A DNA stretch of 64,000 nucleotides from Methanocorpusculum labreanum Z (GTDB taxonomy: Archaea; Halobacteriota; Methanomicrobia; Methanomicrobiales; Methanocorpusculaceae), in NCBI RefSeq assembly GCF_000015765.1, contig NC_008942.1, positions 387,921 through 451,920 on the forward strand, in the 5' to 3' direction. Within the stretch, counting starts at the first letter, position 1. Each line of letters begins with the position of its first letter. The translations under genes were made by a program, and so were the position numbers. Of this stretch, positions 1 through 64,000 are shown piece by piece. The notes below the pieces were generated by a model, which did not search any database, was not told the DNA's origin, and worked only from the letters and a program-made list of their open reading frames with translations.

Positions 1-627
1 CGTCTGCCGCTGATATTTGCGGACACGGGCCTTGAATTTCCGGAAACAATTGAAAATGTCCAGAAAGTCTCCGAACTGTTTGACCTCCCGCTGATTATCG
101 AGTCGGGAAATTCCGGGTTCTGGGAAGGATTTGAACTGCAGGGGCCGCCGGCGGTCGATTTCAGGTGGTGCTGCAAAGCATGCAAACTTACGCCGGTCAA
201 GACCCTCATTGAAAATAAATGGGGCGAGGCGATCTCTTTTATCGGTCAGCGAAAGTTCGAGTCTGCCAAACGCATGCAGAGTCCGCGGGTCTGGAGAAAC
301 CGAAACGTCCCCTGCCAGATTTCCGCAGCCCCCATCCAGCATTGGACAGCTATGCACGACTGGCTCTATCTTTTCCGGGAAAAAGCTCCTTATAATCCCC
401 TCTATGAACTGGGTCTCGACCGGATCGGCTGCTTTATGTGTCCGTCCTCCGACATAGCCTGCATGAAGGATATCGAGGCGCGGTATCCGGAATTGTGGGC
501 CGACTGGGAACGGAAACTGAAGGCTTGGGGAGATGCGAACGGTAAATCTCCCGAATGGGCGGCGAAAGGTTTATGGAGAATCCGGGAAACAAATGAAGAA
601 GATAGTGATATAGATGGGCACTTCTGA
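1..627 (+). CDS. PAPS reductase-like protein, C-terminal part (5' end outside window)
   Basis: The reading frame is open from the first base, so this is the 3' part of a longer gene. The visible 208 residues begin inside an adenine-nucleotide alpha-hydrolase (PP-loop) fold: ADTGLEFPETIENV is typical of the PAPS reductase/COG0175 family. A cysteine group (WCCKACK near residue 57) and a later GCFMCPSSDIAC motif resemble the Fe-S-binding C-terminal region of archaeal PAPS-reductase-like proteins. The P-loop itself lies upstream of the window. Whether it reduces APS/PAPS or is a thiolation enzyme cannot be decided. Its last 14 bases overlap hisH. Confidence 0.8.
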   Translation, partial: RLPLIFADTGLEFPETIENVQKVSELFDLPLIIESGNSGFWEGFELQGPPAVDFRWCCKACKLTPVKTLIENKWGEAISFIGQRKFESAKRMQSPRVWRNRNVPCQISAAPIQHWTAMHDWLYLFREKAPYNPLYELGLDRIGCFMCPSSDIACMKDIEARYPELWADWERKLKAWGDANGKSPEWAAKGLWRIRETNEEDSDIDGHF

Positions 628-1222
628 AATCGCCGTTCTGGATTACGGATTGGGAAATCTCCGCAGTGTTGTCCGCGGTCTCGAGGCGGCAGGTGCCTGT
701 CCGAAAATCACGAATGATCCCGAGATCATTCAATCGGCAGACGGACTTCTCCTTCCGGGGGTCGGTGCCTTTGCTGAAGGAATGAGCAAGCTCTCTCCTT
801 TGATCGACCTTGTGAAAGAAGAGGCGACAAAAAAACCACTTCTTGGCATATGTCTCGGCATGCAGATGCTTTTAGAGGAAAGCGAAGAACACGGTCTTCA
901 CAAAGGGCTTGGCTTTGTGCCGGGAACGGTTCGGCTTTTTCCAAAAAAACCCGGGATGAAGATCCCCCAGATGGGGTGGAATACCATCTCTCCCTCGAAT
1001 CACCCACTTTTCGAAGGAATATCTGACGGGACGTATGTGTACTTCGTTCACTCCTATTATGCCGATACGACTCCCGAGTTCACGATCGCAAAAACCGATT
1101 ACATCGTGCCGTATGCCTCGGCAGTGGGTGTCGGGAACGTGATGGGTGTTCAGTTCCATCCGGAAAAAAGCGGGGATGCCGGGATCCGTATTCTCAAAAA
1201 TTTTGTTCAGATGATCGCATGA
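614..1222 (+). CDS. hisH: Imidazole glycerol phosphate synthase, glutamine amidotransferase subunit HisH
   Basis: 202 residues, the usual HisH length. HisH hydrolyses glutamine and passes ammonia to HisF, which makes imidazole glycerol phosphate and AICAR in histidine synthesis. The class I amidotransferase triad is visible: the nucleophile Cys in GICLGMQMLLEES near residue 80 and the His in GVQFHPEKSG near residue 178. The N-terminus (IAVLDYGLGNLRSV) is typical. The ATG at 614 overlaps the preceding gene, so the two are probably cotranscribed. No hisF lies next to it; hisD lies about 49 kb away, so the histidine genes are dispersed. Confidence 0.95.
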   Translation: MGTSEIAVLDYGLGNLRSVVRGLEAAGACPKITNDPEIIQSADGLLLPGVGAFAEGMSKLSPLIDLVKEEATKKPLLGICLGMQMLLEESEEHGLHKGLGFVPGTVRLFPKKPGMKIPQMGWNTISPSNHPLFEGISDGTYVYFVHSYYADTTPEFTIAKTDYIVPYASAVGVGNVMGVQFHPEKSGDAGIRILKNFVQMIA

Positions 1223-1386
1223 GATAAAATTGGGTTTTCCCTCTTATCTCCATATCAAAAAATATCTGTTTTATGCTGCTCTATCTTTGGCCGCACACTG
1301 ATTCACCCTCAATTTGGGCATATTCCAACCAGGTTCTCATTTGTGGTTCACCCACATTAATAAGCAATCCGCACTAATATAATAAT

Positions 1387-1437
1387 GCAAATATATTTTT
1401 GAAAATCGCTTTCGAGGATGTTAACCATTTTCAAAAA
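1387..1437 (+). promoter_or_regulatory. gyrB promoter with 11-bp inverted repeat
   Basis: An AT-rich TATA-like element (AAATATATTTTT, about 1389-1400) is followed by an exact 11-bp inverted repeat: TTTTTGAAAAT at 1396-1406 and ATTTTCAAAAA at 1427-1437, separated by 20 bases. The left arm overlaps the TATA element and the right arm falls near the expected transcription start. It could be an operator or a 5' leader hairpin for gyrBA. A second weaker TATA-like element lies at about 1372-1382. The rest of the 1223-1481 gap shows no gene. Confidence 0.5.
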
Positions 1438-1481
1438 CGACGGTGAATATGACTCAAATTGATAAGGAGAACCAAACTTAG

Positions 1482-5901
<4,420 letters not shown>

Positions 5902-6033
5902 CCCTCTTCATTTTTCATTCCATTTTTGATTCCCGGCGCACGGCATAATTCAGATAACTTTCCGTGTATATTCACAGAGGTATAATCCAGGTGACATCTT
6001 TAATGCATACTTCCGCCAAATAGTACATCATTC

Positions 6034-6363
6034 ATGACCTACCTCGACCCGATAGTAATAATCATCGCCTTTGGCGCTGCATCCGTCTCGTTCTTGTGGT
6101 TAAGGGATACGCGTATCTTTGTCAGAACCGGTAAAGACGGGTATCGAAAGGCCGCGTATCACGGCGTTCTTTATTCGGCTCTCGGCTGGTTCGGATGTGC
6201 TCTTGCCGGATTCGGCGAGACCACGTTTATGTATCTGGGTGTCGGCTGTATGCTGATCGCTTTGTATCTCCAGTCCAGACTGAAGAAAGAGGATGTATGG
6301 GTAGGAAATGAATCTGCATGGACCCGGTTCATTGGATCGGCGCCCCGCCAGGAGAGAAAATAA
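6034..6363 (+). CDS. Small membrane protein of unknown function
   Basis: 109 residues with about three hydrophobic segments (residues 7-24, 43-60 and 64-80) and a charged C-terminal tail; it is probably an inner-membrane protein. I do not recognise the family. A TATA-like element (TTTAATGCATA, about 6000-6010) lies near 30 bases before the ATG and there is no Shine-Dalgarno, which suggests a leaderless message. It is followed after 2 bases by hisS, so it is probably the first gene of a hisS-top6B-top6A transcript. Confidence 0.7.
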   Translation: MTYLDPIVIIIAFGAASVSFLWLRDTRIFVRTGKDGYRKAAYHGVLYSALGWFGCALAGFGETTFMYLGVGCMLIALYLQSRLKKEDVWVGNESAWTRFIGSAPRQERK

Positions 6364-6365
6364 AT

Positions 6366-7598
6366 ATGATACAAAAACCCCGCGGAACAAGAGATTTTCT
6401 TCCGGCTGAAATGGCACAACGCCGGTTTGTTGAACAAAAAATGCGTGCCGTCGCGGCAACGTTCGGCTACGGCGAAATCGTCACTCCGATGTTTGAGGAG
6501 CTGGAACTTTTCACGATAAAATCCGGTGAAGGAATCATCAACGAGATGTATGCCTTCGAAGACAAAGGCGGCAGAAAAATTACGCTTCGCCCGGAAATCA
6601 CCGCCGCCGTTCTCCGTGCCTACGTCAACGAAGCGCAGATGGCGCCAAAACCCCTCCGCTGGTTCTACTTTGCGGAATGTTTCCGGTATGAACGCCCGCA
6701 AAAAGGGAGATACCGGCAATTCTGGCAGTTTGGCTCCGAACTTATCGGTGCAGACTCTGCAGCCGCAGATGCCGAAGTAATCTCTCTTGCTTACGAACTT
6801 TTACGATGTACCGGCGTCCGCTTTGTGATGAAAGTAGGCCACCTTGCCCCGATGAAGCATCTTCTATCAGGTCTTGACGCTCCATCACAGAAGCAGGTTA
6901 TGGCTGCTCTCGATAAACGGGATATGGATCTGCTTGGAACAACGCTCGCTTCTCTTGATAGTTCAGATCTTTTTGAGCCGCTGAAGGGTCTCGTGACGGC
7001 AAAAACCCTCCCGGAAATTTTTGCAGTAACGGGAGATATTCCGGAAAAAGCAAGAATTGAGGAGACCTTCGGCTATCTCGAAGCACAAAATATCCCCTTC
7101 GAACAGAACTTTGGCATAGCCCGCGGACTTGACTATTATACGGGCATGGTCTTCGAAGGATTCGCCGACAATCTCGGTGCTGAAAATCAGATCCTCGGCG
7201 GCGGCGTCTATCGGCTCGCTCACCTGTTCGGCGGGAAGGACGTTCCTTCCTGCGGGTTTGGGATCGGATTTGACCGCGTTCTGGTCTCTCTTGGCGAGAT
7301 TACGCCCCAGACAATACCGGTTGTGGCCGTCATCTGCACGCCGGAGACTCGAATCCCGGCATACAATGCGGCGTCGGCTCTCCGCAGTGCAGGGATAACT
7401 GCAGTCATGGATCTTCTTGATCGAGGATTTGGGGCGCAGCTGTCTTCGGCGCTGAAGTCCGGGGCATCGTTTGCGGTGGTGATCGGAGAAAAGGAGGCTG
7501 CCGCTGGAATGATCACGCTCAAAGATCTTGCCACTGCCGTCCAGACTGAGATGTCAATCGACAATGCCATCGAGGTAATCCATGGTTCTTGCCGATGA
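6366..7598 (+). CDS. hisS: Histidyl-tRNA synthetase
   Basis: 410 residues, a usual HisRS length. A class II synthetase that charges tRNA-His. Motif 2 is seen in RYERPQKGRYRQFWQFG and motif 3 in the C-terminal part of the catalytic domain (GGGVYRLAHLFGG, then GFGIGFDR). The histidine-specific region is present as ARGLDYYTGMVFE. The C-terminal anticodon-binding domain starts near residue 320. The ATG at 6366 was chosen because MIQKPRGTRDF is the typical HisRS N-terminus; an in-frame ATG at 6318 would add 16 residues from inside the upstream gene. It overlaps top6B by 17 bases. Confidence 0.95.
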   Translation: MIQKPRGTRDFLPAEMAQRRFVEQKMRAVAATFGYGEIVTPMFEELELFTIKSGEGIINEMYAFEDKGGRKITLRPEITAAVLRAYVNEAQMAPKPLRWFYFAECFRYERPQKGRYRQFWQFGSELIGADSAAADAEVISLAYELLRCTGVRFVMKVGHLAPMKHLLSGLDAPSQKQVMAALDKRDMDLLGTTLASLDSSDLFEPLKGLVTAKTLPEIFAVTGDIPEKARIEETFGYLEAQNIPFEQNFGIARGLDYYTGMVFEGFADNLGAENQILGGGVYRLAHLFGGKDVPSCGFGIGFDRVLVSLGEITPQTIPVVAVICTPETRIPAYNAASALRSAGITAVMDLLDRGFGAQLSSALKSGASFAVVIGEKEAAAGMITLKDLATAVQTEMSIDNAIEVIHGSCR

Positions 7599-9384
7599 GC
7601 TTGCCAAGAAACAGCGAAGCATCAGTGTAGCGGAATTTTTCGAGAAAAATAAACAGATGCTTGGTTTTGATTCTCCAACAAGGGGAATCATCACCACCAT
7701 AAAAGAAGCGATCGACAACTCGCTTGATGCCTGCGAAGAAGCACAGGTCCTTCCCGACATTCTTGTTTCGGTAAGAAGGGTTTCAAACGACGTGTTTCGC
7801 GTCGTCGTCGAAGATAACGGCCCGGGAATTGTCCCGGAAAAAATGCCGAGCGTTTTTGCCAAATTATTGTACGGTTCGCGGTTCCATCAGGTCAGACAGA
7901 CCCGCGGTCAGCAGGGAATCGGTATTTCTGCTGCCGTATTGTATGCTCAGCTCACCACCGGAAAGCCGACTATTGTAACCTCCCGGACCGATGCGAAGAA
8001 CAAGGCTCACACCATGTCTCTTGTTATCAAAACGGAGACAAACGAACCCGAAGTCCTTTCCCACGAAGAGGTTGACTGGATCCTTCCCCACGGGACCCGA
8101 GTCCAGCTCGAGTTCAAAAGCAATATCGCGGCCAGGAAAAAACTCATCGAGTATCTGAAATACACATCGATCGTCAATCCTCACGCAAAGTTCCGTGTCG
8201 AGATCGAAGACGAGGCATTTACATTTGAGCGTGTTTCTTCCGAGGTCCCGCCGTGTCCTGTGGCGATCAAGCCTCATCCGTACGGTATAGAACTCGGCGT
8301 CTTGAAACGAATGACGGCAGCTTCCGATCTGCCCCTTAAGGAGTTTCTCGTAGAAAGTTTCTCGAAAGTCGGCGAGAAAACCTCTCTTGAGATATGCAGT
8401 TCTGCAAGACTCGATCCTGTTGTAAAGGTCTCAACCCTTGATCTTGAATCGCTCAATCGTCTGCTCGATGCCATGCAGACGACCAAAATCCCTGCTCCGT
8501 CGGCGTCCCAATGTCTCTCTCCAATCACCGATGAGCTGATCGTGAAAGGCATGGAAAAGGAGTTCGAGCTGGACTTTATCAAGGCGCGGACCCGTCCCGG
8601 AAACGTGTACGGCGGTCACTCGTTCATCGTGGAGGCGGCAATAGGATACGGCGGCAAACTTCCACCCGAAGGAAATGCCATTCTCCTCCGGTTTGCAAAC
8701 CGCGTTCCGCTTTTGTATCAGCAGGGGGCCTGCGCGATTACAAACGCCGTCCAGAATGTGAACTGGAAAGCCTACGGGGTTTCCCAGTCAGGACTGCCCA
8801 CTGGTCCTATCCTCATTCTTGTCCATGTAGCGGCGACAAGCGTTCCTTTTACGGGCGAATCGAAAGATGCCATCGCAGCGATTCCCGAGATCGAGCGCGA
8901 GATCACGCTTGCTCTGCAGGAGCTCGGCCGCGATCTGAAGATGTTTCTCTCTCGCCGCGACAGGAACAAACTGCAGGATGACCGTGCCCGGGCGATATGT
9001 TCCGTGATCCCCTTGATCGCTGCAAAAGTTGGCGAGATCGTTGAACTTCCTGTACCCGATACGTCCCTCATCGAAGGAAGGATCATGCGGCGCGTGGTCC
9101 TCAAGAAAAGTACGGCCGGCGGAAAAATTATGATCCATATCGACAACTACACAACAAAACCCCAGGAGATCTCCCTTTATGATATATCGGGTGACCCTGC
9201 GGGTGATGCAACAATCCCTCCCTCATTTGTTTCCGAAATGGACGGCGAGTACACAAAAATATGGAAGTTTGCTCTTGCCTCGGGCGAAGCGTTCGAGGTG
9301 ATCTATACCGGTCTTGGCGGCGGTATGATCGAGATGCAGGGTGTTGCGGAAAATCTCAAAGTGGTGGTGGATCTCGATGTCTGA
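7582..9384 (+). CDS. top6B: DNA topoisomerase VI subunit B
   Basis: 600 residues. This is the ATPase subunit of the type IIB topoisomerase, which relaxes and decatenates DNA. GHKL motifs are [27 protein letters not shown] and [15 protein letters not shown], followed by the H2TH and transducer regions; the C-terminal extension from about residue 500 is beta-rich. GAGGTAAT shortly before the ATG at 7582, inside hisS, supports this start. The stop overlaps the start of top6A, as in most archaea. Confidence 0.97.
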
Positions 9385-10474
9385 CCCAAGTGAAAGAGAT
9401 ACGGCAACAAAAAAACGCCTGATGGAAATTGCCAAAGTCTGGTATGATCAAATTGCGGGCGGCGACGTTCCTTCGATCACACTGCCTACGAGAACAAAGT
9501 ACAACATCGAGTATGATGACGAGTCCGAGGTGTGGAAGTACGGCGATAAAGAGTCCGTCAGAAATGCAGGCACTGCGAAGTCCGCCACGCATATGCTCAA
9601 GATGGCTTATGTCATCTGGTTCATCAAAACCCAACTGCAGGAAAACCGCTCCTCGACGTTAAGAGAAATGTATTACATCTCTGAGGGCTGGAAACAGGCG
9701 AAGTTCGGAGCCCAGAACGAGAGCAATTATCTGATTGAGGATCTGGAGATCATCACTGCTCTCCAGAGGGAATTTTTCCATATGCGTCCGGAAGAGGACG
9801 GCGCCTCGATCTTCGGTCCGATCCGTGTCCGGGAAAATACCCGGCGCGGTATGAAAGAGATTCACTGTCAGGATGATGTGGGAGAAGCCGGATACAATAT
9901 TCCGAATAATGTGGAGAATGTCGAGCTTGTCGATCACGACGCCTCCTGTGTTATCGCGATAGAAACCGGTGGTATGTTCTCCCGTCTGCAGGAAAACGGT
10001 TTTGATGAAGAGTACAATGCTGTTCTTCTTCACCTGAAGGGTCAGCCGGCCCGAGCAACGCGGCGCATGCTGAAACGCATGAACGAGGAGCTGGGAATCC
10101 CCGTCGTTGTTTTCACGGACGGAGATCCCTGGTCCTACCGCATTTATGCATCAGTCGCCTATGGTTCTATCAAGTCAGCCCACATGTCCGAACTTCTGGC
10201 AACGCCTTCTGCCCAGTTCATCGGGGTAAAACCATCCGATATCCAGCGGTACAATCTGCCTGCCGATAAACTTACAGAACAGGATGTTTCTGCGCTGAAG
10301 GCGGAACTCACCGATCCGAGATTTGCAACCGACTTCTGGAAAAAAGAGATCAATCTTCAGCTGGAGATGAATCTCAAGTCTGAACAGCAGGCATTTGCAA
10401 GCCGCGGTCTTGATTTCGTTACTAAGGAGTATCTTCCATCGATGCTCTCCGAGATAGGTGTTTTAAAGCGCTAA
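9377..10474 (+). CDS. top6A: DNA topoisomerase VI subunit A (Spo11-like)
   Basis: 365 residues, the normal Top6A length. The DNA-cleaving subunit, homologous to Spo11. The 5Y-CAP domain has the catalytic tyrosine within [13 protein letters not shown] (Tyr99/100), and the TOPRIM domain shows ETGGMFSRL and [12 protein letters not shown] (the acidic metal ligands). The ATG at 9377 lies inside the end of top6B; an in-frame start at 9341 would only add residues read from top6B. The stop codon overlaps the MFS gene start (TAATG). Confidence 0.97.
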
Positions 10475-11565
10475 TGAACATTTCCAGGATTTCCCTCTAT
10501 CTGGGAGCTTTTGCGACCATGGCTCTCTCGAATGCCGTTGTCCCGGTTCTGGCACTGATTACGTCGGATGCCGCGGTTCAGGGAGCCATCTACTCTGCCT
10601 ACTTTTTAGGCGCGTTTTTCATGGTATTTCCTGCCGGATGGATATCCGATAAAATCGGACGCGCTCCGCTCATCAAGATCGGTCTGGCGGGAACATTTGT
10701 TTCCGGGCTCCTTATCTGGTATTTTACAGACGATCCTCTTTTGACCGTCGGATTCAGATTCCTGGAGGGTTTGTTTACCGGCATGTTCGTATCATCGTCT
10801 CTCTCCTATGTCAATTCACAGATTGATCATACAAAACTCTCCGGTCTGTATCTTGCACTGATGAATGTGGGTATGGTCGCGGGTCTTGTTATCCCCGGCA
10901 TCTTATCGGTTATCCATCCGTATGCCGGCGTGTTTGTGTTCAGCGTTCTGACCGGATTCGCATTTTTTGCAGGGATATTCTTCCGTGAAGGCTCCGGTTT
11001 TGTCTCTGTAAAGATACCGGTTCGCATGATCTTTTCGATCGCACTCTATCACAAGTGGCTCTGGGTTGCTCTGTTTATTTTCACAGGAGCGACCGGTGTC
11101 GTCACGAGTATGTATCCGGAGATGTCGGGGTCTTCTGCAGAAATTTCCGGAGTCGTGACTGCGCTGATGAGTGTGTCTACTGCTGTCTGTGTTTATGCTG
11201 TATCACGGTTATCTCTTCAGGATTCTCTGGGATTTCTCCGGCGTTCGGCATTCATCCTTGCCATCTCGGTTCCTCTGGTTTTCTTTACGCCGATCGGCAT
11301 GATCCTTGTCGGTGCCGTTTTTGGCATAATCTCGGTCGCAGTTTTGAATTATATCGCGGGCACTCCTCATCCCCAGGGTATGATGAATGGTCTCTTAATA
11401 ACGATGCAGTATGCCGGGATGGCGGTATTGCCGTTTATTACCGGTTTGATCGTTATTCCCCTGGGATATCTGGGTGTATTCATTATTGTTGGGGCGTGCG
11501 TGCTGCTCGGCGGACTCCTTGTCGTCCGCTGTCCGTGTTATGCTCCTGCAGTAAAAAATGGGTAA
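10474..11565 (+). CDS. Major facilitator superfamily transporter
   Basis: 363 residues, almost entirely hydrophobic, with about 11-12 membrane segments. The MFS loop 2-3 signature appears as GWISDKIGRAPLIKIG near residues 60-75, and the N-terminal helix pair and central loop are typical, though the protein is shorter than the usual 400 residues. Substrate unknown; the family suggests drug or metabolite export. It is translationally coupled to top6A, but a functional link is not implied. It converges with the minus-strand gene that ends at 11572. Confidence 0.85.
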   Translation: MNISRISLYLGAFATMALSNAVVPVLALITSDAAVQGAIYSAYFLGAFFMVFPAGWISDKIGRAPLIKIGLAGTFVSGLLIWYFTDDPLLTVGFRFLEGLFTGMFVSSSLSYVNSQIDHTKLSGLYLALMNVGMVAGLVIPGILSVIHPYAGVFVFSVLTGFAFFAGIFFREGSGFVSVKIPVRMIFSIALYHKWLWVALFIFTGATGVVTSMYPEMSGSSAEISGVVTALMSVSTAVCVYAVSRLSLQDSLGFLRRSAFILAISVPLVFFTPIGMILVGAVFGIISVAVLNYIAGTPHPQGMMNGLLITMQYAGMAVLPFITGLIVIPLGYLGVFIIVGACVLLGGLLVVRCPCYAPAVKNG

Positions 11566-11571
11566 TTGGGT

Positions 11572-12789
11572 TTACTTGTGTTTTCTTCTTGGGCGATACT
11601 GATGTTTGGGAACAATACCGTCTGGTAATTGGGCCGCGGGTTCGACAATCCTGTCTTTGAGAGGGGTATTGCAGTATTCCAAGACCGTAAGTGCCCGTTC
11701 CGCTCCGATTGCCGGTTTGGTGGCCTCGAGCCATAAATAGAATCCAACTCTTGACGGAGTGGGGCGTTCGTATTTGAATCCGCCCGTCTTTGAAGGAACC
11801 ATCTTCAGATACGTGCGCTGCTTCTTTGGTTTGAGATAAATCACGGGAGACATTTCTGGAAAATCAACCGCGAGAATCACTCTTGTATAGTTTTCCAGAA
11901 GAGATTCGGCATCAAGAACCTCCGATTTGACACGAAGACCGTAATTTGCAACCAATGCTTTGATCGCCGAAGGATACAGACCTCCGCAGATTACTTTTTT
12001 TACGAGGGGGGAGACGGATGGGTCCGAGAAGTACTGATCCGGCGTCAGATTGTGATCCATCGCAAAAAACAGTTTGGTGAGTGCGTCGTCGTGGAGTTTT
12101 TTATAATCGAAGTCCCGTATTTTTAATGTCTCACTTGGGATGAGTACCGGGTTTTTTTCCGGTTGTTTTTGGATTGATGTTATTCTAAGACCTTTGAGAC
12201 AGGATTTCATGACCTCGCATTCATGAGTCCCGATGTATACGTTATCAGGATCTGCGACGAGCCTTCTCACGACTTGTGTTCCGGAGATATCGACAGAAGA
12301 GAAAAGAATGAAGCCCACATGTTCCTGATTGAACATGTATCCGAACAGTTTTTTCTTATAAATGATCTCTGCTTCAAGATCTTTGAGATCAGCCGGGCTC
12401 GTCACAATCTCGCTGAAGACGACCTGCTTGTCTTTATTGAAGAGAAGAAGATCCACCTCTGCCAGATCCTGTCCGTTCCCTCTGACCCTGATGTCGCCTT
12501 TTTCCGCAGAGTATATTCCGTTGACGCCGAGTCTGATTTTTTCACGGTGTTTTGGGACGTCGGCTCCTTTTCTCACAATTTTTTTGATGGTGTCGGTTTT
12601 TTCCGCAATTCTGATGAGCTGTTCGTATATGAGATTCTCAAACCAGTATCCTTCGGCAGTCCGCATCAGCATGATGTCGTCCGAAAAAAGGTTTTTGCGT
12701 TCTGCCGGACGCATGTGACGCAAAGCTCTCACTGCGATTGCCCGGTCAGGCTTGTAGTGGCTGAACTGCTCACTAATCCACGAGAGCAT
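11572..12789 (-). CDS. Unrecognised 405-aa protein, possibly a nuclease-fold relative
   Basis: 405 residues, soluble and charged. I do not recognise it with confidence. From about residue 47 it shows an order like the PD-(D/E)xK nuclease core: a helix with GYWFENLIYEQL, then DLAEVDLLLFNKDKQVVF, then SEIVTSPADLKDLEAEI. The last motif has Glu but lacks the usual E-x-K lysine, so it may be inactive or use a migrated residue (the KKK near residue 175). The second half (from about 230) is not recognised. GGAGAG lies just before the ATG at 12789. It follows the tRNA methyltransferase gene after 35 bases and is probably cotranscribed with it. Confidence 0.6.
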   Translation of the reverse strand: MLSWISEQFSHYKPDRAIAVRALRHMRPAERKNLFSDDIMLMRTAEGYWFENLIYEQLIRIAEKTDTIKKIVRKGADVPKHREKIRLGVNGIYSAEKGDIRVRGNGQDLAEVDLLLFNKDKQVVFSEIVTSPADLKDLEAEIIYKKKLFGYMFNQEHVGFILFSSVDISGTQVVRRLVADPDNVYIGTHECEVMKSCLKGLRITSIQKQPEKNPVLIPSETLKIRDFDYKKLHDDALTKLFFAMDHNLTPDQYFSDPSVSPLVKKVICGGLYPSAIKALVANYGLRVKSEVLDAESLLENYTRVILAVDFPEMSPVIYLKPKKQRTYLKMVPSKTGGFKYERPTPSRVGFYLWLEATKPAIGAERALTVLEYCNTPLKDRIVEPAAQLPDGIVPKHQYRPRRKHK

Positions 12790-12824
12790 TACAACTCTCC
12801 GCTTGTTTGTTTCATACTTTTATT

Positions 12825-13778
12825 TTATGCGAGGACGAGTATCCTTCGCGTGAGACTTTTATGCACCCTCTGTTCGTAGTAACCAACGATTTCAAAGAGA
12901 TCTTTTGCCAGAGGTCTGATGTCTTTATGAGTCACGATGACTGCCCTGCCCCCTTGTTTCAGAACACGCCTGATTTCCTTAAGTGATTCCGTGTACAAGG
13001 TATCGATGCTTTCGGCTCCGATGGTAGTTGACTGACCGTACGGCAGGTCGGTTGCGATCGCGTCGAACGCTTCGTCTGGATAGGGCATCTTTGTTGCATC
13101 GGCCCGGATGCAGGCTCCGTTCGGCAGATTCTGTTTGCATCCGATAAGCATCTCGGGGTCGTAGTCGCTCCCGACCGCATCAATCCCCATCATTTCACAT
13201 TCAAGGAGCATGCCTCCGGTTCCGCAGAACGGGTCGCACAATTTCTCTCCCGGCTCGACATGGGTCAGATTGACCATGGTTCGTGCCATAAGGGGCATCA
13301 TGACGCCTGGATGGAAAAATGCTCTTCTCTGAGGGTTTCGGTAGGCGTAAGATCCGCGGTCTATGGTGTGCAGGACTTCTCCAAAGAAGCATCTGCCGTT
13401 GGTAAAGACGGCACGATATTCTACATCGGGAGTGTTCAGGTCAACAGTCCCGTGAATTTTTTGTCCCATCATGCGCTCGAGTTCCAGTTGGGATGCATTG
13501 ACGGTGACAGGATGAATCTTTCTTACCCGACAGCAGAATCTGCCGGGGGCCGTGAGCGCGAGATGGTCAAGGAGCCTTTCAAGGTCTTCCTTTGATGCAT
13601 CGCATTCTCCAAGGAGACGCATGACTACATGCGTCTGTGCGAGCCGTGTCGTTCTTTCCGGATCATTTACGTCAGCTATGGCAATGCCGTTTTCCGTGCG
13701 GGTCACATTACCCGCACAGGAGATCTCGGCAACTGCCAGAGGCTGGTTCTCTCCGGAGAGTTCAAACAACAGGTTCAT
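12825..13778 (-). CDS. THUMP-type tRNA (guanine-N2) methyltransferase, Trm-G10 family
   Basis: 317 residues. The N-terminal half (to about 150) fits a THUMP-type RNA-binding region; the C-terminal half is a Rossmann methyltransferase with SAM motif I in DPFCGTGGMLLECEMMG and the catalytic D/N-P-P-Y-type motif as TDLPYGQST. That combination matches archaeal Trm-G10, which makes N2-methyl/dimethylguanosine at tRNA position 10, and the related Trm11/Trm14 enzymes. The exact position modified is inferred. It heads a minus-strand pair with the unknown 405-aa protein. Confidence 0.85.
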   Translation of the reverse strand: MNLLFELSGENQPLAVAEISCAGNVTRTENGIAIADVNDPERTTRLAQTHVVMRLLGECDASKEDLERLLDHLALTAPGRFCCRVRKIHPVTVNASQLELERMMGQKIHGTVDLNTPDVEYRAVFTNGRCFFGEVLHTIDRGSYAYRNPQRRAFFHPGVMMPLMARTMVNLTHVEPGEKLCDPFCGTGGMLLECEMMGIDAVGSDYDPEMLIGCKQNLPNGACIRADATKMPYPDEAFDAIATDLPYGQSTTIGAESIDTLYTESLKEIRRVLKQGGRAVIVTHKDIRPLAKDLFEIVGYYEQRVHKSLTRRILVLA

Positions 13779-13866
13779 CCGCTTTATACATGTGCCGTCT
13801 GGCTAATAATATCTGTGGGGTCCACCGGTATCTGTGCATTTTTTCAGATGGTTGTTGAAGCGGCTA

Positions 13867-14775
13867 TCAAAGTATCTCTTTTCGTTTGATGTACCAGATC
13901 TTCGCACATTTTTCCGGATGATACCGAAGTTTTGCCTCGCGGAGTCCGGGGACATCCATGTCGGACTCGCGGTTTATCCAGCTGTATTTTCCCAAGAGTG
14001 CTTTAGCGGTCTCCTGATTGATGACTTTATAGATGCCCTTATACTGAGATATGCCTTTCTCAAAATGGATGACAGCAGTCTCGTTATTCATCTCCCCCCA
14101 AATGGCAACAGCCCCTATTTTGTTTTTGGGAAGGATGCGGATGATCAGCCCTTCACATCCGAGTTCATCCCATTGGTTCAATGCTGCGTGCGCTGCTCCC
14201 ACTTCTTCATTGAGAACTGAGTTCACCTCGGTGTTTTTGGCGTCGCTCCATTTATCGAGCATCTCATGAATCTCGGGAATGCTTTCCGGGGTGATTGGAT
14301 CCACGGTGTACTGATATTTGGTGTTGAATTGGTTGATCTGTTTACGGATGTTGAGGTATTTTTGTCCGGCAAGTTCTGCAAGTTCTTTTGTTCTGTAATA
14401 ATAATCGCTGCAGCCGCGTGATTGATATACTGGTGTTTCGGGATGATACAGTTTCATGTATGGGAGATATTTGTCTTCATGGAAGGTAACGGCGCAGTCT
14501 CCTGTATGTTTTTTGGTGTACTGTAGAAGTTCTTCGAATAATGCCGGGTCAAATTCACCGATTGGTGCATGACATGTGCATTGTCCGCAGGTCATGTTGG
14601 AAAGGATCAGGTGATCATTTATCACGGCATATTCGCAATGAGAGTAATGCTCCCAGCAGAGGAGGGTGAGAAAGTTATGTTCCGAGTGGTACTGGGGAAA
14701 TCGCCGGAAGTAGTCTTCGATAAGTGGTTTGTCGGCGAGCGTTATTTTTTTGAAATCAATTTTTTTCATTTTCAA
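13867..14775 (-). CDS. DUF2156-family protein (GNAT-like acyl/aminoacyl transferase fold)
   Basis: 302 residues. The N-terminus (FKKITLADKPLIEDYFRR, then SEHNFLTLLCWEHY) and the later EGLIIRILPKNKIGAVAIWG and ESDMDVPGLREAKLRYHPEK match DUF2156, whose two GNAT-like domains are related to the C-terminal part of phosphatidylglycerol lysyltransferase. Bacterial relatives transfer amino acids to lipids or peptides; the archaeal substrate is unknown. It overlaps the GNAT gene upstream by 20 bases, so the two form an operon. An alternative in-frame ATG lies 6 bases downstream. Confidence 0.85.
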   Translation of the reverse strand: MKMKKIDFKKITLADKPLIEDYFRRFPQYHSEHNFLTLLCWEHYSHCEYAVINDHLILSNMTCGQCTCHAPIGEFDPALFEELLQYTKKHTGDCAVTFHEDKYLPYMKLYHPETPVYQSRGCSDYYYRTKELAELAGQKYLNIRKQINQFNTKYQYTVDPITPESIPEIHEMLDKWSDAKNTEVNSVLNEEVGAAHAALNQWDELGCEGLIIRILPKNKIGAVAIWGEMNNETAVIHFEKGISQYKGIYKVINQETAKALLGKYSWINRESDMDVPGLREAKLRYHPEKCAKIWYIKRKEIL

Positions 14776-15181
14776 AGAGCATCGGGGTGTAGTTTTTCAT
14801 TTCAGAGAAGCCTGCTCTGAGGTAGATCGATTCTTTTTGGGGTGCGGAGATGAGTCCGATCCAGGTAAGGCCGTGCGCTGATCCCAGGCGTCGAAGCGTC
14901 GCAGCTATGCGCTCTCCAATCCCGCGTCCGCGATATTCGGGAAAGACGACCACGTCCTGAATGTATCCGTCTGCCGTTCCGTCAGCGATGATGCGTCCCA
15001 TTCCAACTGCGCGATTCTGCGTGTCGTGGGCAATTATGAAGATGAAACTTCCCTCCAGTATCTGCGCGATGCGGTCTGTGCTCCATCCCATGTCCCACCA
15101 CCCTCCGGTTCTATAAAGGTCGACGATTTCGGTTGTATTCCATGAACGGACTTCGCTAAGGGTTATTTCATTTTCTGGCAC
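14756..15181 (-). CDS. GNAT-family N-acetyltransferase
   Basis: 141 residues, a single GNAT domain. The acetyl-CoA-binding motif A is clear: VVFPEYRGRGIGERIAATL near residues 78-96, preceded by the strand GMGRIIADG and followed by GLTWIGLISAP. The acceptor is unknown. First gene of a two-gene minus-strand operon with the DUF2156 protein. Divergent to the rRNA operon across a 528-base control region. Confidence 0.88.
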   Translation of the reverse strand: MPENEITLSEVRSWNTTEIVDLYRTGGWWDMGWSTDRIAQILEGSFIFIIAHDTQNRAVGMGRIIADGTADGYIQDVVVFPEYRGRGIGERIAATLRRLGSAHGLTWIGLISAPQKESIYLRAGFSEMKNYTPMLFENEKN

Positions 15182-15276
15182 GGAGATATTGTCCTATGTT
15201 TTATTTTTCTTATTTTCTTCTGCGTGGTTCTAGATAATGATATTTCTGGTCTTGCTATCGACCTCATTCCGTTTAG

Positions 15277-15314
15277 TTTATATGCCTGATTGGCTAACAT
15301 TATTACCTCACAAG
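15277..15314 (+). promoter_or_regulatory. rRNA operon promoter P1
   Basis: TATA box TTTATAT at 15277-15283, then GATTGG at 15288-15293 and TTACCTCACAAG at 15303-15314. The TTACCTC block starts exactly 26 bases after the box, where archaeal transcription begins. The same arrangement recurs 104 bases downstream (P2). The 15182-15709 gap contains no gene; it holds P1, P2, P3, a hairpin and the 16S processing arm. Confidence 0.7.
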
Positions 15315-15339
15315 TCAACTGATCTCTGAGCGACACAAT

Positions 15340-15356
15340 CCGGGAATTTTTCCCGG
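15340..15356. other. Perfect 7-bp hairpin between rRNA promoters P1 and P2
   Basis: CCGGGAA-TTT-TTCCCGG is a perfect palindrome with a 3-base loop. It lies downstream of P1 and upstream of P2, so P1 transcripts would contain it. No T-run follows, so it is not an obvious terminator; it may be a pause site, an RNA structure or a protein site. Confidence 0.5.
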
Positions 15357-15380
15357 ACGCCGCCTCACTGTTTCGGTGGG

Positions 15381-15418
15381 TTTATAAGTGATTGGGGGTA
15401 ACTATGTTACCTCGCAAG
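15381..15418 (+). promoter_or_regulatory. rRNA operon promoter P2
   Basis: TATA box TTTATA at 15381-15386, GATTGG at 15390-15395 and TTACCTCGCAAG at 15407-15418. The spacing from box to TTACCTC is 26 bases, the same as in P1, and the shared initiator block differs by one base. This is a duplicated promoter for the stable RNA operon. Confidence 0.7.
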
Positions 15419-15485
15419 GCTCGCGAACTGGGCCTTGGGACGCAGGCACGTTGTTTGCCTGTGTTCCGGGCGTTCGGTTCGAAGA

Positions 15486-15514
15486 CTATATAAGCATCTG
15501 ATGCGAATATGGTA
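15486..15514 (+). promoter_or_regulatory. Possible third rRNA promoter P3
   Basis: CTATATAAG at 15486-15494 is a good archaeal TATA box about 105 bases after P2, matching the P1-P2 spacing. The TTACCTC initiator block is not conserved here, so this is less certain. A start near 15513 would still include the whole 5' processing arm that begins at 15582. Confidence 0.5.
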
Positions 15515-15581
15515 GAGCTGTTTAAGTGGAGGACAAAACGCGAATCATCCGGTTGATGCCGGAGTGATTGTTGGTCCTGAC

Positions 15582-15620
15582 GTTGGAATTGTGGCGATGC
15601 GGACATTCATTGAAATGACC
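15582..15620 (+). other. Pre-16S processing stem, 5' arm with bulge-helix-bulge
   Basis: Helix 1 (15582-15598) pairs with 17240-17256, the 4-bp central helix (15599-15602, GCGG) pairs with 17233-17236 (CCGU, one G-U pair), ACA at 15603-15605 is a 3-nt bulge, and helix 2 (15606-15620) pairs perfectly with 17218-17232. This is the canonical motif cut by archaeal tRNA splicing endonuclease in rRNA maturation. Confidence 0.9.
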
Positions 15621-15709
15621 GCTGATTCCTTTCATACGGTTGTGTTTTTGTGATTATGTCGTAGAAACAACAACTGTGTGCCTATAAGAAAGAAAAGTAA
15701 AAAATAGTA

Positions 15710-17176
<1,467 letters not shown>

Positions 17177-17217
17177 AAAGAATGATCCAAACACAACCTG
17201 TATGACAGAATTAGCAT

Positions 17218-17256
17218 GGTCATTTCAATGAACCGTACAATCGCCACAATTCCAAC
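17218..17256 (+). other. Pre-16S processing stem, 3' arm with bulge-helix-bulge
   Basis: Reverse complement of the 5' arm: 17218-17232 (15 bp, perfect) and 17240-17256 (17 bp, perfect), with the 4-nt helix at 17233-17236 and the ACA bulge at 17237-17239. Together with the 5' arm it forms two 3-nt bulges separated by exactly 4 base pairs. Confidence 0.9.
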
Positions 17257-17327
17257 ACATCAATATCATACTCACGCTGTATGGTTTGTTAAACAGTATC
17301 TAACAAACGACTGAATATAATGTGTGA

Positions 17328-17401
17328 GGGGCGCGTAGCTCAGCTGGAAGAGCGCGGCGTTTGCAACGCCGAGGCCTGGGGTTCAAATCCCCACGCGTCC
17401 A
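17328..17401 (+). tRNA. tRNA-Ala (UGC)
   Basis: Located in the 16S-23S spacer as in most euryarchaea. Acceptor GGGCGCG pairs with CGCGTCC and includes the alanine identity pair G3:U70; discriminator A. Anticodon stem CGGCG/CGCCG encloses the loop TTTGCAA, giving anticodon TGC. T-loop TTCAAAT. CCA is not encoded. No intron. Confidence 0.98.
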
Positions 17402-17513
17402 CTCCGTAACCGGCTGTGACAGAATTTCTGTCACCGGTTGCGGTTACCAATGCACCCGGAAACGCGAGTTACCGGGGAAGGGCCGAGAGTCATTGACTCT
17501 TTGAGGCTGTGTA

Positions 17514-17710
17514 TAGGTTTTGCATTTGGACGTTAAATGGGTATCAGCGGAACCTTTCTTTACTGAAAGTATATTTGTCGGTATCGACACACTTTAAGAG
17601 AGACAAAGGGACCCTGGCAACAGCACATAAGCATGATGCTGCATATTCCATTTACCACAAATAATACATTGTTGTAACAAACAATCATCAAAAACAATCA
17701 TCGACATACC
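17514..17710 (+). other. Pre-23S processing stem, 5' arm
   Basis: A long imperfect arm that pairs with 20674-20845. Clear blocks: 17514-17530 with 20829-20845 (17 pairs, one G-U), CATGATG near 17632-17638 with CATCATG near 20744-20750, and 17696-17710 with 20674-20690. A bulge-helix-bulge fits at 17669-17689: helix TTGTTG, central TAAC (17675-17678) with GTTA (20707-20710), bulge AAA (17679-17681), helix CAATCATC with 20699-20706. The 17402-17744 spacer has no gene. Confidence 0.8.
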
Positions 17711-17741
17711 CTTCGATGTTCCTAGCTTTGGAACATCGAAG
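17711..17741 (+). other. Perfect 12-bp hairpin just before mature 23S
   Basis: CTTCGATGTTCC, a 7-base loop TAGCTTT, then GGAACATCGAAG. It sits between the inner end of the processing stem (17710) and the estimated 23S 5' end (about 17745). It has no counterpart on the 3' side. Confidence 0.7.
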
Positions 17742-17744
17742 AAC

Positions 17745-20667
<2,923 letters not shown>

Positions 20668-20673
20668 TGAACT

Positions 20674-20845
20674 GGTATGCCTCGATGATTACACAATGGA
20701 TGATTGGTTACTTCAATGGAATGCAGTGGTAGATGGACGTCGGCATCATGAAACAATGTGCCTTTGTTCTTTTAGAGAGCCTGTCTACTACCGGCATATA
20801 TTGCAGTATCCGCTGTGCCCAGACGTTATCCGAATGCAAAACCTA
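20674..20845 (+). other. Pre-23S processing stem, 3' arm
   Basis: Partner of 17514-17710. The bulge-helix-bulge half is GATGATTG (20699-20706), GTTA (20707-20710), bulge CTT (20711-20713) and CAATGG (20714-20719). The outer 17-bp block is at 20829-20845. The helix continues inward to 20674, a few bases after the mature 3' end. Confidence 0.8.
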
Positions 20846-20857
20846 AAAGTATATCCT

Positions 20858-20865
20858 TTATAAAC
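20858..20865 (+). promoter_or_regulatory. Candidate internal promoter for tRNA-Cys and 5S
   Basis: TTTATAAA lies about 40 bases before tRNA-Cys, so transcription could start near 20887. A second TATA-like string (TTATATATTA, 20875-20884) is too close to the tRNA to be the main box. The 5S could therefore be made independently of, or in addition to, the long operon transcript. Confidence 0.5.
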
Positions 20866-20898
20866 AGTAACTGCTTATATATTATGCCAGATTACTGT

Positions 20899-20970
20899 GC
20901 CAAGTTGGCGGAGCGGCCACGCGGTTGCCTGCAGAGCAACTCTACTCCCGTTCAAATCGGGAACTTGGCT
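20899..20970 (+). tRNA. tRNA-Cys (GCA)
   Basis: 72 nt. Acceptor GCCAAGT pairs with ACTTGGC; discriminator U, a cysteine identity element. Anticodon stem GTTGC/GCAAC with loop CTGCAGA gives GCA. T-loop TTCAAAT closed by CCCG/CGGG. It abuts the 5S rRNA with no spacer. No encoded CCA. Confidence 0.96.
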
Positions 20971-21101
20971 TGGGGGATCATGCGGCCATAGCAGAGAGGT
21001 TCCACCCGGACCCATTCCGAACCCGGCAGTTAAGCTCTCTTACGTCGGCTATTGTACTGAGATATGCGAATTCTCGGGAAGTTGTCAACGCTGCACCCCC
21101 C
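20971..21101 (+). rRNA. rrf: 5S ribosomal RNA
   Basis: The conserved core CATTCCGAACCCGGCAGTTAA (20 bases quoted without the last) is near 21013-21033. Terminal helix: TGGGGG near 20971 with CCCCCC near 21096-21101. About 131 bases as drawn, slightly long, so the true ends may lie a few bases inside. Last gene of the rRNA operon, directly after tRNA-Cys. Confidence 0.93.
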
Positions 21102-21106
21102 TTATT

Positions 21107-21176
21107 CTTTTGAAATGTTTAGTGTGTTTTTTGTATTGAGCGTAAGCTTTTTGCGTTTGTAGTATGGTTTTTGTTT
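21107..21176 (+). terminator. T-rich terminator region after the rRNA operon
   Basis: Several T-runs follow 5S within 70 bases (TTCTTTT, GTTTTTTGT, GCTTTTTGC, GGTTTTTGTTTT). Successive oligo-T tracts without a strong hairpin are how archaeal RNA polymerase terminates. Confidence 0.6.
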
Positions 21177-21255
21177 TCCGTCATGTTTTATCAGGATACG
21201 GTAACGTATCCCGCATACATCGGGACGAAAGAGGAAAATAAAAAAAGAAAGAATG

Positions 21256-21543
21256 CTATCCGCGGTGATAATACAGGGAAAAATCTACATCGCAGAGATT
21301 GTCATTGGAAATTGTATACTTGCGAAAATCTTTTCCATCATTGAGCGTATACTCGCCGTCGCTGTCCTTTTCCCAAATCAAATCAAACTGCTTCTGGAGT
21401 GTTCCATCATTGACATCATACCAGAACTCAGTAACCGTACCATCCAAAGCGAAAACGTATTTCAGATTAAAGTAGGTCCCATGATCGTAATATTCCTGAT
21501 CTGCATGCCATGTACCAACGATTTCATCCGTTTTAGAGGTCAT
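21256..21543 (-). CDS. Small hypothetical protein (95 aa)
   Basis: 95 residues, acidic and aromatic-rich: GTWHADQEYYDHGTYF near the start and then alternating hydrophobic strands (KYVFALDGTVTEFWYD, EYTLNDGKDFRKYTI). This beta-strand pattern recalls the GTW-type repeat domains of methanogen lipoproteins, and the GNW/GKW strands of the META-domain protein next door, but identity is not clear. No signal peptide and no Shine-Dalgarno, so it may be a remnant. The overlapping plus-strand frame at 21253-21678 looks less protein-like. Confidence 0.45.
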   Translation of the reverse strand: MTSKTDEIVGTWHADQEYYDHGTYFNLKYVFALDGTVTEFWYDVNDGTLQKQFDLIWEKDSDGEYTLNDGKDFRKYTISNDNLCDVDFSLYYHRG

Positions 21544-21730
21544 ACAAACAATTTGTTTGGTAATTCTTGGATATTAACATATCTTTCATTATGTCTGCGC
21601 CAACATGTAGGTCTGTGTTCTAAAGAAAAGTGTAAAAAATCAAAATATATGTTAAAATCAGTCTATAATAACTGGTAAAAAATTTGTAGTTAAAGCCATA
21701 CTTATAGTCTCTGACATCTAATAATAATGT

Positions 21731-22450
21731 ATGAAGCACACAACACTCGTGTTCTCAGCTCTTGTAATAATTGGGGCTGTAATATTTGCTGCAGGATGTA
21801 TCAGTCCTGATAGCGAATCTCTCGAAGGAAACTGGGTTCTCACAGGTATCGGTAGTGACAACACGTCAATCATCGGGGACATCACCCTTGAGATTGCCGG
21901 CTCCACCATCTCCGGAAACAGCGGGGTAAATAACTACTTTGGTAAAATCACCATGGGTCAGGATGGAAAACTCAACATCAGCGGTCTTGGATCAACCAAG
22001 ATGGCCGGTCCTGCTGATTTGATGGAACAGGAGCAGAAATATTATGCTGCCCTTGCCAATGCAGCCGCATATAAAATAACTGACGGTTCGCTTATCATAT
22101 CAGACAACGCCGGAAATACCATCCTAACTTTCAAAGAAATCCCGGCAATAGTCGGGAAGTGGCTCCTTGCCTCCGATAACAATGTCACCGTTACATTCAA
22201 CCCCAATGGTTCATTTGGAGGTCAGGCACCGGTTAACATCTACGGCGGGTCCTACACAACCTCTGGACACACCCTTTCCATTGGCGATGATATCATCTCT
22301 ACAATGATGGCGGGAACCGAGGAACAGATGCAGGCCGAGTCAGCATTCTTCCATGCGCTTACAATGTCTGCCGGCTACTCGATCGTTGACGCACACTTAA
22401 TCATCACTGATGAAAATGGAAAAGAACTCCTGAACTTTGTTCAGGCCTAA
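21731..22450 (+). CDS. META-domain lipoprotein
   Basis: 239 residues. The N-terminal signal sequence ends in a lipobox (VIFAAGC, Cys near 19), so the protein is probably lipid-anchored outside the cell membrane. Two META (HslJ-like) modules follow: the first starts with SLEGNWVLTGIGSDNTS and the second with AIVGKWLLASDNNVTVTFNP; each ends with a strand like SLIISDNAGN or HLIITDENGK. HslJ-type domains occur in heat-shock and surface proteins; the role here is unknown. A TATA-like CTTATAGT (about 21700-21707) lies 30 bases before the ATG, which suggests a short or absent leader. Confidence 0.85.
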   Translation: MKHTTLVFSALVIIGAVIFAAGCISPDSESLEGNWVLTGIGSDNTSIIGDITLEIAGSTISGNSGVNNYFGKITMGQDGKLNISGLGSTKMAGPADLMEQEQKYYAALANAAAYKITDGSLIISDNAGNTILTFKEIPAIVGKWLLASDNNVTVTFNPNGSFGGQAPVNIYGGSYTTSGHTLSIGDDIISTMMAGTEEQMQAESAFFHALTMSAGYSIVDAHLIITDENGKELLNFVQA

Positions 22451-22547
22451 ATACTCCCTCCTTTTTTAGCTGTAAGCTGCGTTTTAAGGCTAAATGCATT
22501 CACCTACAAAAAAGCAAATTGATGATGGTTAGGGATGAAACCAAGGT

Positions 22548-23399
22548 TCATTTAGATTTGCAGGCGTGACCTGCAATGAACTCGCGGATGATATGGGCTG
22601 CAACCATCGCGGTTTGACCAGCATCGTTTGGAAGCACCTCCACATAATCAAATCCAACGGCATTTTTGGCAAGAGCTCTTACAACCTCCCGCACCTCTCT
22701 TGGAGTAAGCCCGAATGGTTCCGGTGTGCCAAGGCCGGGAGTCAGGCAGCAGTCAATCGAATCCGCGTCGATAGAAAGATACAGATCTGCATCCCCTATC
22801 AGCGCTTTAATCTCATTCAACACTGTCCCAATGCCCCGATCCTTGATATCATCAGCCGTATACAGATGATACTTCTCCTTGGCAAGTAAGAACTCGTCTC
22901 GTGATCCGCTTCGTGCCCCAAGAATGATGATATTTGGCGTGATCTCGCTCACGCGTGCGGTTACGCAGTCGTGATTATAAGGGGATCCTCGGTATTCATC
23001 CTGCATATCAAGGTGGGCATCACAGACAACATACCAGGATGGAGAAAGAGCTCTGACGGCACCGATCGTTATCGAATGTTCTCCACCAATCATTATCGGG
23101 ATCTTCCCGTCTTTCATCAGATCGAGAACAACATCCTCAACCTGGGCGACAACGAGGTCGGGCAGACATTCTGCATAAATATCGCCCATATCATGAAACG
23201 GAATGTCGGGAAGCTCTATGTCGTAATAGGGATTGTACGTCTCGATATTGTATGATGCCTGACGTATCGCTGCAGGCGCATCTCTGCATCCTGCTTTAAA
23301 AGAGGTTGTCCCATCGAAGGGAACGCCAAATATCCCATATGATGCATCTGAATATTCGCTTTCAGCATCAGCAAAAAGAGTGTTAGAGAAAGACTGCAT
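22548..23399 (-). CDS. speB: Agmatinase / arginase-family ureohydrolase
   Basis: 283 residues. The binuclear manganese motifs are present: GGEHSITIGAVRAL, DAHLDMQDEY and SIDADSIDCCLTPGLGTPEP. Agmatinase splits agmatine into putrescine and urea. It lies 19 bases downstream of the aIF5A gene in the same direction. In Haloferax volcanii an agmatinase-like enzyme takes part in making (deoxy)hypusine on aIF5A through agmatine, so this neighbourhood may reflect aIF5A modification rather than polyamine catabolism (inference). Confidence 0.9.
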   Translation of the reverse strand: MQSFSNTLFADAESEYSDASYGIFGVPFDGTTSFKAGCRDAPAAIRQASYNIETYNPYYDIELPDIPFHDMGDIYAECLPDLVVAQVEDVVLDLMKDGKIPIMIGGEHSITIGAVRALSPSWYVVCDAHLDMQDEYRGSPYNHDCVTARVSEITPNIIILGARSGSRDEFLLAKEKYHLYTADDIKDRGIGTVLNEIKALIGDADLYLSIDADSIDCCLTPGLGTPEPFGLTPREVREVVRALAKNAVGFDYVEVLPNDAGQTAMVAAHIIREFIAGHACKSK

Positions 23400-23418
23400 A
23401 TAGGATTATTGTGCAGTC

Positions 23419-23802
23419 TTAGAGGTCAAGCTTACGCTTGCCGAGTGACTCGATGTAGGGAACTTCCTGAGCCGGCTGGAAGGTTGCCAGAATGTGTTCA
23501 TCCTCTACAATAAGTTCAAAGTTATTGAAGTCTTTCATATCCATGAACGTGACAACGTTTCCTGCAATCGTTAAGATCTGTCCGGTCTTTCTCTCAACTA
23601 TCGGTGCATAGACGGTTGCCGAGGTCGGGGAGACAACCGAGCGTTTCTGTCCATCAAAGAGACCGACAACATCTAATCTTGCCTTTGCTGCTCCGTGTTT
23701 TCCCGGTTTGGAGATGGAGATGCTCTGGATCTTGCATGGCTCATCGTCAACGACAACGTAACGACCTTCTTTCAGTTTTCCAACTTCAGTCTGTTCCTTC
23801 AT
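23419..23802 (-). CDS. eif5a: Translation initiation factor aIF5A
   Basis: 127 residues from the ATG at 23802, the normal aIF5A length. The hypusine loop is present as SISKPGKHGAAKAR, the central Lys being the modified residue; the N-terminal SH3-like domain is followed by the OB-fold domain. The start was chosen because MKEQTEVGKLKEGRYVVVD is the typical N-terminus and AGAGATAT lies just upstream; the frame stays open 31 codons further upstream without family similarity. aIF5A helps the ribosome through difficult peptide bonds. It heads an operon with the agmatinase-family gene. Confidence 0.95.
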   Translation of the reverse strand: MKEQTEVGKLKEGRYVVVDDEPCKIQSISISKPGKHGAAKARLDVVGLFDGQKRSVVSPTSATVYAPIVERKTGQILTIAGNVVTFMDMKDFNNFELIVEDEHILATFQPAQEVPYIESLGKRKLDL

Positions 23803-23904
23803 AGTATATCTCTCTAAGTATGGGAGGTGATTGCTTATGAGTGTTACGGCACTCATCCATAGGCAAGAATTCATGTGGATATCCCACCAATACAACTAAT
23901 AAGT

Positions 23905-24699
23905 ATGGATCCGACAGAGTTTCTTTTTGTTTGCGACAAAGTTGCTCCCATGGTCGAGGAAGCGCTTGCTCCTCTGATTGGGACAGAGTATGGTGCTGAA
24001 GAGCTCTGTATGGGTGCGGATAATACGCCGACCGAACGCCTTGACAAAATTGCCGAGGATATCATTCTCGCAGTGTTTCGATCACGCAAAGTCTGCCGTG
24101 CCCTTCTTTCGGAAGAGGCAGGTATGGTTCAGGATATCGGCGGGGAGTCGGGTCTCGCGTATCTTGATCCGGTGGACGGATCGTTCAATGCCGGTGTTGG
24201 CATCCCCTTTTATGCCCTGTCCATCGGCCTTTCCGACGGCGGGAAGATGGTCGCCGGGTATGTTCGAAATCTCGCAAACGGCGAAACTTTCACGGCGGTC
24301 CGCGGGAAAGGTGCATTCCTGAATGGAAAACCCATTCGCGTATCGAAAAAAACCGAACTGAACGTTTCTGCGATGAGCATTTATGCTAGGTCTCCCGAAC
24401 TCATCTCTCTTCTGGAGAAAGGTCTTCGTGCCCGAAGGGGAAGAAAATTCGGTGCATCGGCGCTTGAACTCTGCTATGTCGCCTGCGGGAGGATCGAAGG
24501 ATTTCTGGATCTCAGAAACACTCTTCGAATTACCGACGCCGCAGCGGGCATGTTCATCTGCGAGGAGGCCGGCGGGATCGTAACCTCACCAGACGGGTCT
24601 CCGGTATCTTTTCCGGACGACGTCCGTTCCGGTAGAAGGCTTCTCGCAGCAACTCCAGCAATACATAAATTAGTTTCAGATATCATGAGGCTGCAATGA
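23905..24699 (+). CDS. Inositol monophosphatase / fructose-1,6-bisphosphatase family phosphatase
   Basis: 264 residues from the ATG at 23905; an in-frame start at 23875 would add 10 residues but gives an untypical N-terminus. Metal-dependent sugar phosphatase motifs: DNTPTERLDKIAED, SEEAG, YLDPVDGSFNAGVG and ITDAAAG. Archaeal family members hydrolyse inositol-1-phosphate, fructose-1,6-bisphosphate and NADP. The last four bases (ATGA) overlap the NAD kinase. In Methanocaldococcus jannaschii MJ0917 the same two domains are fused as an NAD kinase/NADP phosphatase, so NADP phosphatase is an attractive extra role here. Confidence 0.9.
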   Translation: MDPTEFLFVCDKVAPMVEEALAPLIGTEYGAEELCMGADNTPTERLDKIAEDIILAVFRSRKVCRALLSEEAGMVQDIGGESGLAYLDPVDGSFNAGVGIPFYALSIGLSDGGKMVAGYVRNLANGETFTAVRGKGAFLNGKPIRVSKKTELNVSAMSIYARSPELISLLEKGLRARRGRKFGASALELCYVACGRIEGFLDLRNTLRITDAAAGMFICEEAGGIVTSPDGSPVSFPDDVRSGRRLLAATPAIHKLVSDIMRLQ

Positions 24700-25511
24700 A
24701 AATCTGTATCGTATCCCGGATCGATCTGAAAGAACCGGTCGAACTTGCCCAGTCCCTTGGGTGGATGCTCCGCGATCAGGGACATGATGTCGTATATGAA
24801 CAGTCGGTCGCCGCTGAACTGGGGTATGCCCCGGTATCCCTTTCCAAAGATTTTTCAGCCGATCTGATCGTTGTTCTCGGCGGCGACGGGAGTGTTCTTC
24901 GGACCATCAGAATGCTGGATCATCAGGTTCCTGTTGTCGGGATCAATCAGGGTCAGGTTGGATTCCTGACGGATATCGAACGGGACAAAGCTGAAGAGAT
25001 CCTGACATCCCTCTCCCTGCCGCTCCCGCTGGATCCCCGCATGCGGATATCCATCGAATTCAACGGAAGGTCCGTTGGTTCGGCCCTCAACGAGGCGGTC
25101 ATCGTGACCTCGCGCCCGGCAAAAATTCTGAAGTTTGCTGTCTTCGTCAACGGCAGACAGATCGACGAGTTCCGTGCCGACGGTCTCATCATTGGGACGC
25201 CGACCGGTTCTACCGCCTATGCGATGAGCGCCGGCGGTCCGATCGTCGACTCGACGATCGAGGCCATGCTTCTCGTCCCGCTTGCGCCCTACATGCTTTC
25301 ATCCCGCCCGTATCTGATCAACTCGAACAGCGAAGTCGAGATACGTCTCGTCTCCGTCAAACCCGCGCTTCTGGTGATTGACGGACAGGATCAGTACGAA
25401 ATCGGCGAAAATGCCACGTTGCTTATTCGAAAATCCCCCGATCCGGCTCTCTTTGTAGATGTGGGCAGAGGATTTTTCGACAAGGTCGAGCAGAAATTAC
25501 GTCTTCTATGA
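24696..25511 (+). CDS. nadK: NAD kinase
   Basis: 271 residues. Phosphorylates NAD to NADP. The diagnostic GGDGSVLRT motif is near residue 66, NQGQVGFLTD follows near 88, and the second conserved region GTPTGSTAYAMSAGGPIVD lies near 165-185. Translationally coupled to the upstream phosphatase by an ATGA overlap. Full length for the family. Confidence 0.95.
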   Translation: MKICIVSRIDLKEPVELAQSLGWMLRDQGHDVVYEQSVAAELGYAPVSLSKDFSADLIVVLGGDGSVLRTIRMLDHQVPVVGINQGQVGFLTDIERDKAEEILTSLSLPLPLDPRMRISIEFNGRSVGSALNEAVIVTSRPAKILKFAVFVNGRQIDEFRADGLIIGTPTGSTAYAMSAGGPIVDSTIEAMLLVPLAPYMLSSRPYLINSNSEVEIRLVSVKPALLVIDGQDQYEIGENATLLIRKSPDPALFVDVGRGFFDKVEQKLRLL

Positions 25512-25546
25512 GCGCTATTAAATAATCGCATGACCAATTTTACGTT

Positions 25547-26236
25547 ATGACAGATTATGCAAAAATCTCGGCAACCCTCAAGGAAACCCTCCACCTCGTG
25601 GGGTCTCCGGTCGCGGTAAAACTGGTCTCATCGCCGGACAAGCTTCCAGCAGGCGTCCCGGAGATCGAAGAAACTGTTCGTCACTGTGGGATGGTCTCTC
25701 TTGCACGTCAGGGAAAAGTCTTCTACGCGCCTGATTCCAAGCATCAGTGCGGCGGCGGAGCATGGGTCCTTGGTCTGCGCGAGATCGGCGAGTCAATGGA
25801 GTCGGGAGAGCATTACTTTAAACTTGGAAAGTACAGCTCACTCGGCGCGAGCAAAAGAACGGTGTTCAATGTCCCGGCTCTCCCGCAGGACACCTATGCC
25901 ACCGTCTATGCACCTTTGGAAAAAGCGACCTTCGTTCCGGATGTCGTGATCATCTTCGCTAATCCGTTTGCAATGCTGAAACTTGCGCAGGCGTCTCTCT
26001 ATAGGCTCGGCGGTCGTCTCTACCCCGAATTTGCCGGTATCCAGTCGGTTTGTTCCGATGCGACGGCGTATGTCTATCAGAACGGAGAGCCGAACTTCTC
26101 TCTCGGCTGCGACGGTTCCCGGAAATTCTCCGGCATTGCAGATGACGAAATGGTTGCCGGTTTCCCGGTCGAAAGAATTGAGGAGCTCGCAGAAGCCGTG
26201 TTAAAGGTAACTGCCGCGCCCGGCTCGAAAAAATAA
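25547..26236 (+). CDS. DUF169-family protein
   Basis: 229 residues. The order LHLVGSPVAVKLVSSPDKLP, RHCGMVSLARQGKVFY, QCGGGAWVLGL and later FSLGCDGSRKFSGI with EMVAGFPVERIEEL matches the DUF169 family, common in methanogens and anaerobic bacteria. Conserved cysteines (Cys45 and others) suggest metal or Fe-S binding; no function is established. Its start is 35 bases after nadK, so it may be in the same transcript. Confidence 0.85.
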   Translation: MTDYAKISATLKETLHLVGSPVAVKLVSSPDKLPAGVPEIEETVRHCGMVSLARQGKVFYAPDSKHQCGGGAWVLGLREIGESMESGEHYFKLGKYSSLGASKRTVFNVPALPQDTYATVYAPLEKATFVPDVVIIFANPFAMLKLAQASLYRLGGRLYPEFAGIQSVCSDATAYVYQNGEPNFSLGCDGSRKFSGIADDEMVAGFPVERIEELAEAVLKVTAAPGSKK

Positions 26237-26247
26237 ATCTCCTTTTT

Positions 26248-26358
26248 TTACCACTGACCGGTGACCCATCCGTAGACGCCGTAAATTACGCAGGCGATCG
26301 CCACGATCATCAAGATAATATACATCACGCTCGGTTTGGTTTTTTCATCCGCATCCAT
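26248..26358 (-). CDS. Small single-pass membrane protein (36 aa)
   Basis: 36 residues: a charged N-terminus (MDADEKTKPS) followed by one hydrophobic segment of about 22 residues and the end YGWVTGQW. The ATG at 26358 lies about 25-28 bases after a minus-strand TATA-like CTTATATTT near 26384-26392, with no Shine-Dalgarno, which fits a leaderless mRNA. A real small protein seems likely because promoter, start and composition agree, but there is no family assignment. Confidence 0.55.
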   Translation of the reverse strand: MDADEKTKPSVMYIILMIVAIACVIYGVYGWVTGQW

Positions 26359-26436
26359 ACTTACTAGTTCGAGCGGCTGAAATATAAGGTTCCCGCAGAG
26401 CAAACTATTAAGCGGCTGAAACAAATTATTAAGACG

Positions 26437-26616
26437 ATGATTCATATTCGACGAGATGTCTGCGGGTACTGCGGGGCGTGTGTCTCCGTGTGTCCGAGAG
26501 GGGCCCTCGAACTCATCGATGCCTATCTGACCGTTGATGAGACCCTCTGTAAAAACAAATGTAAGATTTGTCAGACCGTTTGCCCGCTTGGGGCAATCGA
26601 ACAGGAGGAACAATGA
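26437..26616 (+). CDS. 2[4Fe-4S] ferredoxin (59 aa), partner of geranylgeranyl reductase
   Basis: 59 residues with two cluster motifs: [16 protein letters not shown] (residues 9-24) and [17 protein letters not shown] (residues 38-54, with an extra residue in the first CxxC spacing). Electron carrier. The stop overlaps the reductase ATG (ATGA), so the two are translationally coupled. In Methanosarcina acetivorans a neighbouring ferredoxin supplies electrons to geranylgeranyl reductase to saturate archaeal lipids; the same role is inferred here. It is short and easily missed in automatic annotation. Confidence 0.9.
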
Positions 26617-27806
26617 AGGAAGCATACGATGTTTTAGTTGTCGGCGGGGGTCCGGGAGGAGCTCTTGCAGCAAAAGCTGCCGCTGAACAGGGATTGTCCG
26701 TTCTCCTCGTCGAAAAACGCCCGGCGATCGGGGCACCCGTCCGCTGTGCAGAGGGTATCGGCAAGGAAGCACTGGCTGAGTTTATCGAACCCGACCCGAA
26801 GTGGATCGCTGCCGATCTCGACAAAGCCGTTTTGATCGGGCCGGATGGAACGAAGTTCACGATCGGCGACAGTCATTCCGGAGGAAAAGTAGGCTACGTT
26901 CTCGACAGAAAAGTGTTCGACCGTGAACTTGTCTGGCAGGCAGCCGAGGCAGGAGCTGAAATTCAGGTTCACGCACGTGCCTCTGCCCCGATCATGATCG
27001 ACGGCAAAGTGTCCGGAGCCGTGATCCACCAGCATGGAAAAACCTACGAGGTTCGGGCAAAAGTAATTATTGCAGCCGACGGTGTCGAGTCGAAGTTTGC
27101 CAAGTGGGCCGGCATCAATACAACCGTCCCTCTGGCCGAGCTTGAAACCTGCGCCCAGTACATCGTCAACGATATCGATATCGATGAGCGTGCCAATCTG
27201 TTTTATTTTTCATATACGGACGCTCCATGGGGATACATCTGGGTTTTCCCTAAAGGACACAGATGTGCCAATGTCGGTATCGGCATTGCCGGTACGAAAT
27301 CCGGCGAAGGCCACCGTGCCAAAGATTACCTCGACCGGTTCATTGCCCGCGAATTCCCGAACGGAAAGGTCACCGAGCTTATCGTAGGTGGTGTTTCGGT
27401 TTGTAAACCACTGGACTGTACGGTTGCCGACAATCTAATCATCGTTGGTGACGCAGCCCGTCTTTCCGATCCGATCACCGGCGGAGGAATCTACAATGCC
27501 ATGTACACCGGAAAGCTTGCTGGCGAAGTCGCTGCAGCAGCCCTGAAAAAAGGCGACACCTCCAAAAAGGCATTGATGGTCTATGATAATACCTGGCGTG
27601 AAGGCCCTCTTGGTCATGCACTGGCGAGAAATTATGCGGTAAAAGAGTCGTTCATCAAAATGGATGATGCAAAGTTCAACTCCATCGTCCATTCTATGAG
27701 CGATCTTTCTCTTGATGAGATCACGGTGAAATCTCTTGTGATTGCAATATTCAAGGCAAATCCCTGGCTTGCTCTCGAGCTGCCCCGTTTGCTTATGACC
27801 CTCTAA
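26613..27806 (+). CDS. Digeranylgeranylglycerophospholipid reductase (geranylgeranyl reductase family)
   Basis: 397 residues. A flavoprotein that hydrogenates isoprenoid chains of archaeal membrane lipids. The FAD-binding Rossmann motif is at the N-terminus ([16 protein letters not shown]), the family motif follows as [15 protein letters not shown], and the second FAD motif is [20 protein letters not shown] near residues 275-295. The ATG at 26613 was chosen because it overlaps the ferredoxin stop and gives the canonical start; 15 codons upstream are open but overlap the ferredoxin. Confidence 0.95.
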
Positions 27807-27813
27807 TCTTTTT

Positions 27814-28611
27814 TTACGTCCAGAAGATTTCCGGCATATCTCTAGGCGGAATCTGCGTGAATGCATACTGCGGATGTCCTGCAAGTAGGGCGAACTGCGC
27901 TTTGTATCCTTCCGGAATGCCGAGAATTTTTTCAAGCGGGGGGAAAACGCCCAGAAGGATCATCACAAATCCTGCCCAGCAGGTCCCAAGCCCGATCGAA
28001 GGGGCATAGACATCCGCATAGGTCAGAGAGATAATACTGTCCACAAGACCTAAATCTTCTTTGGGATTTGCGACTGCGATAAGAAGCGCCGGTGCGTTTC
28101 TGCAGAGAATGTCGTTTCCTGCATCCAGTTTTCTCAGCATTCCGGCAGCAAGACCGTACATGCGGTTATCCTTTGGAACCTGCCTCAGGAGTTCGGCTGA
28201 AGCCGCGACGAATGCCTTCACTTTTGCGGGCTCATTCACGACGACCCATTTGACCGGGTGGATATTACAGCCCGATGGTGCATGAGCGGTGATTCTAATC
28301 AGTTCTTCGCACTCTTCTTTCGTAACTGGGCTGTCTTTCCAGAGACGGATCGACCGGCGCGATCTGAGGTGGCGTGCAAGGATCGCAGCGTCGGCGAATC
28401 CTGCCTTTTCCGTCTCTTGTGGAATCGTCATGGCGCCGCTTGGGCAGATCGCGATACAGTGCCCGCAGGATATGCACTCCGGGCCGGGATGAACGATCGG
28501 CGAGGCGTCGTCGTCACGCTGAATGATGTTGTTTGGGCATGCTTTGACGCAGGCTCCGCAGGTCGTGCAAATTCCGTAATTAATTTGGATGCTTTCGGCC
28601 AGATTGGTCAT
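27814..28611 (-). CDS. Ferredoxin-nitroreductase fusion protein
   Basis: 265 residues. An N-terminal 2[4Fe-4S] domain (CTTCGACVKACPNNI and CISCGHCIAICPSGAM, residues 16-57) is followed by an FMN-dependent nitroreductase domain (RRSIRLWKDSPVTKEE near 90, then HAPSGCNIHPVKWVVV and later GLGTCWAGFVMIL). Such two-domain proteins are common in anaerobes and methanogens; the physiological substrate is unknown. Single gene convergent with the geranylgeranyl reductase. Confidence 0.92.
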   Translation of the reverse strand: MTNLAESIQINYGICTTCGACVKACPNNIIQRDDDASPIVHPGPECISCGHCIAICPSGAMTIPQETEKAGFADAAILARHLRSRRSIRLWKDSPVTKEECEELIRITAHAPSGCNIHPVKWVVVNEPAKVKAFVAASAELLRQVPKDNRMYGLAAGMLRKLDAGNDILCRNAPALLIAVANPKEDLGLVDSIISLTYADVYAPSIGLGTCWAGFVMILLGVFPPLEKILGIPEGYKAQFALLAGHPQYAFTQIPPRDMPEIFWT

Positions 28612-28648
28612 AAGCTAGTATTGGGCGGGTGATAAAAAAAGCGTGCGG

Positions 28649-29620
28649 TCAGAGTTTCTCTGCCGCAGCAATGAATTTGTCTTTCTGGGAAACTTTTTTG
28701 AAGAGCTTGAGCATCCATTTTTCTTTCCAGGTGTAGTTGAAACTCCCGCCGGATGCGTTGGGGTGTCCTCCTCCCCCGAACTCTCTCGCGATGAGATGGC
28801 TGATTTCAGGAACGCTGCGCAGAGAGAATTTTCCTGTGTCGAAGACGAGGAGTTCGATGTCGGTACCAAGCTGCCTGCGTGCTTCGGCCGAGGTCTCGCT
28901 TGGATATCCGTAGGAGGGCATAACTGCAATGGTGTATTTTCCCCGGAATATTTTTGCAGCCTTGATGCTTTTTTTCATGCACTTGTTTTTGTCGTGCTCG
29001 ATTTTTTCAAAGATGCGGGATACTTCGTCGTCGATGATGATGCCTTGTGTGAGTTTGTCCCTGACGAGTCTGAGGTTTTCCTGTTTCGAGGTGACGATCC
29101 CGAGTTTTGCAGACCGCGGATCCTGGTGTTTCCAGAGATCGTAATCGCAGACGACGCCTGCGACCTCGCGTGCGCTTTGGTTATCTTTGGCTAAGACCGA
29201 GGCAACAACGCCGGTCGCACATTTCGTTGTGTCCACGATGAGGGTCTGGACGAAAGGCTGGACACGTTTTTTCTCAGGCTCGGTCCATTTGTGGTGGTCA
29301 TACCACAGGATGACCCAGCCGGCGGCATGGGCTTTTCGTATCTGATCCTCGATGCCATTCTGATATCCGAGATCGCTGATTATCAGCGTGTCTCCTTTCC
29401 CGTTGCACCCGCCGACCTGCGCGAGAAACCAGCCGAACCGGCCGACGGACGAGAAGAGCGTAAAAATTTCATTGCCGAACGCCATCCTGCAGATCGCGTC
29501 CGACCCCGCGGCGTCCAAATCGTTGTGCGTTAGATGGACGATATTTGTGGTTCGCCCGACGATTTTTTCCTGAAGGGTCTGTTTATTGGTTCCGTTTTTT
29601 GTATTGGCGCTCTTGACCAT
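28649..29620 (-). CDS. DHH-family phosphoesterase
   Basis: 323 residues. DHH motifs: VHLTHNDLDAAGSDA near the N-terminus (metal ligands), ISDLG (about 82), and the name-giving WYDHHKWTE near 107. The C-terminal DHHA1 domain ends with GGGGHPNASGGSF. Family members cleave phosphodiesters such as nanoRNA, pAp or cyclic dinucleotides; which applies here cannot be told. It lacks the extra RecJ domains and is shorter than archaeal GAN/RecJ. Single gene with its own promoter toward tRNA-Phe. Confidence 0.9.
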   Translation of the reverse strand: MVKSANTKNGTNKQTLQEKIVGRTTNIVHLTHNDLDAAGSDAICRMAFGNEIFTLFSSVGRFGWFLAQVGGCNGKGDTLIISDLGYQNGIEDQIRKAHAAGWVILWYDHHKWTEPEKKRVQPFVQTLIVDTTKCATGVVASVLAKDNQSAREVAGVVCDYDLWKHQDPRSAKLGIVTSKQENLRLVRDKLTQGIIIDDEVSRIFEKIEHDKNKCMKKSIKAAKIFRGKYTIAVMPSYGYPSETSAEARRQLGTDIELLVFDTGKFSLRSVPEISHLIAREFGGGGHPNASGGSFNYTWKEKWMLKLFKKVSQKDKFIAAAEKL

Positions 29621-29675
29621 TGTGTAGTACTACGTTTTTGGAATGGATAAGCTGTTTGAGAGAGTCAATCAGATT

Positions 29676-29684
29676 ATTATAAAT
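29676..29684 (+). promoter_or_regulatory. tRNA-Phe promoter TATA box
   Basis: ATTATAAAT lies about 35 bases before the 5' end of tRNA-Phe, placing the start near 29706 and leaving a short leader. Confidence 0.6.
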
Positions 29685-29714
29685 AGTTCTCATACTAACA
29701 TTAGTTACGCAAGA

Positions 29715-29787
29715 GCCTTTATAGCTCAGTCGGGAGAGCGCCAGACTGAAGATCTGGTTGTCGCCGGTTCAATTCCGGCTGAAGGCA
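29715..29787 (+). tRNA. tRNA-Phe (GAA)
   Basis: 73 nt. Acceptor GCCTTTA pairs with TGAAGGC (one G-U pair); discriminator A. Anticodon stem CCAGA/TCTGG with loop CTGAAGA gives GAA. T-loop TTCAATT closed by CCGG/CCGG. No intron and no encoded CCA. Confidence 0.97.
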
Positions 29788-29985
29788 TTGGATTTTCCTT
29801 TTTTCACAGCATTAGAATCTATTGAATAAATGTTGTTTTGCATTCGTGTTCTTCTTCCACTGTGTGTCGTTTGTCACATTCATTTCCGTCAATACGTAAC
29901 AATTAACTCCTTTTCTGAAATAATCTGGGGATATGTGACTTGTGGTTAGAAATCCAAATCACTTACTCATGCTTTGGTCGCCCTT

Positions 29986-30227
29986 CAAGTAGCTCACTTG
30001 CAAGTCCCATCCAAAAACTTAACTCAGCCGAGTTTTCTCTTCCAATAAATACGGTCTACCTCGCAAATCAATGATTTGGTCGCACGTCTATCGGTTTGCT
30101 CTGCTGAGGTCGAGCCTGACGGCTGACGCCGCCCGGTCGCAAATCAAAGATTTGCTCAACTGAGGGACCTAAAGGTCCCCGCCGCCCGCTCGCAAGTCTG
30201 ACGACTTGGTCGCAAATCAAAGATTTG
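29986..30227. repeat. Array of six mini-palindromes in a gene-free stretch
   Basis: Small hairpins: CAAGT-AGCTC-ACTTG (29986-30000), CAAATC-AAT-GATTTG (30064-30078), CAAATC-AAA-GATTTG (30140-30154 and an identical copy at 30213-30227), GGGACC-TAAA-GGTCCC (30164-30179), CAAGTC-TGAC-GACTTG (30193-30208). Four share TCGC just before the left arm and GGTCGC or GCTC after the right arm. The stretch 29788-30304 holds no gene; outside the hairpins only AT-rich sequence after tRNA-Phe was seen. Confidence 0.75.
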
Positions 30228-30304
30228 CTCAGCTAAGGCCGCCTCTAAAGGGACGGCCCGCTCAATCATCTATTTGTCCCATCACCGCCAAACCTATATC
30301 ACCA

Positions 30305-31165
30305 ATGCCCATTGATGCAGACATCATAAAATCTCTCCATAAATACGAAATACGCATCCTTCACGCCCTCGAGCGGATGATGAAACGATACCGCTGGGTC
30401 CCCGAAGACGACCTCCGTGCCGCCGTCAAACTCTCCCCTCCCGAACTCAAATATCGTCTCGGCAACCTCATCCACCGTGACCTCGTCCGATCCGACTCCG
30501 TCCCCTACAAAGGCTACGCCCTCGTCTTTGCCGGCTACGACGCCCTCGCTTTATCCGACCTCGCCGGCAAAAAGACCATCTCCGCCCTTGGCTGCATGGT
30601 CGGCGTCGGCAAAGAATCCGAGATCTACGAAGCGCTTGGTTTCGGCATCGTCATCCTCAAACTCCACAAAGTCGGCCAGAGATCCTTCCAGACTCTCAAA
30701 ACCAACCGCGAATACATGCCCGGAGAAGGACACTGCCCCTGGATATTCGCCTCCGCAAAATCCGCCGAACGGGAATACGAAGCGCTCAAAGCCTTAAACG
30801 GCAAAGTCAGCGTCCCGGTCCCGATCGACATCAACCGGCACGTCATCGTCATGTCCCAGGTCCCGGGCGCCAACCTCATCCGCTGCGTCCTCGAAGACCC
30901 CGACACCATCTACCGGCAGATCCTCGACGAAGTTCAAAAAGCCTACGCCGCAGGATTCATCCACGGAGACCTCTCCGAATACAACATCATGACCGACGGG
31001 GAAACCGTCTGGCTCATCGACTGGCCCCAGTGGATCCCGCCCACCCATCAGAACGCCGACGCCGTCCTCCGGCACGACCTTGAAAACGTCATCACCTACT
31101 TCGCAAAGAAATACCAGACAAACTACGACCTCGAAGAGGCGGTCGCTTTCGTAACAAAGCCATGA
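30305..31165 (+). CDS. rio2: RIO2-type atypical protein kinase
   Basis: 286 residues from the ATG at 30305. The N-terminal winged helix (to about 85: LHKYEIRILHALERMMKRYRW) marks RIO2. The kinase domain shows the P-loop MVGVGKESEIYEA, the lysine region ILKLHKVG, catalytic FIHGDLSEYNI and metal-binding WLIDWPQW. Rio2 acts in late 40S/30S subunit maturation. An upstream in-frame start at 30206 lies in the palindromic repeats and was rejected. The coding strand is unusually rich in C in third positions. Overlaps the DUF460 gene (ATGA). Confidence 0.93.
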   Translation: MPIDADIIKSLHKYEIRILHALERMMKRYRWVPEDDLRAAVKLSPPELKYRLGNLIHRDLVRSDSVPYKGYALVFAGYDALALSDLAGKKTISALGCMVGVGKESEIYEALGFGIVILKLHKVGQRSFQTLKTNREYMPGEGHCPWIFASAKSAEREYEALKALNGKVSVPVPIDINRHVIVMSQVPGANLIRCVLEDPDTIYRQILDEVQKAYAAGFIHGDLSEYNIMTDGETVWLIDWPQWIPPTHQNADAVLRHDLENVITYFAKKYQTNYDLEEAVAFVTKP

Positions 31166-33465
31166 ATCTCGTATTCGGCATCGACAAGATCACGGGTTCC
31201 GCTCATTCCTCGCCGGGCGGCCTCTACTCCCTCGTCCGGGTAGTCGACAAAAGGATCGAGTCCGAAGAACGCAGCATCACCCTCCAGCATCTCCTCCATC
31301 TCATCAATGCCGAGAAGCCGGAGATCGTCGCCTTTGCCTCGCTCCGGGAGATCGCCCCCGACACACGCTCCCTTTTTACCCTGACAGAAGCCCTGCCCTT
31401 TGGCACGAAGCTCGTTCTCATCGCCTGCATCGGGGCAAAATCCGCCCCTCTCCCGAAACTCGCCGAGCGATACAACCTCCGCTTCGACGCCTCCAACCCT
31501 ATGGAACAGGCCAAGATCTCGGGTCTCATCGCCTCGTTTGGAGGCGGATACGAGATCAGGACCTTCGAAGGGGTCACGACCATCACCGTGTCGAGAGCCC
31601 GCCCGCCGATCCGCACGCACCAGAACCGGTACATCCGGCACATGCAGGGGTCTCTGATGTCGATCTCCCGCGAGATCGAGGCCGGCCTCCTTGCAAACGG
31701 TCTCATGTTTTCCTCGTCGATCTCCCGGTCGTTTCGGGGCGAGCGGATCGTGGAATTCAGCGTCACCGCTCCCCGTCACGAGGTCCCCGCGTCCTCGAAG
31801 ACATCGGCCGGAGTTTCCGTCCGGGTCGCCGGCACGAGAAAGGAGGCTCCCGATTTCCTCCCTATCTCAAAGCGGCCGCCCTACTTGATCGTCGGCATCG
31901 ACCCGGGCACTACCGTCGGGATCGCCGCCCTCAATCTCGACGGCGACCTGGTCCATCTCTCCAGCACCCGGGCTCTTGGTCAGGCCGAGATCATCGCGGC
32001 AATCACTGCGGTCGGAAGACCTGTTTTGATCGCGACCGACAAGGCCGAGATGCCGTTCGGGGTGGAAAAAGTCAGACGGGCCTTCTCCGCCGTGGCCTGG
32101 ACTCCGGCGAAGGATGTGCTGATCAAAGAGAAGTATGATCTTGCCGAAGGCTACGACTTCGGGAACGATCACGAACGCGACTCTCTCTCGGCCGCGGTAA
32201 TGGCTTACCGGAGTTATGCGAACAAGTTCGAGTCGGTCCAGAAACGCATGCCCCCGGGAACCGACATCGACATGGTCAGGGCTGGGATCATCCGCGGCCT
32301 CTCCCTCGAGCAGATCCTCGAAACCCTGAAGCATCCGGAAATTCTGCCCGAAGAGCCGGAGGTCATTGTGGAAGAGTTCGTCCCCGACGAAAAGGACGAA
32401 CGCATCGCCCGGCTCGAAGAGACCGTCGCGAAACTTCGTAAACTCGCTGGAAGTTTATCCGAAGAAGTCGAGGTGAAGGACAAGGCGATCGCAGCCCTGC
32501 AGAAACGGCTTGTTTTCGAACGGGAAGAGAGGAACGCGGAGATGCTCTCAACTGAAGCGATCACCTCCCGCGACACGGAACTCGCCCAGGTGAAAAAGGC
32601 TCTCAGGAAAGAAGAGCGCCGCAGTAAGACGCTTCGGACCAGACTCGAGCGGATGAAGCATTACATCTCTCTGCAGGCAGGCGACGGCTGCACGGCGCTG
32701 AAAGTCCTCCTGCTGCTTGCGAAGGATCATGTGAAGACGCTGGACGACGAGATGGGGGTCGGCGAGGAGGATATCCTGTATGTCCTCACGATCGACGGCT
32801 GGGGTAAGACGGTGATCCGCGATCTTGCGGAGGCGAAGATCGGGGCGGTGATCCTGCCGCGGCTGACGTATCAGCGGGCAAAAAGCCAGCATCTTATCGA
32901 GGAGTTTAGAGAAGCGGACATCCCGATCCTGGACGGAGCGAACCTTTCACCCCGCGTAAAAGGAAAGATCGGCGTGGTGGACTCGGCCGCGTTCGAGGCG
33001 GCCCTTGCCGACTGGAAGACGACGCAGGATGTCTACAAGAACGAGAAGAAGATCGGTGAGATTCACGGGATGGTGAAGGAGTATCAGGTTGAGCGGGTCA
33101 AAGATGTCCTGGAGAAAGGGATCGACCCGACGCTGGTGTTCGAGGTGGACCGGGCAAAACCCGAGACGCCGGCGTCACCTCCGGTTCCTGAAAAACCGGC
33201 CACGGTTTTCAGACCAAAACCCGCTGCCCCGCCTGTGGAAAAACCTGCTCCGGCAGAAAAACCCGTGGTAAAGCCCGCAGCAAAACCCGTAGCGAAGCCG
33301 GTTCCAAAGCCGGCTCCGGCCCCGGTGCCAAAACCGGCGCCGAAAAAGGAAACCCCGAAAAAACCCGCATCCTCCAAGAAGCCTGAGAACGGATCCGCGG
33401 AGAAGATCCTCTTTGGCGTCCTCTCCGAGTACCGCGAAGAACGCAAAAAGGAGCTGAAAAAATAA
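31162..33465 (+). CDS. DUF460 / COG2433 protein with RNase H-like domain and coiled coil
   Basis: 767 residues. Residues about 240-370 form an RNase H/RuvC-like fold: LIVGIDPGTTVGIAALNLDG and later DFGNDHERDSLSAAVMAYRS carry the acidic ligands. A coiled coil follows (about 410-510), then a DUF460 C-terminal region, then a Pro/Lys/Ala-rich low-complexity tail (about 670-745, repeated KPxxKP) and a charged end. The family is archaeal and predicted to be a nuclease, but I know of no demonstrated function. Operon rio2-DUF460-thiL with overlaps on both sides suggests an RNA or ribosome role (inference). Confidence 0.9.
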   Translation: MNLVFGIDKITGSAHSSPGGLYSLVRVVDKRIESEERSITLQHLLHLINAEKPEIVAFASLREIAPDTRSLFTLTEALPFGTKLVLIACIGAKSAPLPKLAERYNLRFDASNPMEQAKISGLIASFGGGYEIRTFEGVTTITVSRARPPIRTHQNRYIRHMQGSLMSISREIEAGLLANGLMFSSSISRSFRGERIVEFSVTAPRHEVPASSKTSAGVSVRVAGTRKEAPDFLPISKRPPYLIVGIDPGTTVGIAALNLDGDLVHLSSTRALGQAEIIAAITAVGRPVLIATDKAEMPFGVEKVRRAFSAVAWTPAKDVLIKEKYDLAEGYDFGNDHERDSLSAAVMAYRSYANKFESVQKRMPPGTDIDMVRAGIIRGLSLEQILETLKHPEILPEEPEVIVEEFVPDEKDERIARLEETVAKLRKLAGSLSEEVEVKDKAIAALQKRLVFEREERNAEMLSTEAITSRDTELAQVKKALRKEERRSKTLRTRLERMKHYISLQAGDGCTALKVLLLLAKDHVKTLDDEMGVGEEDILYVLTIDGWGKTVIRDLAEAKIGAVILPRLTYQRAKSQHLIEEFREADIPILDGANLSPRVKGKIGVVDSAAFEAALADWKTTQDVYKNEKKIGEIHGMVKEYQVERVKDVLEKGIDPTLVFEVDRAKPETPASPPVPEKPATVFRPKPAAPPVEKPAPAEKPVVKPAAKPVAKPVPKPAPAPVPKPAPKKETPKKPASSKKPENGSAEKILFGVLSEYREERKKELKK

Positions 33466-34325
33466 TGGACGACCGTTCCCTTCTTGACTCGATCCGTCAT
33501 CTGATCGGCGAAGACGAGACGGCGGACGACTGCGCCGCCTTCGACCTCTTGGACGGCAGGATCCTCGTCTCCAGCACCGACATGCTGCACGAGACGACCG
33601 ACTTCCCGAAAGGCATGACCGAATTCGAAAAAGGCTGGATGAGCGCCGCCGTCACGCTTTCGGATATCGCGAGCTGCGGGGCAAAACCCGTCCAGCTCCT
33701 TGTTGCCGTCGGTCTGGACGATCCATCCCGGCTTGTTCCCTTTATGGAAGGCGCCGTTTCCTGCGCAAAAACCTTCGGCGCGAAGGTTTCCGGCGGGGAT
33801 ATCGACAGTCATATCGAACTCACCGTTGTGACAACGGGTTTTGGGATCGTGGAAAAAACGCACTACTGCCGGCGGTCCGGTGCCCGTGCCGGCGATCTCG
33901 TCTGTATCACGGGAACACCGGGGCTTGCCATGGCGGCACTCGAAGGCGATGAACGCTACCGGAAAAATCTGCTCACCCCGATCCCGCAGGTAAAAGCCGG
34001 GCAGAAAATCGCCGCCGCCGGCGCGTCCTCGATGATGGACGTCTCAGATGGTCTTTCGATCTCTCTTTTTGATATGTCGGAGGCGTCCAACGTCGGATTC
34101 GCGCTCGAATCGGCAAAATTCAATCTCCCGGACGTCCGGGCAGGGTCCGCACGGGAGTATTATCTCTACGGCGGCGGGGACTTTGGTCTCCTTTTCTGCA
34201 TATCGCGGGAGCGTTTACCGGCCCTCGATGCGGAGTACACCGTTATCGGTAAGGTCGTCGGGGAAAAAGGGGTCTGGTGCGACGGGGAGCCTGTCGAAAA
34301 GCGGGGCTATGCTCACTCCTGGTGA
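33465..34325 (+). CDS. thiL: Thiamine-monophosphate kinase
   Basis: 286 residues. Makes thiamine diphosphate from the monophosphate. It is in the PurM/ThiL fold: the N-terminal metal-binding ADDCAAFDL, VSSTDMLHETTDFP, SGGDIDSHIELTVVTTG near 110 and MMDVSDGLSISLFDM near 190. Start overlaps the DUF460 stop (TAATG). Somewhat shorter than the bacterial ThiL of about 320 residues, as is common in archaea. Its end overlaps the convergent UPF0146 gene by 13 bases. Confidence 0.92.
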   Translation: MDDRSLLDSIRHLIGEDETADDCAAFDLLDGRILVSSTDMLHETTDFPKGMTEFEKGWMSAAVTLSDIASCGAKPVQLLVAVGLDDPSRLVPFMEGAVSCAKTFGAKVSGGDIDSHIELTVVTTGFGIVEKTHYCRRSGARAGDLVCITGTPGLAMAALEGDERYRKNLLTPIPQVKAGQKIAAAGASSMMDVSDGLSISLFDMSEASNVGFALESAKFNLPDVRAGSAREYYLYGGGDFGLLFCISRERLPALDAEYTVIGKVVGEKGVWCDGEPVEKRGYAHSW

Positions 34326-34714
34326 GCCTTCACATATCGGTGCAGCATAACGCCGTCCGTCACGATCCGTTCTCCGCCGTTTTCGTACAGCTCGAAGCCA
34401 AGATGATAGACGATCAGGTCGGCGTTTATGCGAGTCGCAAGCTCGATCAGCGCAGGAACGATCTCCGTCCCCGGACGGATCGCGTAGATCACGCCCGCCG
34501 CCTGATAAAGTGAGATCGTCGGCTCGACACAGTCGTCAACAACCGAGGGAACCGGGCCTTCGGCGTATGCGTGCACGTCCGTGCAGAGCACCGGGATGCC
34601 TGCATTCTGCACGATCTCTGCGGCCGTCGTTTTCCCGCCAAAGCCCACCTCTACTGCCGAGCGGTAATTCGCCGCGATATACCGACCGACCGCCGTCTCG
34701 ATGCCGTTTCTCAT
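34313..34714 (-). CDS. UPF0146 family protein
   Basis: 133 residues from the ATG at 34714. The N-terminal AVEVGFGGKTTAAEIVQNAG resembles a SAM-binding Rossmann loop, and VLCTDVHAYAEGPVPSVVDD and GVIYAIRPGTEIVPALIEL follow the archaeal UPF0146 pattern. Function unknown; the fold suggests a reduced methyltransferase-like protein. The frame is open further upstream, but that part is antisense to archaemetzincin and was rejected. Divergent from amzA across 46 bases. Confidence 0.85.
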   Translation of the reverse strand: MRNGIETAVGRYIAANYRSAVEVGFGGKTTAAEIVQNAGIPVLCTDVHAYAEGPVPSVVDDCVEPTISLYQAAGVIYAIRPGTEIVPALIELATRINADLIVYHLGFELYENGGERIVTDGVMLHRYVKAHQE

Positions 34715-34760
34715 AGAATAAGGTACATTTATCGCTTTGCACAAAGAAATACCTATACAA

Positions 34761-35369
34761 ATGGGGATACATCTTTTTTGGGACAGCCGCGTTCCTGTCG
34801 GCCTGTCGCGTCCGGTTTCCGAGGAGCTGTCCGCGGTTCTCGAGATGCCCGTCTCGAGGATAGACGACGGCATTTTTCCGCTCGAGGGCTTCGACCCGGT
34901 CCGAAACCAGTATGATGCCGTGAAGGTTCTTTTAAAACTGGACATGTTCCGGAGAAGAATGCCCCAGATCTTCAAGCCGGCCGATATGGACCTGGAATTC
35001 TACAATAAATTCAATCATCTGCACGAAAAGATCCTTCTCGTGACGCCGGGCGATCTCTACGAACCTCTCGCGGACTTTGTGTTCGGTCTTGCCTACCCGA
35101 AACTCGGGGTGGCGATCGTTTCGCCGCACCGGCTCCAAAACGAGTTCTACGGCAAATATGCCGACGACTCGGCGCTGATTGATCGGATCGTAAAAGAAGG
35201 AGCTCACGAGATCGGGCACCTGTTCGGGCTTGGTCACTGCGATAATCCAGGATGCATCATGTATTGTCCGCGGAATCTGGACGAACTGGACCGGAAGCGG
35301 AAGTACTTCTGCGGAAAATGCCGGGTCCAGCTGAACGGCGACACGCTGGAGGATGATCTGTTCTCATGA
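34761..35369 (+). CDS. amzA: Archaemetzincin (zinc metalloprotease)
   Basis: 202 residues from the ATG at 34761; a TTG at 34737 could add 8 residues. The extended metzincin zinc site HEIGHLFGLGHC (149-160) is followed by the archaemetzincin cysteines CIMYC (165-169) and CGKC (184-187) that bind a second zinc. Archaeal AmzA is a predicted peptidase with unknown substrate. A TATA-like CATTTATC lies about 30 bases upstream. Its stop overlaps the start of the cas1-like gene (ATGA), which is an unusual pairing. Confidence 0.92.
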   Translation: MGIHLFWDSRVPVGLSRPVSEELSAVLEMPVSRIDDGIFPLEGFDPVRNQYDAVKVLLKLDMFRRRMPQIFKPADMDLEFYNKFNHLHEKILLVTPGDLYEPLADFVFGLAYPKLGVAIVSPHRLQNEFYGKYADDSALIDRIVKEGAHEIGHLFGLGHCDNPGCIMYCPRNLDELDRKRKYFCGKCRVQLNGDTLEDDLFS

Positions 35370-36298
35370 TCCCCTGGGTCACCGTCTGGGGATACGGCGC
35401 CGAGATCAAATCGACCCGCGACTCGCTGATCGTGCGGCAGAAAGGCAGTACGACCCAGTATCCTCTGGATGATATGCGGCATCTTTTGATCGCCGGCGGC
35501 CACTCTCTGCACACCTCGGTCCTGGAACGCCTCGCGGACCGCGGGATCGCCGTCTCCTTTTTCACGGCGCACGGAAAACCCGTCGGCGGGATCTACGGAA
35601 AAGGCGCCCCGTCTCTTGCGTCTCAGCAGCGGGATATCCCAATCCATAAATTCGCGATGGCCTCGATTAGGTCTTCGCTGGATGAACGTCTGCGGTACAT
35701 CAACGAGCTTGCCGAGTTCGATCCCGAAGGTCTCTACTTCAAAGGGGAGTTTGACATCCTCACCGCAGCACGTGAGGAACTGGAGTATCTGATCACCCTT
35801 CCGGAAATCGGCCGGGCGTTTTCCCTGACGAAGACGATGTATTACGAGATCATCGGCAGGAAACTTCCCAAAGTGCTGGGCTACCGCCGGAGATGCCAGC
35901 CGCCGTTTATGGATCCGGTGAACGTGATGATGTCCCACGGGTATGCGGTTTTGTATGCGAACTTCGCTCTTGCCTGCACAGGAGCAGGCCTCGATCTCTC
36001 CCGCGGCGCCCTCTACGGGGAGATCGTCTCGGCGCCCGGCGGTCGCGGAGGGTGCGTTCTTGATCTCATGGAGCCTGCGACCGTGTCGATGGTCGACCGG
36101 GTGATTATCCAGATGGCGGCGGAAGGCCGTCTTGACGGAGCATACGAGGTCACGACCCGGTGTCTTTTATCGAACGAACTCAAAGAGGAGTTCATGAAAC
36201 GGCTGCACGGTTCGATCAACATCACGCTGATCGAAGAGAATGTAAACCGGTATGCCGAGTCCGTCAAAGACGGCCGGGACATCGTCTTCCATTACTAA
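35366..36298 (+). CDS. cas1: Solo Cas1-family protein, probably lacking the catalytic residues
   Basis: 310 residues, the normal Cas1 length. The N-terminal beta-domain (IKSTRDSLIVRQKG, HLLIAGGHSLHTSVLERLAD) and the helical C-terminal domain (DPVNVMMSHGYAVLYA, AGLDLSRGALYGEI, CVLDLMEP) align with Cas1. The conserved Glu (usually in an R-G-x-E-G motif) seems to be Phe152 and the conserved His (usually G-F-L-H after GLDP) is Tyr217; only Asp233/Glu236 of the metal site remain. There is no cas2, no other cas gene and no CRISPR array in the window. CRISPR-independent solo Cas1 groups are known in methanogens. Translationally coupled to archaemetzincin. Confidence 0.9.
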   Translation: MIPWVTVWGYGAEIKSTRDSLIVRQKGSTTQYPLDDMRHLLIAGGHSLHTSVLERLADRGIAVSFFTAHGKPVGGIYGKGAPSLASQQRDIPIHKFAMASIRSSLDERLRYINELAEFDPEGLYFKGEFDILTAAREELEYLITLPEIGRAFSLTKTMYYEIIGRKLPKVLGYRRRCQPPFMDPVNVMMSHGYAVLYANFALACTGAGLDLSRGALYGEIVSAPGGRGGCVLDLMEPATVSMVDRVIIQMAAEGRLDGAYEVTTRCLLSNELKEEFMKRLHGSINITLIEENVNRYAESVKDGRDIVFHY

Positions 36299-36323
36299 GA
36301 CGGCCGGAAAAAAAGTATTAGGA

Positions 36324-36890
36324 TTATTTTTGTTCGGTCAGGACGTCTTTGAGACTCTCTTCGAGGAAGTCCAGACCTTTTCTGACATCGTCAAGATTCT
36401 TACCGCCGGTTAAGATGATCTTTCCAGACGAGAAGAGCAGTGCAACGATTTTCGGATCTTTGATACGGTATACGAGACCCGGAAACTGCTCGGGTTCATA
36501 CTCGATGGCTTCGAGAGAGAGGGTTGCGACCACACGGTTCAGGTTGATAAACCGACCGATGTCGTAGGAACAGACTATGTTGGTCACGGCGACCCGCGGG
36601 ACATCCAGCACGTTTACGCCTGCTTCTTTCAGGGAGGCAAGCACCTTTGCGAGACCTTCTCCCAGCGACTCTTCATTTCTGATTCCGGTAAGCACGACCT
36701 TTCCCGACGAGAAGATCAGCGATGCCATTTTCGGACTGTCGATACGATACACTGCACCGGGGAAACGTTTTGTATTGAGTTCACACCCGTCAATTTTTTC
36801 GGAGATCTCTGCAAGATCAATTTCTTCGGCAATTACGCCGGAGGCGACGATATTTTCAATCTTCAGAGAGGAGTATGTTTTCCCATCCAT
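36324..36890 (-). CDS. tbp: TATA-box-binding protein (TBP), copy 1
   Basis: 188 residues from the ATG at 36890 (an in-frame ATG at 36914 would add 8). General transcription factor that binds the TATA box and recruits TFB. Two direct repeats of about 90 residues are visible: RFPGAVYRID...LIFSSGKVVLTG and QFPGLVYRIK...LLFSSGKIILTG. The DNA-intercalating Phe residues are kept in both. It differs clearly from the second TBP at 40998-41567, for example SSGK instead of GSGK. Confidence 0.96.
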   Translation of the reverse strand: MDGKTYSSLKIENIVASGVIAEEIDLAEISEKIDGCELNTKRFPGAVYRIDSPKMASLIFSSGKVVLTGIRNEESLGEGLAKVLASLKEAGVNVLDVPRVAVTNIVCSYDIGRFINLNRVVATLSLEAIEYEPEQFPGLVYRIKDPKIVALLFSSGKIILTGGKNLDDVRKGLDFLEESLKDVLTEQK

Positions 36891-37050
36891 CTTTATTAAA
36901 TGGAGCACGGACAAGCATAATACTTCGCGTTAGATGCGGGTGTGGTTTCATCTGTAAATGCGCGGCGGTTTATATAATATCATTTCAAGGTTTTGGATAT
37001 TTTCAAAGAAAAAAGATATTTGGGGTCGCGATTTTTCCCGGAAAATCCGG

Positions 37051-38097
37051 TCAATCATCCAGCCCGGGATCGTGATACGATCGCCGCTCTTCGACATGCC
37101 CGTCCACATACCGTGCGAACCGGTTTTCGCCGATGTCATGGACTGGGTCGGGGACATCCCACGGCCACCCGCCAAATTCGGTCTGCCGGAAGTCCCGATA
37201 GGCTTCCTGGATCTCTTCAGGCGTGTTCATGACAAACGGACCGTATCTGGCGATCGGTTCATTGATCGGCTCTCCTTCCAGAAGAAGGAGGGAACACCGG
37301 GCATTTCCGGCATGTATCGAGATATCCTCGCCTCCCGGGAGTACGACCCGCGAGTAGGGGCCGATCTCCTTTGTGCCGATCATGATTTTATCGCCGTCGT
37401 AGAAATAGAGATTTCGAGAGATCGTCGAAGTAACGGCCGGGATGCGAAGTTCTGCTCCCGGGGCCATTCTGATGAGGAGAACCCTGACATGATTGTCCGG
37501 GTCGGTTGCCCAGGACGCAGGCGAGGGTGCGGGGGCACGTTTCCCGTCCCATACTCCTGCAATCAGTCGGATCGTGCTTGCTTTTCCGGCGGCATCCCTG
37601 GAGGTGATGACGGGTATGTCCTCGGCCCAGAGCATCCGGTAATGCGGCTGCGCAAGTTTGTCCTTTGCCGGAAGGTTCAGCCATATCTGGAAAAGTTCGA
37701 GCGGATTTTCCCGGTCCGCATGTACGAGCGGGAACATCTCCGCGTGCTGGCAGCCGCTCCCGGCTGTCATCCACTGCACATCCCCGTTGCAATATCTGCC
37801 TGAAGAGCCGAGCGAATCGGAATGATCCACATAGCCCTGTATCGTGGCCGTGATCGTCTCAAAGCCCCGGTGCGGATGAACCGGGAAGCCCGGGACTCGC
37901 TGCCCGTGATACATGCGGAACCCGTTTTTTATGACAAAATCGTTTCCCAGGTTTCTGCCGGAAAGAGAGACGGCCGGACCGAGGTCCCGTTCTCCTTTCG
38001 GGTACATATCTTTATGATGAGCACAGAAAAGAAACGGATTGTCCGTTACGAACGGAAAGCCGAGTCTTTCAACACGGATAACTTCTTTCTCTGCCAT
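37051..38097 (-). CDS. Pirin family protein
   Basis: 348 residues, a two-domain cupin. The N-terminal cupin carries the pirin iron site in HPHRGFETITA and the downstream GDVQWMTAGSGCQHAEM; the C-terminal cupin ends near residue 290. Related bacterial proteins act as quercetinases or in redox signalling; the methanogen role is not known. Single minus-strand gene. The 848-base frame on the other strand (36958-37803) is its shadow. A TATA-like TTTATATAATAT lies at about 36972-36983 in the 36915-37050 gap. Confidence 0.92.
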   Translation of the reverse strand: MAEKEVIRVERLGFPFVTDNPFLFCAHHKDMYPKGERDLGPAVSLSGRNLGNDFVIKNGFRMYHGQRVPGFPVHPHRGFETITATIQGYVDHSDSLGSSGRYCNGDVQWMTAGSGCQHAEMFPLVHADRENPLELFQIWLNLPAKDKLAQPHYRMLWAEDIPVITSRDAAGKASTIRLIAGVWDGKRAPAPSPASWATDPDNHVRVLLIRMAPGAELRIPAVTSTISRNLYFYDGDKIMIGTKEIGPYSRVVLPGGEDISIHAGNARCSLLLLEGEPINEPIARYGPFVMNTPEEIQEAYRDFRQTEFGGWPWDVPDPVHDIGENRFARYVDGHVEERRSYHDPGLDD

Positions 38098-38278
38098 TTC
38101 GCTGTTATGTGAATAGAACTCCCCAATCCGTTATATATTTGTGGGAGACGGCAGACAAACGGCCGGTATGTGCCGTTTTTTTTCTGCAGAGGCGGAATGG
38201 GATTTTCGCGGTCTTCGGCATCGAAATACCATCTTCCCGAGGTATAATATGCGGGAACGCTCAATATTACATATCTCT

Positions 38279-38398
38279 ATGCTGGAACTACTGGTAGCCG
38301 TCATATCAGCCGCGTTTACGCTGATCATTATTCTTGATCCCCTGCTTTCGGTCTCGATGTTCATCAATCTGACCAGGGATCTCCAAAACCCGAGATGA
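38279..38398 (+). CDS. marC: MarC-family membrane protein, N-terminal part (frame-split)
   Basis: 39 residues: a hydrophobic first helix (LLVAVISAAFTLIIILDPLL) followed by SVSMFINLTRDLQNP, the normal start of MarC-family proteins. The frame then ends at a TGA (38396-38398), overlapping the ATG of the second part (38395). Together they give the usual MarC length of about 211 residues. A TATA-like GGTATAATAT lies at 38241-38250. The split could be a one-base deletion, a sequence error or a programmed -1 shift (the heptamer A-AAC-CCG lies at 38386-38392). Confidence 0.7.
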   Translation: MLELLVAVISAAFTLIIILDPLLSVSMFINLTRDLQNPR

Positions 38399-38913
38399 TC
38401 AGGCAGGCTTTCGTGGCAACGGGCGTCGCCGGCGTTCTGATGCTGACATTTCTGATATTCAATAATCTGCTGTTCGATCTTCTCGGCATTGAACTGGAGA
38501 GTTTCAAGGTCGCTGGAGGTATCATTCTCTTTATTCTTGGTCTGCAGATCGTTCTTGGTCTGGAAATCGGCGGCTCCTCGGCAGGGCACAAAAGTCTGGA
38601 GAGCTCGGACCGGATCGGGAAAAAATCCATGGCAGGCGTCATCATCGGCACGCCGGTGATGTGCGGGCCTGGAACGATCACGACAGTGATGATCCTCGGG
38701 GCTCAGGATGGTATCATTCTGACCCTCGTTGCCGTGATCCTTGCCCTGTTTTGTATCTGGCTGATTTTGATCTTCTCGGCGCAGATCAAGAAACTGCTCG
38801 GAGAAACCGTGCTTGTGATCCTCTCAAAAATCGTAGGTCTTCTGCTTACGGCGATTGCCGTACATACGATCTGGACCGGTATCCTTGGACTGATTGCCCT
38901 TTCGGTCGCCTGA
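38395..38913 (+). CDS. marC: MarC-family membrane protein, C-terminal part (frame-split)
   Basis: 172 residues with about five membrane segments. Family features include GLEIGGSS-type loops and the signature MAGVIIGTPVMCGPGTITTVMIL. Alone it lacks the first helix and would have an odd number of segments, so it probably is the rest of the 38279 gene in the -1 frame. MarC proteins are integral membrane proteins of unknown substrate; the old link to multiple antibiotic resistance was withdrawn. Confidence 0.8.
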   Translation: MIRQAFVATGVAGVLMLTFLIFNNLLFDLLGIELESFKVAGGIILFILGLQIVLGLEIGGSSAGHKSLESSDRIGKKSMAGVIIGTPVMCGPGTITTVMILGAQDGIILTLVAVILALFCIWLILIFSAQIKKLLGETVLVILSKIVGLLLTAIAVHTIWTGILGLIALSVA

Positions 38914-38915
38914 TC

Positions 38916-39593
38916 ATGGTCGTCTTCAAACCGGAAATGACTGAGTTCCTCGTTTTTGATCTGGAGGCGTTCGTGCCGCCGATGGACCGGAGGAAACGGA
39001 CCGGAGCCTCCCTTGCCGTGAATGCGTTTCGCGAAGGGCATACCCTTCTAGGCGGTGTTGTCTACGGCGGCCGGCCGCTCACAGGCGAGGTGGTCCAGGA
39101 CTATGCTCATTACTGGATGTGGCGCGAAGGAGGGGAAAAAGAGGTGGTGACCGCCCTTTACCGGGTTTTTGCCGCGATGTGGGACGGGGTCAAAGACAAG
39201 AAGATGATCCAGGCGGATCCTGTTGTCTGCGGGGTCGGGATCTCGACATTCGATATGCCGTTTCTCCTGACGAAATGTCTCCAGTACCAGGTGGCTCCTC
39301 CCGAAGAAATCTACAACACGATAGGCAAGTGCCGGGTCGTCGATCTTTCCGTTGCGGGTATCGGTTTTGTCCCGACACAGAATCCTATTCTGCACCCCTG
39401 TTCGCATAATCAGCTGGCCGACGCTCTGCTTCCTGAGCGTGCCAGAAAACCTACCGGAAAAAAGGTGTGGGAGATGATGGATGCAAAGGAGTACGGGGCG
39501 GTCGAACAGAGGTGCGAGGGCGAGGTCCGGGAGATGGTGGAGATCGCAAACCGGATGCTTCTCAGCTGTCGATATCCGCGTAGTACGGTTTGA
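38916..39593 (+). CDS. DEDD-type 3'-5' exonuclease-like protein
   Basis: 225 residues from the ATG at 38916, 2 bases after marC. The acidic exonuclease pattern is readable: FLVFDLEAF (Asp and Glu of motif I), GVGISTFDMPFL (motif II) and HNQLADALL (motif III, His and Asp), so it fits the DnaQ-like DEDDh fold. The family is otherwise unfamiliar to me. The upstream extension of the frame to 38661 runs antisense in meaning through marC and was rejected. Overlaps the convergent RNase H/TrmO gene by 32 bases. Confidence 0.75.
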   Translation: MVVFKPEMTEFLVFDLEAFVPPMDRRKRTGASLAVNAFREGHTLLGGVVYGGRPLTGEVVQDYAHYWMWREGGEKEVVTALYRVFAAMWDGVKDKKMIQADPVVCGVGISTFDMPFLLTKCLQYQVAPPEEIYNTIGKCRVVDLSVAGIGFVPTQNPILHPCSHNQLADALLPERARKPTGKKVWEMMDAKEYGAVEQRCEGEVREMVEIANRMLLSCRYPRSTV

Positions 39594-40413
39594 TGTCGAG
39601 GACCGGCGTATTATCGAGTGCTTCGAGTCCTTTGACGGTGAGGACGAGGTCATTTATGCTGATGATCGTAACAAGCGTAAGAGAGATCGGATTCGGTCTT
39701 ACCGGAGCACGGGTCGAGAATACGCCGCGCATCTCGCCTTTTCCGTGGCCATGCGGTTTTACTTTGAGGACGTCCCGTTCCGCCCGGTCGAACCAGCAGA
39801 GGATGAAGACTTTGTCACCGGCGGCAAGCCCAAAGAGTCCGTCCCGGTATTTCTCATAGATCGTTATCCTGCTTGGTTTGTCGGTGAAGATCCCTTGTCT
39901 TGGTGCGTCGTCCTGACGTTCGAAGGGCGAATGAACGATGCCGATCGGGGTGCATTCTATTTTATTTGGGGCATTTTTCTGGGCGGGTGCGGATTTGAGG
40001 GAGAGGAGATCGAGAGCATTATTGCATAACCAGTCGCATGACCCGACGTAGGCGTTTTCCCGCGGGACATGCGTGTAGGAGACCGAGGCAAACTCCGATG
40101 CCAGCTGTTTTGCTTTTTCATACAAGGGCCGCAGATCCGCCGACCTTACCGCGTATCTCCCGGTCATCTGGGAAATCATCAGATTGCTGTCGGAAAAGAC
40201 CTCGACGTTCGTCTCTTTGGGCTTGCAGAACTTCACGGCCCGGCGCAGAGCGGAGTTCAGCGCCGAGTATTCTGCCGCATTATTGGTTGCAAGCCCAAGC
40301 GTCAGGACATCGGACTCAAGGACCTCGTCTCCGCGTAAAATCAGCCACGCGGCAGCGGCCTGTCCTGGGTTTCCCCGGCTTGCCCCGTCAGTGTAGATCG
40401 TCAGATGGTCCAT
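39562..40413 (-). CDS. RNase H-like / TrmO (TsaA, UPF0066) fusion protein
   Basis: 283 residues. Residues 1-135 are an RNase HI-like domain with the four acidic positions (YTDGASRGNPG, NNAAEYSAL, FSDSNLM and a final Asp near SCDWLCNNAL). Residues about 150-283 match TrmO/TsaA: IGIVHSPF, then GVFSTRAPVRPNPISLT and GLEALDNTPVLDIKPY. TrmO N-methylates t6A37 in tRNA using SAM. Separate RNase H and TrmO genes are usual; the junction is a short linker (SAPAQKNAPNK), so the fusion is probably real. Confidence 0.9.
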   Translation of the reverse strand: MDHLTIYTDGASRGNPGQAAAAWLILRGDEVLESDVLTLGLATNNAAEYSALNSALRRAVKFCKPKETNVEVFSDSNLMISQMTGRYAVRSADLRPLYEKAKQLASEFASVSYTHVPRENAYVGSCDWLCNNALDLLSLKSAPAQKNAPNKIECTPIGIVHSPFERQDDAPRQGIFTDKPSRITIYEKYRDGLFGLAAGDKVFILCWFDRAERDVLKVKPHGHGKGEMRGVFSTRAPVRPNPISLTLVTIISINDLVLTVKGLEALDNTPVLDIKPYYADIDS

Positions 40414-40466
40414 GGATTAGTAACTCGACCTATACTTTAATTAATGTGCCTGTCTGAGTATAGAAC

Positions 40467-40925
40467 ATGGACACTATCACCATTCATGTAGGAACCCATG
40501 GACTGACTGCGTCGAGTACCTTTGACGGAGGCAACATCTCTCCGAAGATTGAACTTCTGGGTGTACCCAAAGAGGTCCAGTATGTAGGCATGATCGTCCA
40601 GAATAAATCCGGCGGCGAGAACTACAAATGCATATGGTCGGTCTGGAACATCCCCTCAGTCGGCTACATCCCGCCGGGATACGACGTCGGCCCTGCTCCG
40701 AAGTTCCCGTTCCCTGCAGTCCAGGGGGTAAACGACTTCGGCGAGCATGCCTGGCACGGCCCGTCACCGGGTCTTGGGATCACTGACCGACTCTTATTCC
40801 AGGTGTTCGGCCGGACCGAACCCCTGATCATCTCGGCAAATGCCAAGATGGATGAAGTGATCGAAGCGTTCCGCGACGGGAAAACCACTGCCCACGGCAG
40901 TCTCGAAGTCACCTATCAGGGATAA
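40467..40925 (+). CDS. PEBP family protein (YbhB/YbcL-like)
   Basis: 152 residues, typical of the bacterial/archaeal PEBP family. Markers: the N-terminal FDGGNISPKIE (DGxxxSPxl-type), VWNIPSVGYIPPGY, GVNDFGEHAWHGPSPG and FQVFGRT. Ligand unknown in archaea; bacterial relatives include RKIP-like inhibitors. The TATA-like CTTTAATTAATG (40434-40445) lies about 27 bases before the ATG, so it is leaderless or almost so; the 53-base gap to the divergent RNase H/TrmO gene holds both promoters. Confidence 0.92.
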   Translation: MDTITIHVGTHGLTASSTFDGGNISPKIELLGVPKEVQYVGMIVQNKSGGENYKCIWSVWNIPSVGYIPPGYDVGPAPKFPFPAVQGVNDFGEHAWHGPSPGLGITDRLLFQVFGRTEPLIISANAKMDEVIEAFRDGKTTAHGSLEVTYQG

Positions 40926-40997
40926 CTCCCTGCCTTTTTTCAAGCCTTTTGCTTTCCTGGCGTAAACATCTAAAAAACAGAGGAAAATCGATATTGG

Positions 40998-41567
40998 TTA
41001 TTCTATCTGCAGAAGTTTGAGAGAGATCAGATCATCGTAGATCTTTTTGACCGCTTTCTTTGCATCTGCCGTTTTCTTTCCGCCGGTGATGATAAGTTTT
41101 CCCGAACCAAAGAGCAGAACGACCACTTTCGGATCGTCGAGCCGGTAGACGAGTCCCGGAAACTGCTCGGGTTCATACTCGATCTTGTCCAGATTGAAGC
41201 TCATCGCGATCTTGTTGAGATTGATGCGGCTTCCAAGGTCGGCCGAGGTGACGATGTTTTGAACGGTGTAGGTCGGGTTGTCCAGAATGTTGATCTTGAG
41301 CTCTTTTAGGAGAGCTACCAGGTATTCCAGTCCTTTGGTCAGATTCTCGAGGCTTTTGGCGCCGGTAAGGACGACTTTTCCCGATCCGAAAACCAGGGCC
41401 GCAATTTTCGGATTCTGCATGCGCAGGACGACTCCGGGGAAACGCTGTTTATTATATTCCGCTCCCGGAATCTGGGCGGCGAGCGCCACAAGGTCCAGAC
41501 TGTCATTCACCTTGGTTGATGCAACAATATTCTCAATCTTCAGCGAGTCTTCGGGAAGGTTTGACAT
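40998..41567 (-). CDS. tbp: TATA-box-binding protein (TBP), copy 2
   Basis: 189 residues, canonical length. Two repeats: RFPGVVLRMQNPKIAALVF-GSGK and QFPGLVYRLDDPKVVVLLF-GSGK. Phe residues that kink DNA are present in all four places. It is roughly half-identical by eye to the TBP at 36324-36890 and lies 4.1 kb from it, so the window has two TBPs, probably an old duplication. Which is the housekeeping copy cannot be decided; copy 2 looks closer to the family consensus. Confidence 0.96.
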   Translation of the reverse strand: MSNLPEDSLKIENIVASTKVNDSLDLVALAAQIPGAEYNKQRFPGVVLRMQNPKIAALVFGSGKVVLTGAKSLENLTKGLEYLVALLKELKINILDNPTYTVQNIVTSADLGSRINLNKIAMSFNLDKIEYEPEQFPGLVYRLDDPKVVVLLFGSGKLIITGGKKTADAKKAVKKIYDDLISLKLLQIE

Positions 41568-41590
41568 ATTTATAAGTTAATACAGGTTAG

Positions 41591-41600
41591 TATATAAATA
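41591..41600 (-). promoter_or_regulatory. Promoter of TBP copy 2 (leaderless)
   Basis: On the minus strand TATTTATATA reads 24-33 bases before the ATG at 41567, so transcription should start at or within a few bases of the ATG. No Shine-Dalgarno is present. Confidence 0.65.
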
Positions 41601-41639
41601 CTCGTGTGGGTTGCTTAAAAAAAGAGGGGGAAAATATGC

Positions 41640-41960
41640 TTAATCGTATTCACGCCAGGTATGTTTGCATTTCGTGCAGCGGAAGAATCTTACTTCGGAT
41701 TCATCAGCACTGCGTAACTGGCGGAGCCACCACTCGGCGATGCCGTGACCGCAGTTTGGACATTTGATGGCGATTGTTGGTTTGGTTCCCATATCCGCGC
41801 CTTCTTCCACGATCAGAATGTCGTTTTCCTGCATGTAAGCGACTTTTTTCATCTGCTCCTTATTTTCGGCGGTGATGGTTTCGGTATATCCACATTTTGA
41901 ACAGCAGAGCTGTCCGTCTTTTGATTTCATCAGCTTCCCGCATGTTGGGCAGAACATCAT
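41640..41960 (-). CDS. tfs: Transcription factor S (TFS, TFIIS/RPB9-like)
   Basis: 106 residues from the first of two adjacent ATGs at 41960. N-terminal zinc ribbon CPTCGKLMKS...CSKCGY and C-terminal ribbon CPNCGHG...CTKCKHTW. The acidic tip DE in RSADES, which stimulates RNA cleavage in backtracked RNA polymerase, is present, so this is an active cleavage factor rather than an Rpb9-like subunit. The frame is open 23 codons further upstream but overlaps the archaeosortase promoter region. Confidence 0.95.
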   Translation of the reverse strand: MMFCPTCGKLMKSKDGQLCCSKCGYTETITAENKEQMKKVAYMQENDILIVEEGADMGTKPTIAIKCPNCGHGIAEWWLRQLRSADESEVRFFRCTKCKHTWREYD

Positions 41961-42062
41961 AGAATACACTATTGGTTTTTCAACGTTAAATAGCCTTATG
42001 AAGCCGGCAGGTTCGGCTGGCAAACCCATTTATCCAACCATGCCCAACCAATAAGCATCGAT

Positions 42063-42917
42063 ATGCTGGATACTCTGATACTCTGCACATTAATCATCAG
42101 TCTGGTCGCATTTCTTCTCACGCTGATTCCTGGAAAATATGACAAATATACTGCGATTACAGGATGGATCATGGTGGAACTCAGCTTCCTTTTCATGCTC
42201 CCTGATCTTCTTGAAGAGGGAAATTTTTTTTATCCGCTGCTCGCCATCGCCGGAATCCCGCTCGTATATATTACCATTAAACGTCTGCTCATCCGTGACC
42301 AGCATATCCTCAGACTCACCTATGCGGCGGCCATCTGTGGAATCGTTTATGCCCCGTTTGCCATATTCACTGGACTCGGCAACAGGCTCATCTCAATAGT
42401 GGTGTTTTGTATCCGAAAGGTGTTTGATATAATCAGTTTTCCCTACATCATGGCTGATTGGAATATCTTCGAGTCGGTATGGACCGTTCCGGGCCAGACA
42501 TATGGCTACATGGATCAGATCATTCTCGGATGTACCGGAATTACGGCGATCGCGATCCTTCTGGGCGTGATAGCTCTCACCAAAACCTCTTTGGCGCAGA
42601 AAATCGGGCTTACGCTTCTGGTCTGCGTGCCGATATTTATCATCAACATCTTTAGGAACGTCTTTGTCATCATGGCCTACTTCGGGCAGTGGTTCCCCTG
42701 GTTCGAGGAGGAGCTCACCCACCCGACGATTCCTGGATATGCAAGCTTTTTCTGGTCCCACAATGTCATCTGCGAAGGAGCGGCGTTCCTTCTCATCCTC
42801 GTTATCGCCTACCTTCTCTTCCGGTTCTCGCCCGGACTGATCAGCAATATCCGTGAGATCCTCTTTATTTACCGAGACGATATCCGGTTGATGCTCGGCA
42901 AAAAGCCGCGGACATAA
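42063..42917 (+). CDS. artA: Archaeosortase A-type transpeptidase
   Basis: 284 residues with about 8 membrane helices. The exosortase/archaeosortase catalytic set is visible: Cys157 in GCTGITAIAI, Arg198 in NIFRNVFVIM and His233 in FWSHNVICE. In Haloferax ArtA cuts the PGF-CTERM signal of the S-layer glycoprotein and attaches the lipid. The targets would be surface proteins with a PGF-CTERM tail elsewhere in the genome; none was seen in this window. Start has a weak context. It is followed after 2 bases by the HIT gene. Confidence 0.88.
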   Translation: MLDTLILCTLIISLVAFLLTLIPGKYDKYTAITGWIMVELSFLFMLPDLLEEGNFFYPLLAIAGIPLVYITIKRLLIRDQHILRLTYAAAICGIVYAPFAIFTGLGNRLISIVVFCIRKVFDIISFPYIMADWNIFESVWTVPGQTYGYMDQIILGCTGITAIAILLGVIALTKTSLAQKIGLTLLVCVPIFIINIFRNVFVIMAYFGQWFPWFEEELTHPTIPGYASFFWSHNVICEGAAFLLILVIAYLLFRFSPGLISNIREILFIYRDDIRLMLGKKPRT

Positions 42918-42919
42918 AT

Positions 42920-43294
42920 ATGGACTGTCCGTTCTGTACTGATGATTCATCTTTGTTCGGGAACGATCTCGCCTATGTAAAATGGGATCTCTACCCTGTC
43001 TCGCCGGGGCACGTCCTTATTATTCCCCGCCGGCACGTCTCCTCCTGGTTTGATCTCACCGCAGACGAACATGCGGCCGTGAGTGAACTTATCGGGCGTG
43101 CCAGAGAGCATCTGGATAAACTCTACTCGCCTGCCGGATACAATATCGGCGTGAACTGCGGGGAAGCTGCCGGCCAGACGGTCATGCATGCCCATCTCCA
43201 TCTTATCCCAAGATATGCGGGTGATGTACCTAATCCTCGGGGCGGAATCAGGGCCGTAATTCGGGCAAAACAGGATTATCCGAACCTGGAATGA
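42920..43294 (+). CDS. HIT family hydrolase (histidine triad)
   Basis: 124 residues. The triad appears as HAHLHLIPR near residue 92, with HVLIIPRRHVSSW before and the N-terminal zinc-like CPFC. HIT proteins hydrolyse nucleoside phosphoramidates or Ap(n)A. The start is 2 bases after the archaeosortase stop, so the two are probably cotranscribed though no functional link is obvious. Confidence 0.92.
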   Translation: MDCPFCTDDSSLFGNDLAYVKWDLYPVSPGHVLIIPRRHVSSWFDLTADEHAAVSELIGRAREHLDKLYSPAGYNIGVNCGEAAGQTVMHAHLHLIPRYAGDVPNPRGGIRAVIRAKQDYPNLE

Positions 43295-43299
43295 CGCCA

Positions 43300-43309
43300 T
43301 TTATATAGG
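43300..43309 (+). promoter_or_regulatory. Promoter of the homocysteine operon
   Basis: TTTATATAGG lies 26-35 bases before the ATG at 43335; transcription probably starts within 6 bases of the ATG. Confidence 0.6.
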
Positions 43310-43334
43310 ATGAGCGGGATTAAATATTATTTAT

Positions 43335-44843
43335 ATGTACAAATCCATCGACGAAATAAATGAACGTATTCGTGATGGAAGTGTCCGTGTGGTCAGCGCT
43401 GAAGAGATGCCGGATATCGTCGATGAACTCGGCGTTACCGGGGCACTCAAAGAAGTGGACGTGGTCACCACCGGCACTTTCGGCGCGATGTGCTCATCCG
43501 GAGCTTTTTTGAACTTCGGCCACTCGGAAATCCCAATAAGAATGGAAAAAATGTGGCTGAATAACGTCGAGGCCTATGCAGGAATAGCAGCCGTCGACTG
43601 TTATATCGGAGCAACCCAGGAGTCCACCACGAGAAACTCGGAATACGGCGGGGCCCACGTTATCGAGGACCTTATCGCCGGAAAATCCGTGGAACTCCAC
43701 GCCCGGGCAAAAGGGACCGACTGCTACCCGAGAACCTCAATAACCAATGAATTTACCATAGATGAACTGAATCAGGCAATAATGGTCAACCCGAGGAACT
43801 CGTATCAATCCTATAATGCCGCGACCAATATGAGCGATCGGGCAATACGGACCTATATGGGATTCCTTCTTCCGTCTCACAGAAATATCACCTACTCGGG
43901 AGCCGGCTGTCTCTCTCCTCTTCCAAATGATCCGACCTTGTCGGTTATCGGATCCGGAACCCCGATCTTTATCGGCGGAGCGAACGGTGTCGTTGTCGGG
44001 GAAGGCACGCAGTCTTCCCCTGGAGCCGGGTTTGGAACCCTCATGACTTCCGGAAACATGAAGGATATGTCTCCCGATTTCATCCGGGCGGCAACCATGA
44101 CCGGATACGGCGTGACGATGTATGTCGGTGTGGGTATCCCGATCCCTCTCTTGAATGAGGAGATCGTTAAGCACACCGCGGTCCGCGACGAGGATCTGAA
44201 GACGAGCATCGTCGATTATGGAACTCCGTTCAGGGACAGACCCGTGATCCGCGAGGTCACCTATGCCGAGCTGAAGAGCGGCTCGATCGAGATCGACGGC
44301 GAAGAGGTCCGCTGTTCTCCGCTCTCCAGTTACAAGAAGGCCCGTGAGGTCGCAGCCGAACTAAAGAACCGGATCGAAAACGGTTCTTTTACGATGGCTC
44401 TGGCCTCCCGCCCGATCGATTCCCAGAAGAGGAACAAACCGATGGCGGAGAAGGGGTATGTCTGTCATGTCAACGAGATGATGGTCTCGACCTTTGTGAC
44501 CATCACGGGACAGGAGAGCGTCAAGGAGGCTGCCAAACGTCTCCTGAAAGGCGAGACGAACCATCTCCCGGTGATCGATGCGGAGAACCATTTGATTGGT
44601 ATCGTGACGACCTACGATGTCTCCAAGGCCTTTGCGAACGATGCGCAGGATCTTACCGTGTCCGAGATAATGACCAAAAACGTCATCACGATCGCCCCGG
44701 ACGCGCCGGTGGACTTTGCCGCACGGACCCTTCAGCAGCACAACATCGGCGCCCTTGTCGTGATCGATGCATCCAGACATATCCTCGGCATGCTCAACTC
44801 GTATGATCTCGGCGATCTTGTCGGCGGGAGGGGACGAAGATGA
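43335..44843 (+). CDS. L-aspartate semialdehyde sulfurtransferase (DUF39) with CBS domains
   Basis: 502 residues. Residues 1-370 are the DUF39/HcyBio domain, with the two conserved cysteines at Cys53 (GTFGAMCSSG) and Cys130 (GTDCYPRTS), corresponding to Cys54 and Cys131 of Methanosarcina acetivorans MA1821. Residues 375-502 form two CBS domains (MMVSTFVTITGQESVKEAA and IMTKNVITIAPDAPVDFAA), probably adenosyl or nucleotide sensors. The enzyme converts aspartate semialdehyde and sulfide to homocysteine. The CBS pair suggests allosteric control. Confidence 0.93.
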   Translation: MYKSIDEINERIRDGSVRVVSAEEMPDIVDELGVTGALKEVDVVTTGTFGAMCSSGAFLNFGHSEIPIRMEKMWLNNVEAYAGIAAVDCYIGATQESTTRNSEYGGAHVIEDLIAGKSVELHARAKGTDCYPRTSITNEFTIDELNQAIMVNPRNSYQSYNAATNMSDRAIRTYMGFLLPSHRNITYSGAGCLSPLPNDPTLSVIGSGTPIFIGGANGVVVGEGTQSSPGAGFGTLMTSGNMKDMSPDFIRAATMTGYGVTMYVGVGIPIPLLNEEIVKHTAVRDEDLKTSIVDYGTPFRDRPVIREVTYAELKSGSIEIDGEEVRCSPLSSYKKAREVAAELKNRIENGSFTMALASRPIDSQKRNKPMAEKGYVCHVNEMMVSTFVTITGQESVKEAAKRLLKGETNHLPVIDAENHLIGIVTTYDVSKAFANDAQDLTVSEIMTKNVITIAPDAPVDFAARTLQQHNIGALVVIDASRHILGMLNSYDLGDLVGGRGRR

Positions 44844-45226
44844 AACTGATGGTCGAGTTCGATTCGGACGGAGTCCAGTATCCAAACATCGCCGCCGCCA
44901 TCCTTCGGTCCGGCGTGATGGTGAATGTGGAACGCGCCCTTATCGACGGGGACGAGGGCTGGGCGCTGCTCGATGTCGATGACCGCGATGCGGGAAAATT
45001 CATCGCCGCCCTTACAAGAAAAGGAGTCTCGATCCGGATCCAGAAGGATGCGGTGTCCCACAGCCGTACGGACTGCGTGGACTGCGGACTGTGCATCAGC
45101 ATCTGTCAAAAGCAGGTGTTCTCCTTCGATGAAAACTGGCAGCTCGTCGTCGACTCGGAGCGGTGCGTCCTCTGCGGCAGATGTGCGACCTACTGCCCCC
45201 AGCGTGCCCTGAGTATCCAGAAGTAA
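44840..45226 (+). CDS. NIL-domain ferredoxin, homocysteine pathway
   Basis: 128 residues. The N-terminal NIL domain (residues 1-75: LMVEFDSDGVQYPNIAAAIL) precedes two [4Fe-4S] motifs, CVDCGLCISICQ (about 79-90) and CVLCGRCATYCPQ (about 110-122). It is the MA1822-type electron donor required with DUF39 for homocysteine synthesis. Overlaps the DUF39 gene (ATGA) and the UPF0280 gene (TAATG). Confidence 0.93.
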   Translation: MKLMVEFDSDGVQYPNIAAAILRSGVMVNVERALIDGDEGWALLDVDDRDAGKFIAALTRKGVSIRIQKDAVSHSRTDCVDCGLCISICQKQVFSFDENWQLVVDSERCVLCGRCATYCPQRALSIQK

Positions 45227-45936
45227 TGATCCGCGAGAAGTTCGCGTACCGCGAAACGATCACCACGATCCTTGCCGACGATACTTCACATGTTGAAGCG
45301 GCAAAGGGAGGGATGATCGCGGCCCGGACCGGTGTTGAAGAGTATCTTCTGACCGATCCCTTTTTTCAGATGAGTTACAGTCCGGTCTCTGCCCCGGCAG
45401 ATGCGCCGGAGTCGGTCCGGTGTATGGCCGCTGCCTCGTTCGAGGCGGATGTCGGGCCTATGGCGGCTGTCGCGGCGACGATCGGCTGGGCAGGCGTCAA
45501 AGCGATGCAGAATCGGGGGGCCGCCTTTGGGTTGATTGACAACGGCGGGGATATCGTGCTGTTTTCAAATCGTGAACTGCGGGTCGGGATCTATGCAGGC
45601 CCCGCCCCTTCATCCGGGAAGTTCGCATTCCTCATCACGCCGCAGACCGAAATCCTTGGGATATGCACGTCGTCTGCGACCGTCGGGCCTTCGGTCTCGT
45701 TTGGGATCGCAGATTCGGTGACCTGTTTTTCCCATGATCCTGCAAAGGCGGATGCCTGGGCGACTGGTCTTTGTAATATCTTAACTCCGGAAAACTTTGA
45801 CAAGGTCATGAAAAAAGTGGAAGAGTCCTCGGTCTTTGCCGTGTATGCGGTGATCGGCGACTGGATCGGCCGGTGGGGGGATCTGCCCGAGATCGTGCCG
45901 GCGCATGTCAGCTATGATCTGATCACGAAAGGTTAG
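45226..45936 (+). CDS. UPF0280 family protein (ApbE-like, homocysteine pathway)
   Basis: 236 residues from the ATG at 45226, which overlaps the previous stop. The GGMIAARTGVEEYL, DVGPMAAVAATIGW and FGLIDNGGDIVLFSN stretches match UPF0280 (MA1715-type), implicated genetically in methanogen homocysteine formation. It is related to ApbE-like flavin transferases, although the precise activity is unknown. The stop overlaps the convergent gene by 4 bases. Upstream codons to 45163 lie within the ferredoxin gene and were rejected. Confidence 0.92.
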   Translation: MIREKFAYRETITTILADDTSHVEAAKGGMIAARTGVEEYLLTDPFFQMSYSPVSAPADAPESVRCMAAASFEADVGPMAAVAATIGWAGVKAMQNRGAAFGLIDNGGDIVLFSNRELRVGIYAGPAPSSGKFAFLITPQTEILGICTSSATVGPSVSFGIADSVTCFSHDPAKADAWATGLCNILTPENFDKVMKKVEESSVFAVYAVIGDWIGRWGDLPEIVPAHVSYDLITKG

Positions 45937-46340
45937 GCGGACATCTCTTTTGCATACTTCACCGCTTCCCGGGAGGATCCCGGGCCGGAAAATGCTTTCA
46001 GGAATTTTTCTCCATCCCAGACCGCGATGAAAAACAGCGAACTCTTTTTATCGAATCCGAAGATGATCTCGGAAAGCTCCACATTGGCGATTTTAATCCC
46101 GCGCAGGAGCTGCGAAGAGGGCTGGAGCAGCAGACGTTCATAGATATCGATCTCCGGCTCCTCCTCGAATGCGTAGATGTAGGTCTGCAGGGCATTGGTC
46201 AGGTCCGAAGTGCAGAGCCGGACCGCCGTCTCTTTAGGCAGCTGACGAATGAGTTCGGCGAGTCTGAAATCATCATCCCCCGATGCTTCGTAGAGTTCAT
46301 CGGCAAGAGGTTCAAGATCCGAGGCGGAGGTATATGCCAT
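45933..46340 (-). CDS. Hypothetical protein (135 aa)
   Basis: 135 residues from the ATG at 46340; an in-frame ATG at 46370 could add 10. Acidic, soluble, mixed helix and strand, with LAELIRQLPKETAVRLCTSD and ANVELSEIIFGFDKKSSLFF. I do not recognise it. It converges with UPF0280 and has its own promoter region in the 67-base gap to 46408. Confidence 0.7.
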   Translation of the reverse strand: MAYTSASDLEPLADELYEASGDDDFRLAELIRQLPKETAVRLCTSDLTNALQTYIYAFEEEPEIDIYERLLLQPSSQLLRGIKIANVELSEIIFGFDKKSSLFFIAVWDGEKFLKAFSGPGSSREAVKYAKEMSA

Positions 46341-46407
46341 TACGCTGTACTTTTCTGTTGCGTGAATCAATAAAGTATAATGTCTATCTCTTCCTAATTG
46401 TTAGGAC

Positions 46408-46674
46408 ATGAGAAATGAGGACGTGGACTGGGCACTATTTCATATGATCCCGGAGAATGGGATGCGGACGATCGCAGAACTTGCGGAGCAGTCCGGATTT
46501 TCCGAGGATGAAATCAGAGCTTCCCTTGCACGCCTCCAAAAAGCCTGTCTTATCCATGTAAAAGGCGAGGTCGTCTGTGCTCTCTCGATCACCGATATGT
46601 TCATGATGAACGAAATACAGCAGCCCTCCTCCGACATCTACATCGAAGACGGCATCATCAAGGTACGAAAATGA
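46408..46674 (+). CDS. Small winged-helix DNA-binding protein
   Basis: 88 residues. [39 protein letters not shown] is a winged helix-turn-helix (residues 5-45), followed by a beta-wing ([15 protein letters not shown]). Probably a DNA- or RNA-binding regulator. It is the first gene of a five-gene chain with ATGA overlaps (aTrm56, ATP-grasp, TFE, HD). Confidence 0.75.
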
Positions 46675-47225
46675 ATCTCAAACCCGAATCCTATATCCTT
46701 AGAATAGGACACCGTCCCGAAAGGGATCAGCGTGTCACCACCCATGTCGGTTTAAGCTCCCGTGCTCTTGGGGCAAGCGGCATGTATCTGGCAGCCGACG
46801 ATGCAAAGGTCGCCGACAGTATAACCGATGTCGCAACAAGGTTCGGCGGGACCTTCTTCTGCGAAAACAATGTCAAATGGAAGTCCTGCATCAATCAGTT
46901 CAAAAAGAGCGGCGGAAAAGTCGTCCACCTGACGATGTACGGTCTTAGGCTTCAGGACGTAATCGCCGATATCAGAAAGGAGGAGAAGGTCATGATCGTT
47001 GTAGGTGCGGAAAAAGTCCCGGGCGATCTGTACGAACTTGCCGACTACAATGTTGCCGTCGCAAATCAGCCCCACTCCGAGATCTCCGCCCTTGCTCTCT
47101 GTCTCGATCATCTGTATGAAGGAAAGGAGCTCGACCTCGCATTTCCCGATGCCGAACTTGAAGTCCTGCCGACGAAGATAGGGAAGACTACGATCAAACA
47201 CGAACACGACCAAGAAAAACCATGA
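46671..47225 (+). CDS. trm56: tRNA (cytidine(56)-2'-O)-methyltransferase aTrm56
   Basis: 184 residues, SPOUT family. The archaeal marker [20 protein letters not shown] is at the N-terminus, [15 protein letters not shown] in the middle and the SAM-binding knot region ([21 protein letters not shown]) from about 115. It methylates the ribose of C56 in the T-loop of archaeal tRNAs. ATGA overlaps on both sides. Confidence 0.95.
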
Positions 47226-48295
47226 AGAGTGTTCTCGTCGCCGGATATACGACCCGCCACGTTGCCGCCTCGGCATCCCGTGCCGGGTATGACGTCTACG
47301 CAGTAGATCATTTCTGCGACCAGGATCTGATCTGGTACACGAAGGATCATCTCGCCTTCGATGAACTGGACGAACTGCCATTTGCTGTTGAAGAGATGAT
47401 GGAAACGCATGATATCGACCATGTCGTTACCACCTCCGGCGCGGAACTTCTCGAAATATCCAACCGTCTTGGAACGCCCGCACATATTGCAGAACGGTTC
47501 ATGGACAAGGGAAAGACCCAGGATTTTTTCGAAGATCTCGGCGCTCCGGTCCCCAAAAGGCTTGGTCCGGGCGAGTATCCGGCGATGATGAAAACCTTAT
47601 CCGGTGCGGGTGGCTGGCGGAATGCCTGTGTTCACTCCGATGCCGAACGTGAAGCCTGGGAGGAGTTTGCCGACTATGCTCCCTGCATGGCCCAGGAGCC
47701 GATCGACGGCCAGCCGGCAAGCGTTTCATGCCTTGGGACCGGCGATGCGGCCCTTGCTCTCTGTGCAAACGAGCAGATCCTTAGAGGCGGCGACTCCTGT
47801 GCCTACGCATTTTCCGGTTCGCTGACCCCGTGCAAACATCCGCTTGCCGAGCGCATGATGGAACTTGCAGAGCAGATCATCGCTGAAAGCGGCTGTGTGG
47901 GTTCGGTCGGCGTGGACTTCGTCCTGACTGATGACGAGGCCTATGCGATCGAAATAAATCCCCGGTTCCAGGGAACCGTCGAGACGGTTGAAACCGCTCT
48001 CGGCATGAATCTTTTTTCCTTACACCGTGATGCCTGTATGGGCATCCTGCCGGAAAAACGCCCCGAACCGGTGTGTTTCGGCGTAAGAAAGATCCTTGCA
48101 GCGCCCAGAAATATCACGATTCAAAAAGAAATGTCCGCTCTGCGAAGCACGATCACCGACATTCCCTACCCCGGTACATCTTTTGAGGAAGGGGAGGTAA
48201 TGTTCTCCGTGACTGGTTCCGGACCGACCCGCGAGGATGCTTTCTCCTCGCTGGATAAAAATATTAGGGATGCCCTACAATTTATTAAGGAATGA
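47222..48295 (+). CDS. ATP-grasp carboligase-like protein (COG2232-type)
   Basis: 357 residues. N-terminal Rossmann part ([20 protein letters not shown]), then an ATP-grasp domain: [16 protein letters not shown] and the metal-binding [17 protein letters not shown]. The product is unknown; members are predicted carboligases or peptide/cofactor ligases related to biotin carboxylase. ATGA overlaps with aTrm56 and TFE suggest cotranscription. Confidence 0.85.
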
Positions 48296-48927
48296 CGGTC
48301 ATCACAGAAGAGCAACTCGGGAATCCGGCAATCTATCAATATCTGCTCAAACTAGTCGGGGAAGAGGGTCTTGAACTCCTTCGCCGCTGGTCAGATGTAT
48401 CCTATGCACGCAGATGGGTGGAGGAAAAGCTGAGCAGTGAAGATCTTAAGGCAGCCGACAAAGCACGGTTCCTTGCCGAATCAAGACGTTCCGACGAGGA
48501 TCTTGTCGAAGCGGAACGCAGCGACGAGGAGATCGCCGAACTCACCGGCATCAATCTGAACTCGGTTCGCCACACTCTCTATAACTTATATGAACACCGT
48601 CTTGCTGAATACCGCAGGATCAAAAACAACGAAACCGGCTGGCTCACCTATCTTTGGCTTATGCGTATGGATCATATGAACATGGTTCTGCGTAACGAGA
48701 TGGAGGTCGCAGCGGGAAAACTGGCGGGCAGACTGAGATACGATGAGGCCAACGACTTTTACCAGTGTAAAAACTGCGGTATCACGACGACCTTCAATAA
48801 TGCCATGACGACCAACTTCTCCTGCCCTCAGTGCGGAACGATGCTGGTGCATTTCGATGACGAACTGATCATCACGGCCTTGAAAAAACGCCTTGCCAAG
48901 ATGCAGACCGCACTTGATAATGCCTGA
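48292..48927 (+). CDS. tfe: Transcription initiation factor TFE (alpha subunit)
   Basis: 211 residues. The N-terminal extended winged helix (about 10-115, with RSDEEIAELTGINLNSVRHTLYNLYEHRLAEYRR) is followed by a zinc ribbon (CKNCGITTTFNNA...CPQCGTML). TFE helps promoter opening. It is longer than many archaeal TFEs (about 170-180) because of a charged stretch around 45-70. Overlaps the HD gene. Confidence 0.95.
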   Translation: MTVITEEQLGNPAIYQYLLKLVGEEGLELLRRWSDVSYARRWVEEKLSSEDLKAADKARFLAESRRSDEDLVEAERSDEEIAELTGINLNSVRHTLYNLYEHRLAEYRRIKNNETGWLTYLWLMRMDHMNMVLRNEMEVAAGKLAGRLRYDEANDFYQCKNCGITTTFNNAMTTNFSCPQCGTMLVHFDDELIITALKKRLAKMQTALDNA

Positions 48928-49399
48928 ATATTCCAAAACTCTTTTTTCCGCCGGATGTGACGCCGGGGTTGTTTCCCACTGCGAAAAAGTTGCCGAGGTC
49001 GCCGCACGGTATGTCGGCGAATCGGTCGATTCCGAGTTAGTGCATGCCGGGGCAATGCTGCATGACATCGGGAGATCGAAGACGCATTCGATCAAACATG
49101 CCGCGAAAGGAGCGAAGATCTGCCGCCGTCTGGAACTTTCCGAGGATATCGTCAAAATCGTCGGAAGGCATACGGGAGCCGGTCTGACCGAGGATGAGTC
49201 GGTGCTTCTCAGTCTCTCTCCTGTTTCTGTTGTGCCGGAGACGCTTGAAGAGAAGATCGTAGCACACGCCGACAATCTCGTGTCCGGATCGCGCGAGGTC
49301 ACTATCTATCAGCGGATGATGCAGATTGCGGATCTACCGGCCGGATCGAAACGGAAGATCTGGCGTCTGTCGATGGAAGTCGAACTGCTCGCCGAATGA
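48920..49399 (+). CDS. HD-domain phosphohydrolase (TIGR00295-type)
   Basis: 159 residues from the ATG at 48920 (an in-frame start at 48893 lies deeper in TFE). HD ligands: CDAGVVSHCEKVAEV (His), ELVHAGAMLHDIGRSKTHS (HD) and VGRHTGAG, with the final Asp in VAHADNLVSGS. Probably a metal-dependent nucleotide or RNA phosphohydrolase; substrate unknown. Last gene of the overlapping chain. Confidence 0.9.
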   Translation: MPEYSKTLFSAGCDAGVVSHCEKVAEVAARYVGESVDSELVHAGAMLHDIGRSKTHSIKHAAKGAKICRRLELSEDIVKIVGRHTGAGLTEDESVLLSLSPVSVVPETLEEKIVAHADNLVSGSREVTIYQRMMQIADLPAGSKRKIWRLSMEVELLAE

Positions 49400-49439
49400 T
49401 TTTTTTCCAATCAATGGAATATCTTTAAGGGATTTACGT

Positions 49440-49898
49440 ATGGATAATGCACAAAAAGCAGTAGCTACGTTTTCCCAAGGGTTAAACTGTGCACAGTCGG
49501 TGTTTTCCTCATTCTCGAACGACCTCGGTGTCGATGAGAAGACCGCAAAGAAAATCGCCGGAAGTTTTGGTTCAGGCATGCGGTACGGCGAAGTTTGCGG
49601 CGCCGTCACGGGTGCGCTGATGGTGATCGGCCTAAAATACGGTCCCTCCACTGGCGAAGATCTTGAAGCGAAGGCGAATACAAATGAAAAAACCGTGGAA
49701 TTTCTCGATGCGTTCAAAGCGGAACACGGCTCAATTCTCTGCCGGGATCTTCTTGGATACGATATTCTGAAGGAGAATGAACTCGCGATCATCAAAGAGA
49801 AGGGCCTGTTTAAAACGCTCTGTCCAAAACTGGTTGAGTCGGCCGCCCTGATCCTCGAGAAAAAACTGGATGCATGGGAAGCGGACCAGAGAAAGTAA
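49440..49898 (+). CDS. C_GCAxxG_C_C family protein
   Basis: 152 residues from the ATG at 49440. The redox-type cysteine pattern is visible in order: GLNCAQSVF, SGMRYGEVCGAVTGAL, ILCRDLLGYD and LFKTLCPKLV. This family occurs in anaerobes, sometimes beside selenium or redox genes; it has no established activity. The upstream frame extension lies within the HD gene and was rejected. It is not overlapping, so its promoter probably lies in the 40-base gap. Confidence 0.88.
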   Translation: MDNAQKAVATFSQGLNCAQSVFSSFSNDLGVDEKTAKKIAGSFGSGMRYGEVCGAVTGALMVIGLKYGPSTGEDLEAKANTNEKTVEFLDAFKAEHGSILCRDLLGYDILKENELAIIKEKGLFKTLCPKLVESAALILEKKLDAWEADQRK

Positions 49899-49939
49899 TC
49901 CCCATACTCTAAATCTTTCCACAACCCATACTGTTTATC

Positions 49940-51190
49940 ATGTTTTGGCAGCCGCTTAATGTTGAGTCGTGGGTTTCGATGCGCCGCGGCTCGCTGGCCG
50001 ACGTAAAGGAATCAGTCGAGGCGATTATTGAGGATGTCCGTACCAACGGGGATGCCGCTCTTTTTGCCCTGACGGAAAAGTTCGATAAGCAGAAACTCTC
50101 TTCCCTTCAGATATCCCCCGAAGCGATCGATGCAGCGTATGATGAGGTCGATCCTGCCCTTGTCCAGGCACTGATCGAGGCCGAGGCCCGCATCACCCGG
50201 TTCCACGAACTCCAGATGGATAAATCGCTCTGGCTCGAGGAAACGGAACCGGGCATCACGCTCGGCGTTAAAACGACACCTCTCGACCGTGTCGGGGCTT
50301 ATATTCCCGGCGGTAGGGCGGCATATCCTTCCACTGTCCTTATGACCACCGTCGCAGCCCGCGTTGCCGGCGTTCCGGAGATAGTTCTTTTCACGCCGCC
50401 GCCGGTAAACCCGCTGACCCTAGTCGCTCTCGATATTGCCGGAGTTACGGAAGCCTACTCTGTAGGCGGAGCCCAGGCAATAGCAGCGCTGGCTCTTGGA
50501 ACCGAAACGATCCGCCCGGTCCAAAAGATCGTAGGACCTGGAAACGTCTTCGTTACACAGGCAAAAATGCTCCTGCGTGAATCTGCGGAGATCGACTTTC
50601 CGGCCGGACCAAGCGAGATCGGCGTTCTTGCAGACGAGTCGGCAAACCCTGCATTCATTGCAGCCGATATCCTTGCTCAGGCCGAACACGACCCGAACGC
50701 GGCCTGTGTTCTCGTGACCACATCAGAGAGAATCGCACTGGACGTCGGAGCTGAGATCGAACGTCAGATAAGGTCCGCTCCGCGCCGCGAGATCATGGAA
50801 AAAGCTCTAGCCCACTCAGGTTACGTGATCGCCGGGGATCTGGATGAAGCGATCGATCTGATGAATGAGATCGCTCCTGAGCATTTGTCGATTCAGACCG
50901 CCGACCCACTTACCACACTTGGAAAAATCCGTCATGCAGGTTCGATTTTTATCGGTCCGTACACGCCGGTTGCCTGCGGGGATTATGCATCAGGAACCAA
51001 CCATGTTCTCCCAACGGCCGGATATGCAAAGAGCTACTCGGCTCTGGACGTTCACCACTTCATGAAACGTTCGCAGGTCCAGATGGTCACAAAAGAAGGC
51101 CTGGGCATGATCGGCGATGTTGTGGAGATACTGGCAGAAGCCGAAGGGCTTGCCGCCCATGCCGCGTCGGTAACGATCCGTCGGTCCTGA
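49940..51190 (+). CDS. hisD: Histidinol dehydrogenase
   Basis: 416 residues, a usual length. Oxidises histidinol to histidine with NAD and zinc. Markers: RVGAYIPGGRAAYPSTVLM, VGGAQAIAALALGT, IVGPGNVFVT, DFPAGPSEIGVLAD, and the catalytic/zinc region AQAEHDPNAACVLVTT and NEIAPEHLSIQT. The C-terminal zinc ligand region DVHHFMKRSQ is present. Followed by a T-rich tract and convergent with fdhB. Confidence 0.96.
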   Translation: MFWQPLNVESWVSMRRGSLADVKESVEAIIEDVRTNGDAALFALTEKFDKQKLSSLQISPEAIDAAYDEVDPALVQALIEAEARITRFHELQMDKSLWLEETEPGITLGVKTTPLDRVGAYIPGGRAAYPSTVLMTTVAARVAGVPEIVLFTPPPVNPLTLVALDIAGVTEAYSVGGAQAIAALALGTETIRPVQKIVGPGNVFVTQAKMLLRESAEIDFPAGPSEIGVLADESANPAFIAADILAQAEHDPNAACVLVTTSERIALDVGAEIERQIRSAPRREIMEKALAHSGYVIAGDLDEAIDLMNEIAPEHLSIQTADPLTTLGKIRHAGSIFIGPYTPVACGDYASGTNHVLPTAGYAKSYSALDVHHFMKRSQVQMVTKEGLGMIGDVVEILAEAEGLAAHAASVTIRRS

Positions 51191-51274
51191 TTTTTTCTTT
51201 TTTTAGAAATATTTCGTAAAAGGAACGTTTCACGTCTACCTACATCTTTTAAAAATAGATCAGAGAGATGCCTT

Positions 51275-51294
51275 GGAAGTGAAAGCTCACTTCC
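51275..51294. terminator. Hairpin between hisD and fdhB, candidate bidirectional terminator
   Basis: GGAAGTGA-AAGC-TCACTTCC, a perfect 8-bp stem with a 4-base loop, between two convergent genes. Just beyond it on the minus strand comes a T-run (near 51252). A second T-run follows hisD near 51190-51204. Confidence 0.6.
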
Positions 51295-51335
51295 CGGCCA
51301 ACTCTGTAATTGGTTTTCCTGTAGCTGGGTGAAGA

Positions 51336-52580
51336 TTATTTCTCTTCGCCGAACACGTTCTCGTAGATCATGTCGGAGCCGGTTGCATGCAGACGGGCGC
51401 GCTCGTCGATTTCTTCGGCGAATGCGAGGACTGGGAGTTCCATGTCCATACCCGGCTTGTGACCGAACATCTTTTCAAGCTCGACCTGCTGGGCGTGCAT
51501 GAAGAGTGAGTTCGGGATGTTCTGTGGGCAGACGTCGGTACACTGACCGCAGTTCACACAGGAGTCTGCGATGTGGGCGAATCTTATCATCTGGAACATG
51601 AAGTCCGGCGGAACCTGACCTGGTCTGACGAGGTGTGGCTTCTTGGTGGAGCACTCAACACAGTAACAGATCGGGCAGTTTTCGATACAACCGTAGCATT
51701 TAATGCAGCGCCCGGTCTCTGCCATGATGTATTTCAGGCGGTCGGTACCTTCGCCGATCTCTGCAAACTGTTTTGCCTGGTTCTTCTTACCCATCTTGAC
51801 CATGACGTTTTCGATCTTGTCACGGATCTCGAGGCCTTTCTCGTCGGGTGCTGAGGTTGCGAGGACGCCTGCTTTCACAGCGCCGTCGAAGACCATTGCA
51901 CCTTTGTCGGAGCAGATCTCAACGAAGGTTGCCTTACCGGCTTTCTCGCCGACGACACCCCAGTTACCGCAGACGATATCGGTCTGGCGTGGGATCTTGG
52001 TTTCGCAGCGCTGGCAGTTCTTTCTCCGGCCAAGACCTTCCTCTTCGAGGTCGTCGATCTTGATGCCTTTGTGCTGACCGTCTTTGGTCATAACGATGAA
52101 CTGTCCCTTGTCGATCTCTTCCTTGACGACGTCGTTGGGGTCAATGCCGTATTTCTCGGTGATCATCTTGCGTGCAAGGACCGGGGAGACGGATCCTCCG
52201 CAGTTAAGACCGATCATGACGATGTTGTCGAGGTTGATCTGCTGGCGTTTTGCAAGCTCGTACATTGCTTTTGCGTCGCATCCTTTGCAGGTGACGGCAA
52301 GTTTCATGTCTTTTGCACCGTTGAGGTACTTTTTGATGAGCTTGGGCAACAACAGGGTTCCGCAGTGGAGGGAACCGGCGGACTTTACGAGGTCTGCCGG
52401 GTCGGTGATTACGACAGGTTCTGCGTCGAAGACATCGGCACCTTTCTGAACGGTGAGTACTGCGTCGACGGTCTTGCTCTCAAGGAGGTACTTGAGAATT
52501 GAGGTTACTGCTCCGCCGCATTCACCTTTAATATCGGATACGTTAGTCCATGCGTAGAACATATCGCCTTTTGCTGACAT
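51336..52580 (-). CDS. fdhB: Formate dehydrogenase beta subunit (F420-reducing)
   Basis: 414 residues. Transfers electrons from FdhA to coenzyme F420 using FAD. N-terminal half is an FrhB/FdhB domain (VTCKGCDAKAMYEL, IGLNCGGSVSPVL, RKNCQRCETKIPRQTD), and the C-terminal part holds two [4Fe-4S] motifs: CIKCYGCIENCPICYC and CVNCGQCTDVCPQNIP. It lies 2 bases downstream of fdhA in an operon. Confidence 0.97.
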   Translation of the reverse strand: MSAKGDMFYAWTNVSDIKGECGGAVTSILKYLLESKTVDAVLTVQKGADVFDAEPVVITDPADLVKSAGSLHCGTLLLPKLIKKYLNGAKDMKLAVTCKGCDAKAMYELAKRQQINLDNIVMIGLNCGGSVSPVLARKMITEKYGIDPNDVVKEEIDKGQFIVMTKDGQHKGIKIDDLEEEGLGRRKNCQRCETKIPRQTDIVCGNWGVVGEKAGKATFVEICSDKGAMVFDGAVKAGVLATSAPDEKGLEIRDKIENVMVKMGKKNQAKQFAEIGEGTDRLKYIMAETGRCIKCYGCIENCPICYCVECSTKKPHLVRPGQVPPDFMFQMIRFAHIADSCVNCGQCTDVCPQNIPNSLFMHAQQVELEKMFGHKPGMDMELPVLAFAEEIDERARLHATGSDMIYENVFGEEK

Positions 52581-52582
52581 TT

Positions 52583-54652
52583 TTAGGCCTCCGCAATCTT
52601 TTCAACTTTCACAGCACATGCCTTGAACTCCGGAATCTTACAAACCGGGTCGAGTGCATTGTTGGTCAGCATGTTTGCTGCACATTCAACGAAGTGGAAG
52701 GGCATGAACATAACGCCTTTCATGATGTCAGGGGTGACTTTTGCACCGACAATGACTTCGCCGCGGCGGGTCATTGCTTTGACCTTTTCACCGTCGGTGA
52801 TGCCGAGTTCGGCTGCGTCTTCGGTGTTGATCTCGATCCATCCGGTCGGGACCTCGTGGTCAAGACTGTCGGATCTGCGGGTCATGGTACCAGTGTGCCA
52901 GTGCCAGAGACAGCGGCCGGTGGTAAGGATGAACGGATACTCTGCGTCCGGGACCTCGGCAGGTGCTTTCCACTCGCATGGGAAGAAAATACCAAGTCCA
53001 TCCGGGTGGGCAAACTTTGCACCGTGAAGGATCGGAGTTCCCGGGTGGGTCTCTTCTGGGCATGGCCAGTGAAGTGCTTCGGGTTTGTCGAGTCTTTCGT
53101 AGGTCATTCCGCGGTAGGACGGGGTGAGCATTCTCATCTCGTTGAAGACATCCTCGGAGGTCTTCCACGGGAACTGGGCTGCGTAGCCCATCTTTGCAGC
53201 GACCATTGCGATGATTTCCCAGTCGAGTTTTGCCTCTCCGGGGGCATCCTGTGCCTTTCTCCATTTCTGGACACGGCGTTCGGTCGAGGTCTGGGTCCCG
53301 TCACGTTCTGCGTAGCAGGTTGCCGGAAGAACGACGTCTGCAAATTCGGCAGTCTCGGTCATGAAGATATCCTGGACGACCATGAACTCGACTTCTTCAA
53401 GAGCGTGCTTGACGTGAGTCAGATCCGGATCGGAAAGCATCGGGTTCTCACCCATGATGTAGAGTGCTTTGAGCTCTCCGGGCTTGTCGGTTAAGACATC
53501 CATCATAACGGTGACTTCGTAACCGTTCTTCGGTTCGCAGATACCGTCTGGGAAGCCCCAGCCTTCTTCGAATTTCTTGTGTGCAGCCGGGTCGATGACT
53601 TTCTGGTATGCAGTGAAGCTGACTGGAAGTGCTCCCATATCGCAGGCTCCCTGCACATTGTTCTGTCCACGAAGTGCGTTGACACCGGTTCCGGGGCGAC
53701 CGAGGTTGCCGCAGAGCATCTGGATGTTTGCGACGGAGTGAACGTTGTCGACACCAACGGTGTGCTGGGTGATACCCATGGAATAGAGGATGGCAGTTGC
53801 GCCGGAGGTTCCGATCCACTCTGCTGCCTGCTTGAGCTGGGCTGCCGGGATACCGGAGATCTTCTCGACATTTTCAGGCGAGTAGGTGTCCTTCATGACG
53901 ATTTCTTTCATTGCTTCGTAGTCTTTTGTACGGTTTGCAATGAATTCCTTGTTTTCCCAGCCGTTCTTGATGATGAGCTGCATCAGACCGTTGAGGATTG
54001 CCACATCGGATCCGCTGCGGAACTGCATGTAGAGATCTGCCTGCTTTCCGGTCGGGGTGTAACGCGGGTCTGCGTAGATGATCTTGGCACCGTTCTTCTT
54101 GGCCATGGTTACACGGCGTCCGATCAGCGGGTGCTGCTCGAAGGTGTTGGAACCAAGAATAAAGAGGCATTTTGACTGCTCGATATCAAGAATGCTGTTG
54201 GTCATTGCACCGGAGCCAAAAGAGGTTGCGAGACCGGCAACGGTGGAGGAGTGGCACAGACGTGCACAGTGGTCGATATGAGTCGTCTTGAACACACCAC
54301 GGGCAAGCTTCATCATAGCGTAGTTGTCCTCGTTAGAGGTTCTGGCGGATGCAAGACATGCAATCTCGGAGGGCTTGAATGTCTTCATCTTCTGTGCGAT
54401 GTAGTCAGTTGCTTCATCCCAGCTTGCCGGAACGAATTTACCGTCCTTCTTGATAAGAGGGGTGGTAAGTCTGTCGGGGCTGTTGACGAACTCAAATGCG
54501 TACATGCCTTTTGGACACAGTTTACCTTCGTTGACAGGTGAACGGGTGAAGGGAGTGACCCCAACGGTTTTTCCGTCACGGACAACGAGGTTGAATGAGC
54601 AACCGGTTCCGCAGTACGGACAGGTTGTTGTTACATACTTCAAATCAGTCAT
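52583..54652 (-). CDS. fdhA: Formate dehydrogenase alpha subunit (Mo/W bis-MGD), cysteine form
   Basis: 689 residues, full length. Oxidises formate at a Mo/W pterin site. The N-terminal [4Fe-4S] ligands are Cys11, 14, 18 and 46 (CPYCGTGCSF and GKLCPKGM). The metal ligand is Cys133 in ARLCHSSTVAGLATSFG, where selenocysteine enzymes have Sec; no in-frame TGA is present. MGD-binding segments include ILGSNTFEQHP and LTTGRCLWHWHTGTMTR. GAGGT lies 9 bases before the ATG. The Tfx regulator and TupABC tungstate transporter are just upstream. Confidence 0.97.
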   Translation of the reverse strand: MTDLKYVTTTCPYCGTGCSFNLVVRDGKTVGVTPFTRSPVNEGKLCPKGMYAFEFVNSPDRLTTPLIKKDGKFVPASWDEATDYIAQKMKTFKPSEIACLASARTSNEDNYAMMKLARGVFKTTHIDHCARLCHSSTVAGLATSFGSGAMTNSILDIEQSKCLFILGSNTFEQHPLIGRRVTMAKKNGAKIIYADPRYTPTGKQADLYMQFRSGSDVAILNGLMQLIIKNGWENKEFIANRTKDYEAMKEIVMKDTYSPENVEKISGIPAAQLKQAAEWIGTSGATAILYSMGITQHTVGVDNVHSVANIQMLCGNLGRPGTGVNALRGQNNVQGACDMGALPVSFTAYQKVIDPAAHKKFEEGWGFPDGICEPKNGYEVTVMMDVLTDKPGELKALYIMGENPMLSDPDLTHVKHALEEVEFMVVQDIFMTETAEFADVVLPATCYAERDGTQTSTERRVQKWRKAQDAPGEAKLDWEIIAMVAAKMGYAAQFPWKTSEDVFNEMRMLTPSYRGMTYERLDKPEALHWPCPEETHPGTPILHGAKFAHPDGLGIFFPCEWKAPAEVPDAEYPFILTTGRCLWHWHTGTMTRRSDSLDHEVPTGWIEINTEDAAELGITDGEKVKAMTRRGEVIVGAKVTPDIMKGVMFMPFHFVECAANMLTNNALDPVCKIPEFKACAVKVEKIAEA

Positions 54653-55072
54653 GTGTAAAACCTCATATGAATATAGGTTTGAAACTGTCCATATTAACCT
54701 TCATCCAGACTTAGTATTTTAAGTTAACATTAATTTGTGTTAGTTTACATGATAACTAAAATGCCTTTGAAAATTTAAAATATGTTTACAAATAAAGATT
54801 GTAAAAAGAATTGTTTGATTTATGATATACGGTCAAATTGAGCCAGTTTTGGCAATACGCGCAATTTGCGGGCTTATTCTCATTTTGGAAGCGGGGGGAG
54901 AATATGGGTGTTTCTTCAAATTAGGGGAATTTACTGAGGTTTTTAAAAAAATATATGATTAATATTGGTGGGTTTGAATAATTTGGGGTGCGCCGCACGA
55001 TAAACAAGGGTCATTTTGTTTGTCAGATGGGATAAAAGGATTATTATAGTATTCAAGTGATACACTACCTTT
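54653..55072. promoter_or_regulatory. fdhA-tfx divergent control region
   Basis: 420 AT-rich bases without a gene. Toward fdhA there are TATA-like strings (minus strand) near 54667-54675 and 54686-54694. An inverted repeat TAACA-N8-TGTTA lies at 54725-54742. Toward tfx a TATA-like TTATTATAGT lies at 55041-55050, 23-32 bases before the GTG at 55073. Nothing else is recognisable, apart from homopolymer runs near 54950. Confidence 0.5.
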
Positions 55073-55477
55073 GTGCCCAAACCGTTGCTTACCGATCGTC
55101 AAAAGATGGTGATTCAATACCGTAAGGATGGTTTGACCCAGCAGGAGATCGCCGATCTTCTTCAGACAACCAGATCGAATATCAGTCTGATCGAAAAGTC
55201 GGCAAATGAAAATATCCGGCTGGCAAAAGAAGCTCTGGCGTATGTCTACTCCCAAAATTCCACACTTATATGTACCCTTGCAGCAGGTAGCGAACTGACT
55301 CGTGAGGCTTACTCGATCTACAAATCAGCCCGTCAGCTCAATATTAAAGTACAATATGACACAGGAGCTTTGATCAACCGGATCATGCTTGCCGTTCCAG
55401 AAAAACTTGCCGGGACCACAGTAAAAGAAGACATCAACATTTATCTCAATTCAACAGGCATCATTTATGTCTACTAA
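55073..55477 (+). CDS. Tfx-family DNA-binding protein
   Basis: 134 residues with a GTG start at 55073. The N-terminal helix-turn-helix (LLTDRQKMVIQYRKDG, LTQQEIADLLQTTRSNISLIEKSA) is followed by a C-terminal domain (AAGSELTREAYSIYKSARQLN). In Methanothermobacter Tfx binds downstream of the promoter of the molybdenum formylmethanofuran dehydrogenase operon. Its position between fdhAB and tupABC suggests regulation by Mo/W or formate (inference). It appears leaderless. Confidence 0.9.
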   Translation: MPKPLLTDRQKMVIQYRKDGLTQQEIADLLQTTRSNISLIEKSANENIRLAKEALAYVYSQNSTLICTLAAGSELTREAYSIYKSARQLNIKVQYDTGALINRIMLAVPEKLAGTTVKEDINIYLNSTGIIYVY

Positions 55478-55582
55478 CTTTTTGCTGAATTATGTTCAGC
55501 CATGCTTTAGTCGAAACAGTCATGCGCTGTCACTTTTTTCCCCGAATATTGATCTTTAGAAATCGGTAGTTGTATACCACTT

Positions 55583-55669
55583 TGATATATCATTTGGTTA
55601 GCAAAATATACTAAAATATTGTCTTTGAAAAATCAAAAATTATAGCCTCAAATATGTTGAATATTTTAG
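55583..55669. promoter_or_regulatory. Palindrome cluster upstream of tupA
   Basis: Within the gap between tfx and tupA: TGATATATCA (perfect palindrome, 55583-55592), a 10-bp inverted repeat CTAAAATATT/AATATTTTAG at 55611-55620 and 55660-55669, and nested TTTGA-AAAA-TCAAA at 55624-55637. The tupA TATA box CTATTTATAATC is at 55717-55728. Such symmetric sites fit a dimeric regulator. Confidence 0.5.
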
Positions 55670-55751
55670 AAAAATTTGTTAAATTAATCTAATTGACCTC
55701 TATAAAATCTCACAATCCTATTTATAATCTGCATAATAAACATTAATATGT

Positions 55752-56690
55752 ATGAAAAAATTATTGTCCGTATTGGGCGTGTTTCTCATCCTGTTTGCAG
55801 TCATCTTTGCGGCAGGGTGTGTTACCGCTGAACAACAGGAGCCCACTCAGCTCAAAATCGCAACAACCACTTCTCTTTACGACACCGGTCTTCTTGACGC
55901 CGTTCAGGATTATTATCTGGACAAATACAACGTTGATCTTCTGATCACTTCCCAAGGTACCGGCAAAGCCATAGCCTCCGCCAAGAACGGCGATGTTGAT
56001 GTACTTTTGGTTCACTCTCCAGCACAGGAAGCAGCATTTATCGATGAGGGATATGGGGTCAATCACCGTGGTATTGCCTATAACTACTTCGTTATTGTCG
56101 GTCCGGCCGATGATCCGGCAGGAATCGCCGGTATGACTCCTGAAGATGCAGTTACCAAACTCAAGGAACTTGGCGATGCAGGAACTGAAGGTATTATCTT
56201 TGTTTCCCGCGGTGACAACTCAGGAACCCACTCTGCAGAAAAGAACATCTGGAAATGTGCCGGATTCAACTACACTACACAGATCACCGGATCAGGGCCC
56301 TGGTACAAAGAGACTGGAGCAGGCATGGGCGACTCCCTGACCACAGCCGGTCAGCTCGGCGCTTACATCCTTACGGACGAAGCAACCTATCTTACCTACA
56401 AGAAAAACAATAACCTCCCGCTTGAAGTCATCATTGACGAAGGAACCTCTCTTCTGAACCGGTACACCGTCATGACGATCAACCCGGAGAAATTCCCCGA
56501 CACTAATGTTGTTGATGCGACTGACTTCACCAACTGGTTAATCTCCAAAGAGGGACAGGACTTCATCGGCGCATTTGGTGTCGAGACCTACGGTAAACCT
56601 CTGTTCATCCCGATGAGCACAGTTGCCAACAGCACTCTTCCGCCGTTCAACATTGATTGTAAAACCCCTGTAGTCGTCCCGACTGCATAA
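55752..56690 (+). CDS. tupA: Tungstate ABC transporter, substrate-binding protein TupA
   Basis: 312 residues. A lipoprotein signal ends in VIFAAGC (Cys near 23). The oxyanion site motif TTTSLYDTGLLDAVQ follows near 40, then SQGTGKAIASAKNGDVDVLLVHSP and SRGDNSGTHSAEK near 155, as in TupA. The family prefers tungstate over molybdate. A TATA box at 55717-55728 puts the start within about 5 bases of the ATG. Confidence 0.93.
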   Translation: MKKLLSVLGVFLILFAVIFAAGCVTAEQQEPTQLKIATTTSLYDTGLLDAVQDYYLDKYNVDLLITSQGTGKAIASAKNGDVDVLLVHSPAQEAAFIDEGYGVNHRGIAYNYFVIVGPADDPAGIAGMTPEDAVTKLKELGDAGTEGIIFVSRGDNSGTHSAEKNIWKCAGFNYTTQITGSGPWYKETGAGMGDSLTTAGQLGAYILTDEATYLTYKKNNNLPLEVIIDEGTSLLNRYTVMTINPEKFPDTNVVDATDFTNWLISKEGQDFIGAFGVETYGKPLFIPMSTVANSTLPPFNIDCKTPVVVPTA

Positions 56691-56742
56691 AAAACATCAA
56701 CCCATCTTTTTTTTAATTTACACAGCAAAGGATACAATACAC

Positions 56743-57450
56743 ATGGGCGAGATTACTGACGGATTTATTGAGGCCGTAAATCTCATCGTCACCTTGAACC
56801 CGGAAATAATGGAAATTGCCGCCAGGAGTTTGTATGTGTCCGTCGCGGCAACGCTGGTTGCGGCGCTGATCGCCATCCCGCTTGGCGCTCTCATTTATTA
56901 TTATGATTTCCGCGGGAAACGTGCCGTGATCAATCTCGTCCAGACCTTATATGCCCTTCCAACTGTGATTGTCGGTTTGCTGGTCTATCTTCTCGTATCC
57001 TATTCTGGGCCGTTGGGCTTTATGAATCTCCTCTATACGACCAATGCGATGATCATTGCTCAGGTCATTTTAGTCTCTCCGCTGATCGTCGGGTTCACGA
57101 TTGCCGGTCTCTCCGGTCTGGATAAGGAGATGAAGTATACGACTATGGCTTTGAACGCCCGTGCCTACCGTGCGATCCTGACACTGGTTCGGGAAGCGAA
57201 GTTTGCCATCCTTTCGGCGGTTGTTCTGGCATTCGGCCGTGCCATCGCCGAAGTCGGCGCCGTGATGATGGTCGGTGGAAACATCCGGCACTTTACCCGG
57301 ACGCTTACAACGGCCATTACGCTCAACACATCCATGGGTGACTTTGCCATGTCCATCGCGCTCGGAATCATTCTTCTTACAATTGCGTTGATCGTCAACT
57401 GCGGTGTGAATATTCTCCAGCACTATCACGGGAGGGTCAAAGATGAGTGA
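56743..57450 (+). CDS. tupB: Tungstate ABC transporter, permease TupB
   Basis: 235 residues with five to six membrane helices. The permease EAA loop is seen in the second half (ALNARAYRAILTLVREAKFAILSAVVLAFGRAIAEVGAVMM, split here for reading). First helix near 22-42. Lies 52 bases after tupA and overlaps tupC by 8 bases. Confidence 0.93.
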   Translation: MGEITDGFIEAVNLIVTLNPEIMEIAARSLYVSVAATLVAALIAIPLGALIYYYDFRGKRAVINLVQTLYALPTVIVGLLVYLLVSYSGPLGFMNLLYTTNAMIIAQVILVSPLIVGFTIAGLSGLDKEMKYTTMALNARAYRAILTLVREAKFAILSAVVLAFGRAIAEVGAVMMVGGNIRHFTRTLTTAITLNTSMGDFAMSIALGIILLTIALIVNCGVNILQHYHGRVKDE

Positions 57451-58501
57451 GGATATAATTACTGCCCGCGGCCTTGCAAAAAGCTACGGAAAAAAAGAGG
57501 TTGTCCGGCCGCTTGATTTCTCGGTGAAAAAAGGCGAGATCCTGGCAATCATCGGTCCCTCGGGAGCCGGGAAAAGTACGCTTATGCGAATGCTCGACAC
57601 CATCGAACCAGCCTCCAAAGGAGAACTGATCATCTTCGGCGAACCCGTAACGAAGCGTTCGATGCATGCACTTCGGGGGAGAATGGGGATGCTGTTTCAA
57701 AAGACGGTTCTCTTTGACAGAACCGTTGCGGAAAATGTCGAGCTTGGTCTTTCCTATCGCAATCTTCCGAAAAAGGAACGGATGGAGCGGGTTTCAGCCA
57801 TCCTTGAAAGTATGGGCCTGAGTCGTTTTGCCGAGCGCGGTGGCCATTCTCTCTCAGGCGGGGAGGGGCAGAGGATATCGTTTGCCCGGGTTCTCGTTAC
57901 ACGCCCGGAGATCCTCTTTCTGGATGAGCCTACGGCAAATCTGGATCCAGTCTCGACTCAGGTTCTTGAGGAGCTGATTCTCCATGAAAACCGCGTGAAC
58001 AAAACGACCATCATAATTAATACGCACGATCAGGCGCAGGGTCAGCGTCTTGCCGACCGGGTTGCCGTGATGATTGATGGGGCGTTCGCACAGATTGGGC
58101 CGGTCGATGAAGTGTTTTATCAGCCGGTCAATGAACATGTGGCAAAGTTCGTCGGAGTCCAGAATATCTTCACCGGTTCTGTCAGAAACGGAAGTGCCGT
58201 CTCCGGAGGTGTCGTTTTCTGTCATGTTCCTAAGTTCACCGAAGGAGGCGTTGTCATCATGCTCAGGGCAGAAGATATCTCTCTGTCAAAAACGGCCGTT
58301 CCCGACACACTGGTCTCCGTTCCGGGTGTCGTGGTGTCATCGGTCAGGTCCGGAGCGTTCATGGATGTTGTCGTGAATGCAGGCTGTCTTTTCAAGGTCA
58401 TCGTGCCGTTTAGACAGACAGGGGATGTGTATGTTCCTGGTGAACATGTCCGGCTCGGATGGCGTTCCGATGTAGTGCATGTGATCCCGAAAACATCATA
58501 A
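57443..58501 (+). CDS. tupC: Tungstate ABC transporter, ATP-binding protein TupC
   Basis: 352 residues. Walker A GPSGAGKSTLMRML, Q-loop MLFQKTVLFD, signature LSGGEGQRISFARVL (GGEGQ in place of the usual GGQQQ), Walker B ILFLDEPTANLDP and the H-loop INTHD. The C-terminal part from about 240 fits a TOBE-like regulatory domain that may bind oxyanion. Completes TupABC in one transcript. Confidence 0.94.
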   Translation: MSEDIITARGLAKSYGKKEVVRPLDFSVKKGEILAIIGPSGAGKSTLMRMLDTIEPASKGELIIFGEPVTKRSMHALRGRMGMLFQKTVLFDRTVAENVELGLSYRNLPKKERMERVSAILESMGLSRFAERGGHSLSGGEGQRISFARVLVTRPEILFLDEPTANLDPVSTQVLEELILHENRVNKTTIIINTHDQAQGQRLADRVAVMIDGAFAQIGPVDEVFYQPVNEHVAKFVGVQNIFTGSVRNGSAVSGGVVFCHVPKFTEGGVVIMLRAEDISLSKTAVPDTLVSVPGVVVSSVRSGAFMDVVVNAGCLFKVIVPFRQTGDVYVPGEHVRLGWRSDVVHVIPKTS

Positions 58502-58536
58502 CTATGAAGAGGGCTGCGTGCCAACATATATTCTTG

Positions 58537-58881
58537 ATGGCACAACCTCTTTCAGAAGATGCTATTTTTACGTGCGGGAGAAAACTCCTGATTGCCGAAG
58601 GCAAGATCTCGTTCACCATCAGTTCCGACGGGATCGAAGTGAAGTTCCCAACTACCCGTAAAATATCGACGGAACTCGACGTGCCGCATTACTATGTCCT
58701 TCCCTACTTTGCCGGACTTGAGGCGAACGGGTATCTTACCCGGACAGAGCGGGTCGGGATCTTTACAACACCGGCAGGGTCACGCCGCCTCTTTACCGGA
58801 ATATCCGACGAAGAACAGGCTCAGGTGGAAAAAATTCTCGGCAGAAAAATAATGGACGCTCTTTTTGAAACGGAAGTATGA
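58537..58881 (+). CDS. Small hypothetical protein, possibly winged-helix
   Basis: 114 residues from the ATG at 58537 (AQPLSEDAIFTCGRKLLIAE). An in-frame ATG at 58504 begins 2 bases after the tupC stop and would add 11 residues. The stretch TRKISTELDVPHYYVLPYFAGLEANGYLTR resembles a helix-turn-helix with a wing, so it may be a regulator. I do not recognise the family. It follows tupC closely and converges with the SPFH gene. Confidence 0.6.
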   Translation: MAQPLSEDAIFTCGRKLLIAEGKISFTISSDGIEVKFPTTRKISTELDVPHYYVLPYFAGLEANGYLTRTERVGIFTTPAGSRRLFTGISDEEQAQVEKILGRKIMDALFETEV

Positions 58882-58942
58882 GTTCTCTCTCAATACGATA
58901 CGTATTTTTCCCGGTTTTCGGGTCTGATAAAAAAGAAAAATA

Positions 58943-60163
58943 TTAGAGCTTCTGTCCGCATTCAGGACAGAACTTTGTTCCGGCAGGGACCACGGCATTG
59001 CATTTCGGGCATCTCCTGATGGTCTCGACTTTTGTACCGCACTCGGGGCAGAATTTAGCGCCTGGTGCAAGAGTCGCTCCGCAGTTTGTGCAGGTTGAAC
59101 CGCCCGCAGGCACCATCTTCTGGCCGCACTCCGGGCAGAACTTCGTGCCTGCCGGGACCTTTGCTCCGCAGTTGCTGCATGTCTCCATTTTCCCGGTCGG
59201 TTGTTGTGCTGCAGCCTGGCCTGCTCCCGGCTGACCGCCAAAGGGAGCCGGCTGGCCTCCTGCACCTGCCATGCTCTGGGTCATCATGCCGCCCATGCTC
59301 ATTCCGGCGCCCATTCCTGCACCCATCATGGCAAATCCGGAGCCTTCTCCGCCTTGGGCGGCTCCCTGTCCGATGCCTTCGATAGCTTTTCCGGACTCAT
59401 ACTGGAGATAGTTCACGCCCAGAGCAGACATTGCTCCGCGTTTGTTGATCGCTTCCTGAACCTCTTCGGGCATGTTGATGTTCAGGCCGGCAAACTTCAT
59501 GATCTTCAGACCGTACACTTCTGTCTCGGTCGTCAGTTTGCCAAGGCAGAGCTGCTCGATCTCCTGCAGATATGCAGGCATATCCAGAACACCCATCTGC
59601 TTCTTTGCTTTCAGCTCGCCGAGGGTATCGTTTAAGATCATCACGATCTGCGATTTCAGCCACTCGACGATCTCCTCGGATTTCGTCAGGCCTTTTGTTC
59701 CGACGAACTGGGTGATCAGAAGCAGCGGATCGACAACTTTGTAGGAGAACTGACCGAAGATTCTGAGCTGGACAACACCGAAGTCCACATCGCGGAATGC
59801 AAGAGGCTGCGGAGTCCCGAACTTATCCCGGAACTCACGCTTCTGTGCCCAGTAGAACTCTCCGATCTGAACGTTTCCAACAACAGTTCCAAGAATACTT
59901 TTCAGGACCGGGATGTTCTCGGTCGTCAGGGCATATCTGTCGGGGCGGTCGAAAACGACGAGAGCTTTCCCGTCCCGGAAGAAGATACCATACTCATCCT
60001 CGCGGACGAGCACGTTGTCGTTCCACATAACGTTTCTTGGGAGACGCCAGATGACGTTGTCACCCTTCTGATCATCGACCCAGTAGAAGCCTTTTCTGGA
60101 TTCTGCACCCTCGATATCCGAACCGGAGCCGATGGTTTTGTTTGTTTTTGAGAAGAAACTCAT
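58943..60163 (-). CDS. SPFH/Band 7 protein with three zinc ribbons
   Basis: 406 residues. The N-terminal two-thirds (about 30-260) is an SPFH domain of the YdjI/virion core type (WRLPRNVMWNDNVLVREDEYG, FRDVDFGVVQLRIFGQFSY). A Gly/Ala/Met/Gln-rich linker (about 270-325) is followed by three zinc ribbons: CSNCGAK...CPECG, CTNCGAT...CPECG and CPKCNAV...CPECG. No signal or membrane helix is visible. First or last member of a six-gene minus-strand cluster with other zinc-ribbon proteins. Confidence 0.9.
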   Translation of the reverse strand: MSFFSKTNKTIGSGSDIEGAESRKGFYWVDDQKGDNVIWRLPRNVMWNDNVLVREDEYGIFFRDGKALVVFDRPDRYALTTENIPVLKSILGTVVGNVQIGEFYWAQKREFRDKFGTPQPLAFRDVDFGVVQLRIFGQFSYKVVDPLLLITQFVGTKGLTKSEEIVEWLKSQIVMILNDTLGELKAKKQMGVLDMPAYLQEIEQLCLGKLTTETEVYGLKIMKFAGLNINMPEEVQEAINKRGAMSALGVNYLQYESGKAIEGIGQGAAQGGEGSGFAMMGAGMGAGMSMGGMMTQSMAGAGGQPAPFGGQPGAGQAAAQQPTGKMETCSNCGAKVPAGTKFCPECGQKMVPAGGSTCTNCGATLAPGAKFCPECGTKVETIRRCPKCNAVVPAGTKFCPECGQKL

Positions 60164-60702
60164 TAGAATGCACCAATGCCTGCCATGTCAACGCTGCGTT
60201 TGTCGAAAATTACCGTAAACTCGCTGAACCCGGATTTGATCTCCCGGAGTCTGTCTGCTGTTTTGTTAAAGTTTCCTGCATCGGCACTGCTGAATGCGGC
60301 CTTCGCCAGGTCCCCGATTCCACGAATTCCGTCAAGCAATGCGAGATCATATTCATACAGGGTGTTCAGTTCCGGCGTCTTGACACGGGTTGCTGCGGAG
60401 ATGCCTGAGTATCCCTGCTCGGCATGGCGGATCTTTGCTTCTGCGGTCTTTGCCTGCGAGATTGCCGCGGCCAGATCGTTCATCAGATCAAGTTCGAGTG
60501 CCCGGCTGGCCGACTCGCGGGTCTGCTCCAGAGGCAGGAGAACGTTGTTTTTCAACTCGTCTGCAAGCTGCAGGCGCAGCATCGAATCGGCAATCCGGAT
60601 ATCCTCTTTCTGCCGGTATCCCCGAAATCCCGGGACGCAGAGCTGGATTTTTTTGATCAGACCGCGGTCTTCCTCAACTTTGTCGCGTAAATCTACTGTC
60701 AT
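60163..60702 (-). CDS. Helical protein of unknown function in the SPFH cluster
   Basis: 179 residues, mostly alpha-helical and charged; long heptad-like stretches (about 1-100), for example RIADSMLRLQLADELKNN. No motif recognised. Its stop overlaps the start of the SPFH gene by one base, so it is translated together with it. It may be a partner or adaptor (inference). Confidence 0.75.
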   Translation of the reverse strand: MTVDLRDKVEEDRGLIKKIQLCVPGFRGYRQKEDIRIADSMLRLQLADELKNNVLLPLEQTRESASRALELDLMNDLAAAISQAKTAEAKIRHAEQGYSGISAATRVKTPELNTLYEYDLALLDGIRGIGDLAKAAFSSADAGNFNKTADRLREIKSGFSEFTVIFDKRSVDMAGIGAF

Positions 60703-60709
60703 GGTTTGT

Positions 60710-61054
60710 TTATTTTTTTAGTATCAGGAAAATAATGGCACCTGCCGCCACGATCACCAGCGCTGCTCCAATCAGGACCGGCGTGCTGATGACCGGAAAT
60801 ATCGTCGTCAGCAGGCCCTGAACGAGAAGAAGTACTCCGGCAAGGATCATGAGGAGAGGGAAAACCGGTGATCTCCGCTGGCCCATGAACATGGCCAGAC
60901 AACACGAGATCACGCCGACACCTGTCAGAAAGATGCCGGTCCCTTCCCAAAATCCTACTGCCGGTACAAGATACGTCACCAGAATGGAGATGCCGAGCAT
61001 CAATATGACGGATGCCCAAATCAGGTGTATACGTTTCTCTTCAACATCACTCAT
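60710..61054 (-). CDS. Small membrane protein in the SPFH cluster
   Basis: 114 residues with about four hydrophobic segments and a short basic tail; begins with the hydrophilic MSDVEEKRIHLIWAS. No family recognised. The start overlaps the previous gene in the operon by 8 bases. Probably anchors the cluster's proteins to the membrane (inference). Confidence 0.75.
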   Translation of the reverse strand: MSDVEEKRIHLIWASVILMLGISILVTYLVPAVGFWEGTGIFLTGVGVISCCLAMFMGQRRSPVFPLLMILAGVLLLVQGLLTTIFPVISTPVLIGAALVIVAAGAIIFLILKK

Positions 61055-61640
61055 GAGAAATACCTAATACATATTTGTCATTGGTTTTGTATGCGGGAAG
61101 ATAAAGCACTTTTGTGCTGTTTATCTTAAAATCATACTCAAGTTTCTGGAGCGTGCCTGGGATCTCCGTTTCATAGCGCAGAAACAGGAATTCGGCATTT
61201 TCTCCGGCTATTCCTTTCTCCATCGTCATCACGGCACGTTTGCCGCCCTTGAAGCTCGAAATGAGATTCAGCACAGGCTGATCAAGCGTCAGTTCCATAT
61301 TCCATTCCCGACAGAACTCCTCGGGGATCGATGCGGCACACACATAGAAGTCGCGGGTGCCCCGCATCTGTCTTTTGTCTGAAATAAATCTGGAGATTTT
61401 TCCGCCGGATATAGTCTCCTTCCTGACATTCAGATCTGCATTCACGATCCAGAACGGGACGTAGATCAGTTCGCCGGAGTAACCGTCTGCAGGCGCCGCA
61501 ATCGAGTAGGCAACATCGCCCACTTTTCCATCAGCATACAGACTGATGCGTCCGCAGTGACTGCAGGCCAGCATCATGTCGCGTTCCTTGGATTTGAGAG
61601 GTGCACCGCATCCTGGGCATTTAAGTTCTTTTAACAGCAT
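61047..61640 (-). CDS. Zinc-ribbon protein (197 aa) in the SPFH cluster
   Basis: 197 residues. The N-terminal zinc ribbon CPGCGAPLKSKERDMML...CSHCG (residues 9-30) precedes a beta-rich region; the strands IYVPFWIVNADL and LYLPAYKTND resemble strands in the two larger neighbours, so the three are probably paralogous. No membrane helix. Confidence 0.8.
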   Translation of the reverse strand: MLLKELKCPGCGAPLKSKERDMMLACSHCGRISLYADGKVGDVAYSIAAPADGYSGELIYVPFWIVNADLNVRKETISGGKISRFISDKRQMRGTRDFYVCAASIPEEFCREWNMELTLDQPVLNLISSFKGGKRAVMTMEKGIAGENAEFLFLRYETEIPGTLQKLEYDFKINSTKVLYLPAYKTNDKYVLGISHE

Positions 61641-61652
61641 CTTGGATCACCT

Positions 61653-62684
61653 TCATTTGAAGTAGTCATATGTTTCATTGTAGATGGGCTGTACTTTTTT
61701 CTGGGTTCTGCCTGATTTGAGGCCTTTTCCGTTCAGCGCTCCTTCTAAGATTTCGTCTCCATATCTGAATCTGTTGTAGAAGTATCCAAGGAGTGCGACG
61801 GCCGCGATGAATCCGACCACGAGAACACCAATCCCGATGTCCGTACCTTCGGTAACGATGGCGAGTCCAATTCCAAGACCCACTGCTCCGCCGGAAAGCG
61901 CTCCGCCGATACCTGCTGCCGTACTTTGACTGCCCGCATCTCCCGGCGCTCTGCCTGAAACGACCCGTGCCGTGATGCCGTCGACGGTGGCAAAGTAGGT
62001 TCTGCCTTCATATGTATACCTCACAATCCAAAACGGATAGTAGACTAAGGTGAAGGCTTTGGGGAAACAGAACGACTGCGAGAAGTGGACCTTGTCCATC
62101 CGGGCACTGCCGTCTTCGACTGCCGTCTTCCGGATCGCTCTGCCGCCTTCATCAAATGCGGCATCACGAGAGGAGGTCACGCCGAATGTGACGATCTCCT
62201 GATCATCATAGGAGATTGCCTCGGCTCTGTCCGGAATCACGATGCTTTGGATACCAAGATCTCCTGCTTCGCAGGCAATTTCCGAGTAGATGTACTCGCG
62301 GTTGATGAGTGCCTCGCGAGGGATCTCGACCTTCTGATTATCCTTTCCGGTTCTCTGTTCTTCGATACCGCAGACACAGGCCTTTCCTCTGGCGATCAGA
62401 CGCCAGAACGGAAGATACATGGGGTATGCTTCGGTAATCGCCGCTGTCTTCTGCAGATCTTTTGCCTTCGGTCCTGTTCCAAACCATGCATTGACTTTCG
62501 CAAGGGCCTTGTCCTTATCGACGGTCATTTTGTACATGACCTTATTTGCCCCTTCGTCTGTTGTCAGTGCGAACACGGATTCACAGAACTTGCAGAGGAC
62601 TAGATCCTCTCCTTCTTCGCACTGAACCTGACCTCCGCATGACGGACAGGTCATTGAAACAAGGATCTTCTGTGCTTCGCTCAT
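61653..62684 (-). CDS. Zinc-ribbon membrane protein (343 aa) in the SPFH cluster
   Basis: 343 residues. N-terminal ribbon CPSCGGQVQCEEGEDLVL...CKFCE, then a duplicated beta-domain (GPKAKDLQKTAAITEAYPMY and LVYYPFWIVRYTYEGRTYFA), then two membrane helices near 255-300 and a basic tail. The same order occurs in the 256-aa neighbour. Overlaps it by 4 bases. Confidence 0.82.
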   Translation of the reverse strand: MSEAQKILVSMTCPSCGGQVQCEEGEDLVLCKFCESVFALTTDEGANKVMYKMTVDKDKALAKVNAWFGTGPKAKDLQKTAAITEAYPMYLPFWRLIARGKACVCGIEEQRTGKDNQKVEIPREALINREYIYSEIACEAGDLGIQSIVIPDRAEAISYDDQEIVTFGVTSSRDAAFDEGGRAIRKTAVEDGSARMDKVHFSQSFCFPKAFTLVYYPFWIVRYTYEGRTYFATVDGITARVVSGRAPGDAGSQSTAAGIGGALSGGAVGLGIGLAIVTEGTDIGIGVLVVGFIAAVALLGYFYNRFRYGDEILEGALNGKGLKSGRTQKKVQPIYNETYDYFK

Positions 62685-63451
62685 TCTGCCTTCACCTCCT
62701 TAGCGGGTTTCTGCCGTTCGACCACTTTGCCTGCAAGAAGTTTTCCTGCGAAAAATCCGGCAATGATCAGAACGAAAAATATCGGATTCACCATTACGCC
62801 GAGAATACTTCCAAGAAGGCCTAAGGTGAAGGCAAGTCCCATGACCGCGATGTATGCACTGGAACTGCGGGTGGGAGACGAGGTAGTATAGACTGCTCCG
62901 GATGATCCGTCGATGACTGCCTGGTAGGAAGCTCCCTGATATTCATAGGAGATTTCGTAAATCGGGAAATACACGAGTGCCTGGTCGATGGGGGTTCCGG
63001 CGAGTTCCGGAAGATACGAATCGATTGCAATATCCGGCTGGATCACGTCTGCGTCCCCGGTCGAGGCTTTCGCATCATAGACGACAACGTTTCCCGGAGG
63101 AATCGTGAGGTCCTGCATTCCAGGAAGGAGTGTCCCTTTCGCAGGTTTTGCAAAAACGGTTTCCCTGCCGTTTATTGTCCGGCGGAACCGGAACACCGGG
63201 AAGAACTCTTTGGTGAGTTTCGTAATCCTGGCTGCTGACTCGAGATCTTTTGCCTGCGCCGGGCCGGCAGTCCAGCGTTTAAAAATCCCTTTTGCTGCAC
63301 CCTCGTTTATGGAGAAGGGGAGCAGATAAAAGAACAGCGCAGAACTTCGATCGATATAAGTGACCGTGCCACAGAATGAGCAGGTCGCCATCTGTGTGCC
63401 TGGTTTGACCTGAAGTGCTGCGCCGCACTTTGGACACTGAAAATCGGGCAT
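62681..63451 (-). CDS. Zinc-ribbon membrane protein (256 aa) in the SPFH cluster
   Basis: 256 residues. Ribbon CPKCGAALQVKPGTQMAT...CSFCG (about 5-26), then GPAQAKDLESAARITKLTK and LVYFPIYEISYEYQGASYQA, homologous to the 343-aa protein, then two membrane helices (about 197-238) and a basic tail. First gene of the operon as read on the minus strand. Confidence 0.82.
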   Translation of the reverse strand: MPDFQCPKCGAALQVKPGTQMATCSFCGTVTYIDRSSALFFYLLPFSINEGAAKGIFKRWTAGPAQAKDLESAARITKLTKEFFPVFRFRRTINGRETVFAKPAKGTLLPGMQDLTIPPGNVVVYDAKASTGDADVIQPDIAIDSYLPELAGTPIDQALVYFPIYEISYEYQGASYQAVIDGSSGAVYTTSSPTRSSSAYIAVMGLAFTLGLLGSILGVMVNPIFFVLIIAGFFAGKLLAGKVVERQKPAKEVKAE

Positions 63452-63499
63452 ATATTTTTCTTGGTGTCTTAGAGGATAAGGATATCTTCCCGATACGCT

Positions 63500-63820
63500 C
63501 TACAGATCGTTGATTCGGAGAATGCAGGCCGTTTTTTTCTCAACAGCACCAAGCTTGTCAAAGCATTCGGCAAGTAATTCAAGGGTGGGTTTGTCATCGG
63601 GCAGAAGAATCAGGGCTCTTTCCAAAGCGCTGACGGCATCTCCGTATTTTTCAAGACCGATCAGGGCTGTGCCTCTTCCTTTCCAGGCTTCAGCATCATT
63701 CGGCAGAAGTTCCGTTAATCTCAGGTAGGCTTCCGCTGCTTTTTCATAGCGCTCATCTGCGAGAAGATTGTCTGCGGTAGTCTTCCAGAAGACAGGGTTG
63801 TTTGTGGGGTGAAATGTCAT
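63500..63820 (-). CDS. TPR-repeat protein
   Basis: 106 residues with about two and a half tetratricopeptide repeats: LADERYEKAAEAYLRLTELLP, DAEAWKGRGTALIGLEKYGD and AVSALERALILLPDDKPTLE. A protein-protein interaction scaffold; the partner is unknown. It lies 48 bases upstream of the SPFH cluster in the same direction and might be cotranscribed. Confidence 0.85.
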   Translation of the reverse strand: MTFHPTNNPVFWKTTADNLLADERYEKAAEAYLRLTELLPNDAEAWKGRGTALIGLEKYGDAVSALERALILLPDDKPTLELLAECFDKLGAVEKKTACILRINDL

Positions 63821-63893
63821 AATAAAACTGCAGGAAAATACTCATGACTCGTGGTCATGTTTGACTTGGCAGCACACCCGTGCCGCCGATAAA

Positions 63894-63966
63894 TGCTGAT
63901 ATCGGGATTCGAACCCGAGTCGCCGGCGTGAAAGGCCGGCATGATTGGCCTCTACACTATATCAGC
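63894..63966 (-). tRNA. tRNA-Glu (UUC)
   Basis: 73 nt. Acceptor GCTGATA pairs with TATCAGC; discriminator A. Anticodon stem CCGGC/GCCGG with loop CTTTCAC gives TTC. T-loop TTCGAAT closed by CGGG/CCCG. No encoded CCA and no intron. Confidence 0.97.
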
Positions 63967-63993
63967 TCAAACTGCCTATAATAGTCTACGCTG

Positions 63994-64000
63994 ATTTATA
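63994..64000 (-). promoter_or_regulatory. tRNA-Glu promoter TATA box
   Basis: TATAAAT on the minus strand, 28-34 bases before the tRNA 5' end, which gives a leader of a few bases. It touches the end of the window. Confidence 0.6.

Follow-up and report, generated by a model that had tools for sequence, protein, structure and literature searches.

What does a Cas1-family protein do in the cell when its gene stands apart from any CRISPR locus and part of the integrase active site has been replaced? The question is raised by the window analysed here, a 64-kb stretch corresponding to bases 387921-451920 of a single-contig genome of 1,804,962 bp whose nearest named relatives belong to Methanocorpusculum. 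On its plus strand, an archaemetzincin (peptidase M54) gene (34761..35369) is followed by a full-length, 310-aa Cas1-family gene (35366..36298) that begins inside the archaemetzincin stop codon through an ATGA overlap (35366..35369, plus strand), exactly as an earlier note on this DNA had read it; the overlap may couple the translation of the two genes. The downstream product matches Pfam Cas_Cas1 (E 1.8e-35, 122.9 bits against a cut-off of 22.3) and NCBIfam TIGR00287 (90.1 against a cut-off of 71.7), and because the latter cut-off is exceeded the gene attracts the label "CRISPR endonuclease", which is misleading in this case. The upstream product scores 161.8 bits against NF033823 (cut-off 145), as expected of an M54 member, and its zinc-site motif, HEIGHLFGLGHC...C, is intact (HEIGHLFGLGHCDNPGCIM in the protein, P0002). 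Compared with the two closest relatives tested, dN/dS is 0.054 and 0.11 for the cas1 reading frame and 0.04 and 0.025 for the archaemetzincin frame; since they are conserved with such low ratios, both are, on sequence grounds, real genes.

The Cas1-like gene is a member of Cas1-solo group 1, which was reportedly already described by Makarova et al. in 2013. The group has been characterised as exclusive to Methanomicrobiales, vertically inherited without horizontal transfer, unlinked to CRISPR and, with no member carrying a full active site, likely inactive (Krupovic 2014, PMC4046053), and it was later termed probably vestigial (PMC9755687). The window gene shows the same profile, namely the Cas1 fold and sequence family, placement in a single class-restricted clade, an incomplete catalytic set, and no association with cas genes or CRISPR. 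Both the gene and its inactivity were thus already known, and what is added here is evidence for a maintained, altered function: universality, purifying selection, a change of charge and a flipped conserved face are new with respect to the published account. Specifically, a solo Cas1 profile matched 217 of 232 genomes of the class Methanomicrobia, including 133 of the 135 near-complete ones, and the solo Cas1 is a single-copy, near-universal gene of the class. In a sample of the phylum, class members scored at least 338 bits and everything outside the class at most 162, the four best-scoring outsiders being canonical Cas1 proteins with an adjacent cas2; no solo ortholog was recognised outside the class in this sample, and the clear score gap to canonical Cas1 confirms the published exclusivity. 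In a midpoint-rooted tree, the solo proteins form one clade (support 100/100) on a long stem (1.51). No match was found in viral contigs, and mobile or viral carriage was rejected on this ground.

The state of the active site was read by aligning 26 solo with 36 canonical Cas1 proteins in a gap-free register, anchored on the shared columns 159, 176, 186, 233 and 244, with the shared Tyr159 holding the register around residue 152. All 36 canonical proteins have the catalytic Glu (column 152) and the catalytic His (column 217), whereas the window protein has Phe152, within the former catalytic helix (codons 145-165, 35798..35860, plus strand), and Tyr217 (36014..36016, plus strand), and keeps D233 and E236 at the other two catalytic columns; the residue assignments of the earlier note are therefore correct. 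Glu147, which that note had considered as a possible occupant of the metal site instead of Phe152, occurs alongside Glu152 in 10 of the 36 canonical proteins, including the genome's own. Neither Glu147 nor Glu161 qualifies as a replacement catalytic Glu, because a canonical protein can carry 147 and 152 together and both residues lie on the other helix face. Among 75 relatives, position 152 is occupied by His, Ser, Phe, Tyr or others, with Glu present in four and absent in 71, position 217 is His in 38, position 233 is Asp in 70 and Glu in five, and position 236 is Glu in 55 and Asp in 18. Judged from these columns, the loss of Glu152 is a family-wide change and the His-to-Tyr replacement at 217 is a lineage detail, and the retention of D233 and E/D236 makes some metal binding possible. 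One Cas1-solo gene from a Lac Pavin MAG of the Methanomicrobiales (L111:5998-6918) encodes all four canonical catalytic residues (Glu-His-Asp-Glu) and is a minor counterexample to the published claim that the complete set is absent throughout group 1. This protein falls in a small Glu152-bearing clade, in which the site was either retained or regained.

The fold is kept, while chemistry and charge have changed. An AF2 model of the window protein (pLDDT 92.1, pTM 0.92) aligns along its entire length with solved structures of Cas1 and casposase (TM 0.81-0.83), a confident match that shows the fold to be preserved. Conservation has instead moved away from the catalytic residues: columns 152 and 217 rank 164th and 147th of 310 in the solo proteins, compared with 9th and 1st of 334 in the canonical ones. 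Conversely, R150, E161, R165 and R265 are invariant in the solo proteins, while in canonical Cas1 position 150 is a conserved Gly and positions 161, 165 and 265 are variable (ranks 304, 267 and 258). R265 and C266 (codons at 36158..36163, plus strand) are family-specific residues of a predicted hairpin, and E147, R150, E161 and R165 constitute a new conserved face of the helix on which Phe replaces the catalytic Glu. Measured from residue 152 on the modelled helix 145-164, the conserved face points to +36 degrees in canonical Cas1 and to -163 degrees in the solo proteins; on this former catalytic helix it has thus turned over by about 160 degrees.

The strongest rival to a non-enzymatic protein acting through protein contacts is the proposal of the earlier note, a nuclease-dead protein that still binds DNA, such as branched DNA or replication and repair intermediates. 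The full Cas1 fold is consistent with it, as is the conservation of R176, D183, N186, Y193 and D244 as in canonical Cas1; moreover, K15, R108 and R174-R176 are mostly conserved in the solo proteins and could still form a small local DNA-binding basic patch. On the other hand, the median net charge is -5 in the solo proteins (n=78) and +6 in canonical Cas1 of the same class (n=23), with barely overlapping distributions (Mann-Whitney p 5e-13, a value that overstates independence, as the sequences are related), and the columns 16, 98, 104, 109, 178, 273 and 283, basic in most canonical Cas1 proteins, have largely lost this character. The acidic shift, together with the loss of these basic columns, argues against DNA binding and weakens the proposal, which we regard as unlikely. 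Alternatively, the protein may be an enzyme whose active site has moved or been altered and now consists of the new invariant residues together with D233, E236 and D244. The new set of invariant charged residues and the retention of D233 and E/D236 would fit such an enzyme, but the new residues lie on the helix face opposite to the old site, and neither a recognised catalytic motif nor a match to another enzyme family in Pfam or NCBIfam was found, which renders this alternative quite improbable.

The solo gene is also separate from the adaptation machinery of its own genome. Cas2 was matched just once in the genome, at 838.9 kb and some 415 kb from the solo gene, next to a CRISPR array and to the canonical Cas1 gene at 837.9 kb; within the window there is neither a cas2 nor a copy of the genome's CRISPR repeat, and a search of the window for CRISPR-spaced repeats returned only one two-copy repeat, in agreement with the earlier note, which had seen no cas2 or array in the 64 kb. 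Compared with canonical CRISPR Cas1, such as that of Archaeoglobus fulgidus (4n06), the window protein shares the whole fold (TM 0.81), D233, E236 and structural residues, but differs in its low identity (18%), in the absence of a nearby Cas2 or CRISPR, in the loss of the catalytic Glu and His, and in being acidic rather than basic. The likeness to the casposases (Cas1-solo group 2) is similarly one of fold outside CRISPR (structure match 6opm, TM 0.82-0.83), whereas a casposase keeps the complete catalytic quartet and is encoded together with PolB in an inverted-repeat element, none of which applies to the window gene. No strong terminal inverted repeats flank it, only weak, chance-like inverted matches being present in 33000-38500, and no PolB was found among the neighbouring genes scanned (RIO2, DUF460, ThiL, UPF0146, TBP, pirin); within this scope the observation of the earlier note on both features stands, and a casposon remnant is ruled out. 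Three copies of a palindromic repeat (TCGCAAATCNNNGATTTGCTCA type), two of them identical (at 30137 and 30210), occur in the window at 30061-30238, before RIO2, and similar palindromic units adjoin the CRISPR array of L082 (14757-14866), so that they probably represent a dispersed repeat family.

The presence of one canonical Cas1-Cas2-CRISPR locus in the genome and the common fold would suit a dominant-negative regulator that poisons canonical Cas1 or casposon integration through hetero-dimers. However, the solo gene is never located beside CRISPR loci among the neighbourhoods read, its product is very divergent from canonical Cas1, and 27 of the 79 surveyed Cas1-bearing genomes keep it with no second Cas1 detected, which indicates that it is independent of CRISPR adaptation. 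Such a regulator is therefore very improbable.

The archaemetzincin pairing is strictly local. Wherever a Methanocorpusculaceae locus extends far enough upstream, the archaemetzincin gene lies directly before cas1-solo (one sampled locus of the family, L027, is cut off by a contig end within cas1), mostly with a 4-nt overlap in Methanocorpusculum and with a 94-104 nt gap between co-directional genes in Methanocalculus. Conversely, it is adjacent to cas1-solo in 0 of 49 loci of other families, despite the presence of an archaemetzincin gene in 60 of 60 genomes tested. Thus, the conservation of the pair among relatives, on which the earlier note had made its proposal depend, holds within Methanocorpusculaceae and breaks down in the other families. 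Being confined to one family, the pairing cannot explain the solo Cas1 protein and is not supported as a functional clue; the protease link is ordinary lineage-specific gene order. It is highly improbable that the protein is a functional partner, substrate or chaperone of archaemetzincin, as the overlaps or near-overlaps throughout Methanocorpusculum and the co-directional order in Methanocalculus might suggest, given that other families possess both genes apart; gene order rules archaemetzincin out as a general partner. A literature search found no paper linking archaemetzincin and Cas1.

Outside Methanocorpusculaceae, what lies upstream varies from family to family and is mostly transcribed away from the solo gene, and the downstream position is in most loci sampled taken by a convergent acylphosphatase. 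The acylphosphatase was likewise discarded as a partner: Methanocorpusculum lacks it, and its gene runs on the other strand, which makes synteny more likely than partnership. Beyond it, one locus encodes a conserved protein of about 1200 aa (L066:7187-10780, minus strand) with homologues in 33 of 54 neighbourhoods; it has no Pfam or NCBIfam match, weakly resembles designed helical repeats and AP beta subunits, and may thus form a HEAT-like solenoid. Within the window, two TBP-like genes lie within 5 kb (36324-36914 and 40998-41567, minus strand), the first recognised by Pfam and the second from its translation only, and a DUF460 protein of 767 aa (31162-33465) is encoded between RIO2, upstream, and a ThiL-like kinase, downstream, in what looks like a series of ATGA-coupled genes.

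Lastly, the vestigial status suggested in the literature for group 1 (PMC9755687) would accord with the loss of catalytic residues and is scarcely credible against dN/dS values that stay below 0.25 in all 291 informative pairs (NG86; 0.036-0.249, median 0.155, the pairs not being independent), intact reading frames and near-universal retention. The low ratios and the persistence of the gene in genomes with no other Cas1 indicate that it is not vestigial and that, far from being junk, it probably encodes a cell protein put to a new use, and the earlier picture of a solo, non-casposon Cas1 with a broken catalytic site and a housekeeping-like character is borne out.

The reading that we favour, and consider probable, is that of an exapted, non-enzymatic Cas1-fold core protein of the class Methanomicrobia that probably acts via protein contacts. 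It builds on the fold, the loss of the catalytic Glu, the change of charge, purifying selection, universality and independence from both CRISPR and archaemetzincin. A Cas1, putatively of CRISPR-type origin, would have detached from CRISPR before the class diversified, giving up the metal-dependent chemistry of an integrase along with most of the basic character of its DNA contacts. The cell would have put this Cas1 fold to a new, non-enzymatic use, probably still as a dimer, as in other Cas1 proteins. Its function may now reside in the conserved N-terminal sheet domain and in a new charged site behind the old catalytic helix, made up of E147, R150, E161 and R165 together with R265. Such a protein would most likely act by binding a protein partner stoichiometrically, as a scaffold or a regulator. 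Against this exapted-protein reading stand the gene neighbours, which differ between families and so point to no partner, the possible local DNA-binding patch, the retained D233 and E/D236, and the few Glu152-bearing relatives (4/75), with the full set in L111. The more specific claim, namely that a CRISPR integrase has been domesticated as a class-wide core protein that does not bind nucleic acids and carries a new site behind the former catalytic helix, is tentative and falls slightly short of an even chance.

If true, this would be a case of Cas1 exaptation outside mobile elements and immunity, and would exemplify the capture of CRISPR-related machinery for ordinary cell biology. A group known since 2013 and set aside as inactive or vestigial now emerges as a conserved core gene that is kept under selection and whose product has a new site that can be defined, and what a Cas1 that neither cuts nor joins DNA is capable of becomes directly testable.
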